IMG/VR virus record: IMGVR_UViG_3300032265_000080 | Coordinates: 1-29,297 of that record | DNA from: a virus | Reading direction: 5' to 3' (one strand) | Length of the DNA stretch: 29,297 bases | Part shown: one piece after another, positions 1 through 29,297 of the stretch | Numbering within the stretch: position 1 is the stretch's first letter | Layout of the letters: the number at the start of each line of letters is the position of its first letter | Notes under the pieces: model-generated | What the model saw: the letters and a program-made list of their open reading frames with translations, nothing else | Database searches by the model: none | Told to the model about the DNA's origin: nothing | Translations under genes and position numbers: made by a program

Positions 1-1503
1 ACTGGGCTTCAATCTGCAACCTCATATACTTTTGCTGTATCTGCGGCTAACTCTTCTGGCACATTAACTTCTGCATCTACCTCTGCTATTACTGCTACTA
101 CAGTCCCACAAGCGCCAACTATTGGTACTCCCACTGTAGCCACTGGTCAGTCTTATACTGGTAATGCCAACGTCTCAGTGCCCTTTACAGCAGGTGCAAC
201 AGGCGGAAAATCTGTTTCTACCTACACAGTAACTTCTTCTTCTGGAAATACTGCCACAGGTTCTTCATCGCCTATTGCTGTATCAGATGTAGTAGGAACT
301 GCCCGTACCTATACCGTTACTGGAACAAATGCAAACGGCACATCAACAGCATCTTCTGCCTCTGCATCAACTACCCCTTCTTCAGTACCTCAAGCCCCAA
401 CAATCGGCACCGCTACACCAGGTTCTGCTGGAAGCGGCCAAGTATCTGTTGCGTTTACTGCGGGTGCAACTGGTGGCTCGGCAATTACGACATACACCGC
501 TACTTCTTCTCCTGGAGGTATTACAGGAACAGGTTCTTCAAGTCCAATTACTGTATCTGGATTAACATCAGGAACTGCTTACACGTTTACAGTTACCGCT
601 ACAAATGCAAATGGCACTTCTGCAGCATCCGCTGCCTCTAACTCCGCAACACCTCCAGTCCCACTTCCTATCGTTAGTGGTGGCACCCTTACTTCTGATG
701 CAACTTATTACTATCGCACATTTACTGGTAATGGAACATTTGCGGTTACTACAGCCAACCTCACATGTGACATCCTTACTATTGCAGGTGGTGGTTCTGG
801 TTCTACTGGAACAACCAACGGTGGTGGCGCTGGTGCGGGTGGTCTTTTGTACTCAGCAAGTCAGACAGTATCAGCAGGAAGTTCCTGGGCAATTGTAATT
901 GGTGCTGGAGGTGCAGGAGTAGTTCCAGCAGGTAATGGTACTCACGGTCTTCCTGGAAATAACACAACGATAAACTCTACAAGTTATATTGCTATTGCTG
1001 GAGGTCGAGGCTCTAACGGCTCAACACTTACGGCTCCTGGTGGCAACGGTGGTTCAGGCGGTGGTGGTGGTGGAAGTCAATCTGGAGGAACTGGAACTAC
1101 AGGTCAAGGAAATAATGGTGGTGCAGGAACCACACAGAATGGCCCTGGCGGTGGAGGTGGCGGTGGAGGAGCAGGCGGAGCAGGAAGCAATGGCTTTGTA
1201 GATAGTGGATCCTATTACGGGGGAGCAGGAGGATCTGCGAGTAGTTCTTACTCAACTTGGGCATCTGCAACAACTACAGGAGTAAGCGGTGCTTACGCTG
1301 GCGGTGGCGGTGGCTATGGTACAGACAACGGTAGCGCAGGAGGTGGAGGCGGTGCTGGTTCAGGTTCCTATGGTACAGGCGGAAATGCAACTGCAAACAC
1401 AGGCTCTGGTGGTGGTGGTCAGTATGCTGCTAGCGGCACCAAAGGCGCTGGTGGATCAGGACTTGTTATTGTTCGTTACACACGCTCACAGGTAGGTGGA
1501 TGA
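1..1503 (+). CDS. Tail fibre/adhesin, FN3 repeats plus glycine-rich domain (5' end cut off)
   Basis: The reading frame is open from the first base, so the N-terminus lies outside the window; 500 residues are visible. It starts inside one fibronectin-III-like module, has two complete modules (about residues 35-128 and 129-219, each with a GTAYTFTVTATN-type strand), then a C-terminal glycine-rich region from about residue 222 with many GGGGG runs. Glycine-rich domains of this kind are known at the tips of phage fibres and adhesins, where polyglycine helices pack and variable loops bind the host surface. I infer a virion fibre or host-recognition protein. It ends in a TGA that overlaps the ATG of the next gene, which looks like its dedicated accessory gene. 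The second cassette at 1832-4152 repeats this layout. Confidence 0.8.
   Translation, partial: TGLQSATSYTFAVSAANSSGTLTSASTSAITATTVPQAPTIGTPTVATGQSYTGNANVSVPFTAGATGGKSVSTYTVTSSSGNTATGSSSPIAVSDVVGTARTYTVTGTNANGTSTASSASASTTPSSVPQAPTIGTATPGSAGSGQVSVAFTAGATGGSAITTYTATSSPGGITGTGSSSPITVSGLTSGTAYTFTVTATNANGTSAASAASNSATPPVPLPIVSGGTLTSDATYYYRTFTGNGTFAVTTANLTCDILTIAGGGSGSTGTTNGGGAGAGGLLYSASQTVSAGSSWAIVIGAGGAGVVPAGNGTHGLPGNNTTINSTSYIAIAGGRGSNGSTLTAPGGNGGSGGGGGGSQSGGTGTTGQGNNGGAGTTQNGPGGGGGGGGAGGAGSNGFVDSGSYYGGAGGSASSSYSTWASATTTGVSGAYAGGGGGYGTDNGSAGGGGGAGSGSYGTGGNATANTGSGGGGQYAASGTKGAGGSGLVIVRYTRSQVGG
502..606 (+). repeat. FN3 segment shared with second fibre gene (copy 1)
   Basis: This encodes 35 residues (TSSPGG to TFTVTATN) that match the segment at 2837-2941 in 32 of 35 positions. 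In both genes it is the last FN3 module before the glycine-rich domain. The DNA differs mainly at third codon positions. Confidence 0.8.
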
Positions 1504-1835
1504 TGGCTCATTGGGCAGAGATTGATAAAAATAATATTGTTGTACGTGTAACTGTTGGCTCTAATGAAGACTACGATGAAGGCTACCAATGGCTCATTGA
1601 TAATCTCGGTGGCACTTGGATTAAAACTTCCTACAACGGAAACATCCGTAAAAACTATGCTGGTATTGGTTTTACCTATGATGAAGGACGGGATGCATTT
1701 ATCCCACCAAAGCCTTTTGCTTCTTGGGTACTGGTAGAAGAAACCTGCATTTGGGAAGCACCCACACCAATGCCTACAGACGGTAAGTTTTATGACTGGA
1801 ATGAGCCATCTTTGTCTTGGAAGGAAGTTAAGTGA
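1500..1835 (+). CDS. Fibre-associated small protein, IRKNYAGIG family (copy 1)
   Basis: This 111-residue protein is clearly paralogous to the one at 3811-4152. Both share a core of SYN-x-x-IRKNYAGIG, YDE-x-RD-x-F, P-x-x-F-x-SW, EETC-x-WEAP-x-P and WNE-x-x-LSW. I recognise this family from aquatic phages, where it sits beside fibre genes, but I know no biochemical function for it. Since each copy directly follows a fibre gene with overlapping codons (ATGA here), the likely role is a fibre assembly chaperone or a small fibre-attached protein. An ATG at 1503 is an alternative start one codon later. Many conserved Trp and Tyr residues would also fit a small binding domain. Confidence 0.75.
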   Translation: MMAHWAEIDKNNIVVRVTVGSNEDYDEGYQWLIDNLGGTWIKTSYNGNIRKNYAGIGFTYDEGRDAFIPPKPFASWVLVEETCIWEAPTPMPTDGKFYDWNEPSLSWKEVK

Positions 1836-3811
1836 GCATTCGTCACGCTAGTGAAGAAGATGTAGACGGTAACACAACCGCTATACCTGATGTACCTGAT
1901 GCACCTGCCTCTGCCTCTAGCGCAGATGTGGGTACTAGCCGTGCCTATAACAATGGCGCAGCCACAGTCTCTTTCACAGCAGCCGCTACTGGCGGTACTC
2001 CAACATCGTATACAGCCACAACAACTCCTGGCTCATTTACAGCCACAGGTGCGGGATCGCCCCTAACAGTTACAGGTCTTGCTACAGGAACCACATATTC
2101 CATTGCTGTGACTTCAACTAATGCAACCGCTACCAGCGGTAACTCAGCATCTGCTGGGTCTATCACGGCTACTAGCGTACCTGCTACCCCTTCTGCCCCT
2201 ACTGCTACAGATACCCCATCAGGTCGTGCTTACAACAATGGTCAGGCTTCTGTAGCCTTCACAGCACCAGCAACTGGCGGTAAATCTATCTCTTCTTACA
2301 CAGTAACATCAAGCCCAGGTTCTTTTACTGCTTCTGGTTCTTCTTCTCCTCTTACTGTTACTGGTCTACAGTCAGCAACTGCTTATACCTACACAGTCAC
2401 TGCTACAAATGCTAATGGTACTTCTAGCGCATCTTCTGCATCGTCTGCAGTAACTGCTACAACAGTTCCACAAGCGCCTACTTTAAGCAGCGTCTCTAAT
2501 GGAGGAGAAAAGATTGCCTCAGTAGCGTTCAGTTCAAACGCAACAGGTGGTTCGGCTATCTCAAGTTTTACAGCAACATCATCTTCTGGACGTTCTGCCT
2601 CTGGTAGTTCAAGCCCTCTTTCTATCACAGAAACCGCTGCAGGAACGTACACATACACAGTGACAGCAACAAATGCTAATGGTACCTCTAGTGCTTCTAA
2701 CACTTCAAGTTCTTACGTGTTCAATGTGCCTTCAACACCTACAATTGGAACAGCAACTGCAGGCAATGGAAGTGCATCTATTACATTTACTGGAAGTAGC
2801 ACCAATAACAACTCCAGTATTACTGGCTATACGATGACATCCTCACCAGGAGGATTTACAGGAACAGGGTCATCAAGCCCTATTACCGTTTCAGGACTAT
2901 CTAATGGAACTGCTTATACATTTACAGTCACCGCAACCAATGGTTATGGAACCTCTTCCGCATCTTCAGCCTCTAATTCAGTGACCCCAGTAGCACCTAA
3001 AACATCCTCAGTTAACTACCTTGTCGTTGCGGGAGGTGGTGGAACCTCTCACATCCCAGGTGGTGGTGCGGGAGGCATGCTTACAGGGACCTACTCAGTA
3101 TCAGGAGGTAGCGCTTACACAGTAACTGTTGGAGCAGGGGGTGCGGCGGGCATTAACGCTACATGTGCAACCGCAGCAACGGTTGGGGGCAATAGCGTCT
3201 TTGCTTCTATCACCACATATGGCGGTGGAAAAAGCGGTAATGGTGGTGGGGGCACCAATGGAGGTAGCGGCGCTGGCAGTACCAGCAGTCTTTATAAATA
3301 TACTGGAGTTGTTGGTCAAGGCAACAGTGGCGGAAAAATCCTTTGCTCAACTGGTTCAGGCGGTTATGCTGGCGGTGGTGGCGGTGCTGGCGCAGGCGGT
3401 GCGGACATAAACCAAGGTAGCCCAGGACCTGGCGGTGCGGGTGCGTACTATGCAATCACTGGTGCTTATTATGCTGGCGGAGGCGGTGGTGGTCGTTGTA
3501 ATGGTGGTTGCGGCGGTGTTGGCGGCGGTGGCAGAGCCTATAGCCCTTCTAGAAGCCCTAACTGTTCCTCAAGCGGCGCTGCAAATAGCGGCGGCGGCGC
3601 TGGTGGTGAAAGGCGAGTAGGCGCTGGCGGTGTGGGCGCATGCGGTAGCGGCACCTACGGAAGAAACGGTGGTTCTGGAGTGGTGGTTCTTTCTTACCCA
3701 AGTTCTTACCCAACTCTTACTGCTATCAGCGGTCTTGGTTATTCCTACGCTGATAATGGAACAAACAAAATCTACACATTTACTTCTGGCTCAGGCACGG
3801 TGACAATCTAA
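1832..3811 (+). CDS. Tail fibre/adhesin with four FN3 repeats and glycine-rich tip
   Basis: This 659-residue protein starts at a GTG that overlaps the preceding stop (GTGA). A short N-terminal segment is followed by four fibronectin-III-like modules (about residues 20-117, 118-213, 214-300 and 301-389). A glycine-rich domain then opens with NYLVVAGGGG near residue 395, a typical phage fibre glycine-rich entry strand. The glycine-rich part contains several cysteines, including GRCNGGCGG, unlike the first fibre. The C-terminus ends in a short Ser/Thr/Tyr-rich segment. The modules resemble each other and those of the gene at 1-1503, so the two fibres arose by duplication and module shuffling. 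The role as a host-recognition or surface adhesin is inferred from domain content and position. Confidence 0.8.
   Translation: MSIRHASEEDVDGNTTAIPDVPDAPASASSADVGTSRAYNNGAATVSFTAAATGGTPTSYTATTTPGSFTATGAGSPLTVTGLATGTTYSIAVTSTNATATSGNSASAGSITATSVPATPSAPTATDTPSGRAYNNGQASVAFTAPATGGKSISSYTVTSSPGSFTASGSSSPLTVTGLQSATAYTYTVTATNANGTSSASSASSAVTATTVPQAPTLSSVSNGGEKIASVAFSSNATGGSAISSFTATSSSGRSASGSSSPLSITETAAGTYTYTVTATNANGTSSASNTSSSYVFNVPSTPTIGTATAGNGSASITFTGSSTNNNSSITGYTMTSSPGGFTGTGSSSPITVSGLSNGTAYTFTVTATNGYGTSSASSASNSVTPVAPKTSSVNYLVVAGGGGTSHIPGGGAGGMLTGTYSVSGGSAYTVTVGAGGAAGINATCATAATVGGNSVFASITTYGGGKSGNGGGGTNGGSGAGSTSSLYKYTGVVGQGNSGGKILCSTGSGGYAGGGGGAGAGGADINQGSPGPGGAGAYYAITGAYYAGGGGGGRCNGGCGGVGGGGRAYSPSRSPNCSSSGAANSGGGAGGERRVGAGGVGACGSGTYGRNGGSGVVVLSYPSSYPTLTAISGLGYSYADNGTNKIYTFTSGSGTVTI
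2837..2941 (+). repeat. FN3 segment shared with first fibre gene (copy 2)
   Basis: This is the counterpart of 502-606: 32 of 35 encoded residues are identical. It also sits directly before the glycine-rich domain and is a possible site for recombination between the two fibre genes. Confidence 0.8.
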
Positions 3812-4152
3812 TGGCACATTACGCATTTTTAGATGAAAATAACATTGTTACTGATGTCATTACTGGGTTAGATGAAACAGAACTTATTGAAGGCCTCAGC
3901 CCTGAAGAATGGTATGGAAACTTTCGTGGGCAAAGATGTGTCCGAACTTCGTACAACGCAAGTATTCGTAAGAATTATGCAGGTATCGGAATGGTCTACG
4001 ATGAAAGTCGTGATATTTTTACATGGCCAAAAAAGTTTGATTCGTGGACATTTAACGAGGAAACTTGTTTATGGGAAGCCCCAATACCAAAACCTGTAGA
4101 CGATGAGTGGTATGTCTGGAATGAGTCTACTTTGTCTTGGGAAAAAGGGTAA
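3811..4152 (+). CDS. Fibre-associated small protein, IRKNYAGIG family (copy 2)
   Basis: This 113-residue paralogue of the gene at 1500-1835 starts at an ATG that shares one base with the stop of the second fibre gene (TAATG). Both copies begin MAH and read like a short N-terminal domain (FLDENNIVTDVITG here) joined to the conserved SYN-x-x-IRKNYAGIG and EETC-x-WEAP core. The N-terminal parts differ much more than the core, as expected if that part adapts to its own fibre. A chaperone or fibre-attachment role is inferred from the pairing only. Confidence 0.75.
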   Translation: MAHYAFLDENNIVTDVITGLDETELIEGLSPEEWYGNFRGQRCVRTSYNASIRKNYAGIGMVYDESRDIFTWPKKFDSWTFNEETCLWEAPIPKPVDDEWYVWNESTLSWEKG

Positions 4153-4179
4153 AGAAGCATAGCCTTTTATGGGAGCATG

Positions 4180-4196
4180 ATAGGCTTTAAGCCTAT
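4180..4196 (+). other. Short inverted repeat before the DUF6065-like gene
   Basis: ATAGGC-ttaa-type dyad: ATAGGC and GCCTAT flank a five-base loop, just upstream of the GGAGG ribosome-binding site at 4201. There is no T-run after it, so it is not an intrinsic terminator. It could affect translation of the next gene or be chance. Confidence 0.3.
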
Positions 4197-4210
4197 TAAC
4201 GGAGGAACAT

Positions 4211-4909
4211 ATGGAGATAATTTTTACTGACACGCATAACCCTGATGGCGTATTAGAAAAACCAAAACCAGCAAGCGAGTATATCCCTCAGTGGTACAAG
4301 GACGCTAAATCGTATATGTCGCTAGATGGTAAAAAAGTTCCCACACTAGACGGTAGTCCGATGGCAACCATCAAGCGTTGCATGCCTTTATGGGACATGA
4401 TGACGGCTGGATACATCATGGAAACCCCCTATGACATCTACATAAGACAAACTTCTGATGGTCCGTTTTTCCAATGGGGCGCTAATGATGCTCTTGCTTT
4501 TCAGCATGTAGATCAGTTTCAAAGCCACCCCTACTCCAGGGACATTAACTATGCGGTAAGAATCAATATACCTTGGTCAATCAAAACTCCAAAGGGTTGG
4601 TCCATAATGGTGATGGAGCCACAACACCATGAGCCTTCCCCAATAACCTGCGCTTCTGGAATCGTGGATACTGACGAATTTTCTATCCCTTTTAATATGT
4701 TCCTTAAACTTCGTGATCCAAAGTTTGAAGGAATGATTCCTGCGGGAACCCCTTTCTTACAGATCATTCCCTTTAAAAGAGAGTCTTGGACATCTTCAAT
4801 AGGTGGGGAAAAAGAACGCAAAAAGTTTGATAAAGATATGCATATATTTAGTCGTGTTTTTTTTGACCGCTATAAGAAATTTTGGTGGGTAAAGAAGGAG
4901 TATAAGTAA
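4211..4909 (+). CDS. DUF6065-like phage protein of unknown function
   Basis: This 232-residue protein has a strong GGAGG site ten bases before the ATG. Its landmarks are EYIPQWYKD near residue 24, TIKRCMPLWDMMTAGYI near 53, the pair WSIKTPKGWSI near 123, SGIVDTDEFSIPFN near 150 and GMIPAGTPFLQIIPFKRE near 180. This pattern matches my memory of the DUF6065 family, which occurs in phages and some bacteria and has no established function. The order of motifs is complete and the length is usual, so the gene looks intact. It stands between the fibre cassettes and the head-tail joining genes, which says little about its role. Confidence 0.65.
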   Translation: MEIIFTDTHNPDGVLEKPKPASEYIPQWYKDAKSYMSLDGKKVPTLDGSPMATIKRCMPLWDMMTAGYIMETPYDIYIRQTSDGPFFQWGANDALAFQHVDQFQSHPYSRDINYAVRINIPWSIKTPKGWSIMVMEPQHHEPSPITCASGIVDTDEFSIPFNMFLKLRDPKFEGMIPAGTPFLQIIPFKRESWTSSIGGEKERKKFDKDMHIFSRVFFDRYKKFWWVKKEYK

Positions 4910-4948
4910 ATCCTTTTTTCTCAGCATAGATAGAGGACAATAGACCTC

Positions 4949-5488
4949 ATGCGTGGAAGTAAAGTACAGGGACGATTTAAGATCGACTTTGAGCACCTCT
5001 CTATCGATGAGGGAATCGTCGATGAACTCCGTGACCCTGTAGGTTCTACCGTCAACTGGTACCTCTGGGATGCAGCCTTCTTTGCCGCTAACCCTGATCA
5101 TGTCGTAGACGATATCTACGATGTCTCCTCCCAAGACGGTGGCAAAGGCCGTAAGTGGTTAGACCCATTTGACGTCCCAGTCATCATGGCTCAACAGTTG
5201 CGTGGTACCAACATCATGAACGAGCGTGGCTTCTACACCGTAGATACCCTACGCCTTGTCATCGCCGTTGCCGATGTTCAGCGCCTACTCCCAGCCTTGA
5301 TTGACAACCCTAACGTTCACATCAAGGACCGCATCGTCTTCCAGGGCGAAGTCTTTGTACCTACCCGTGTCCTTCCTCGTGGCCGCTATGCCAACAACTA
5401 CGCTGTTGTCACACTTGACTGCAACCAGTTGAACACTGAAGAACTTGTTAACGACCCTCAGTTTCAGGCTTACGTTGACGTTGCTTAG
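4949..5488 (+). CDS. Probable head-closure/stopper-like connector protein
   Basis: This 179-residue protein has no motif that names it outright. The second half looks beta-rich, with DRIVFQGEVFVPTRVLPRGR near residues 127-146 and then YAVVTLDCNQ; a barrel with such a G-x-x-(F/Y)-V-x-x-x-V-x-P-x-G loop is typical of SPP1 gp16-like head-closure proteins. Gene order supports this: a neck protein (7415-7732), a tail terminator (7729-8406) and the sheath follow downstream. I infer a head-tail joining role with moderate confidence; another small structural protein is possible. AGAGGA at 4932 is a plausible ribosome-binding site. Confidence 0.5.
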   Translation: MRGSKVQGRFKIDFEHLSIDEGIVDELRDPVGSTVNWYLWDAAFFAANPDHVVDDIYDVSSQDGGKGRKWLDPFDVPVIMAQQLRGTNIMNERGFYTVDTLRLVIAVADVQRLLPALIDNPNVHIKDRIVFQGEVFVPTRVLPRGRYANNYAVVTLDCNQLNTEELVNDPQFQAYVDVA

Positions 5489-5547
5489 AGGGTAACCTTT
5501 GAGCCCCTGCTTAACTCTGGGCAGATTCAACAACAGAAAGGAACGCC

Positions 5548-5730
5548 ATGACAGACGAGACAACACCAGTCGAAGAAACTGAAGTATTAGTAGAAGTTGA
5601 CGCTCCAGCAGAAGATGCTCCAGTAGCAGATGACGCAGTAGCAGAAGATCTAGAAGCAGACGATGCTGACGATCTTGACGATGAAGACTTTGATGATCTT
5701 GACCTTGACGACGAAGAAGATGCTGAGTAA
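5548..5730 (+). CDS. Highly acidic 60-residue protein
   Basis: Of 60 residues, 31 are Asp or Glu, and there is no Lys or Arg at all. The C-terminal half is an almost unbroken Asp/Glu tract interrupted by Leu and Phe; the first half is Val/Pro/Ala/Glu-rich. AAAGGA lies about eight bases before the ATG. No family is recognised. It directly precedes eight small, mostly basic genes, so it could neutralise or chaperone those products, act as a DNA mimic, or sit in the head. These ideas rest on composition and position only. Low-complexity coding is a caution, but the start signal and spacing look real. Confidence 0.65.
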   Translation: MTDETTPVEETEVLVEVDAPAEDAPVADDAVAEDLEADDADDLDDEDFDDLDLDDEEDAE

Positions 5731-5742
5731 GAAAGGCTAATA

Positions 5743-5901
5743 ATGGCTAAGAAGGCTGCCCCTAAAAAGGGCAAAGTAGAGAAGATCATGAAAGAGTATA
5801 CCGAAGGCAAACTTCACTCTGGGTCAAAGAAAGGCCCTGTAGTTACTTCTCGAAAGCAAGCCTTGGCTATTGGTTACAGCGAAGCACGGAAGACCAAGTA
5901 A
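5743..5901 (+). CDS. DUF6496-like basic mini-protein
   Basis: This 52-residue protein begins MAKKAAPKKGKVEKIMKEY and continues with GKLHSGSKKGPVV, then RKQALAIGYSEA. The GKLHSGSKKGPVV-x-x-x-x-QA-x-AI core matches the small DUF6496 family as I remember it, found in phages and bacteria, function unknown. GAAAGG precedes the ATG by about ten bases. It is the first of a run of tiny lysine-rich genes. The product could bind DNA or be a head component, but nothing in the sequence proves it. Confidence 0.7.
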   Translation: MAKKAAPKKGKVEKIMKEYTEGKLHSGSKKGPVVTSRKQALAIGYSEARKTK

Positions 5902-6111
5902 GTGGCGTTGTCTAAACTAGAACCAGCGCCACTTGCTTACCCTAATGGAGGTGGAATAGCAGCCATGGCAAGTAAGAAGCCACAGTCTCAACGTCTTGAA
6001 CTTGAGGCTCTAGAAGCCAAGCACAAGGTAGACATCGCTAAACTCAAAGAGAAGCATGCCAAAGCCAATGCTCCAAAGCCTATGAGTACGGGGGCAAAAA
6101 AGAATGGCTAA
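5902..6111 (+). CDS. Small lysine-rich protein with a helical middle
   Basis: The 69-residue reading starts at a GTG directly after the preceding stop. A second start, ATG at 5965, has a better ribosome-binding site (GGAGG at 5947) and would give 48 residues beginning MASKKPQSQRLELEAL; the choice is open. The stretch from about residue 27 to 54, with LELEALEAKHKVDIAKLKEK, should form a charged amphipathic helix or short coiled coil. No family recognised. The last eight bases overlap the next gene at a junction that recurs at the end of that gene. Confidence 0.6.
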   Translation: MALSKLEPAPLAYPNGGGIAAMASKKPQSQRLELEALEAKHKVDIAKLKEKHAKANAPKPMSTGAKKNG

Positions 6112-6114
6112 GAC
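6097..6114 (+). repeat. Gene-junction repeat, copy 1
   Basis: The 18-mer AAAAAGAATGGCTAAGAC recurs exactly at 6278-6295. In both places it encodes the end of one gene (Lys-Lys-Asn-Gly-stop) and the start of the next (Met-Ala-Lys) in another frame. Confidence 0.85.
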
Positions 6115-6292
6115 CATCAAGATCAAGGGCGAAGGCCATACAATTAAGAAGAACAAAAAGGGCGATGTCATTGTTGACCATGCAGGTGACAAGGGCAAGT
6201 ACGACAAGATCAACCTAACCAAGAAGGCTGGCGCCAAGACCATCAAGGCTGGTGTCAAGGCAACTAAAGATTGGCATAAAAAGAATGGCTAA
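6104..6292 (+). CDS. Lysine-rich mini-protein (62 aa)
   Basis: It has 18 lysines in 62 residues: a start of MAKTIKIKGEGHTIKKNKKG, a middle with DVIVDHAGDKGKYDKINLTKK, and a Lys/Ala/Gly-rich end. The N-terminal alternation of basic and hydrophobic residues could form a small beta hairpin. The ATG lies inside the last codons of the upstream gene, with an eight-base overlap, so translation is probably coupled. No family recognised. Overall charge suggests nucleic-acid contact or a virion location, by inference only. Confidence 0.65.
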   Translation: MAKTIKIKGEGHTIKKNKKGDVIVDHAGDKGKYDKINLTKKAGAKTIKAGVKATKDWHKKNG

Positions 6293-6295
6293 GAC
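6278..6295 (+). repeat. Gene-junction repeat, copy 2
   Basis: Exact copy of 6097-6114, again spanning the stop of one mini-gene and the ATG of the next with the same eight-base overlap. Confidence 0.85.
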
Positions 6296-6545
6296 TGAAG
6301 CGTGGACACGCAAAGAGGGTAAGAACTCTAAAGGTGGCCTCAACGAGAAGGGACGCAAGTCCTACGAAAGAGCCCATCCTGGTTCTGATCTCAAGGCTCC
6401 AAGCAAAGACCACGGCAACAAACGCCATAAAGCATTTTGTAAAAGAATGAAGGGCATGAAGGCTAAAAACACCTCAGCCAAAACTGCTCGTGATCCTAAT
6501 AGCCGTATCAACAAATCATTGAGAGCGTGGGACTGTGGCTGCTAA
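6285..6545 (+). CDS. DUF6321-like basic mini-protein
   Basis: This 86-residue protein starts at the ATG at 6285, in the repeated junction; a GTG at 6252 in the same frame would add 11 residues but fits the family worse. It shows EAWTRKEGKNSKGGLNEKGR, then SYER-x-x-PGSDLKAPSK, KRHKAFCKRMKGMK and a C-terminal SRINKSLRAWDCGC. This set matches my memory of the DUF6321 family of phage proteins, function unknown. The conserved WTRKEGK, FC-x-RM and INK-x-LR-x-W segments are all present, so it looks intact. The three C-terminal-half cysteines (FC, DC, GC) could bind metal. The end overlaps the next GTG start by 11 bases. Confidence 0.7.
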   Translation: MAKTEAWTRKEGKNSKGGLNEKGRKSYERAHPGSDLKAPSKDHGNKRHKAFCKRMKGMKAKNTSAKTARDPNSRINKSLRAWDCGC

Positions 6546-6681
6546 GAAGAATGACCCTTGCTGGGATGGATACACCCAGGTCGGTATGAAGATGAAGAAT
6601 GGCAAGAAGGTACCAAACTGTGTTCCAGATCGTTCTGGAAGAATCCCAAAATCAAAACCTAAGAAGAAAGTGAGCAAGTAA
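6535..6681 (+). CDS. Small CW-x-GY-x-QVGMK mini-protein
   Basis: This 48-residue gene is too short for most ORF filters. It starts at GTG (GTGGCTGCTAAG) inside the end of the preceding gene. The protein has DPCWDGYTQVGMKMKNGKK followed by VPNCVP, a motif I have met in phage structural and assembly proteins, often as a short domain of larger polypeptides; here it stands alone. The two cysteines at residues 9 and 29 are part of the motif. The lysine-rich tail resembles its neighbours. Function unknown. Confidence 0.65.
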   Translation: MAAKKNDPCWDGYTQVGMKMKNGKKVPNCVPDRSGRIPKSKPKKKVSK

Positions 6682-6786
6682 ATGTGTGCTAAGTGCGGAT
6701 GTGGATGTAAGGCTGGTAAGCCAGCAAAGGGATGTAAGTGCACCTGTGCTACTTGCAAGGCTGCTCGTACTAAGAAGGCCAAATAA
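6682..6786 (+). CDS. Eight-cysteine metallothionein-like peptide (34 aa)
   Basis: This 34-residue gene begins directly after the preceding stop. It has eight cysteines at residues 2, 5, 7, 9, 18, 20, 22 and 25, giving C-x2-C-x-C-x-C, a gap of eight residues, then C-x-C-x-C-x2-C. The two halves are mirror images in spacing. There is no aromatic residue or His, and most other residues are Lys, Ala or Gly, which fits a metallothionein-type metal cluster. The C-terminus is Lys-rich like the neighbouring mini-proteins. Known metallothioneins bind Zn, Cd or Cu through thiolate clusters; binding here is inferred from the pattern. One-base TAATG overlap with the next gene and conserved layout support real translation. 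Confidence 0.65.
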   Translation: MCAKCGCGCKAGKPAKGCKCTCATCKAARTKKAK

Positions 6787-6944
6787 TGGCTGACGGTCTT
6801 TCCCCTAAGCAGAAGAAGATTGCCTCTATGGGTGGCAACAAGAAGAAGATCGATGCCGCAGACTTTGCCGCTCTCCGTAAGGGCAAGAAGATGTCATCAG
6901 CCAAGAACCCTAAGATTGTTACCAATCGTAAGAAGGGCATGTAA
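6786..6944 (+). CDS. Basic mini-protein with ADF-x-ALRKGKK motif
   Basis: This 52-residue protein reads MADGLSPKQKKIASMGGNKK, then DAADFAALRKGKKM, and ends in NRKKGM. The pattern KQKKIA-x-x-x, I-x-A-x-DF-x-ALR resembles a small phage family I remember from aquatic myoviruses, without known function. It starts in a TAATG overlap with the cysteine-rich gene and ends in the same way at the next gene, so all three are probably translated in a coupled manner. Confidence 0.65.
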   Translation: MADGLSPKQKKIASMGGNKKKIDAADFAALRKGKKMSSAKNPKIVTNRKKGM

Positions 6945-7138
6945 TGGCTAAGAAGAAGTCGGATGCTGCTCAGGATGCTGCAGTCATGAAAAACATGACT
7001 CCAAAGCAGATGCTCGCCTTTAAGAAGGGCGATAAGAAGATGGACGAGAATAAGGCCATGTCTCGTTCCGAAGATAAAGCGGCTGATAAAACATTAGCCA
7101 AGAAGGTCAAGAAGAAGTTCCCCGCTAAAAAGAAGTAA
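6944..7138 (+). CDS. Lysine-rich mini-protein (64 aa), last of the array
   Basis: It contains 20 lysines in 64 residues, with MTPKQMLAFKKGDKKMDE in the middle and a C-terminal KKVKKKFPAKKK. The middle resembles the previous gene (PKQ..., A-F-x-KGDKK), which hints at a common origin. No family recognised. A strong terminator starts seven bases after the stop, so this is the last gene of the transcription unit. The charge fits DNA binding or packing in the head, by inference only. Confidence 0.65.
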   Translation: MAKKKSDAAQDAAVMKNMTPKQMLAFKKGDKKMDENKAMSRSEDKAADKTLAKKVKKKFPAKKK

Positions 7139-7144
7139 GAGTTG

Positions 7145-7170
7145 GCCCCACGAAAGTGGGGCTTTTTCTT
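7145..7170 (+). terminator. Intrinsic terminator after the mini-gene array
   Basis: GCCCCAC-gaaa-GTGGGGC is a perfect seven-base-pair GC-rich stem with a stable GNRA-type GAAA loop, followed at once by TTTTTCTTT. It is the only clear intrinsic terminator in the window and separates the head/mini-gene unit from the tail unit. Confidence 0.92.
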
Positions 7171-7184
7171 TATCATTACCAGTA

Positions 7185-7208
7185 ACAGGTAACCGCTGCG
7201 GTTCCTGT
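7185..7208 (+). other. Second hairpin between terminator and tail operon
   Basis: ACAGG-t-AACCG-ctg-CGGTT-CCTGT forms a stem of about ten base pairs with a single-base bulge and a three-base loop. No T-run follows, so it is not a terminator. It lies in the 106-base gap before the tail genes and could be an operator, an RNA-processing site or part of the tail-operon leader. I find no convincing -35/-10 pair in this gap. Confidence 0.5.
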
Positions 7209-7244
7209 ATACAGTGCCCACTGGTTGCGATAAAGGGGTTTATA

Positions 7245-7418
7245 ATGGCTTGGAAGCCTTGGTATGAGCGTGCTGCTGAAATGAATGGTAAAGAAGCAGA
7301 AGAGTTCATGAAGGGTATCTTTGGATACCGCCCAAGAGACAAACGCCCACTTGTCGCAGGTTTGGTCGCTGGATATGTCGGTGGCAAAATCGTTGCGAAG
7401 GCTCTAAAGAAGAAGTGA
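7245..7418 (+). CDS. Small protein opening the tail unit (57 aa)
   Basis: AAGGGG lies about eight bases before the ATG. The protein has an acidic/amphipathic N-terminal half (WYERAAEMNGKEAEEFMKG) and a C-terminal stretch, PLVAGLVAGYVGGKIVAKAL, that could be a glycine-rich membrane helix or a tightly packed helix, with a KKK end. No family recognised. The stop overlaps the GTG of the next gene (GTGA), tying it to the neck genes. Confidence 0.65.
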   Translation: MAWKPWYERAAEMNGKEAEEFMKGIFGYRPRDKRPLVAGLVAGYVGGKIVAKALKKK

Positions 7419-7732
7419 ACAAAGGCCACGTAAACACCGCAATCACAAAAGCAAGCCACGATACATCTCGTTTGCTTTCAGCACACCTACGCACAGAAGC
7501 CCGCAAGAGCGGATGGCCTGAGCACATAGTTCGTACTATGCATGTCTCTTATGGCAAAGATGGATTTACAAACCACGTCCACCCAGAGCATCGTGCCGCT
7601 GCCATGGACCTTGAGTACGGCACATCCCACTCTCAACCTACGGCTGCTATTCGCCGTTTCAAGAACCGCACACAGCAAGCAGAGTCTTTCTTTAACAAGC
7701 GCCTAGGAGCACATCTAGGGAGCATGCGATGA
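7415..7732 (+). CDS. HK97 gp10-like neck/tail-completion protein
   Basis: This 105-residue protein has a helical N-terminus (residues 8-31) and a C-terminal LEYGTSHSQPTAAIRRF segment. The (V/L)E-(F/Y)-GT-x-x-x-x-P-x-x-x-x-R-P/F motif is the hallmark of HK97 gp10-type neck proteins, in which this loop precedes the last helix. The many histidines in the middle are unusual. Position fits: it directly precedes a probable tail terminator and the sheath, with GTGA and ATGA overlaps on each side. I infer a role at the head-tail joint. Confidence 0.65.
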   Translation: MNKGHVNTAITKASHDTSRLLSAHLRTEARKSGWPEHIVRTMHVSYGKDGFTNHVHPEHRAAAMDLEYGTSHSQPTAAIRRFKNRTQQAESFFNKRLGAHLGSMR

Positions 7733-8406
7733 CCTTCTTACTCTCCGAAGATAAAGCCCTACGTGATCTTCTTAAGGGCATGGTTGTTACAGACCAAAAA
7801 ACAGTAAACCCTACAACAGGTGCAGCAACTCGCCCTGTCAAAGTTTACTTTGGGCAGCCTGACCAAGAACTTCGTGATCAAACCTACCCATACATCACCA
7901 TTGATATGGTAGATCTTTCTGAAGATACTCAGCGTGCTATGCGTGGCAAGGTTAAGCCTATATATATTGCTGATCCACCTAACATTACTCCCGCAACAGA
8001 GTTTGATCCTGATATCCATGGCTGGGAAATGGATTACCCAATCCCAGTAAACATTGATTACCAAGTAACAACCTATGCCCGTCAGCCACGACATGATCGT
8101 GAAATACTGGCTCAGTTGCTATACACAAAGATTCCATTGCGGTTTGCCGTACTGGAGACTGACGACAATACGGTACGTCGTCTGGACGTTCTTGATATCT
8201 CCAAAAGAGACGTTACAGAACAAGGAAAGCGTATGTTCTTAAACGCTATAACGGTGCGGGTCTCTAGCGAGATCGTTCCGTCTCAATTCTACGTAATGTA
8301 CAAAGCGTTGCAAGTATCCGTTACAGGAACAGATGGCGGCTTAGTCCGAGGAGGGACACAGCCAAAATTTACTCCTATCGATTCGTTCATTCATACCGCA
8401 CAATAA
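7729..8406 (+). CDS. Probable tail terminator protein
   Basis: This 225-residue protein starts in an ATGA overlap with the gp10-like gene and stands immediately before the sheath gene. It has FGQPDQELRDQTYPYITIDM near residues 41-60, a segment resembling the strands of tail terminator or minor tail proteins of lambda gpU / T4 gp15 type, then YQVTTYARQPRHDREILAQL near 112-131, where such proteins carry a Y-x-V-x-x-x-x-(R/K)-x-x-x-(E/D)-x-x-L-x-x-x-L helix entry. The family is inferred from this pattern and gene order; length is a little above usual. The product would cap the tail tube and sheath. Confidence 0.6.
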   Translation: MTFLLSEDKALRDLLKGMVVTDQKTVNPTTGAATRPVKVYFGQPDQELRDQTYPYITIDMVDLSEDTQRAMRGKVKPIYIADPPNITPATEFDPDIHGWEMDYPIPVNIDYQVTTYARQPRHDREILAQLLYTKIPLRFAVLETDDNTVRRLDVLDISKRDVTEQGKRMFLNAITVRVSSEIVPSQFYVMYKALQVSVTGTDGGLVRGGTQPKFTPIDSFIHTAQ

Positions 8407-8437
8407 GGAACCTACCCAAAACTAGTTAGGAGAAATC

Positions 8438-9973
8438 ATGGCCTATGGTCGTCCAGGCGTTTACATCAGTGAGCGTCTATTAACTGCACCAATCGCTGCT
8501 GGCAACAATGCCGCTGCTGCTGGTGCTGTTGTTGCTCCGTTTGCTCACGGTCCAGAGACCGTAACAAAGGTTAACTCATGGTATGAGTTTACTCAAGCAT
8601 TCGGCGGTTACAACGCTGCATTTCCAGCCACCTTCCAGGTTGGCGCATTCTTTACAAATGGCGGACGTGAACTCTACGTAAAGCGTCTTCTTGCTGATGA
8701 TGCAGTTGCTGCATCTATTGATATCGCTACTTCTGGCAACGTAACAGTCGCAACTGTTACCGCAAAAAGTGCTGGAGCAGACGGTAACAAACTCCGTGTT
8801 GCAGTAACAGCGGGCTCAGTATCCTCAACCTACACACTCTCTGTTTACAAAGAAGCAGGAGTTGCAGACACTATTGTTAGCAACCGTGTAACTGCAGGGG
8901 CTGCTGATGACATCCTTCTTGAGCGTTATGAGAATGTTGTCTTTGATGACCCAACATCAAGTGATTTTGCTGAAACAGTAGTCAACATCGTATCTCCAAA
9001 CATTGCACTCAGCAGCAGTGCTTCAGGAATTCCTGCATTAGCAATCTATCCGCTTTACAACGGATCAGACGGAACTACCCCTGTTGCTACTGACTACACA
9101 GCATACAAGGGTGGATCATCTTCTGTATTTGCTGATTTCTCAACAGTCAACCGTCCATTGGTAATCTTCCTTCCAGCATTGCACACGCTTGCTTCTGGCA
9201 AGGTCTCAGTGGTTGATGCTGCATCATCGTGGTCTGAGTCAAATGGCGGCTTTGTTGTCGTAGATACACCAGCCAATCAGACAGTTGCTCAGGCACTATC
9301 GTTTGCTGGTTCATTCACAGACACAAGCAACGCTGCTGTCTACCACCCAAATGTCTACATTCCTGATCCAGTTGGCCGTAGTTCAACTTCCCTTCGCAAG
9401 ATCGGTCCATCAGGATCAATTGCAGGTCTCTACCTAGCAAATGATTCTCGTATCGGTTCTGGCGTTTGGAAGGCTCCAGCAGGACTTAATGCTCCTGTTC
9501 TTGGCGCCGTTGCAACAGAGACAGCATTTACCTCTGCTGATCTTGATAGCATGAACTCAAACACAGCCCCTGTAAACCCTATTCGTCAAGTGCCAGGTGC
9601 AGGTATCGTCGTTATGGGCGCTCGTACCTTGCTACAAGACGGAACAGCAAACAAGTATGTCAACATGCGTCGCTCTTTGATCTACATCAAGCAGCGCCTC
9701 AAGGACATCACAGAGTTTGCAATCTTTGAGAACAACGATGAGCGTCTGTGGGAACGTCTAAACACAGTCATCTCAACATTCTTGAATGATTACCGTAACC
9801 AAGGCGGTCTTCGTGGTGCCACTGCTTCTGCTGCTTACTTTGTAAAGGTAGACGGCCAGAACAACACACCTGTAACAATCGCCAACGGTGAAGTCCATAT
9901 TCAAGTAGGAGTTGCTCTTGAGTATCCTGCTGAATTCATCGTCATTGACCTCAGCCAAAAGACGCTGAACTAA
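8438..9973 (+). CDS. Contractile tail sheath protein
   Basis: This 511-residue protein opens with YGRPGVYISE, the usual sheath N-terminus, followed by FAHGPETVTKVNSWYEFTQAFGG, and ends with the conserved sheath domain: GIVVMGARTLL near residue 388, RRSLIYIKQRL near 410, and F-x-x-DYRNQGGLRG near 450, finishing in HIQVGVALEYPAEFIVIDL. TAGGAGA precedes the ATG. The whole length is usual for phage sheaths of this type. It polymerises around the tail tube and contracts to drive the tube into the host. The next gene encodes the tube. Confidence 0.97.
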   Translation: MAYGRPGVYISERLLTAPIAAGNNAAAAGAVVAPFAHGPETVTKVNSWYEFTQAFGGYNAAFPATFQVGAFFTNGGRELYVKRLLADDAVAASIDIATSGNVTVATVTAKSAGADGNKLRVAVTAGSVSSTYTLSVYKEAGVADTIVSNRVTAGAADDILLERYENVVFDDPTSSDFAETVVNIVSPNIALSSSASGIPALAIYPLYNGSDGTTPVATDYTAYKGGSSSVFADFSTVNRPLVIFLPALHTLASGKVSVVDAASSWSESNGGFVVVDTPANQTVAQALSFAGSFTDTSNAAVYHPNVYIPDPVGRSSTSLRKIGPSGSIAGLYLANDSRIGSGVWKAPAGLNAPVLGAVATETAFTSADLDSMNSNTAPVNPIRQVPGAGIVVMGARTLLQDGTANKYVNMRRSLIYIKQRLKDITEFAIFENNDERLWERLNTVISTFLNDYRNQGGLRGATASAAYFVKVDGQNNTPVTIANGEVHIQVGVALEYPAEFIVIDLSQKTLN

Positions 9974-9991
9974 CCAAGAAGGAGATAATCG

Positions 9992-10642
9992 ATGGCAACA
10001 ATCATCAATAATCGTTCGAACCTAACGACCGATCCACTACGTAACTTTAGGTTCTTGGTTACGTTCACACCTCTAGACTCAACCAACACAACCATGTCGG
10101 CTTTGTCTAGCGCAACAATGGGGTTCACCTCGGTATCAGGACTATCAGTTGCTACTGATGCTATCCCTTACCGTGAAGGTGGCTACAACACCACTGTTCA
10201 CCAGATCCCTGGTCAGACAACATTCACACCGTTGACCCTTCAGCGTGGTGTAATGCTCGGCACAAACCGTAACTGGGAGTGGATGCGTAACATGTTCGCT
10301 ACAGTTGGCGGCGGCGGATCTACCCGTGGTGTTGATAAGAACTTCCGTTGCAACATTGACATCAAAGTTCTTGCTCACCCAATCCCTGCAGCAGGTTCAG
10401 AAGATGCAACACAGGTCCCAGTAGATAGCCGCATCACAACAACAGCATCAACTGATGTTGTAGCGATGCAGTTCCGTGTCTACAACGCATGGCCAACCGC
10501 TGTTGCTTACTCAGACCTCAACGCAGGTGACAACGCTCTACTCGTAGAGCAGATGACCCTCGTGCATGAAGGTTTCAACATCGCATGGGGTAACTCAAAT
10601 AGCATCGCTACAAGTGCAGATCCAGCAGTCCTAGGCGCATAA
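9992..10642 (+). CDS. Tail tube protein (T4 gp19-like)
   Basis: This 216-residue protein shows the gp19-family layout: DPLRNFRFLVTF at residues 14-25, GFTSVSGLSVATDAIPYREGG near 44-65, PGQTTFTPLTLQRGV near 73, and an NWEWM helix near 95. AAGGAG lies upstream of the ATG. It stands just after the sheath gene, as in most contractile tails. A longer middle section (residues 130-170) than in T4 gp19 is probably a surface loop. The product stacks in hexameric rings to form the inner tube. Confidence 0.95.
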   Translation: MATIINNRSNLTTDPLRNFRFLVTFTPLDSTNTTMSALSSATMGFTSVSGLSVATDAIPYREGGYNTTVHQIPGQTTFTPLTLQRGVMLGTNRNWEWMRNMFATVGGGGSTRGVDKNFRCNIDIKVLAHPIPAAGSEDATQVPVDSRITTTASTDVVAMQFRVYNAWPTAVAYSDLNAGDNALLVEQMTLVHEGFNIAWGNSNSIATSADPAVLGA

Positions 10643-10659
10643 TCTAACAAAGGAAAAAA

Positions 10660-11472
10660 ATGACGAACACAATCTCAGCAGCGGCTAATCCCGCATTGGC
10701 AAATGACTTGATCAACAAAGCCTTGGCTTCTACACAGGAGCCAGAAGGCGACGTTAATATCCTTTTTCCGATGGACACAGTAGTGAACCTTCCTGGCGGT
10801 TATCTAACCACCGCTGGGGAGGTCATTACTCAGGTCGAGGTAAGAGAACTTAACGGCAATGACGAAGAGGCAATCGCTCGTGCTGCCAACGTCGGACGAG
10901 CAATCCTTACCGTTCTTCAACGAGGAACTGTTAAGGTAGGAGATCAAAAGGTAGATGACAACCTACTAGATAACCTGCTCTCTGGAGACAGAGATGCAAT
11001 CATCTTGGGAATCATTAAGACAACCTTTGGAAGAATCGCAGAACTCAAGGCTTATTGTTCTGGGTGCGATGAGGTCAAAGATGTTGCCATTGATCTTGAC
11101 GAAGATATCAAGACCACAGTATTGGCTGACCCAATCAACGATCGAGTCTTTACCGTGAAAGGAAAGAAGAACGTTTATACCGTTCAACTTCCAACAGGCA
11201 GTACACAGAAGGAACTCTTGCTCAACCAAGAAAAGACCTCAGCAGAATTAAACACAATTCTTCTTGAGGGCACTATCTTGAAGATCAATGAGTCCCCAGT
11301 ACTGAGCAAGATTCAAGTACAGCAGTTAGGAATGGTTGACCGCAAGTTGATCAGCACTGAGATCACTAAGCGTGTTGTAGGGCCAAAGTTTAATGACGTC
11401 GTTGTCACATGCCCTGACTGTGAAGGAGAGGTACTGGTTCCCGTTAATTTCGGGACCTTGTTTCGCTTTTAA
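10660..11472 (+). CDS. Tail assembly chaperone / T4 gp26-like baseplate protein
   Basis: This 270-residue protein has VEVRELNGNDEE near residue 59 and LLSGDRDAIILGIIKTTFG near 106, the pattern of the T4 gp26-type family (Pfam 'T4 bacteriophage base plate protein'). Two CxxC pairs, C133/C136 and C251/C254, probably form one zinc site. In phages of this layout, between tube and tape measure, this protein is the counterpart of lambda gpG and chaperones the tape measure. Its stop (UAA) follows UUU, and a +1 slip there would extend it by 52 residues (see 11393-11629). AAAGGA precedes the ATG. Confidence 0.85.
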   Translation: MTNTISAAANPALANDLINKALASTQEPEGDVNILFPMDTVVNLPGGYLTTAGEVITQVEVRELNGNDEEAIARAANVGRAILTVLQRGTVKVGDQKVDDNLLDNLLSGDRDAIILGIIKTTFGRIAELKAYCSGCDEVKDVAIDLDEDIKTTVLADPINDRVFTVKGKKNVYTVQLPTGSTQKELLLNQEKTSAELNTILLEGTILKINESPVLSKIQVQQLGMVDRKLISTEITKRVVGPKFNDVVVTCPDCEGEVLVPVNFGTLFRF

Positions 11473-11629
11473 TACCACGCCCTATCTGGACTTAGTTTCA
11501 GAGTGGGCAATATTGACCTCCGAATACCAAGGCTGGTCACTAACAGATATAAAGTTATTAACGCCAAGAGAACGAACGAACTGGATAGAGATAGCCAGGT
11601 TCCAAAACAGAAGGAGAAACGGTGGCTGA
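11393..11629 (+). CDS. Frameshift extension of the tail assembly chaperone
   Basis: This reading frame overlaps the end of the chaperone gene by 80 bases and has no ribosome-binding site before its only ATG (11393). The protein-like part begins after the upstream stop: PYLDLVSEWAILTSEYQGWS, then LLTPRERTNWIEIARF, a helical pattern typical of the second part of tail-chaperone fusions. It lies in the +1 frame relative to the upstream gene. I infer expression as a fusion of 322 residues, 10660-11469 joined to 11471-11629, through the slip site at 11464-11472. Independent translation from 11393 cannot be excluded. It ends eight bases into the tape-measure gene. Confidence 0.6.
   Translation: MTSLSHALTVKERYWFPLISGPCFAFNTTPYLDLVSEWAILTSEYQGWSLTDIKLLTPRERTNWIEIARFQNRRRNGG
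11464..11472 (+). other. Candidate +1 ribosomal frameshift site
   Basis: The codons are CGC UUU UAA followed by U. Because four U's run together (11467-11470), Phe-tRNA on UUU can move one base forward and re-pair perfectly with UUU, placing AAU instead of UAA in the A site. A slow stop codon after a slippery P-site codon is also the logic of the prfB +1 frameshift. Confidence 0.55.
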
Positions 11630-14090
11630 CGAGTTAAGTAACATTCAGTCACTTTCGTCTGCCGTTGATTCGTTAACTCAAAAAGTTAATGAACTCTACG
11701 ACGCTGTCTCCAGGGTCAAGGGCGTAGCAGGCGCCACCATCACAGATGTCAAGGGCATGATCAACACCCAAGGCGGACAAATTGGCCTTGGTAATGCAGC
11801 CCGTATGCAGATGCCTACACAGGCTTCGTTCTCTTATATTCCTGGCAATCAACAACAGGGTAACTTCCTAACCAACTCTTTAAGTAACTTCTCATCAGAA
11901 GGAACTGCCATGAGTGGTGGTCGTTCTCGTGGTGATGCTGCTGCTGCAACTGTTGCAGATAACCTGTTTACGGCTGAAGCCAGTGGTGGCGGTGGTGGCG
12001 GTGGCGGAAGTTTATTCACTAAAATTACTGGCGTAAACCCAGTAGGTGCTGGAGAGTACTTTGCACAAGGCATGGCAAAAACGGCTGCTGGTATCGCTGT
12101 TGCCGCATTTGGCGCTATGCCAGATACCAGCCTTACTCTGCAACGTGACATCGGATACTACCAAGCATCACTTACTGCTGGTCGTAACGCTAACCGTGGC
12201 AACATTGAACGTGCCAGCCTTAAAGCATTAGGTAATGGGCTATCTGGTGTGGGTAGCGATGTTATTGCTGCAAACATTCTTACCTCTAGAGGGTATACCG
12301 CAGGAAGCCAAAATTATCTCTCAGCAATGGGTGAAGTTGGTGGAGCATATAAGAACCTAGGAATCGATAATGGAGCAGCAGCCGCCGCTATTGCTGGGCT
12401 ACATTCGGGCGCAACAAGCGCACAAATGTATGGCTTGGGTATCAGCACCTACGACGCTAAAACGGGTAAACAACGTTCTGTTGCCGAGATCTCTAGAGAT
12501 TTAATGAACCGCATGACGGGCGGCCGTAAAGACGTCACCGTTCAAGATATCAACAACTCATTACAGATGGGCTTTTTAGGTGCAAACCTCCAAGCCTCTG
12601 GATTAGATCAAGCAACTCAAGACATGATTGTTGCATCTATGCGCAATCAAGTTCAAGGGGGAAGCGGAGAACTCAACCAAGGCAACACATCATATGGTGG
12701 AGAAAAGAATAAGAACACTGTATTAAACGACACAGGCCGAATGAACGCTTCAACAACCGATGTCATGCAGGCAGCAACGGGTGGAATGGTTGCTGGTTTT
12801 CATGCTGCAACAGCCACTGTAGTTGCTTTAAATAAACTTCTTGAAACAGTAGCACCTATCCTCGGTTCTGTTAAAGGATTTACAAGTGGTGTAATGGGCT
12901 CTAACATCGGTCAAGGCCTTGTAGATGCTGCGCCTATCTTTAAGAGTGCTGCAGATGACTTCTTAACAGCAGTGCATGATGCAACAAGTGGTGGAGGTAC
13001 CTCTGGTTATGGCGCAGCCTTTGGCGTAAAGGGCGGAGCAGCGCCAGTTGCGGCTGCGGCAGGTGCAGCAATCACTGCTGGCTATGGCGCTACCGACGGA
13101 AACATGTGGGCTAGTACCAACGGTAAGCACACAGGCATTGACTATCAGATGCCAATCGGTACCCCTGTAAGCGCACGAATGAGCGGTAAGGTAATACAAG
13201 TTGACCTTAATGCTGATTACGGCAAATCTATTTTAATTGAAAACTCTGAAACAGGACTTCAAACCCTTTATGCACACCTTAGTGAAGAGTCAGTAAAGGT
13301 TGGAGACCTAGTTACTGCAAACCAAATCATCGGTAAGTCAGGTGACACAGGTAATGCTAGTGGTCCACATCTACATTACGAAGTACGCAACGGCAAAAAC
13401 AACCCTGTAGATCCAAAAACAATTAGTTCAGGTGGAATGCTTTCTGCTGCGTTAGGAAGCGGCAATACAATGTCACTTCTTTCCGCATCGACTCCGTTAC
13501 CAGGGGCCGCAGGCAATATTAGCGGCGCTTCCACAACTGGTGGATCACTTCCAGCAAATGCTGATTCAAACCTAGTTTCTATCCTTACTCAAGCAGGATT
13601 TAGTGGTTCAGGGTTGGCTACCGCTTATGCTGTTGCTAAGGCTGAATCAGGTGGTAGAGCCACGGCGTACAACGGAGATACAAAAACTGGAGATCAGTCC
13701 TATGGGCTATTCCAAATCAATATGCTGGGTGCATTAGGGCCCGATCGTCGTAAAAGATTTGGGCTGTCTAGTAACCAAGATCTTCTTGATCCTGCAACAA
13801 ACGCCAAAGTCGCATACACCATGTCGCATGGAGGAACTAATTGGGGACCTTGGTCTACCTACACCAATGGTTCTTACAAACAGTTCCTAGATAAGCCTTC
13901 AACTGGTGGAGGAACCTCTGGCTATGGTGGCGCAGGCCTTGGTGGAAGTACCACTGGTTCTGTAGTCAATAACTTTAATATGCCGATTACATTACAGACT
14001 GGCAATGATGCTGAACTTATGCGTGTTGCCAAAAAGATTCAAACGCTTATTAGTAACACACACGACATTTCTGCGATGGGAGCCTCTTGA
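11622..14090 (+). CDS. Tail tape measure protein with M23 and lytic transglycosylase domains
   Basis: This 822-residue protein starts at GTG with AAGGAG upstream. The N-terminus has a helical segment (residues 5-35), then a poly-Gly linker near 125 and long Ala-rich, mobile-looking helices. A M23-type metallopeptidase follows at about 495-600, with zinc ligands H503 and D507 (HTGIDY) and H585 (HLH), plus H552 (YAHLS). A soluble lytic transglycosylase-type domain lies at about 650-765, with E675 in KAESGG and YGLFQIN after it. Such domains let the tail tip cut peptidoglycan during DNA entry. The size and place between chaperones and hub genes mark it as the tape measure. All catalytic residues are present. 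Confidence 0.92.
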   Translation: MADELSNIQSLSSAVDSLTQKVNELYDAVSRVKGVAGATITDVKGMINTQGGQIGLGNAARMQMPTQASFSYIPGNQQQGNFLTNSLSNFSSEGTAMSGGRSRGDAAAATVADNLFTAEASGGGGGGGGSLFTKITGVNPVGAGEYFAQGMAKTAAGIAVAAFGAMPDTSLTLQRDIGYYQASLTAGRNANRGNIERASLKALGNGLSGVGSDVIAANILTSRGYTAGSQNYLSAMGEVGGAYKNLGIDNGAAAAAIAGLHSGATSAQMYGLGISTYDAKTGKQRSVAEISRDLMNRMTGGRKDVTVQDINNSLQMGFLGANLQASGLDQATQDMIVASMRNQVQGGSGELNQGNTSYGGEKNKNTVLNDTGRMNASTTDVMQAATGGMVAGFHAATATVVALNKLLETVAPILGSVKGFTSGVMGSNIGQGLVDAAPIFKSAADDFLTAVHDATSGGGTSGYGAAFGVKGGAAPVAAAAGAAITAGYGATDGNMWASTNGKHTGIDYQMPIGTPVSARMSGKVIQVDLNADYGKSILIENSETGLQTLYAHLSEESVKVGDLVTANQIIGKSGDTGNASGPHLHYEVRNGKNNPVDPKTISSGGMLSAALGSGNTMSLLSASTPLPGAAGNISGASTTGGSLPANADSNLVSILTQAGFSGSGLATAYAVAKAESGGRATAYNGDTKTGDQSYGLFQINMLGALGPDRRKRFGLSSNQDLLDPATNAKVAYTMSHGGTNWGPWSTYTNGSYKQFLDKPSTGGGTSGYGGAGLGGSTTGSVVNNFNMPITLQTGNDAELMRVAKKIQTLISNTHDISAMGAS
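12990..13012 (+). repeat. Linker repeat flanking the enzyme cassette, copy 1
   Basis: A 23-base segment encoding GGGTSGYG matches 13905-13927 in 21 of 23 bases. The two copies bracket the M23 and transglycosylase domains of the tape measure. Confidence 0.75.
13905..13927 (+). repeat. Linker repeat flanking the enzyme cassette, copy 2
   Basis: Second copy of the GGGTSGYG-coding segment, directly after the transglycosylase domain; see 12990-13012. Confidence 0.75.
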
Positions 14091-15466
14091 TGAGTATACA
14101 GTCTGACTATGAAGCAGCAAGGAAAGCGGCTCAAGCAGCGCTTGATAAGGCTAAAACGACCGCTGAAGCAGCAAATGCTGCTGCTAACAAAGCACGTACA
14201 ATTAAATCATTAAATAATGATATTCAAAAAGATGAGGCTATGTTAGGATACATAAAGGCTCAATTAACAATTTATCAAAACAGACTCTCTGATGCTCAAA
14301 AAAACTACACTATTTATTTTAATGAGATCTATGCAAACGGTCACACACCTACAAGTGCTCAATTAGAAGAACTAACATCTTTAGATAACATCGTAAAAGG
14401 TGCACAAGCACTTGTTAATAACGAAATAGTTATTCAAAAAAAGGTTCAAGCGGATTACGATGCAAAGAAAACTAAGTTAATTGCTTTAGTACCTTCTACG
14501 GTTAAACCATTAGTTGTTGCTGTAAAAAAGAAAACCACACCTCCTCCTGGGGGAACTGGCTCTACTGGTTCGGGTGACACAGTTCAACCAGCCACAAAGT
14601 TTTCCGCAGATTACAAATATAACGCACCAATGATATCTGGTTCATACTTCAACCCAAGTAGTATCCAAGCAAAAGAACTTCAAGCCAACGGGTTCTTTGT
14701 TGATGCAGGAAACTATAGTGATGCTCGTGATGCTTGGTCAGGGCAAAGCGGTCGTGGGACTATTCAAATGGACAAGTACTTTTTGGCAAACTACGACACC
14801 AGTCAAAACTCCAAAGATACTGTTGGCCAGTTTGACCCACAAATGTATGGGTTTAAGTTCCTTTATAATCCAACAACTGTTGGTATGGCTTGGGGTGTTA
14901 TGGCTCAAGCAAGCCCAGACCTTGAAGCAGCGGGACAAGACAAGTTTAACCCAATCATGGCAGGTCTTGCATCTAGCACAGTTGCAGTTAGCCTGCTTTT
15001 GAACCGTATTGAAGATATGAAGGTTTTAACCGCAAAAGGAATAAAGACTACTGCAAGCCCTGTTGGACGCACGGATAGGGAGACAGAAAAACTACTTGCG
15101 CAAGCAGCAGCCACATTCTCCACAGACAACCCTTATGGCACAGCAGTAACTGCAACAGACCTTGTTGACATATACAAACGTGGCACTATGTATGATTTAG
15201 AGTACTTATTTAAAACAGTCAATGGCCCAAACGCTGTGTTCTTATCTTATTTAAACGGCTACACTGCAGACAAAGGGTGGATTCGACCACAGGTTGTAGA
15301 ACTTCATCTAGGACAGTCGCTCCGTTATCGTGGACGTATCACAGACCTTTCAGTAAACCATGCTGTGTTTGATGCCCGAATGGTTCCTGTACTTTCAACG
15401 GTCAATATCACGTTTGCTCGTTTCCCAGAATCTACGTTACCACCAGCAGGAGGGGCTACTCACTAA
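14090..15466 (+). CDS. CIS-tube-like hub protein with long N-terminal coiled coil
   Basis: I chose the ATG at 14090 (TGATG overlap); a TTG at 14087 adds one residue. The 458-residue product has an Ala/Lys-rich coiled coil (residues 5-135), a Pro/Gly linker (about 149-165), then a beta-rich domain. That domain opens with MYGFKFLYNPTTVGMAWGV and closes with a segment pairing VVELHLGQSLRYRGRITDLS with a VPVLSTVNITFARFP strand. This open-close pair is typical of the tube-like N-terminal domain of LysM baseplate proteins in contractile injection systems and phages. The following small gene carries the LysM-like part, so the usual two-domain protein seems split. The coiled coil is an unusual addition. 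Confidence 0.7.
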   Translation: MSIQSDYEAARKAAQAALDKAKTTAEAANAAANKARTIKSLNNDIQKDEAMLGYIKAQLTIYQNRLSDAQKNYTIYFNEIYANGHTPTSAQLEELTSLDNIVKGAQALVNNEIVIQKKVQADYDAKKTKLIALVPSTVKPLVVAVKKKTTPPPGGTGSTGSGDTVQPATKFSADYKYNAPMISGSYFNPSSIQAKELQANGFFVDAGNYSDARDAWSGQSGRGTIQMDKYFLANYDTSQNSKDTVGQFDPQMYGFKFLYNPTTVGMAWGVMAQASPDLEAAGQDKFNPIMAGLASSTVAVSLLLNRIEDMKVLTAKGIKTTASPVGRTDRETEKLLAQAAATFSTDNPYGTAVTATDLVDIYKRGTMYDLEYLFKTVNGPNAVFLSYLNGYTADKGWIRPQVVELHLGQSLRYRGRITDLSVNHAVFDARMVPVLSTVNITFARFPESTLPPAGGATH

Positions 15467-15747
15467 TGACAATTTACTTTGATAGCCGATATGCGGATGG
15501 CATCTACTTTAAAGCCTTTGACTCCAGAACAAGCAAGGTTCAACAGACCGTATTTAGATCGTGGCCTGAGTACTCTCAATCTTTTTTCTTTTACAACTGG
15601 GTAGAAGGTGATCGTATTGATCTGCTTGCAAAACACTTCTTGGGAAAGACGGATTCATGGTGGGAGATCATGGATCTAAACCCAGAGATACTAAACCCTT
15701 TTGAGATTGCCCCTGGAACTCAACTAAGGATACCTCGTGGATACTGA
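15466..15747 (+). CDS. LysM-like baseplate protein (gp53-like)
   Basis: This 93-residue protein has YNWVEGDRIDLLAKHFLGKT near residues 44-63, then WWEIMDLNPEILNPFEIAPG and L-R-I-P-R at the end. This is a LysM-like fold (start-up strand, D-x-L-x-x-x-A-x-x-x-x-G, W-x-I-x-x-x-N, I-x-P-G-x-x-L-x-I-P) as in T4 gp53 and the small LysM tail proteins of Myoviridae. ATG shares a base with the upstream stop. In contractile tails such proteins help hold the hub and inner baseplate together. Ends overlapping the next GTG by 11 bases. Confidence 0.8.
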   Translation: MTIYFDSRYADGIYFKAFDSRTSKVQQTVFRSWPEYSQSFFFYNWVEGDRIDLLAKHFLGKTDSWWEIMDLNPEILNPFEIAPGTQLRIPRGY

Positions 15748-16984
15748 CTTACAGAGTAGAGTTGGTTCTCGGTTCTCGGTCAGTTACCCAGACTTTCCAA
15801 GTTTTACCCAGAACGCTCAAAACTTTCGCCTCTATCAAGAGGCTGGAAAGCATGACGTCATGGAGATCACCTACTCAGTGTTGCATGACCAGTATTTTAA
15901 AGCATTAAAAACAGGAGTACCTGTCCTTGTTCAATGGAACAACGATAAGTTCTCCAGTGAGTTCTATGGCTATGTTCATGACGTCTCTCATACCACACAG
16001 CAAGTACTGGAAAGAAAAACAATTATAAAAGTTATGGGCGCTTCCTTCCCCCTTAAAGAGGGTGGGTCAAAGATTTGGGTCAACAAAACCGCCCCAAACA
16101 TTGTTGAAGATATTGCAAAAATCTTTAAACTAAAGGCAGTAGTCACACCCCACCCAACTATCTTTCCTCAGCAGTCATTGTCTGGTCATAGTTACTTTGA
16201 AAAGATCCAAGAACTGGCCCACAAGATTGGGTACGTGTTTCAGATCTATAAGACAGAACTTCACTTTCACCCTATTGACAAGATGATTGATAACTTCATT
16301 GGGTCTATGCCTGTTATGTCCTTTAAGAGCAACTACATCTCTGGGCCTTTTGACATGGTTGTGTCGCCAACCTTGGATATGTTTAAGCCTAGAGTCGGTG
16401 ACCACTTTGATAAGTCTCTTCATTCCAGAAAAGAAAAAATAGTATCTGGAGTTGACCCTGTAACTGGACAGTTTTACTCCGTATCTTCTTCTCCTGATGT
16501 CACAGGAAAGAATCTAAGAAAAACTGTAAAAGGCCCTCTATTTAAACAGCACCTTCCAACGGTTATTTCTGGAAGTAAAGAAATGGCTACTGCCTTTGCT
16601 AAAGGCCATGCTGAACTATCTCGATTTTCTATGACAGCAGAAGGGTCAGGTCAAGGAGACCCACGTTTTGCTCCCTATAAAACCATTGAGATAAATGGAA
16701 CTGGGGATACTACAGATGGGTTCTGGGTAGTTCAAAAGGCTATGCACTTTGTTACCTGGGACGGTCGTTACACCATTGACTTTACATGTATGTCGGATGG
16801 AACAGGGTCAAACAAAGCCACAGCATTCAGACCTTCAGGCGCAGAGACATTCCCCGTGGTAAAAATAGACACTACTGGCACCCCAAAAAAACCAACATCG
16901 ACTAAACTTACGGCAAAGACCGCAATGATTTCACAATCAAATGCTGGGTTTAAACTTACTCCTAGACGATGGACGGGTTCATAA
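15737..16984 (+). CDS. Baseplate hub protein (gp27 / gpD-like)
   Basis: This 415-residue protein starts at GTG inside the end of the LysM gene. The first part, with ITYSVLHDQYFKALKTGVPV near residue 45 and FYGYVHDVSHT near 74, looks like the first barrel of gp27/gpD hub proteins. A later segment with APNIVEDIAKIFKLKAVV near 118 and S-x-x-EKIQELAHKIGYVFQIYK near 148 is the usual I-x-x-L-A-x-x-x-G-(Y/F) helix of the same family. Function: it forms the trimeric hub on which the tube starts. Gene order (after LysM, before gp25-like) is the standard one. Confidence 0.85.
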   Translation: MDTDLQSRVGSRFSVSYPDFPSFTQNAQNFRLYQEAGKHDVMEITYSVLHDQYFKALKTGVPVLVQWNNDKFSSEFYGYVHDVSHTTQQVLERKTIIKVMGASFPLKEGGSKIWVNKTAPNIVEDIAKIFKLKAVVTPHPTIFPQQSLSGHSYFEKIQELAHKIGYVFQIYKTELHFHPIDKMIDNFIGSMPVMSFKSNYISGPFDMVVSPTLDMFKPRVGDHFDKSLHSRKEKIVSGVDPVTGQFYSVSSSPDVTGKNLRKTVKGPLFKQHLPTVISGSKEMATAFAKGHAELSRFSMTAEGSGQGDPRFAPYKTIEINGTGDTTDGFWVVQKAMHFVTWDGRYTIDFTCMSDGTGSNKATAFRPSGAETFPVVKIDTTGTPKKPTSTKLTAKTAMISQSNAGFKLTPRRWTGS

Positions 16985-17385
16985 TGGCTGAAGTAGCGAT
17001 CTCTCTACCCTTTTCTATTGACCCATTTGGAAAAGTTGCACAAACTACAGATCAAGCAAAGATCTGGGCCGATCGAGTGCGCTCGGTTATCGGTACTGGG
17101 CTTCAAGAACGAGTGATGCGCCCTAGTTTAGGTACAGCCATACCTTCTGCCGTCTTTGACTCACAAGATAATGCAGCGGCATTAATACAGAGAGAAGTAG
17201 AAGCATCTTTTTCTACTCAACTTCCTCTCTTAAAGTTACAAAGTGTAGATAGTTTGTTTGACCAATACACGGGGATTATGGACGTAACCATTGTATACAA
17301 CCTACCTAACAATCAACAAGCAAATGTAAACATCGGATTAGCAACAGTCCGAGGTAACGCACCAATAACTCAGGAGATATCATGA
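16984..17385 (+). CDS. Baseplate wedge protein, gp25/gpW-like
   Basis: I chose the ATG at 16984 (TAATG overlap with the hub gene, 133 residues); an ATG at 16969 adds five. The protein has PFSIDPFGKVAQTTDQAKIWADRVRSVIGT broken across residues 9-40, then ERVMRPSLG near residue 44, the R-x-M-x-P-x-(F/L)-G motif of gp25 family wedge proteins, and a closing strand MDVTIVYNL. This family forms the sheath-starting part of the baseplate. The next gene, a J-like wedge protein, overlaps by four bases (ATGA), the typical partner. Confidence 0.9.
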   Translation: MAEVAISLPFSIDPFGKVAQTTDQAKIWADRVRSVIGTGLQERVMRPSLGTAIPSAVFDSQDNAAALIQREVEASFSTQLPLLKLQSVDSLFDQYTGIMDVTIVYNLPNNQQANVNIGLATVRGNAPITQEIS

Positions 17386-18947
17386 CAGCCGCACCTCCAT
17401 CCAGTATCCCAGTTTCAGTAGACTACACAAGTAAAGACTACTACTCATTAAGAAATGATTTGATTGCTCGTATTCAAAACCGAGTGCCAAACTGGACAGG
17501 AACTGACAACCACGATTTTGGTATCGCTATGGTTGAAGCGTTTGCCTACCTTGGTGATTTGATGTCTTACTACATTGACCGTGCGGCTAATGAGTCTTAC
17601 ATCAACACAGCAACACAGCGTTCTAGCGTCATTAACATTGCGCAGACTTACGGCTACACAATTGCAGGTTATAGTGCTGCTTTTACTGATCTAACATTTA
17701 CTAATACCTCAGCAAATGACGTAACTATTCCAGCAGGAACTGTAGTTTCAGGAGATTTAATTATTGGAGACACTGTAAAAACAGTGGACTTTACAACTGC
17801 AGCGGAAGTAACTGTAGTTGCTGACCTTACCCAGACTGTTACTGGTTACCATGGTCGTTCAGTTCTGCAAGTTTCTAGCAACGCAACCGCTGATGGTGAA
17901 CTTATTGGCACCTCAATGGGCCTTCCTAATATGACCTTTGAACTTGGAGAAACACCAGTAGTTGCAGGATCAATTAGTATTTATGTTCAAGAAGGCGATG
18001 TGTTCTCCAAATGGCAAGAGGTACGGCACATCACAGACTATGGTCCAACCGACTTGGTCTTTACAACCTACACGGATGAAAACGACAATGTGTTTATTAA
18101 CTTTGGCGACGGTGTCTCTGGGGTTATCCCAACTCTATACTCTGAGATTCGTGCACAGTACACGGTTGGTGGAGGAGCAGTTGGTAACGTCCCTACAGGT
18201 GCTTTAACTAACATTGTTTATGTTCCAGGATTAACAGACTTGCAAGTAAGCGCTTTGCAATCTGTTATAACGGTCACAAACACAACAGTAGGACTTGGTG
18301 GAGCGGACCCTGAATCAACAGACCAAATACGTTCTCTTGCCCCACTGTCTCTCCGTGCTAACTACCGTGCAGTCACACTGCAAGACTACGCAGACCTCTC
18401 TTTCCAAGCCGCAGTTAAGGGAAGCAGTGTTGCTAAAGCAAGCGCCACAGGTACGTGGCCTTCTGTTACGCTATACCTTGCTCCCAGCAGAACTGCAACA
18501 GACACAGATCCAGCACCAGGGCTTGACGGTACTGGAGAAACTCTTAATGGTAATCCAACAACTGAGTTCACCACATTAGCAGCGGATATCTCTGCCTACT
18601 TAGCAGATAAGGTATTGATGGGAACAACCGTCAGTGTTCAACCACCTACATATGTGGACGCAATCATCACAGTGCAGTACACCAAACAACCACAGTACAC
18701 GGACACAGAAATCCAGACGGGTCTAAAAAGTAAGATTGTTACTCAGTTTGGGTACAACAATATGTACTTCCAACAGACCATTACTCCGCAAAATATTGAG
18801 TATCAACTAGCCAGGGTTCCTGGCATATTAAACGCCAAGGTAACCTCATTGCATCGTCAGGGGGGTTCAGGGCTCAATACTCTTGTGGGATCTGCTGGAG
18901 AAATTTTCCGATTCTTAGAGTCTAACTTAAGCATTGGTTCTGCTTGA
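17382..18947 (+). CDS. Baseplate wedge protein J-like (gp6 / Mu gp47 type)
   Basis: This 521-residue protein has VDYTSKDYYSLRNDLIARI near the N-terminus, then HDFGIAMVEAFAYLGDLMSY near residue 48, the D-x-G-x-x-x-x-E-x-x-A-(Y/W)-x-x-D opening of baseplate J family proteins. YINTATQRSSVINIAQTYGY follows. The central region has the usual IPAGTVV strand near 121 and INFGDGVSGVIP near 239. VTLQDYADLSFQA near 330 is another family signature. It starts in an ATGA overlap with the gp25-like gene. The product forms wedges that change shape during contraction. Confidence 0.93.
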   Translation: MTAAPPSSIPVSVDYTSKDYYSLRNDLIARIQNRVPNWTGTDNHDFGIAMVEAFAYLGDLMSYYIDRAANESYINTATQRSSVINIAQTYGYTIAGYSAAFTDLTFTNTSANDVTIPAGTVVSGDLIIGDTVKTVDFTTAAEVTVVADLTQTVTGYHGRSVLQVSSNATADGELIGTSMGLPNMTFELGETPVVAGSISIYVQEGDVFSKWQEVRHITDYGPTDLVFTTYTDENDNVFINFGDGVSGVIPTLYSEIRAQYTVGGGAVGNVPTGALTNIVYVPGLTDLQVSALQSVITVTNTTVGLGGADPESTDQIRSLAPLSLRANYRAVTLQDYADLSFQAAVKGSSVAKASATGTWPSVTLYLAPSRTATDTDPAPGLDGTGETLNGNPTTEFTTLAADISAYLADKVLMGTTVSVQPPTYVDAIITVQYTKQPQYTDTEIQTGLKSKIVTQFGYNNMYFQQTITPQNIEYQLARVPGILNAKVTSLHRQGGSGLNTLVGSAGEIFRFLESNLSIGSA

Positions 18948-19402
18948 TGGATGGACTTAAACTTCTTCACGGGGTTTATAGGGCAGTAGTCAAAGACAAT
19001 CGTGACCCTAATAACTTACGAAGACTCAAATTACAGGTACAAACAACTGGGTTTGAGGTAACAGACTGGGCATGGCCTGTAGAACCAGCAGGTTTGCATG
19101 TAGCCATTCCTGAAATTGGTCAAGGGGTATGGGTTTCTTACACAGGTGGAGACCCAGAGTTCCCTATTTGGCATGGGCAATTTGGAAAGCATCAGGGAAA
19201 AAGCAAACCAGTAAGCATTAAACCCTTAAACGACACGGTATCTTTAACTGGTTTATCCAGTTATTTAATCATTAACAACTTGGCTGACGGAACAAAAGAG
19301 GTAGACCTTGTTGCATCGCTTGTGGCAATGGCAAATAAGTTAAAAGATCACGAAACACGAATCCATACTTTAGAAACAACGCCAGACATCGACCCTCGTT
19401 AA
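18947..19402 (+). CDS. Baseplate spike/hub OB-fold protein (gp5-like)
   Basis: I start at ATG 18947 (TGATG overlap); TTG at 18944 adds one residue. The 151-residue protein has YRAVVKDNRDPNNLRRLKLQ near residue 11, then WAWPVEP, IPEIGQGVWVSYTGGD and PIWHGQF near 52-82, the D-P-x-x-x-x-R-(L/V)-x-V, P-x-x-G-x-x-V-W-V-x-(F/Y)-x-x-G-D pattern of gp5-type OB-fold spike proteins. There is no lysozyme and no beta-helix, so the spike tip is either very short or made by another protein. A C-terminal helix (about 125-140) may be a trimerisation element. Confidence 0.8.
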   Translation: MDGLKLLHGVYRAVVKDNRDPNNLRRLKLQVQTTGFEVTDWAWPVEPAGLHVAIPEIGQGVWVSYTGGDPEFPIWHGQFGKHQGKSKPVSIKPLNDTVSLTGLSSYLIINNLADGTKEVDLVASLVAMANKLKDHETRIHTLETTPDIDPR

Positions 19403-19461
19403 GGCAGTAAATAAGGGGCAAACCAGAGAAAATAGGCTGTTAAGTCTAGAAGGGAAATAAC

Positions 19462-19905
19462 GTGGCAGTTCAATATCCAGGAACAGTAAAGGTCTTTACC
19501 CCCAAGGTAGACTTTGCTGACACAATTCTTGCCGAACACGTCAACACGCTTCAAGACGAAGTAAACGCCATTGAAGCAAATCTAGGAACTTACATCAAAA
19601 CTGGTTCTGGTTGGATTGGTTCTTTTGATCAGGTCACAACAGCATGGCCTACACTCAAGGATAGAATCGCTAACATTGAGTACGGATTAAACTCTGTATT
19701 TGTAAGTCGTATTCCAACAGGAGGAACTACAGGACAAGTACTTGTAAAGTCTTCTGGAACTGACTACGACTTTACCTGGTCTACCTTTAGCGCCCTCCCA
19801 TCTCAAACAGGGCATGCAAACCAATACCTAACAACGGATGGAACAACAGCGTCTTGGGCTGCAGCGGAAACAACCGTTAGCCCACTCTTACTTATTGGAG
19901 CGTAG
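19462..19905 (+). CDS. Baseplate/fibre connector-like protein
   Basis: This 147-residue protein starts at GTG with AGAAGGGA upstream. The N-terminal half has FADTILAEHVNTLQDEVNAI near residues 17-36, a helix common at the base of phage fibre proteins (residues to about 40), and the second half has the IPTGGTTGQVLVKSSGTDYD-type segment near 84, then NQYLTTDGTTASWAA. The GG-x-x-G-Q-x-L-x-K-x-x-x-x-x-D-Y-x-x-x-W pattern is a widespread fibre repeat. It probably joins fibres to the baseplate or forms a short fibre. The main baseplate genes lie on both sides. Confidence 0.65.
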   Translation: MAVQYPGTVKVFTPKVDFADTILAEHVNTLQDEVNAIEANLGTYIKTGSGWIGSFDQVTTAWPTLKDRIANIEYGLNSVFVSRIPTGGTTGQVLVKSSGTDYDFTWSTFSALPSQTGHANQYLTTDGTTASWAAAETTVSPLLLIGA

Positions 19906-19915
19906 AGAATAACTC

Positions 19916-21847
19916 GTGGCAAAATACGGTAATAACACATACGGCGGGGCCTTATATGGTCAGACGCCGTTGTTGGCATTGTCTGTTGAGCCAATGGCAA
20001 TCACTGTTATTAGTTTTAATGAAGTTGATGTCTCATGGCAGTTTCCTACAGGAGACTTTACAAAGGTACGGTTGGTTAGAAACCAAGTAGGGTACCCAGA
20101 GCACGCTGAAGATGGGGTTATTGTTTACGAAGAAAACGCTACTTCAGGAAATGTAAGAACAGCATACTTACAAGACGGTATAGATAACCCAGATGTCACA
20201 CCTTTTGTTCCAGGTCGTGAAGTTTTTTATAGAATGTTTCTCTTTACTTCTGCAAAGGTATGGGTAGTTGCTGGTTCTATATCGGACATTATTCCTCTGT
20301 CTCATGGCGCTCAAGAAAAGATCGTTAACATCATTCCAAAGGTGTTTACTACACAGGAACAAAGCCCACTTGCAATTCCAGACCCTGATTCAACTTTAGT
20401 TAAGTTTATTGATGGTATGTCTTTTACCTATGAACAACTCACAACTTTTGCAGACCTCTTAAAACCGCAACAATCGTTTGCTTCTGTACCTTACGCCCTG
20501 TTGGTAAACCAACGTGATACTCTTGGGTTAAACCCAGAACCAAACCTTCCAATTAAAAACCAAAAGATGTTAGTTCGTGAAGCACTGTATATGTACCAAA
20601 GAAAAGGTACTGCAGTAGGTTTAAATGACTACATCGAAACTTTAACAGGTTGGGCACCAACAACAACGATCTCGCCTAACCTGCTATTAAGCCCACAAGA
20701 CTCTACCTTCTATCAAACAACTGGTAACTGGGTTGTAACTGGCGCAACTATTACTTCCGATACAGCACAAGCACCAGCAACAGGTGCAAATGTAATCGAT
20801 AACAAGTACGCCTGTAAGATCGTGGCTACTGGTGCAGGGTCAATCACACTAGGTAAAGACAGCCCAATTATGAAGGCGTTCTCTGTCTCTCCTTCCTCTC
20901 CATATGTTATGTCGTTCCAAGCAAAGAGGACCGCTGGCACAGGAACAATCAACTCATCAATTACTTTCTACGACTATAAACAGAACGCTTTGACCACGGA
21001 TACAGGGTCTGCTGTTACGCCAACAACATCGTGGCAAGTGGTTTCTAACACCGCTACTTCAGACGCTACAGCCGCATATGCAGGACTCAGCATCTCTTGG
21101 TCAGCGGCAGGCACATACTACGTTGACATGGTCTGTGTACAACCTGGAAGCACAGTTGCTTACGATGAAGCACGAGCAATCACTGTTTTTGTTGCGCCAA
21201 ATAAAACTAACTATGTTCCTAATCCATCGTTTGAAACCAACGTCACTGATGGCTGGACAAAGACAGGCGCTGTAACTGTCACGAAAGATACTGACGTGTC
21301 AACAGAGGCTTTTACAGGAACATATAGCGCTAAGTTGGTTGCCACAGGAGCCTGGACCTTTAGTACTCCAGCCCTTCCTGTTTCAGCAGGTAACTACTAC
21401 ACTGCTTCAACCTTCTTTAAGACCACAGCAGATTTAACTTTAACTTTTATTGGCAAAGATATAGACGGCAACATTACTGACGTGGATGTTTACGATGCAG
21501 GATCAGCAAGCACATGGTCCCGATTTATGGCAACCGACATCGTGGGGTCTAACGACACAGCCGTCACATATACCATGCAGTTCTCTGGAGGAGCAGGTAC
21601 CTTCCGTCTAGACGATGTTCAGTTTGAAAAGGGCATTCAAGCGTCCGAGTACTTTGATGGAAACCTACCATCGAGTTTTGGAGCAGTCTGGCAGGGCACA
21701 ACAAATAACTCTGCGTCCAGCATCTACTACGGCAAGAGCCTCAAGATGACTCGCCTCAGAGTAACCTTTAGCGACTGGACTCCACCTAACCTATTCTGGA
21801 GACTGACCTCGTACAGTGGGGTAGAAGCAACAAACCCTATCGTGTAG
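19916..21847 (+). CDS. gpI/TIGR02242-like tail protein with carbohydrate-binding modules
   Basis: This 643-residue protein has three parts. The N-terminal part (about 15-130) looks FN3-like. The second (about 132-260) has IIPKVFTTQEQ, LVKFIDGMSFTYEQL, P-x-x-LL-x-x-x-D-x-LGL and R-EALYMYQRKGTAVGLNDYIE, the layout of the P2 gpI/TIGR02242 phage tail domain that occupies the gp7-like wedge position. The third (about 265-625) has two jelly-roll-like modules; the second begins YVPNPSFETN-x-x-DGW, a signature of CBM4/9-type domains. I infer a wedge protein that also helps contact surface glycans. GTG start; the ribosome-binding site is weak. Confidence 0.78.
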   Translation: MAKYGNNTYGGALYGQTPLLALSVEPMAITVISFNEVDVSWQFPTGDFTKVRLVRNQVGYPEHAEDGVIVYEENATSGNVRTAYLQDGIDNPDVTPFVPGREVFYRMFLFTSAKVWVVAGSISDIIPLSHGAQEKIVNIIPKVFTTQEQSPLAIPDPDSTLVKFIDGMSFTYEQLTTFADLLKPQQSFASVPYALLVNQRDTLGLNPEPNLPIKNQKMLVREALYMYQRKGTAVGLNDYIETLTGWAPTTTISPNLLLSPQDSTFYQTTGNWVVTGATITSDTAQAPATGANVIDNKYACKIVATGAGSITLGKDSPIMKAFSVSPSSPYVMSFQAKRTAGTGTINSSITFYDYKQNALTTDTGSAVTPTTSWQVVSNTATSDATAAYAGLSISWSAAGTYYVDMVCVQPGSTVAYDEARAITVFVAPNKTNYVPNPSFETNVTDGWTKTGAVTVTKDTDVSTEAFTGTYSAKLVATGAWTFSTPALPVSAGNYYTASTFFKTTADLTLTFIGKDIDGNITDVDVYDAGSASTWSRFMATDIVGSNDTAVTYTMQFSGGAGTFRLDDVQFEKGIQASEYFDGNLPSSFGAVWQGTTNNSASSIYYGKSLKMTRLRVTFSDWTPPNLFWRLTSYSGVEATNPIV

Positions 21848-21857
21848 GCTCTGGCCT

Positions 21858-22136
21858 ATGGCCAACTTACTTATCTCAATCGTAGTCGCAGGACTCGCAG
21901 TTACTTTCCTCCTTGAACTCCTAGACAAGATCCAACTTGGGATCTTACTCAAGAGCACCGTAAACACCGTGGCATCTATGCCCCTAAGCGTGGGCTGCCT
22001 ATACGCTTTGCAACGACACTGGACAGTAACGATGGTAGTTTCCGTTCCTGCCGCAACCTTTATCGCACTGGCTCTTAACATGTTCATCAACAAGCCAACT
22101 GTCGTACAGCAACAGCGTCTACCTCGAATCTACTAG
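21858..22136 (+). CDS. Small membrane protein, possible holin
   Basis: This 92-residue protein has two clear hydrophobic stretches (about residues 4-21 and 56-77) and a weaker one between (about 34-50). The C-terminus is short and carries Lys and Arg, which fits many holins. It follows the last tail gene and comes before the replication module, a common place for lysis genes, yet no endolysin is recognisable next to it. The only wall hydrolases in the window are in the tape measure. No clear ribosome-binding site; translation may be coupled to the tail gene ten bases upstream. Confidence 0.55.
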   Translation: MANLLISIVVAGLAVTFLLELLDKIQLGILLKSTVNTVASMPLSVGCLYALQRHWTVTMVVSVPAATFIALALNMFINKPTVVQQQRLPRIY

Positions 22137-22143
22137 GAGCATA

Positions 22144-22713
22144 GTGAACAAGATCATTGTTATCTCATACACAAATACAGACGTTTCAATCGGCCTTGAA
22201 GAACTGGTCTATAAACTTCCTGACCATGAACTTGTTATCCCTGTTACTGAGGATGAGGTCTTTGTACGAAGCGCTGTAGGCGTGGCTAAGAAGATGAACC
22301 GCCCCTACGAATTATTTTTCTCAGAATCATCTAGCCTGTTCAATGAACTATCCGTAGGGACAGAGAACACAACCCTATGTTCCTCACCTCTCAAGGAAGT
22401 CTTGAGATACATCACCAGCAACGACACCCTAGCGATCGCATGGGATGACAGCGTAGAGGCACACATGGCTCTCCACTCTGTCGAGGACTTTGGCGTTGAG
22501 GCATGGAACGTTGACGGACCTTTAGAGCCAATCGTTGTAGCCAGTGGTGAGCCAGAGGATCTTTATGAGGAGATGCAGGAAGCCCTCTCCACTTTTATCG
22601 AAGTCTTTGCCGCCTACGTTGCCACCGAAGTCATTGAGACCATCGGCAAGACGGTAGAGCAGACCCTCCTAGAGCACATCCGAGGACACGTCGATCCCTT
22701 CGATGAGGACTAA
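22144..22713 (+). CDS. Unknown protein, alpha/beta appearance (189 aa)
   Basis: The gene starts at GTG behind AGGAG. The first 130 residues alternate strands and helices: KIIVISYT, HELVIPV, EVFVRSAVGVAKKMNRPYEL, EVLRYITSNDTLAIAWDD, EAWNVDG and PIVVAS, which looks like a Rossmann-type fold without a nucleotide-binding loop. The C-terminal 50 residues form an acidic helix (EDLYEEMQEALSTFIEVF). I do not recognise the family. It is three bases from the initiator-like gene, so it may belong to the replication module. Confidence 0.75.
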   Translation: MNKIIVISYTNTDVSIGLEELVYKLPDHELVIPVTEDEVFVRSAVGVAKKMNRPYELFFSESSSLFNELSVGTENTTLCSSPLKEVLRYITSNDTLAIAWDDSVEAHMALHSVEDFGVEAWNVDGPLEPIVVASGEPEDLYEEMQEALSTFIEVFAAYVATEVIETIGKTVEQTLLEHIRGHVDPFDED

Positions 22714-22716
22714 GCC

Positions 22717-23697
22717 GTGGAGATCCCTTCCAAAGCCTATTCCTCCGATTTGACTGATTACCAGTTCCGACTCTTAGCCACCATGTGCCATTTAGCGGGC
22801 GCCAAAGGGGGTTTTAAGGCCTCTGTAGCCGAGTTGAGTACCCAGACTGGCAATCCAAGCGACAGCACTGTCAGAAGGGCCGTCAAAGCCCTCCAAGAAC
22901 AGGGCTTCATTGCCGTGGACAAGACCCGTCGTGCCAACGGCTACCAAGGGATCAACAAGTACACGATCCAGACTGTCACCAGTGCTAGTCTGGAAGAGAT
23001 CCAGACTGTCACCAGTGACCGCACCTCACTTGGTCATGTGACTATTGGTTCACGTAGCAGTATGGTAGATAAGCCATTAGTACCTAATAGCCAAGATAGT
23101 TATAAATTAAAAGATATTGGAAACAAGAATGTTTCCATGAAAGAAGTGCTAATACCTATGAGAAAATACCAGGATGATGGAGACGACCTCGCAGGCTTCG
23201 GACTCGTTGAAGAACGAGACGCACCACAACCAGCCATTCGCAAGTCCGACCCCAAAACCAGAGGTAAGAGACCAGAGCATGAGTGGAGTCCGATGGACGT
23301 TGCTGCTGAGTTTAGTTTCAGAGTTGGTCGCAAGTACCCGCTCCTACCAGGGACTGTCAATGTCAAACAACTCTCAGGCGCCCTTGCAAAGTTCAGAAAA
23401 CAATACGACACCAACGCCCTGATCGAACTTGAACTCCTTCGCCTCTTCATGATGGACGAGCGGAACTTCCGTGACATCGGCGATGAGGCACCGCACCTCT
23501 ACAAACTCTTCCTTGCATCCTTTGGCAAAAAGATGAACCAAGCACGAGAGAACCTTGGCTTGAACAAAGTTACAGCCCCAACAGAAACTGTGGTTAAGAT
23601 GGGCACACTAACTGCCAGCGATGGGACTGTGTTCCAGAACTCACTCTCTGGTCGTGCACAACTAGAACGTCATGAGAAGAGGCTACAGAGCAAGTGA
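22717..23697 (+). CDS. Winged-helix replication initiator-like protein
   Basis: This 326-residue protein has a winged-helix domain in the first 90 residues: DLTDYQFRLLATMCHLAGAK, SVAELSTQTGNPSDSTVRRA and KALQEQGFI followed by a wing, the HTH_36 / phage replication O-type layout. A low-complexity linker (about 83-160) follows, encoded by the repeats and AT-rich DNA described separately. The second half (about 190-280) is helical, with EWSPMDVAAEFSFRVGRKYP, a helicase-loader contact candidate. The GTG start has GATGAGG upstream. The neighbours (AAA+ loader, DnaB, DnaG) fit an initiator. The name is inferred; a transcription regulator is possible but less likely. Confidence 0.7.
   Translation: MEIPSKAYSSDLTDYQFRLLATMCHLAGAKGGFKASVAELSTQTGNPSDSTVRRAVKALQEQGFIAVDKTRRANGYQGINKYTIQTVTSASLEEIQTVTSDRTSLGHVTIGSRSSMVDKPLVPNSQDSYKLKDIGNKNVSMKEVLIPMRKYQDDGDDLAGFGLVEERDAPQPAIRKSDPKTRGKRPEHEWSPMDVAAEFSFRVGRKYPLLPGTVNVKQLSGALAKFRKQYDTNALIELELLRLFMMDERNFRDIGDEAPHLYKLFLASFGKKMNQARENLGLNKVTAPTETVVKMGTLTASDGTVFQNSLSGRAQLERHEKRLQSK
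22965..22984 (+). repeat. 20-nt direct repeat, copy 1 (origin candidate)
   Basis: GATCCAGACTGTCACCAGTG, repeated exactly at 22998-23017. CCAGACT at 22968 also pairs with AGTCTGG at 22987-22993. Confidence 0.85.
22998..23017 (+). repeat. 20-nt direct repeat, copy 2 (origin candidate)
   Basis: Exact second copy, 33 bases from the first. Its CCAGACT (23001-23007) is again the partner of AGTCTGG at 22987-22993, so the three elements form overlapping dyads. Confidence 0.85.
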
Positions 23698-23789
23698 AGA
23701 CAGTAATCGGTTACGCTATGGTTATATTCGGCACGTTAACAGGAACAAACTTAATTCTGGGAGGGATTAAAAAATGGCAAAGAAAGTAA
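23694..23789 (+). CDS. Single-membrane-helix microprotein (31 aa)
   Basis: A GTG that overlaps the initiator-like stop (GTGA) opens a 31-residue frame. Residues 4-25 are hydrophobic (VIGYAMVIFGTLTGTNLILG), flanked by Lys at the N-terminus and KKWQRK at the C-terminus, as in a small membrane protein with its basic tail inside. The frame fills an otherwise empty gap and carries the ribosome-binding site (GGGAGGG) of the next gene, with a 16-base overlap. No family can be named at this length; translation is likely but unproven. Confidence 0.5.
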   Translation: MKTVIGYAMVIFGTLTGTNLILGGIKKWQRK

Positions 23790-24052
23790 CATACAAGTTC
23801 ACCGCAGATCTCACACTCAACTCAGAGCAGGCAGGCGGATGGCTTGCAGTGGTCTCTGTTGTTAATGAAGAGAACATTGCTCAGGCACTCTTTACAACTG
23901 CATGGAAGAACGCATCAGCAGGTAAGCGTTATATCAAGCGCATGGTGCAGGAACTCACACCTCGCAAGAGTGTGAAGTTGGTTGCTGGTGAGGTTCTTGA
24001 TGCAAAGGGCAAGCCAACATCATTTGCTGGCGAACTATCTTTCAAGGCATAG
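23774..24052 (+). CDS. Unknown small protein of the replication module (92 aa)
   Basis: GGGAGGG lies about eight bases before the ATG. The protein looks beta-rich at first (VTYKFTADLTL, GGWLAVVSVVN), has a helix (AGKRYIKRMVQELT near 49-62), then SVKLVAGEVLDAKGKPTSFA and a last strand. No family recognised. It abuts the AAA+ loader gene, with the stop directly before its ATG, so a link to DNA replication is likely. A small single-strand binding or accessory protein is possible but not supported by a motif. Confidence 0.7.
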   Translation: MAKKVTYKFTADLTLNSEQAGGWLAVVSVVNEENIAQALFTTAWKNASAGKRYIKRMVQELTPRKSVKLVAGEVLDAKGKPTSFAGELSFKA

Positions 24053-24775
24053 ATGTACGACATCAATACGCTTTCGTCTTTGAAGCGACACTGGTTACTT
24101 CGCACTGCGAATATCCCTCGTCGCTTCTTAGGCCTTGAGCCATCGGATGTTGCTGAGAGAGCAGGAGAGTTTCCACCTGCTGTCGCTAACTGGATTGACG
24201 ATGCCCTCAGTGGTCAAGTCATCAAGGGCATAGGCAACATCGGAGTCAACGGTGTTGGTCTTCTCTTTGATGGCGGTCCAGGAATCGGTAAAACAACTCA
24301 CGCAGTCATTGCTGCTATGGAGTTTGTTCGTCGTCTTCCAGACGATGATGCAGAGGCTGCAAAGGTCTTAGGGCTTAACGTCACCGAGTATGGTTTGGGC
24401 TGTCGTCCGATCTACTACATGACCTACCCAGAGTTTTTGTCTAGAAAGAAGTCGACCTTCGACGCAGACCCCGAAGACAAACGCAATATGGTTTATGAGT
24501 TGGATGGACTTCACGGGCGGTCGAAGTTCGACTGGCTTAATGTTCGCATACTGGTCATCGATGATCTTGGTAAAGAGTACGGATCTAAATATGATGATAC
24601 ATCGTTTGATGAGATCCTGCGATTGCGTTATGACAAGGGGCTACCCACCATCGTCACGACTAATGTTAGGTTAGAAAACTGGGAAGCACAGTACAAAGAA
24701 GCGATGGCAAGTTTCGCCCACGAAGCATTCGTCCGAGTACCTATCATTGGTTCTGACCTACGAGGTGCGCAATGA
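24053..24775 (+). CDS. AAA+ ATPase, DnaC-like helicase loader
   Basis: This 240-residue protein has Walker A GGPGIGKT at residues 74-81, Walker B ILVIDD at 166-171, and sensor-1 TIVTTN ending at N204, followed by a C-terminal arginine (RVPIIGSDLRG), a probable arginine finger. The layout matches DnaC/IstB-type loaders. The neighbouring DnaB-like helicase at 25505 is the likely client, and the initiator-like gene lies just upstream. N-terminal residues 1-40 may be the helicase-contact part. It ends in an ATGA overlap with the SWIM gene. Confidence 0.85.
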   Translation: MYDINTLSSLKRHWLLRTANIPRRFLGLEPSDVAERAGEFPPAVANWIDDALSGQVIKGIGNIGVNGVGLLFDGGPGIGKTTHAVIAAMEFVRRLPDDDAEAAKVLGLNVTEYGLGCRPIYYMTYPEFLSRKKSTFDADPEDKRNMVYELDGLHGRSKFDWLNVRILVIDDLGKEYGSKYDDTSFDEILRLRYDKGLPTIVTTNVRLENWEAQYKEAMASFAHEAFVRVPIIGSDLRGAQ

Positions 24776-25080
24776 AAGGAATGAGCATGGAATCTCCTTG
24801 GAGAACCGTCCAGTTGTTTATCTCCTCTCAATACGCTGGTATTTTTGAGGTAGAGGTCGATACTGAAACACACGACATCCGCTGCACCTGTCCTGTATGG
24901 AATAAGAATGGCTCTTGTAAGCACACTTCTTTTGTAAACCAGAAGATGAAGTACAACAACGGTCACTACTCCATCAAGATCCCAGAGGATATCCCTGAAG
25001 ACTTAGTGCAGGAAGCAATAGATGACCCTGCTGCTTTCCGTAACCTCATCATTAAATACAATAAAGTAGAAGTACTGTGA
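24772..25080 (+). CDS. SWIM-type zinc-finger protein
   Basis: This 102-residue protein carries C38-x-C40 and C49-x-H51 (IRCTCPVW then SCKHTSFV), the C-x-C-x(n)-C-x-H pattern of SWIM zinc fingers, which bind DNA or protein. The first half is a beta hairpin leading to the finger, and the C-terminal half is acidic (IPEDIPEDLVQEAIDDPAAF). Start ATG at 24772 overlaps the loader stop; the stop overlaps the next GTG. Its place between loader and helicase suggests a role in replication or recombination. SWIM domains are also found in SNF2-type helicases, and this phage encodes one at the end of the module. Confidence 0.75.
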   Translation: MKGMSMESPWRTVQLFISSQYAGIFEVEVDTETHDIRCTCPVWNKNGSCKHTSFVNQKMKYNNGHYSIKIPEDIPEDLVQEAIDDPAAFRNLIIKYNKVEVL

Positions 25081-25493
25081 AAGGCGGGGACATTTCTAAT
25101 GTCTCCTCTCCCCAAGTCATCTGCGTAACAGATGTTGTTATCGGATTAAAGACCGAAGAAGAGAAGAAGTTTCTGTCTCGTCGTTCCACCGTTCTTATTG
25201 GCGATGTTGACATGCTCAATGCAAACAAGTTGTGGGTACTCTCCAACAACTACGGCATCTCTTTAGAGTTGGCTGGCTTTGCATCAGAGGGTTGGTCAGA
25301 AGAGTTGCTCGATAAGACGTTCGAGAAACTTGAGCGTCGAGTAGTTAACCCATTTAACTACTGGCAGTTGTATGAGGATGCCCAAGAGTTGGTTGGGACT
25401 CTTCCATATCGTGCTAATCTAAAGGGAGTGATCGATGTCCCAGGCCGTGTAGCCATGTATGGATCAGCAGGAGTAGAACTAAACAATTTGTAA
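25077..25493 (+). CDS. Unknown replication-module protein (138 aa)
   Basis: Starts at GTG in a GTGA overlap with the SWIM gene. Visible features are STVLIGDVDMLNANKLWVLS near 37-56, then EELLDKTFEKLERRVVNPFN near 75-94 and VIDVPGRVAMYGSAGVEL at the end. No family recognised, no metal motif and no Walker motif. Order and length suggest a single compact alpha/beta domain. The position between SWIM protein and helicase gives the only clue to function. Confidence 0.75.
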   Translation: MKGGDISNVSSPQVICVTDVVIGLKTEEEKKFLSRRSTVLIGDVDMLNANKLWVLSNNYGISLELAGFASEGWSEELLDKTFEKLERRVVNPFNYWQLYEDAQELVGTLPYRANLKGVIDVPGRVAMYGSAGVELNNL

Positions 25494-25504
25494 TAGGGGG
25501 AAAC

Positions 25505-26755
25505 GTGGCGGCAGATAACGAACATCGCTTAGTAAGCAAGATCATTCGTGACAGGGACTTAATCCCTGCAATGGAACGTGGTGTCAAAGATGCTTGGTTT
25601 TTAGACGAGGATAACCGCAAGGTCTGGTCATTTGTACGCCAGCACTACGGTCAGTACAGTGAGGTTCCCACAGGTACCACTGTCAAAGATCACTACCCTA
25701 ACTACAAGATTCTTGATGTAGAAGACTCTATTGATTATTTGCTTGACACAATGGTCGACTTCCGTCGTCGACTCCTCACACGTCAAGGTTTAGAAGATGC
25801 CGTAGAGCAGTTACAAGAGAACGATCATGAAGCCGCACTTCTCTCGATGGAGAAGACGATTTCTGTTGTCAATGAACAGGGCATCCAAGGCACTCATGAG
25901 GTTGACCTATCTAAGAACACAGAGCAACGCTATGCAGACTACCAAGCACTCCAGAACTCTACCTTCCTAGGCATTCCTACTGGCTTTGAGAAGATCGATG
26001 AAGCAACAGCAGGTCTACAAGGCGGTCAGTTAATCACTGTCATCGCTCCTCCTAAAACTGGTAAGTCTCAGATCGCATTACAGATTGCAATCAATGTTCA
26101 CCGCTTAGGTAAGACTCCTATGTTCCAGTCCTTTGAGATGAACAACCACGAACAACAACAGCGTCACGATGCAATGCGTGCTCACGTATCACACGGAAGA
26201 TTACGCCGTGGAAAGTTACTGAAGGAAGAAGAAGACCGCTATATCGACATGCTTAACACCATGGAGAAAGAACATCCCTTCCATCTAGTAGATGCCGTAA
26301 ACGGAATCACAGTCTCAGCACTAGCAGCAAAGATTGAACAGACAAAGCCAGACATCGTATTTGTAGATGGTGTGTACCTGATGTTGGATGAGAACACTGG
26401 CGAGATGAACACGCCACAAGCGATTACTAATATCACTCGTGCTCTTAAGCGATTGTCTCAGCGCATTGATAAGCCTATTGTCATTACCACACAGACTTTG
26501 CTATGGAAGATGCGTGCTGGAAAAGTTACCGCAGACTCTATCGGTTACTCATCCTCGTTCTTCCAGGACTCAGATGTTATCTTGGGACTAGAGCCAGTAG
26601 AAGAAGACGAAGAGATTCGTTTGCTTAAGATTGTTCAGTCCCGTAACTGTCCTCCAAGTGAGACTGCCATTACATGGCGTTGGGAGACAGGCTGCTTCCA
26701 CGATGAGTCAGAGATGACCAAGTGCAAGTATTGTTCGACTTGGATGGTGCGATGA
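25505..26755 (+). CDS. dnaB: DnaB-like replicative helicase
   Basis: This 416-residue protein starts at GTG with AGGGGG upstream. It has a DnaB N-terminal-type helical part (1-130), then GIPTGFEKIDEATAGLQGGQ near 156-175, the entry to the RecA-like core. Walker A is APPKTGKS at 181-188, and Walker B IVFVD at 284-288. A C-terminal R-x-x-x-x-x (QSRNCPPSETAITWRW) fits the usual core end. It ends in a C-x-x-C (KCKYC), unusual for DnaB. Role: unwinding at the fork, loaded by the AAA+ protein upstream and working with the primase that overlaps its stop (ATGA). Confidence 0.88.
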   Translation: MAADNEHRLVSKIIRDRDLIPAMERGVKDAWFLDEDNRKVWSFVRQHYGQYSEVPTGTTVKDHYPNYKILDVEDSIDYLLDTMVDFRRRLLTRQGLEDAVEQLQENDHEAALLSMEKTISVVNEQGIQGTHEVDLSKNTEQRYADYQALQNSTFLGIPTGFEKIDEATAGLQGGQLITVIAPPKTGKSQIALQIAINVHRLGKTPMFQSFEMNNHEQQQRHDAMRAHVSHGRLRRGKLLKEEEDRYIDMLNTMEKEHPFHLVDAVNGITVSALAAKIEQTKPDIVFVDGVYLMLDENTGEMNTPQAITNITRALKRLSQRIDKPIVITTQTLLWKMRAGKVTADSIGYSSSFFQDSDVILGLEPVEEDEEIRLLKIVQSRNCPPSETAITWRWETGCFHDESEMTKCKYCSTWMVR

Positions 26756-27687
26756 TTGATGTCGAAAAGGTTCTTCTTAATCTAGACATTCAACTCGTTG
26801 CACAACGGGGAGAAGAGGTGCAGGGCTACTGCCCAATGCACAAAGCCAGAACTGGAAAAGAAGATAACAATCCTTCTTGGTGGATCAACGGCGAGACAGG
26901 TGCGCACATCTGTTTCTCCTGTGGTTACAAGGGAAATGTTTACACCCTTGTCTGCGACCTCAAGGGCATCGATTACTTTGATGCTAGAGATTACGTCAAC
27001 CAGCAAGCCGATGTTCCCCTTGACGCTTTGATGCGTCGCATTCAAGAACTGCCCCACTACATTGCTCCATCAGAAGATGCGATCGGTATGAGTGAGGCAC
27101 GCCTTGCTGTCTTTACCACGCCCCCTATTAAGAACTTAAAGGGCAGGGCGCTTACACCTGCAGCAGCAGAGCACCATGGAGTGCTTTGGGACCCTAAGAC
27201 CCTTGTATGGATACTTCCTATCCGTGACCCAGAGACCTTTGAACTATGGGGCTGGCAGGAGAAGGGTTCTACTGGTCGCTTCTTTAAGAACCAGCCAGCA
27301 GGAATTAAGAAGTCAAAGACAGTCTTCGGCGTAGAGAAGATGGCAACAGACATCCTTGTTGTTGTTGAGTCACCTCTTGATGTTGTGCGTCTTGCAGTGG
27401 TCGGAGTTGAAGGCGCTATCGCAACATGCGGAGCAATCATTAGCGAAGATCAAGCAAAGATTATGCGCAGAGCAGAGAAGGTAATTGCGGCATTTGATAA
27501 CGATGACGCTGGTAAGAAAGCCTCAGAACAATTGCGTGCTTACGCTCGCAAATACGGCATCGATCTTTCCTTCTTCAACTACGATGGGATCAACGCAAAA
27601 GACCCAGGAGATATGACGATGGAGCAAATCCATCAGGGCATTGAGCATGCAAAGAGTGCCGTATTAGGGAAGGCTGCCTACCTATGA
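26752..27687 (+). CDS. dnaG: DnaG-like primase with zinc finger and TOPRIM domain
   Basis: I chose ATG 26752 (ATGA overlap with the helicase stop, 311 residues); a GTG at 26722 adds ten residues. C27-x2-H30 and C54-x2-C57 (CPMH and CFSC) form a CHCC zinc finger as in DnaG. The TOPRIM domain has E206 in VVVESPLD and the D249-x-D251 pair in AFDNDDAG. The protein is shorter than full bacterial DnaG because it lacks most of the C-terminal helicase-binding part. It lays primers for lagging-strand synthesis beside the DnaB-like helicase. ATGA overlap with the next gene. Confidence 0.88.
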   Translation: MIDVEKVLLNLDIQLVAQRGEEVQGYCPMHKARTGKEDNNPSWWINGETGAHICFSCGYKGNVYTLVCDLKGIDYFDARDYVNQQADVPLDALMRRIQELPHYIAPSEDAIGMSEARLAVFTTPPIKNLKGRALTPAAAEHHGVLWDPKTLVWILPIRDPETFELWGWQEKGSTGRFFKNQPAGIKKSKTVFGVEKMATDILVVVESPLDVVRLAVVGVEGAIATCGAIISEDQAKIMRRAEKVIAAFDNDDAGKKASEQLRAYARKYGIDLSFFNYDGINAKDPGDMTMEQIHQGIEHAKSAVLGKAAYL

Positions 27688-27857
27688 TGGACCTACGAGA
27701 CAAAGATAACCCACTAGAGGTATGCGTTTGTGGCTCCTTGCTATGGGATGTTCAAGTTATGTTTGAAAACGGAGAGATCTCTTTGTATATGTTAGACATG
27801 AAGTGTGCGCTCTGCGGTTCATTAGCAACTGCCCCAACCCCCATCGACAATGTTTAA
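27684..27857 (+). CDS. Zinc-ribbon mini-protein (57 aa)
   Basis: The ATG lies in an ATGA overlap with the primase stop; another ATG one codon later (27687) is equally possible. Cysteines C14-x-C16 and C41-x2-C44 make a probable zinc ribbon with a beta-rich middle (LWDVQVMFENGEISLYML). No family recognised beyond that. The final eight bases overlap the SNF2 gene, suggesting translational coupling and a helper role for primase or helicase. Confidence 0.65.
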   Translation: MMDLRDKDNPLEVCVCGSLLWDVQVMFENGEISLYMLDMKCALCGSLATAPTPIDNV

Positions 27858-29297
27858 AGGAATTTTGAAACCATATCAGCCAGAGGCAGTAGCCAAAATG
27901 GTTGAACGTAAAAAGATGTTAGTAGCATATGAGATGGGCTTGGGCAAAACATGTATGACTATTGCCGCCATTGAAGGCCTTAGAGATGATGGCAAAGTAA
28001 AAGGTCCTGTGCTTGTTGTTGCGTTGTCTAGCCTTAAGTACCAGTGGGAAAAAGAAATCCAAAAGTTCTCCGATCAAGACACACAGGTCATTGATGGCAA
28101 CAAGGTAAGAAGAAGCACAGACTATTACTTAGGATCAGCCAAAGAAGGCTACGTCATTACTAACTACGAGTCGATAGTCAATGACTGGGAGATCGTTAGC
28201 AAGATTAACTGGGGCGCCATAGTATGCGATGAAGCCACTGCTATTAAAGGCTTTCGTTCTAAGCGATCTAAGAAAGTAAAAGATCTATCTAAGAATATCC
28301 CTATCAGGTTTGCACTTACTGGAACACCCATTGAGAACGGTCGTCCAGAAGAGTTGTACAGCATCATGCAGTTTGTTGACCCGACTTTACTGGGTCGCTT
28401 TGATCTCTTTGATCAGACCTTTATCGTTCGTAACCATTTTGGTGGCGTACAAAGATATAGAAACCTTCCTATCTTCCATCAGAAAATGCAATCCTCTTCG
28501 GTTCGTAAGGTGCAGACAGACCCAGACGTTGCCCCATACCTACCAGATACCTTGCATAGAGATCCTTTATTTGTCTCACTGGATAAAGAAGGTAAGTATC
28601 TATACAACTACATAGCAGAGGAACTCACACAAGAGTTAGTGGAGGCATCACAACTGCTTGGTGCTGGGTTCTCGTTGTTTGCTCATTATGGTTTGGAACA
28701 TAAGCCAGGAAGTCCTGCAGATATGATGCGTGGGTCTATCATGAGCAAGATCACCGCTCTTAGAATGCTATGTGATCATCCAGGGCTGTTGCATACCAGT
28801 GCTGAGTCTTTTGAAAAAGGATTAGGTGAGGGTAGTGCTTATGCATTCAGCCTCAAAGAACGTGGGCTAGTTAAAGCAAACATGAAGCAACCTAAACTGG
28901 AGGCGTTAAAAACCTATGTCAATGACCATCTAGATACAGATCCTGATGCCAAGGTAGTTATCTTCACTTCCTATGTTGGTATGTTGCCACGTATACAGGA
29001 CTTGGTTGGTGGAACCCTGTACACAGGCAGTATGAATGCTAAAGAGAAAGAAAAAAGCAAACAAAAGTTTCTTATTGATCCCGAATGCCGTGTGTTTATC
29101 TCATCAGATGCTGGCGGGTATGGAGTTGACCTTCCAAACGCCAACCTCTTGGTAAACTACGACCTACCTTGGAGTGCTGGTCTATCAGTACAGAGGAATG
29201 GGCGCATTAAAAGAGCCTCTAGTCGTTGGCCTTCCATAACTATCCAAGACATGCTGATCCGAGATTCGATCGAAGAACGCCAGCATGATATGCTCCA
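27850..29297 (+). CDS. SNF2-family DNA helicase/ATPase (3' end cut off)
   Basis: The frame stays open from ATG 27850 to the window end, 482 codons. Motif I is EMGLGKT at residues 28-34. Motif II reads CDEAT (D127-E128-A129-T130), a DEAT variant of the usual DEAH. LTGTP lies at 156-160. The second lobe has the motif V-like SSDAGGYGVDL at 418-428 and motif VI QRNGRIKR at 448-455. Phage SNF2-like proteins are thought to remodel DNA-protein complexes during replication or repair; a DNA-translocase role is inferred. AATG start overlaps the zinc-ribbon gene, and the C-terminus is not visible. Confidence 0.9.
   Translation, partial: MFKGILKPYQPEAVAKMVERKKMLVAYEMGLGKTCMTIAAIEGLRDDGKVKGPVLVVALSSLKYQWEKEIQKFSDQDTQVIDGNKVRRSTDYYLGSAKEGYVITNYESIVNDWEIVSKINWGAIVCDEATAIKGFRSKRSKKVKDLSKNIPIRFALTGTPIENGRPEELYSIMQFVDPTLLGRFDLFDQTFIVRNHFGGVQRYRNLPIFHQKMQSSSVRKVQTDPDVAPYLPDTLHRDPLFVSLDKEGKYLYNYIAEELTQELVEASQLLGAGFSLFAHYGLEHKPGSPADMMRGSIMSKITALRMLCDHPGLLHTSAESFEKGLGEGSAYAFSLKERGLVKANMKQPKLEALKTYVNDHLDTDPDAKVVIFTSYVGMLPRIQDLVGGTLYTGSMNAKEKEKSKQKFLIDPECRVFISSDAGGYGVDLPNANLLVNYDLPWSAGLSVQRNGRIKRASSRWPSITIQDMLIRDSIEERQHDML

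Follow-up and report, generated by a model that had tools for sequence, protein, structure and literature searches.

The window analyzed here, a virus record of 29,297 bases, encodes a contractile tail (sheath, T4 gp19-like tube, and baseplate) and, upstream of the tail genes, a 34-residue peptide carrying eight cysteines. What could so small and thiol-rich a product do beside the particle genes of a phage? The gene lies at positions 6682 to 6786 on the plus strand, starts with ATG, and is translated as MCAKCGCGCKAGKPAKGCKCTCATCKAARTKKAK. Its cysteines stand at residues 2, 5, 7, 9, 18, 20, 22, and 25, so the spacing (steps of 3-2-2-9-2-2-3) and the mirror layout described in the initial annotation were right; the window holds a single copy of this pattern, which appeared in 0 of 100 shuffles. 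The N-terminal segment M-C-x2-C-G-C (6682–6702, plus strand), which holds Cys2, Cys5, and Cys7 and is referred to below as the clasp, is HypB-like by sequence comparison, and the cysteine pattern defines a mirror half, C18-x-C20-x-C22-x2-C25, at 6733–6756 on the same strand. The peptide is 24% cysteine, lacks Trp, Tyr, and Phe, and has a pI of 9.6 and a net charge of about +9 at pH 7, which is compatible with a predicted protamine-like role in condensing DNA. Given eight cysteines in 34 residues and no aromatics, the earlier description of the peptide as metallothionein-like, thiol-rich, and probably metal-binding still applies. An AlphaFold model of the 8-Cys family had a mean pLDDT of 82.5 and a pTM of 0.49, with a C-terminal helix at residues 23–33, and a Foldseek search with this model found no match in the PDB. 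Profile searches of Pfam, PHROGs, NCBIfam, and PDB sequences also returned no match to the peptide, in keeping with the earlier remark that no named phage family was known to have this exact symmetry.

Homologues were sought by scanning viral contigs for an ATG followed by eight Cys codons, with the linker free to vary from 4 to 14 residues and all other residues unconstrained. At least 119 stretches were found; among the 120 matches listed, 106 had the exact spacing of the window and were open in frame, and the remaining 14 had other lengths and were mostly poly-Cys or frame-broken. Despite the freedom allowed, the linker was 8 residues long in all 106 members among the matches listed, suggesting that both halves of the 8-Cys form act together. 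These 106 members comprise 68 distinct 25-residue cores, in which, among the matches listed, Gly17 was invariant (68/68) even though the scan had left this position free, Lys19 was present in 62, and Gly6 in 60. Every Cys column uses both Cys codons, and dN/dS calculated without the Cys codons was 0.10–0.13 for pairs with 70–100% nucleotide identity (0.10–0.14 once Gly17 was also excluded). The lack of any homologue in related genomes, which the initial annotation had named as grounds for dropping its reading, is thus clearly not the case, as more than 120 homologues were found. Together, these sequence comparisons indicate that the 8-Cys peptides are a real viral family that is widespread and unnamed.

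A cellular origin of the family was considered and, within the genomes sampled, rejected. A scan of cell-genome contigs gave at least 116 stretches; those listed were all artefacts, such as poly-Cys frames from TGC repeats, and had no case of exactly eight Cys in an open frame, an outcome that taken alone carries no weight. The sequence profile A1 of the family found no member in 988 sampled bacterial genomes, of which 396 share the phylum of an actinomycete MAG, 300 the order of a Rubrivivax MAG, and 292 the phylum of a Synechococcus MAG. It likewise found none in 8 other genomes, and it recovered a single copy in each of the 31 phage records used as a positive control. Against 50,697 phage records, a megablast search with window positions 1–25000 gave no match, and neither did tblastn searches with the 8-Cys peptide or with four related proteins described below (the L047 fusion and the 3-Cys/SPKQ, 3-Cys/QDAK, and 3-Cys/KHGMKTLAAAN proteins), for all of which the low-complexity filter may mask such sequences. 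Among named phages, the best-placed tail sheaths were those of Streptomyces phages (34–45% identity); in BRock, LuckySocke, and pSt2308, three of the nearest by this measure, the 8-Cys motif was absent near the sheath and an ATG-MCxxCGC start was absent from the whole record. A literature search, whose coverage took in few subscription papers, found no paper on a phage metallothionein, nothing on DUF6321, and nothing relevant on a CXXCGC motif in phage. The 8-Cys peptide is, then, a new unnamed family, and the type of metal site it resembles is already known.

The gene is one of eight basic mini-ORFs (pI 9.6–10.7) that span 5743–7138 on the plus strand. They begin with a DUF6496 (PF20106) protein (5743–5901; Pfam E 1.9e-11), a protein of 48 aa from its ATG (5965–6111; a GTG start at 5902 is also possible), and a 62-aa protein (6104–6292) with homologues beside 41 of the 106 family loci listed. 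A DUF6321 (PF19846) protein with a C-terminal CGC follows (6285–6545; Pfam E 5.1e-20), and then a protein with a CWxGY...VPNCVP motif (6535–6681; phrog_9737, E 1.1e-10, unknown function), whose stop codon directly adjoins the start of the 8-Cys gene. That gene in turn overlaps by one base the start of the next, which encodes an SPKQ...ADFxAL module (6786–6944) and is followed by a gene for a KSD/QDAK module (6944–7138); both modules lack the clasp here, and the former has clasp-bearing homologues elsewhere. The cluster is closed by an intrinsic-terminator-like stem-loop at 7144–7163 on the plus strand (8 pairs, 6 of them G-C, with a T-rich tail), a kind of site whose number in the region is not above chance. 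The tail sheath (8438–9973, plus strand; phrog_23, E 5.6e-44), which marks the phage type, and the tail tube (9992–10642) lie downstream, confirming the placement of the peptide within a run of basic mini-proteins that ends before the tail genes. The ORFs at 4949, 7415, and 7729 matched no family, so the label "head-tail junction" for this region derives solely from gene order.

Among the 106 loci listed, many of them on short contigs, homologues of ORF 7415 were found near the motif in 65, ORF 7729 in 63, the sheath in 59, ORF 6944 in 51, ORF 6786 in 50, ORF 4949 in 44, DUF6321 in 36, and DUF6496 in 34. Some loci without a sheath (for example, L012, L013, L033, and L044) keep DUF6496 or DUF6321, and the 8-Cys motif of L012 and L075 has a major head protein encoded 0.8–2.7 kb upstream. 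DUF6321 occurred in 16 of 30 records with the 8-Cys family (15 over the cut-off), whereas the family occurred in none of 30 records picked as close DUF6321 relatives (30 of 80 loci); DUF6321 is therefore a frequent neighbor and not an obligate partner. DUF6321-like segments (n = 114) mostly end in Cys (AWNC in 67, AWDC in 10, KWDC in 7, KWNC in 4, and DCGC in 4), and this conserved C-terminal end is seen at window positions 6285–6545 and in the viral homologues. Farther upstream, positions 4211–4909 encode a DUF6065 protein (Pfam E 4.9e-8; phrog_7084, E 2.7e-46), a gene that also precedes the mini-gene cluster in some relatives. Positions 178–3811 include two long proteins that carry repeats resembling TATNANGTSSAS and are rich in Gly at their ends. 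Behind each comes a short protein of about 110 residues (ORFs 1500 and 3811), an arrangement like a duplicated pair of fibre and partner.

A sample drawn without regard to cysteines allowed the mirror layout to be weighed against the clasp. Loci were collected by homology to the tail-region protein of ORF 7729–8406, and 14 of the 61 obtained were dropped for having less than 1,400 bases upstream; the 47 retained partly overlap the contigs of the 8-Cys family scan. An MCxxCGC mini-protein was present in 39 of the 47: the 8-Cys form in 8, a 7-Cys form in 8, a 6-Cys form in 13, and only a 3-Cys form in 10. Of the eight loci without the clasp, five carried an MCNGxC... ORF and one an MCKCGKCADC... 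ORF. The 61 loci together contained 63 ATG-MCxxCGC ORFs, whereas a Markov model predicted 0.1 (20 simulations, largest value 2). In all viral loci examined, we counted 172 distinct clasp proteins (97 8-Cys, 61 3-Cys, 9 6-Cys, and 5 7-Cys); one 8-Cys and one 3-Cys protein occurred together in 54 loci, and two 8-Cys proteins never shared a locus. The clasp precedes at least four different modules, the exchangeable parts being SPKQ...ADFKAL, QDAK/KSD, KHGxKTLAAAN, an EF-hand-like loop, or a bare Lys-rich tail. The EF-hand-like loop belongs to a variant of the SPKQ module (DADKDGKLEGSDF; Pfam E 0.019, below the cut-off; L410, L408, L420, L070, and others), and some mini-proteins may pair the Cys clasp with a Ca site. 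The mirror symmetry stressed in the initial annotation is strictly kept within the 8-Cys form, but the 7-, 6-, and 3-Cys forms that occupy its place in the mini-gene cluster of sister phages keep only M-C-x2-C-G-C. What these forms share, as read from the sequences, is therefore the N-terminal clasp; the mirror half represents one way of elaborating on it.

In the window peptide the 8-Cys motif begins at residue 2, and we looked for internal or differently started copies of it by searching for those preceded by a base other than G. This search was complete (58 stretches); 14 were real members, and all had ATC (nine: L323, L328, L336, L351, L358, L361, L371, L373, and L374) or ATT (five: L337, L340, L341, L362, and L364) directly before Cys2. 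The same complete scan found no internal copy of the motif after codons ending in A, C, or T. For codons ending in G, the searches covered ATG, GTG, and TTG, and the search for GTG and TTG starts found one member, with GTG. In the nine ATC cases, the stretch from the preceding stop to Cys2 has no in-frame ATG, GTG, or TTG; the five ATT members do have an in-frame ATG, 14 codons upstream, where it overlaps the previous gene. The codons before Cys2 are candidate natural start codons (AUC and AUU), spread over at least four lineages, and the 8-Cys motif may be obliged to begin at residue 2. As a separate observation, three pairs of loci (L328 and L061, L323 and L062, L358 and L039) point to cassette exchange near the start codon: L328 and L061 are 98.6% identical from just past the start onward with no match upstream, whereas L358 and L039 match at 88% upstream, reaching to the start.

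We favor, with moderate confidence and leaving aside any location in the particle, the reading that the peptide is metallothionein-like and built on a HypB-type N-terminal metal clasp, because the spacing is fixed, dN/dS is low, the motif is placed at the N terminus, the clasp occurs in 39 of 47 loci and on at least four modules, its register is that of HypB, and the gene has basic neighbors and a late-type position. Metal binding as such is likely; that the site is HypB-like and uses the N-terminal amine is somewhat probable. Cys2, Cys5, and Cys7 together with a free N-terminal amine would hold one metal ion, which would be Ni(II) as in HypB, with Zn(II) or Cu(I) also possible in the phage peptide. 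Cys9 and the mirror half would supply five more thiolates for a second site or a small metallothionein-like cluster, and the Lys-rich linker and tail would make the molecule a polycation. An amine ligand needs a free N terminus, which fits the strict placement of the motif at residue 2. The metallothionein idea of the initial annotation thus keeps part of its support, with the N-terminal clasp taking the place of the mirror as its center.

A peptide made late and left unpackaged in the cytoplasm, acting as an ordinary metallothionein or metal chaperone that buffers or passes on Zn, Cu, or Ni without need of its N-terminal amine, would account for the cysteine content, the CxC and CxxC units, the lack of aromatics, and the single copy in each of 31 records. 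We consider it unlikely, since it leaves unexplained both the constant start of the motif at residue 2 and the steady company of basic mini-proteins near particle genes, and since the 3-Cys relatives contain too little Cys to be metallothioneins. A redox role is still more doubtful. Disulfides would then join the mini-proteins to one another or to the head after the particle leaves the reducing cell, and metals would be incidental, a scheme to which the mostly Cys-terminated DUF6321 homologues (114 segments) and the likeness of thiol-bearing polycations to protamines lend some weight; however, the exact spacing, the invariant Gly17, and the CGC turns better fit a metal site, and DUF6321 is missing from many family loci (present in 16 of 30 records).

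Fusions of the 8-Cys domain bear on where the peptide might act. In 18 distinct proteins the domain is joined to the module seen in window ORF 6944, and in 2 to that of ORF 6786; in L041 and L007 it forms the N terminus of a 203- or 352-residue protein with a major head protein nearby. The L047 fusion lies directly downstream of a gene that matches head maturation protease families in its C-terminal part, with a better match to a family named DNA methyltransferase. N-terminal 8-Cys domains were seen on proteins of 151–352 residues in eleven loci (L007, L019, L027, L032, L034, L041, L047, L080, L091, L103, and L110); these proteins have Gly/Ala-rich stretches, and several are encoded near a major head protein or a head-protease-like gene. 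A VEK/VSK motif recurs in the long fusions and was considered as a possible protease site, but its recurrence proves nothing. Gene position and fusions allow a tentative placement in the phage particle: the peptide would be made alongside other Lys-rich mini-proteins encoded in the particle-gene region and would possibly be carried in or around the head. The late-type position with particle genes, and the large fusion proteins encoded beside the major head protein, make it highly improbable that the peptide acts on the host by binding a metalloprotein, RNA polymerase, or a protein that delivers metal (a HypB partner, for instance), although mimicry of the HypB N terminus would offer a route to Ni-delivery partners. 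That the gene is a chance ORF or a functionless translational by-product, as its 34 codons and lack of Pfam, PHROGs, or NCBIfam matches might suggest, is already refuted by conservation (more than 100 homologues, fixed spacing, low dN/dS, and a start adjoining the previous stop) and has a negligible likelihood.

The metal-clasp reading has its own points of doubt. Met1 may be cleaved off ahead of Cys2, in which case the amine ligand would be a different one; the resemblance to HypB could reflect convergence, both being thiolate sites of a generic kind; and the activity could lie in the long Lys tails instead. A bolder extension, which we think improbable, is a metal-bridged protamine: shuffling Lys-rich mini-proteins with HypB-like clasps (3–8 Cys) would be tied together, or to a capsid partner, by metal, their polycationic parts would condense or stabilize packaged DNA, and the metal load would enter the next host with the genome. 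In more general terms, these sequences suggest that many phages may produce small basic metal-binding proteins beside their particle genes. Small phage genes are mostly unannotated, and here a set of them shares a recognizable chemical signature, found throughout most of the sampled loci of one phage group and in other phage types as well. If the peptide binds Ni, Zn, or Cu with HypB-like affinity and sits in the particle, metals would join what phages carry or control, and a way would open into the cluster to which the unexplained families DUF6496 and DUF6321 belong, the latter present in 510 phage records.

How does the peptide compare with known systems? DUF6496 and DUF6321 proteins share its gene cluster and Lys-rich composition but differ in sequence, and DUF6321 is common in marine phages without the 8-Cys peptide (0 of 30 records). 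Protamines are small polycations with thiols able to bridge chains on DNA; the phage mini-proteins differ in using Lys rather than Arg, have no homology to them, and are putative DNA binders. Like metallothioneins, the peptide is very short, rich in Cys arranged in CxC and CxxC units, and free of aromatics. In contrast, profile searches of Pfam, NCBIfam, and PDB sequences link it to no described family of metallothioneins, and its mirror layout with a fixed 8-residue linker, its strong net positive charge, and its 3-Cys relatives set it apart.

The closest likeness is to HypB. According to PMC7055735, the high-affinity Ni(II) site of E. coli HypB consists of Cys2, Cys5, Cys7, and the N-terminal amine and binds with sub-picomolar affinity, and an N-terminal CXXCGC Ni(II) site is unique to E. 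coli HypB in the wording of this review. In our sample of 60 genomes from a single bacterial order, an MC..CGC start was present in all 19 HypB loci over the family cut-off when two scripts were combined (16 by the first and 14 by the second, with L448, L449, and L457 found by the second alone); within this one order, the start is broader than the review states. At the extreme N terminus, the phage proteins match Met1, Cys2, Cys5, Gly6, and Cys7 of HypB in register, sometimes with a letter-identical start (MCTTCGC), and residues 1–7 of the window peptide have the M-C-x2-C-G-C of HypB (TIGR00073). HypB, however, is a GTPase of more than 200 residues, whereas the phage proteins are polycations of 26–90 residues or N termini of head-region proteins, the 8-Cys form carries five further Cys, and the 34-residue window peptide has no GTPase domain and no NCBIfam match. 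Since it lacks the sequence relation of a metallothionein and the GTPase domain of HypB, we filed it under neither, and the seven-residue resemblance supports the view that the phage clasp may work like the HypB site and not that the two share a common descent.

Follow-up and report, generated by a model that had tools for sequence, protein, structure and literature searches.

A conserved UUU_C site with an upstream hairpin points to a programmed +1 frameshift in a T4-like phage tail chaperone gene

Introduction

The tail assembly chaperone pair G and GT is produced through a ribosomal frameshift, which is -1 in lambda, -2 in Mu and probably +1 in HSTV-2. Between the tail tube and tape-measure genes of a single virus record of 29,297 bases, the whole of which is called the window here, lies a chaperone gene of the T4 gp26-like family whose 3' end is overlapped by an open +1 frame. 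This raises the question of whether the overlapping frame is translated as an extension of the chaperone and, if so, at which codon the ribosome would change frame. A preliminary description of the window had proposed a forward slip on the UUU UAA that ends the gene, with the run of four U's as its key feature. Here, we address the question by comparing the junction with those of related virus and bacterial loci.

Results

Gene order and relatives of the chaperone locus

The genes of interest follow one another in the order tail sheath, tail tube, gp26-like chaperone, overlapping +1 frame and tape measure, so that the chaperone does lie between tube and tape measure, as first described. The tail tube gene (9992..10642; all window features given here are on the plus strand) matches PF06841 (gp19, E 8e-28). 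It is followed by the gene for a gp26-like tail/baseplate-hub assembly chaperone (10660..11472), whose zero-frame product of 270 aa falls into PF12322 and phrog_150 (baseplate hub). The match to PF12322 (T4_baseplate, gp26-like; E 9.8e-11) scores 42.2 bits and exceeds the family cut-off of 24.5, as do those of two relatives, L046 and L053. The tape-measure protein (11611..14090; PF01551 and SLT domains, phrog_4070 tape measure) has its own ribosome-binding site, AAGGAG at 11611-11616, and a GTG start at 11622 (CDS 11622-14090), and overlaps the end of the +1 frame.

IMG/VR was queried with the chaperone, with its alignment and with three relatives, which gave over a hundred loci; to these were added phage records (Streptomyces phages BRock, GiJojo, LuckySocke, Alone3 and pSt2308) and nine loci from bacterial genomes (Streptomyces, Saccharothrix, Terracoccus and a MAG). 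One HMM run on all virus loci yielded 166 loci with a chaperone gene, of which 164 supply the 118 distinct junctions counted below. A plasmid search returned no relative, and a DNA-level search among phages returned short matches to the tube gene only. The records of the isolated relatives examined either annotate two separate proteins or omit the second, and none of these is marked as frameshifted. Among open-licence papers we found no report of the chaperone junction, an absence that is weak evidence.

UUU_C, rather than the terminal UUU UAA, is the conserved site

The chaperone gene ends in TTG TTT CGC TTT TAA, with the zero-frame stop at 11470-11472, and to this extent the preliminary description was correct. 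Its proposed check, conservation of the U-run in relatives, nonetheless pointed elsewhere: the terminal codon and the stop vary, and an earlier UUU_C is kept instead. TTT precedes the stop in only 16 of the 118 distinct junctions; TTC (58), CTC (18), CTA (10) and others take its place, further examples being CTG, CAG, ATC and GGC, before TAA, TAG or TGA. The stop itself is TAA in 68 junctions, TAG in 37 and TGA in 13, and in the Streptomyces phages and most prophages it lies one codon further on with UUU_C unchanged. Most of the pre-stop codons of relatives would re-pair poorly after a +1 step. Because the pre-stop codon, the stop and the position of the stop all vary, a slip at UUU_UAA cannot be the common mechanism, and the family does not show the prfB-type arrangement of a slippery codon directly before a stop held in the A site. 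In one relative, L035, TAT replaces the zero-frame TAA, which lengthens the product by 10 codons; UUU_C and the +1 frame are retained.

In the window, UUU_C occupies 11461-11464, two codons upstream of the zero-frame stop, and consists of a TTT codon (11461-11463) and the first base of the A-site codon CGC (11464-11466). A TTT followed by a codon that starts with C was found in 164 of the 166 virus loci with a chaperone gene (118 distinct junctions). The two remaining loci belong to huge phages, L125 and L126, and closer inspection of L126 shows TTT CTA, six codons upstream of the stop, with the +1 frame open. The distinct junctions read TTTCGC (41), TTTCGA (25), TTTCAG (22), TTTCGT (14), TTTCAA (11) or TTTCGG (5), such that the A-site codon is CGN in 85/118 and CAR in 33/118. 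Eight of the nine bacterial-genome loci likewise carry TTT_C, followed through as CGC, CTC or CCG, the last two in some prophages. Only the C is therefore common to the A-site codons, which include CAR, CTC and CCG as well. Since UUU and UUC are both read by tRNA-Phe, a slip at UUU_C can be the common mechanism, and the site would allow P-site re-pairing in the +1 frame. The two proposals predict different junction proteins in the window, namely ...LFAFNTT after a slip at UUU_C and ...LFRFNTT after a slip at UUU_UAA.

All four bases of UUU_C are present in 76 of 76 representatives, which were picked among motif-bearing loci. Among the columns with at least 80% identity in a set of 30 representatives, the slip-site Phe alone shows no codon change at all (TTT 30/30); in the remaining conserved Phe columns TTT and TTC stand at 25/4, 21/7 and 23/2. 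The pattern is sharpest in GC-rich members, whose other Phe codons are TTT/TTC 0/11 (L050), 0/8 (L128) and 0/9 (L129). At 61-68% GC the slip-site TTT is often the only TTT of the gene, and it is the sole TTT in the reading frame of L168, L169, L171, L172, L173 and L175. Multiplying the per-gene TTT frequencies gives about 1e-20 over the 76 representatives, a figure that is too strong because the representatives are related, and 1e-3.4 over the eight most divergent. Where the A-site codon encodes arginine it is CGN in 52 of 52 representatives and AGR in 0/52, against an AGR share of 29% among Arg codons elsewhere in the genes. Comparison of these sequences indicates that TTT at the slip site is under selection, and the site has the features of the PAX-like kind: UUU_C in frame, a preference for CGN in the A site and an open +1 frame. 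A rare A-site codon was considered as a general explanation and rejected. CGC, CGA and CAG make up 0.6%, 0.5% and 1.5% of codons in the window; a slow A site is not obvious, because CGC is not a particularly rare codon and CAG/CAA are frequent there.

The +1 frame evolves as a coding sequence and lacks a common start

The +1 frame that follows the slip site (11465..11629, beginning GCT TTT AAT ACC) encodes 54 residues up to a TGA at 11627-11629, and the predicted fusion translates to 322 aa. As the preliminary description held, this frame remains open past the zero-frame stop as far as the tape-measure gene, whose GTG it overlaps. Among the 36 closest pairs, differences at the three codon positions of the +1 frame amount to 0.26, 0.17 and 0.47, and the frame contains 0 stops, compared with means of 4.2 and 4.8 for the remaining two. 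Relatives share the core xGW[ST]LxEIKxLSxRERxNWL, in which W25, R36, R38 and W41 of the extension are invariant. The downstream frame is thus conserved and bears the mark of protein-level selection, a pattern indicating that its openness is not due to chance and that it evolves as coding sequence.

The lack of a ribosome-binding site for this frame, also claimed at the outset, was borne out in the window, where none of the candidate starts (ATG 11393, TTG 11402, GTG 11420 and TTG 11513) has a Shine-Dalgarno sequence. Across relatives the candidate starts sit at differing places; the stretch ahead of the conserved core contains no ATG, GTG or TTG in 36 of 131 distinct junctions, and an SD-like 4-mer precedes at least one candidate start in only 17/131. 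An independent start for the +1 frame was accordingly rejected for many relatives. Many also have a +1-frame stop a few codons ahead of the slip site, which restricts entry into the frame to the vicinity of that site. Under the +1 model, two peptides are expected for Streptomyces phage BRock: NLYSEYEQLVDGYPGWSLAEIK from the extension and a junction peptide that ends ...GILFANSNYK.

A hairpin abuts the E-site codon

A stem-loop predicted to stimulate the +1 slip lies at 11436..11457 (arms 11436-11443 and 11451-11457). Its 3' arm ends at -4 and leaves a 3-nt spacer, the E-site codon, before UUU. Across the family, the 27 nt before UUU have a mean MFE of -7.8 kcal/mol, compared with -4.0 for shuffles among synonymous codons, which preserve both the protein and the codon usage of each gene. 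Combined over sequences, the Stouffer z is -12.3 for 76 representatives (90% clustering), -10.1 for 44 (70%) and -3.8 for the eight most divergent (55%); these values ignore phylogeny and overstate the evidence, because the relatives are not independent. Further upstream, to 150 nt, windows reach a z of at most about -4.7, and strong excess stability is confined to the slip-site position. The eight bacterial-genome loci together with the 484-kb phage L126 give a hairpin z of -6.4, the L126 hairpin being CGCAUCC-CGUU-GGAUGCG AAC UUU C. For the window by itself the comparison with synonymous shuffles is marginal (p 0.06), and the case for a hairpin consequently rests on the family.

Base pairing was assessed in 63 sequences, a set from which sub-groups without the hairpin were mostly left out. 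In it, 81.8% of cells are paired, compared with 74.8% after shuffling and 26-59% when the stem is slid; double changes in the stem number 40 against 20.6 shuffled, and the covariation score is 0.277 against 0.179. The pair -19/-10, which joins the third positions of two codons, occurs as U-A, G-C, C-G and A-U, is Watson-Crick in 52 of 76 representatives (20.7 expected), and changes state at least 28 times on the protein tree, with many nearest pairs switching both sides. In some members the stem register is shifted by one. Not every sub-group has a stable stem immediately 5' of the E site: the hairpin is weak or absent in L045/L147/L156, L143 and L128, though UUU_C is retained, and for this reason it cannot be strictly required. 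The spacing from hairpin to E site is similar in distant members of unrelated sequence (the window, L126, L171 and L173).

Other local signals were also sought. The 60 nt downstream (11474-11536 in the window, and its counterparts in relatives) are more structured than synonymous shuffles, with z about -6, and some relatives have long hairpins there (L006 -27.0 and L010 -29.8 kcal/mol). These structures share no register and RNAalifold finds no consensus among them, on which ground a downstream stimulator common to the relatives was rejected. No internal Shine-Dalgarno sequence was seen beside the slip site at the prfB spacing. A conserved SD-like GAGGU does occur about 29 nt ahead of it, within GAG GTA at 11428-11433 of the window (-33 to -28), where 73 of 76 representatives have G as the last base of GAG and 56/76 have GTA; it is too distant for the known +1 Shine-Dalgarno effect.

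Predicted folds of the two products

The chaperone and the extension were modelled separately with AlphaFold2, using alignments of the window and related virus loci only. The chaperone model (pLDDT 87) matches the HK97 tail assembly chaperone 2ob9 best (VIA Z 7.2, 3.7 A over 89 residues), followed by YqbN 3klu (Z 7.1, 3.0 A over 83), both matches lying within residues 25-127. A Z under 8 is not decisive alone, and these two stand clear of the other rows: a third match, 5ir0, has a Z of 4.7 over residues 161-243, and the rest reach 2.8 or less. Against viral models, the chaperone matched T4-like baseplate-hub assembly proteins (best E 4e-18).

For the extension, the model (pLDDT 87) is a three-helix domain, with helices at 8-21, 27-31 and 35-53, in keeping with the earlier expectation of a helical segment. 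Foldseek found weak matches, none better than E 0.25, among them the C-terminus of a tail assembly chaperone and gp51-like proteins; because of this weakness the gp51 link is a lead only. Of 17 chains compared with the extension in VIA, none exceeded Z 2.6, a result of little weight for so small a helical domain.

Separate-gene forms in distant relatives

In clusters from Saccharothrix and Streptomyces (L177-L180), which from their family names we read as actinobacterial contractile-injection-like, a T4-like chaperone is followed by a DUF6760 gene in the -1 frame (L177 1510-1665 on the minus strand; L178 1489-1638; L179 1489-1644; L180 1492-1650). The frames suggested a -1 frameshift in these clusters, a candidate rejected on finding that the downstream gene has its own GGGGGAA Shine-Dalgarno sequence and an ATGA/GTGA start overlapping the chaperone stop. 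The extension scores at best 15.6 bits against the DUF6760 Pfam model, below the cut-off of 27, and profile comparison gives an hhalign E of 9e-4 with a probability of 23%; homology between DUF6760 and the extension is thus suggestive only. Apparently the same two protein modules are adjacent in both settings, as separate coupled genes with a strong Shine-Dalgarno sequence in the injection-like clusters as opposed to a putative frameshift pair in the phages studied here. The two modules therefore seem to occur in both forms. A strong ribosome-binding site for the second frame, which the preliminary description had named as evidence against a fusion, was found in these distant clusters alone and in none of the phages related to the window.

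Two further distant chaperone relatives lack UUU_C. In the 595-kb phage L125, a downstream small protein could start at an ATG immediately past the stop, and L176 (Streptomyces sp. AP-93) has no homologous +1 frame.

Discussion

Our comparative analysis strongly supports a conserved programmed +1 frameshift in a phage tail chaperone. The initial proposal of a chaperone fusion made by +1 frameshifting gains in this way, and its slip on UUU-UAA gives way to another site. Very probably, the chaperone gene is read by a programmed +1 slip at UUU_C, aided by a hairpin adjacent to the E site, to give the 270-aa chaperone and a minor fusion of 322 aa. In the mechanism that we infer, which extends to the slippage itself, its efficiency, the effect of the hairpin and the role of the two products, P-site tRNA-Phe would re-pair from UUU to UUC, one base forward, and the hairpin would refold against the ribosome's rear, favouring the forward slip while the A-site codon waits. 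The 3-nt spacer would hold the E-site codon, with the stem acting as the internal Shine-Dalgarno duplex does in prfB. The major product would be the chaperone and the minor product the fusion that carries the helical extension.

This mechanism agrees with earlier cases. Influenza PA-X is made by a +1 shift at UUU_CGU through re-pairing from UUU to UUC (PMC3498833), and a wider UUU_C class with a preference for CGN was proposed in 2012 from PA-X and other eukaryotic viruses (Firth 2012, PMC3498833). The phage junction shares the UUU_C site with CGN in the A site, but belongs to a bacterial virus, has a conserved 5' hairpin, allows CAR, CTC and CCG in the A site and does not have UCC as its E-site codon. 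In prfB-type +1 frameshifting, the internal Shine-Dalgarno sequence has a spacer of 3 nt (PMC5009743). Here too a duplex that would favour the +1 shift abuts the E-site codon with a 3-nt spacer; unlike in prfB, it would be an mRNA hairpin and not an mRNA-16S rRNA duplex, the A site would hold a sense codon and not UGA, and the slip would occur on UUU_C and not CUU_U. Designed hairpins beside the E site stimulate +1 frameshifting in yeast (Cho 2013, PMC3639245) and raise it in an E. coli 70S system (Huang 2018, PMC6321510), where the strongest reached about 60% of the Shine-Dalgarno effect, and only without RF2 at a CUUUGA site (PMC6321510). Like these, the phage hairpin would refold directly 5' of the E site; those were engineered reporters, whereas the phage junction would be a natural and conserved case. 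On balance, we think it probable that a natural hairpin replaces the prfB Shine-Dalgarno duplex at a PA-X-type UUU_C in viruses that span freshwater phages, phages and prophages of Streptomyces, and a phage of 484 kb.

Several other explanations must be weighed against this one. A prfB-like slip at UUU, made while the A site holds the UAA stop, would suit the window and the minority of relatives that end in TTT TAA, where re-pairing would be perfect; the scarcity of TTT among the codons seen before the stop, the displacement of the stop by one codon in the Streptomyces phages and most prophages while UUU_C stays, and the loss of the stop in L035, which still has UUU_C and the +1 frame, together make it highly improbable. 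Overlapping coding constraint or codon bias, as the only source of the TTT and of nearby conservation, is scarcely credible: TTT is indeed common in AT-rich members (180 TTT and 103 TTC in the window), but GC-rich members strongly prefer TTC and yet keep TTT at this one position, and in many members stops close the +1 frame ahead of the slip site, which leaves double coding unable to fix the slip-site base.

The downstream frame might also be translated as a separate small protein, by its own initiation or by termination-reinitiation, with no fusion made. The DUF6760 genes, with their overlapping starts and strong Shine-Dalgarno sequences, the ATG just past the chaperone stop of huge phage L125 and the separate ORF annotated in Streptomyces phage records all lend this some colour, but it leaves the invariant TTT_C and the hairpin unexplained and must contend with the shifting positions of the candidate starts and the many junctions that have no canonical or SD-preceded start; we regard it as very unlikely. 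A milder alternative accepts UUU_C as the site and takes the hairpin to be incidental, reflecting mRNA stability or pausing, with frameshifting stimulator-free. PA-X and certain tailed phages are thought to be without a stimulatory signal (PMC5009743), some sub-groups here do without the hairpin, and the downstream 60 nt are also more structured than synonymous shuffles, in no shared register. Against this stand the nearly constant placement of the hairpin against the E site in four members of unrelated sequence and the restriction of strong excess stability to the slip-site position within the 150 nt tested upstream, and we consider an incidental hairpin unlikely. The preferred reading remains a +1 slip at UUU_C assisted by the hairpin.

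If this reading is correct, the junction is a widely conserved +1 case that pairs the UUU_C class with a type of hairpin so far shown to be stimulatory in designed constructs, and offers a natural setting in which to test how mRNA structure behind the ribosome pushes it forward. It would also correct the annotation of sequenced Streptomyces phages, in which two separate proteins are listed or the second is missed, and it hints at a relation between T4-like and lambda-like tails. The T4-type gp26 and a gp51-like partner might then be a split version of the G/GT pair apparently missing from T4.

By analogy, and judging from position and modelled fold, the chaperone and its predicted fusion resemble G and GT. 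A chaperone-like fold is combined with a place between tube and tape measure, in the order tube, chaperone, tape measure, and a frameshift close to the 3' end of the chaperone gene would add a short C-terminal helical extension. The two products would, on the same analogy, bring tube subunits to the tape measure. The systems differ in that the shift here would be +1 at UUU_C with a 5' hairpin, not -1 on a heptamer, and in the chaperone family, here the T4 gp26-like one of contractile tails, for which the records examined annotate no frameshift. The chaperone model itself comprises two chaperone-like halves, residues 25-127 (similar to 2ob9 and 3klu) and 161-243 (similar to 5ir0), and the protein has two invariant CxxC pairs, C133/C136 and C251/C254.

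Follow-up and report, generated by a model that had tools for sequence, protein, structure and literature searches.

A putative replication origin within the initiator gene of an uncultivated phage, with repeats that differ among its relatives

In lambda and the Stx phages, gene O harbours the iterons and the AT-rich tract in its middle part (PMC7466680, PMC6022878), and these reports bear out the comparison with lambda on which a preliminary description of the DNA studied here was built. P22 and Salmonella phage L carry their own, differing repeats inside gene 18 (PMC8022706), and oriL of Bacillus phage SPP1 is located in gene 38 (PMC6316719). In the staphylococcal RepA_N plasmid pSK41, the Rep boxes are found in the middle of rep and the origin codes for a linker of the protein; pPR9 represents a natural swap of the N-terminal domain together with the origin, its N-terminal domain belonging to pfam13730 (PMC5703833).

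We analysed a linear virus record of 29,297 bases (hereafter the window), in which the main genes are all on the plus strand. The segment 22965-23137 is very probably a theta-type replication origin of this phage, positioned within the coding sequence of its own initiator. A lambda-like origin had been proposed at this place in the preliminary description; as far as sequence can show, that reading is supported, and the refutation tests that could be computed came out favourably.

The initiator gene and its neighbours

The genes relevant to the proposed origin are as follows.

22717..23697, plus strand: initiator gene, GTG start, 326 amino acids (open reading frame list)
22717..22974, plus strand: winged-helix DNA-binding domain, residues 1-86 (HTH_36 match, AlphaFold2 model)
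22852..22899, plus strand: turn and predicted recognition helix (49-61), residues 46-61 (mutual information, AlphaFold2)
24053..24775, plus strand: DnaC/IstB-like helicase loader (IstB_IS21 8.7e-7, Pfam; phrog_50 3.7e-22)
25505..26755, plus strand: DnaB-like replicative helicase (DnaB_C 5.6e-28; PHROG)
26722..27687, plus strand: DnaG-like primase with zinc ribbon and Toprim (Zn_ribbon_DnaG 3.8e-10, Toprim_2 3e-13; PHROG)

Employing AlphaFold2 with 48 relatives, we obtained a model of the initiator in which residues 1-86 are folded as a winged helix, residues 87-164 form a disordered linker (mostly pLDDT <50) and the C-terminal part is helical, with a domain at about 182-326. The initiator matched HTH_36 (PF13730) in Pfam with an E value of 6.6e-6 and 26.3 bits versus the curated cut-off of 25, and PHROG profiles of replication initiation or O-like proteins matched its N-terminal (winged-helix) part only (E 1e-5). 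Structural matches of the winged helix included the N-terminal domains of plasmid initiators (4pql, 4pt7 and 5kbj; Z 8.8-10.1), tied with ordinary winged helices. In the same kind of comparison, the C-terminal model showed no confident match to any solved fold, and a sequence search of the initiator against solved structures gave nothing meaningful. Pfam matches up to E 1 included neither Phage_rep_O (PF04492), which was also found in 0 of 10 long relatives, nor RepA_N (PF06970). Because the protein falls into neither family by Pfam and its C-terminal domain lacks a confident structural match, we claim no family membership for it.

Loader, helicase and primase genes were said to follow directly. 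All three are indeed downstream, but "directly" is slightly loose, since small open reading frames intervene between initiator and loader (23774-24052) and between loader and helicase (24772-25493). The gene just before the initiator (22144-22713) showed no family match; it is placed, after tail genes and before the loader, like the 324-374-aa genes of the BRock group of Streptomyces phages. Near the start of the window, two long genes (178-1503 and 1832-3811) contain repeated fibronectin-like Ser/Thr-rich segments and Gly-rich tails, and each has behind it one of two similar genes of about 110 amino acids (1500-1835 and 3811-4152). The long genes with their small partners form a duplicated pair, possibly with a receptor-binding role. 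A tail sheath match assigns the phage to a contractile-tail lineage. Among the matches listed, Streptomyces phages supply the isolate proteins closest to the helicase and sheath, which weakly hints at an actinobacterial host.

Repeats, core, AT-rich tract and hairpin

The segment within the initiator gene contains the following elements.

22965..22984, plus strand: iteron copy 1, GATCCAGACTGTCACCAGTG (exact repeat)
22987..22993, plus strand: inverted half-site AGTCTGG, complementary to the CCAGACT of either copy (sequence)
22998..23017, plus strand: iteron copy 2, identical to copy 1
23005..23130, plus strand: block of collapsed synonymous variation, read as an origin core under DNA-level selection (codon comparison)
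23071..23088, no strand assigned: invariant 18-nt core AAG[C/T]CATTAGTACCTAAT, around ATTAGTACCTAAT (40 sequences tabulated)
23096..23117, no strand assigned: AT-rich tract holding the near-invariant TATAAATTAAAAGAT, proposed DNA unwinding element (stability calculation)
23118..23137, no strand assigned: hairpin TGGAAACA-AGAA-TGTTTCCA with an 8-bp stem (folding; hairpin of differing sequence at this place in relatives)

Iterons, core, AT-rich tract and hairpin are all in DNA coding for the disordered stretch of the initiator, except that iteron 1 starts earlier, in the winged helix. The repeats had been assigned to the linker behind that domain; their position there holds, but the word is slightly loose for copy 1, which starts where the final predicted strand of the winged helix (residues 80-84) is encoded. 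The two exact 20-nt direct repeats are as described: GATCCAGACTGTCACCAGTG occurs twice only, at 22965-22984 and 22998-23017, with a spacing of 33 nt (11 codons). The proposed pairing is likewise present, with CCAGACT at 22968 and 23001 and AGTCTGG between them at 22987-22993, in the order direct, inverted, direct. In the whole 29.3 kb, this pair is the sole direct repeat of at least 19 nt within 200 nt; the runner-up has 18 nt and a spacing of 181. A search for a second origin revealed no further perfect iteron in the window. With two full iterons and one inverted half-site, compared with four iterons in lambda, the number of repeats counts against an origin. Elsewhere, an 18-nt exact repeat, AAAAAGAATGGCTAAGAC, at 6097-6114 and 6278-6295 lies where the end of one small basic gene overlaps the start of the next, which suggests a duplicated gene junction.

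The AT-rich stretch (20 of 22 bases) was located at 23096-23117; by nearest-neighbour energies, no other 22-mer anywhere in the window is as unstable. A comparable tract at about 14197-14230 is the least stable one when lengths of 40 and 60 are scanned. The latter tract is within a 459-aa gene (14087-15466), and no repeats were noted alongside it. The hairpin reported to follow the AT-rich stretch was recovered at 23118-23137, with a folding energy as DNA of -7.2 kcal/mol versus a shuffled mean of -1.5; folded as single-stranded DNA, either strand gave z values of -5 to -6. No Rfam match up to E 1 was obtained in 22100-24100, and a known structured RNA was rejected on this basis. A search of the segment for a sigma-70-type promoter found none. 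No DnaA box was present near the site; one was found in the window, no more than expected by chance.

The cumulative GC skew of the window goes down until about 23.5 kb and then up. When the skew was checked as the preliminary description had proposed, the window and 7 of 9 long relatives (8 of 10 records) had a local minimum no more than 1 kb from the site, and the skew step at the core was positive in 10 of 10 records. The step is moderate: comparable steps occur elsewhere in several of the same records, and two of the ten are without a local minimum near the core. In addition, two of the ten records (G003 and G011) look nearly identical around the site. Because of the comparable steps and the near-identical pair, we take the skew as support, not proof.

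Constraint and exchange among relatives

A viral contig scan identified 163 relatives and a profile scan 277, of which 80 were kept from each; extra relatives were added by a DNA pattern scan for the core and AT-rich tract. Metagenomic relatives of the initiator number over 100, and those aligned share 63-94% protein identity with the window initiator. No relative was found among isolate phage records by tblastn, or in genome contigs scanned for prophage or host copies.

Alignment of related phages, one of the checks proposed earlier, showed that repeats are kept at the same position of the gene even though neither their sequence nor the residues they encode are constant. We designated the iteron types A to E, assigning them by regular expressions and then by hand. 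Type A consists of AATTACC(GCAC) repeats in two to four copies, type B of short, gapped GGAC-N6-GTCC palindromes and type C of GCCCA...TGGGC arms; type D is the CCAGACT type of the window, present in only three records, and type E is GTCCACCC/GGGTGGAC. Rarer types beyond these were also seen. Of 56 representatives, 71% had a longest direct or inverted repeat of 8 nt or more, versus 3% of control segments from the same genes. Type B repeats were mostly non-significant singly (p 0.1-0.4 for 10 of 11), which counts against the origin. Between the iterons and the core (23032-23054), many relatives possess a second 5-3-5 palindrome, TGACT-ATA-AGTCA, or variants such as TGGCT-ATA-AGCCA; the window instead carries TGACTATTGGTTCA with 9 additional nt.

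To quantify synonymous variation, differences between codons for the same residue were compared in 40 sequences of <95% identity. The observed/expected ratio was 0.04-0.21 in 9-codon windows at 23005-23130, as opposed to 0.63 for the gene overall and 0.7-0.9 for most of it. This sharp block of synonymous conservation, a test beyond those of the preliminary description, supports the reading as a probable origin. An overlapping gene was considered as the source of the constraint and rejected: in 56 of 56, stops break up all five other frames. Outside the block, synonymous variation was also lowered, to a lesser degree than within it, in codons 22-45 (22780-22851; about 0.33-0.45) and around codons 145-156 (23149-23184; about 0.2).

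Within the block, AAG[C/T]CATTAGTACCTAAT was identical in 40 of 40 sequences save at the single C/T position, codon third positions included. It comprises a 13-bp, 5-3-5 palindrome (ATTAG-TAC-CTAAT, 23076-23088) that is present in all 56 representatives. With up to 2 mismatches allowed, each of 15 records 51-100 kb in length contained the core exactly once, and its distance to the AT motif was constant (29 nt) in nine examples spanning all five types. In 55 of 56 representatives, a perfect stem of 6 bp or more starts 1-5 nt past the AT motif, versus 6.6% of control slots. The stems themselves vary: there are at least 18 different ones among the representatives and further ones, such as GTGGCGC...GCGCCAC, in relatives from the pattern scan, and they differ even between the window (TGGAAACA) and its 94%-identical relative L001 (GAATCC). 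A shape that stays constant while its sequence changes argues for a folded strand, not a site for a sequence-specific protein.

The iteron type follows the winged helix. Changes of type numbered 14 on the tree of the 3' (C-terminal) part of the gene versus 4 on the winged-helix tree, the latter being the minimum possible for five types. Mutual information with iteron type averaged 0.23 for winged-helix residues and 0.07 for the C-terminal part. It peaked at residues 48, 69, 49, 79, 47, 46, 66 and 54, most of which fall in the wing or in the turn and first residues of the predicted recognition helix. All 28 type A sequences have K at residue 46, where K is absent from the common residues of the other types. 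Pairs of different type share about 22-51% nucleotide identity in the 20-codon iteron block and mostly 70-100% downstream. Linkage adds to the concordance of winged helix and iterons, since the two are neighbours; the C-terminal part is also near the iterons, on the other side, yet it is discordant with iteron type. Apparently, the DNA-reading part of the starter protein and the repeats it should read are swapped as one unit among relatives. This co-inheritance, again beyond the tests suggested earlier, adds support to the proposed origin.

Proposed function, alternatives and relation to known systems

The anatomy of the segment, its selection at the DNA level, the co-inheritance of winged helix and iterons, its uniqueness and the skew step were observed in this analysis. 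From these we infer that the protein binds the repeats, that the DNA is unwound and that replication starts here. The winged-helix domain, probably as dimers, would bind the iterons of CCAGACT type in their direct, inverted, direct arrangement, and the complex would exert strain on the adjoining AT-rich tract at 23096-23117 and cause it to open. The opened strands would then be passed by the initiator to the DnaC-like loader, DnaB-like helicase and DnaG-like primase of the phage. The origin-coded stretch of the protein would act as a flexible linker, so that its residues would be free to change along with the DNA. Two additional parts of the origin would be the core around ATTAGTACCTAAT, which does not vary, and the hairpin next to the opened tract, whose sequence is free, the hairpin most likely acting as a folded single strand, either as a landing site for loader or primase or as a barrier to re-closing.

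Self-regulation is common in winged-helix proteins, and the repeats might instead be an operator at which the protein, bound inside its own gene, represses its own transcription, with the origin elsewhere. Co-inheritance of winged helix and repeats fits any DNA-binding role, an operator included. Such an operator, however, leaves unexplained why an invariant core, the least stable tract and a conserved hairpin stand in fixed order beside the repeats, and it accounts for neither the skew step nor the loader, helicase and primase genes downstream; we consider it improbable. Autoregulation could exist on top of origin function.

The constraint might also act at the RNA level, on mRNA structure or on a minus-strand terminator of antisense transcription (a hairpin, then T-rich sequence), as retention of the hairpin through sequence change and its terminator-like score on the minus strand would suggest. 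However, the T run begins about 6 nt beyond the stem rather than directly, terminator-like sites are no more numerous than in shuffles, Rfam gave no match, and neither the skew nor the change of the repeats with the recognition helix of the protein is explained; an RNA-level cause is very improbable. We give still less credence to a mere duplication at the protein level (33 nt being 11 codons) in a fast-evolving linker, with no function of the DNA. The repeat period is in frame and the linker is predicted to be disordered, but relatives have unrelated repeats at the same place, some of them inverted DNA repeats without protein repetition, and synonymous variation reaches its lowest level in the gene over the 120 nt that follow.

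Beyond the origin itself, we tentatively propose, as a possibility we hold to be somewhat short of probable, that a large family of uncultivated phages possesses an intragenic origin of three separable modules. In the first, winged helix and iterons would form an exchangeable cassette that comes in at least five specificities. In the second, the invariant palindromic core would provide, together with the AT-rich tract, a common joint and the place of opening. The third would be a hairpin, kept in shape and free in sequence, serving as a single-strand loading or priming signal. If this is true, cassette swapping would allow phages to change replication specificity, for example to escape from origin-decoy interference or satellites. 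The family is also a natural data set: within one gene, a DNA-binding domain and its targets co-vary while the rest of the gene remains much the same. Recognition by winged helices and the exchange of origin specificity thereby become directly testable. One motif could locate the origins of many uncultivated phages from sequence.

Systems of this kind are already known, the same layout having been published for lambda O, P22 gp18 (and phage L), SPP1 gp38 and pSK41 Rep. As far as the literature searched shows, there is no counterpart of this family of phages, of the number of iteron types exchangeable within one gene family, of the invariant core or of the shape-conserved hairpin. Among the matches listed, the best isolate matches of helicase and tail sheath are in Streptomyces phages BRock, LuckySocke, GiJojo and pSt2308. 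The order of tail genes, loader, helicase and primase is similar in this group, but the gene at the corresponding place is without an HTH match, such repeats or an AT-rich tract; that of LuckySocke, the only one compared with the initiator, showed no detectable relation.

As in lambda, P22 and phage L (PMC7466680, PMC6022878, PMC8022706), the repeats are in the middle of the initiator gene, relatives carry different iterons, an AT-rich tract is present and helicase-loading genes are downstream. Unlike lambda O, the protein is not Phage_rep_O by Pfam; its gene has fewer full iterons, an invariant 13-bp palindromic core and a freely changing hairpin after the AT-rich tract, and the phage is of a contractile-tail lineage. 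The likeness to SPP1 gp38 and oriL consists of an origin in the initiator gene, direct repeats with an AT-rich unwinding element, and a phage-coded loader and DnaB-like helicase (PMC6316719). SPP1 has a second origin, oriR, whereas here each record has one core and the window no further perfect iteron. Unlike pSK41 Rep, the initiator has no RepA_N (PF06970) match, its C-terminal domain has no confident match to a solved fold, and it belongs to a phage, not a plasmid. It resembles that protein in its predicted winged-helix N-terminal domain, mid-gene repeats, origin-coded linker and helical C-terminal domain; the N-terminal domain of pSK41 Rep binds the Rep boxes (PMC5703833), and binding by the window initiator is predicted. 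In pPR9, as here, the N-terminal domain is in pfam13730, the family matched by the window initiator.
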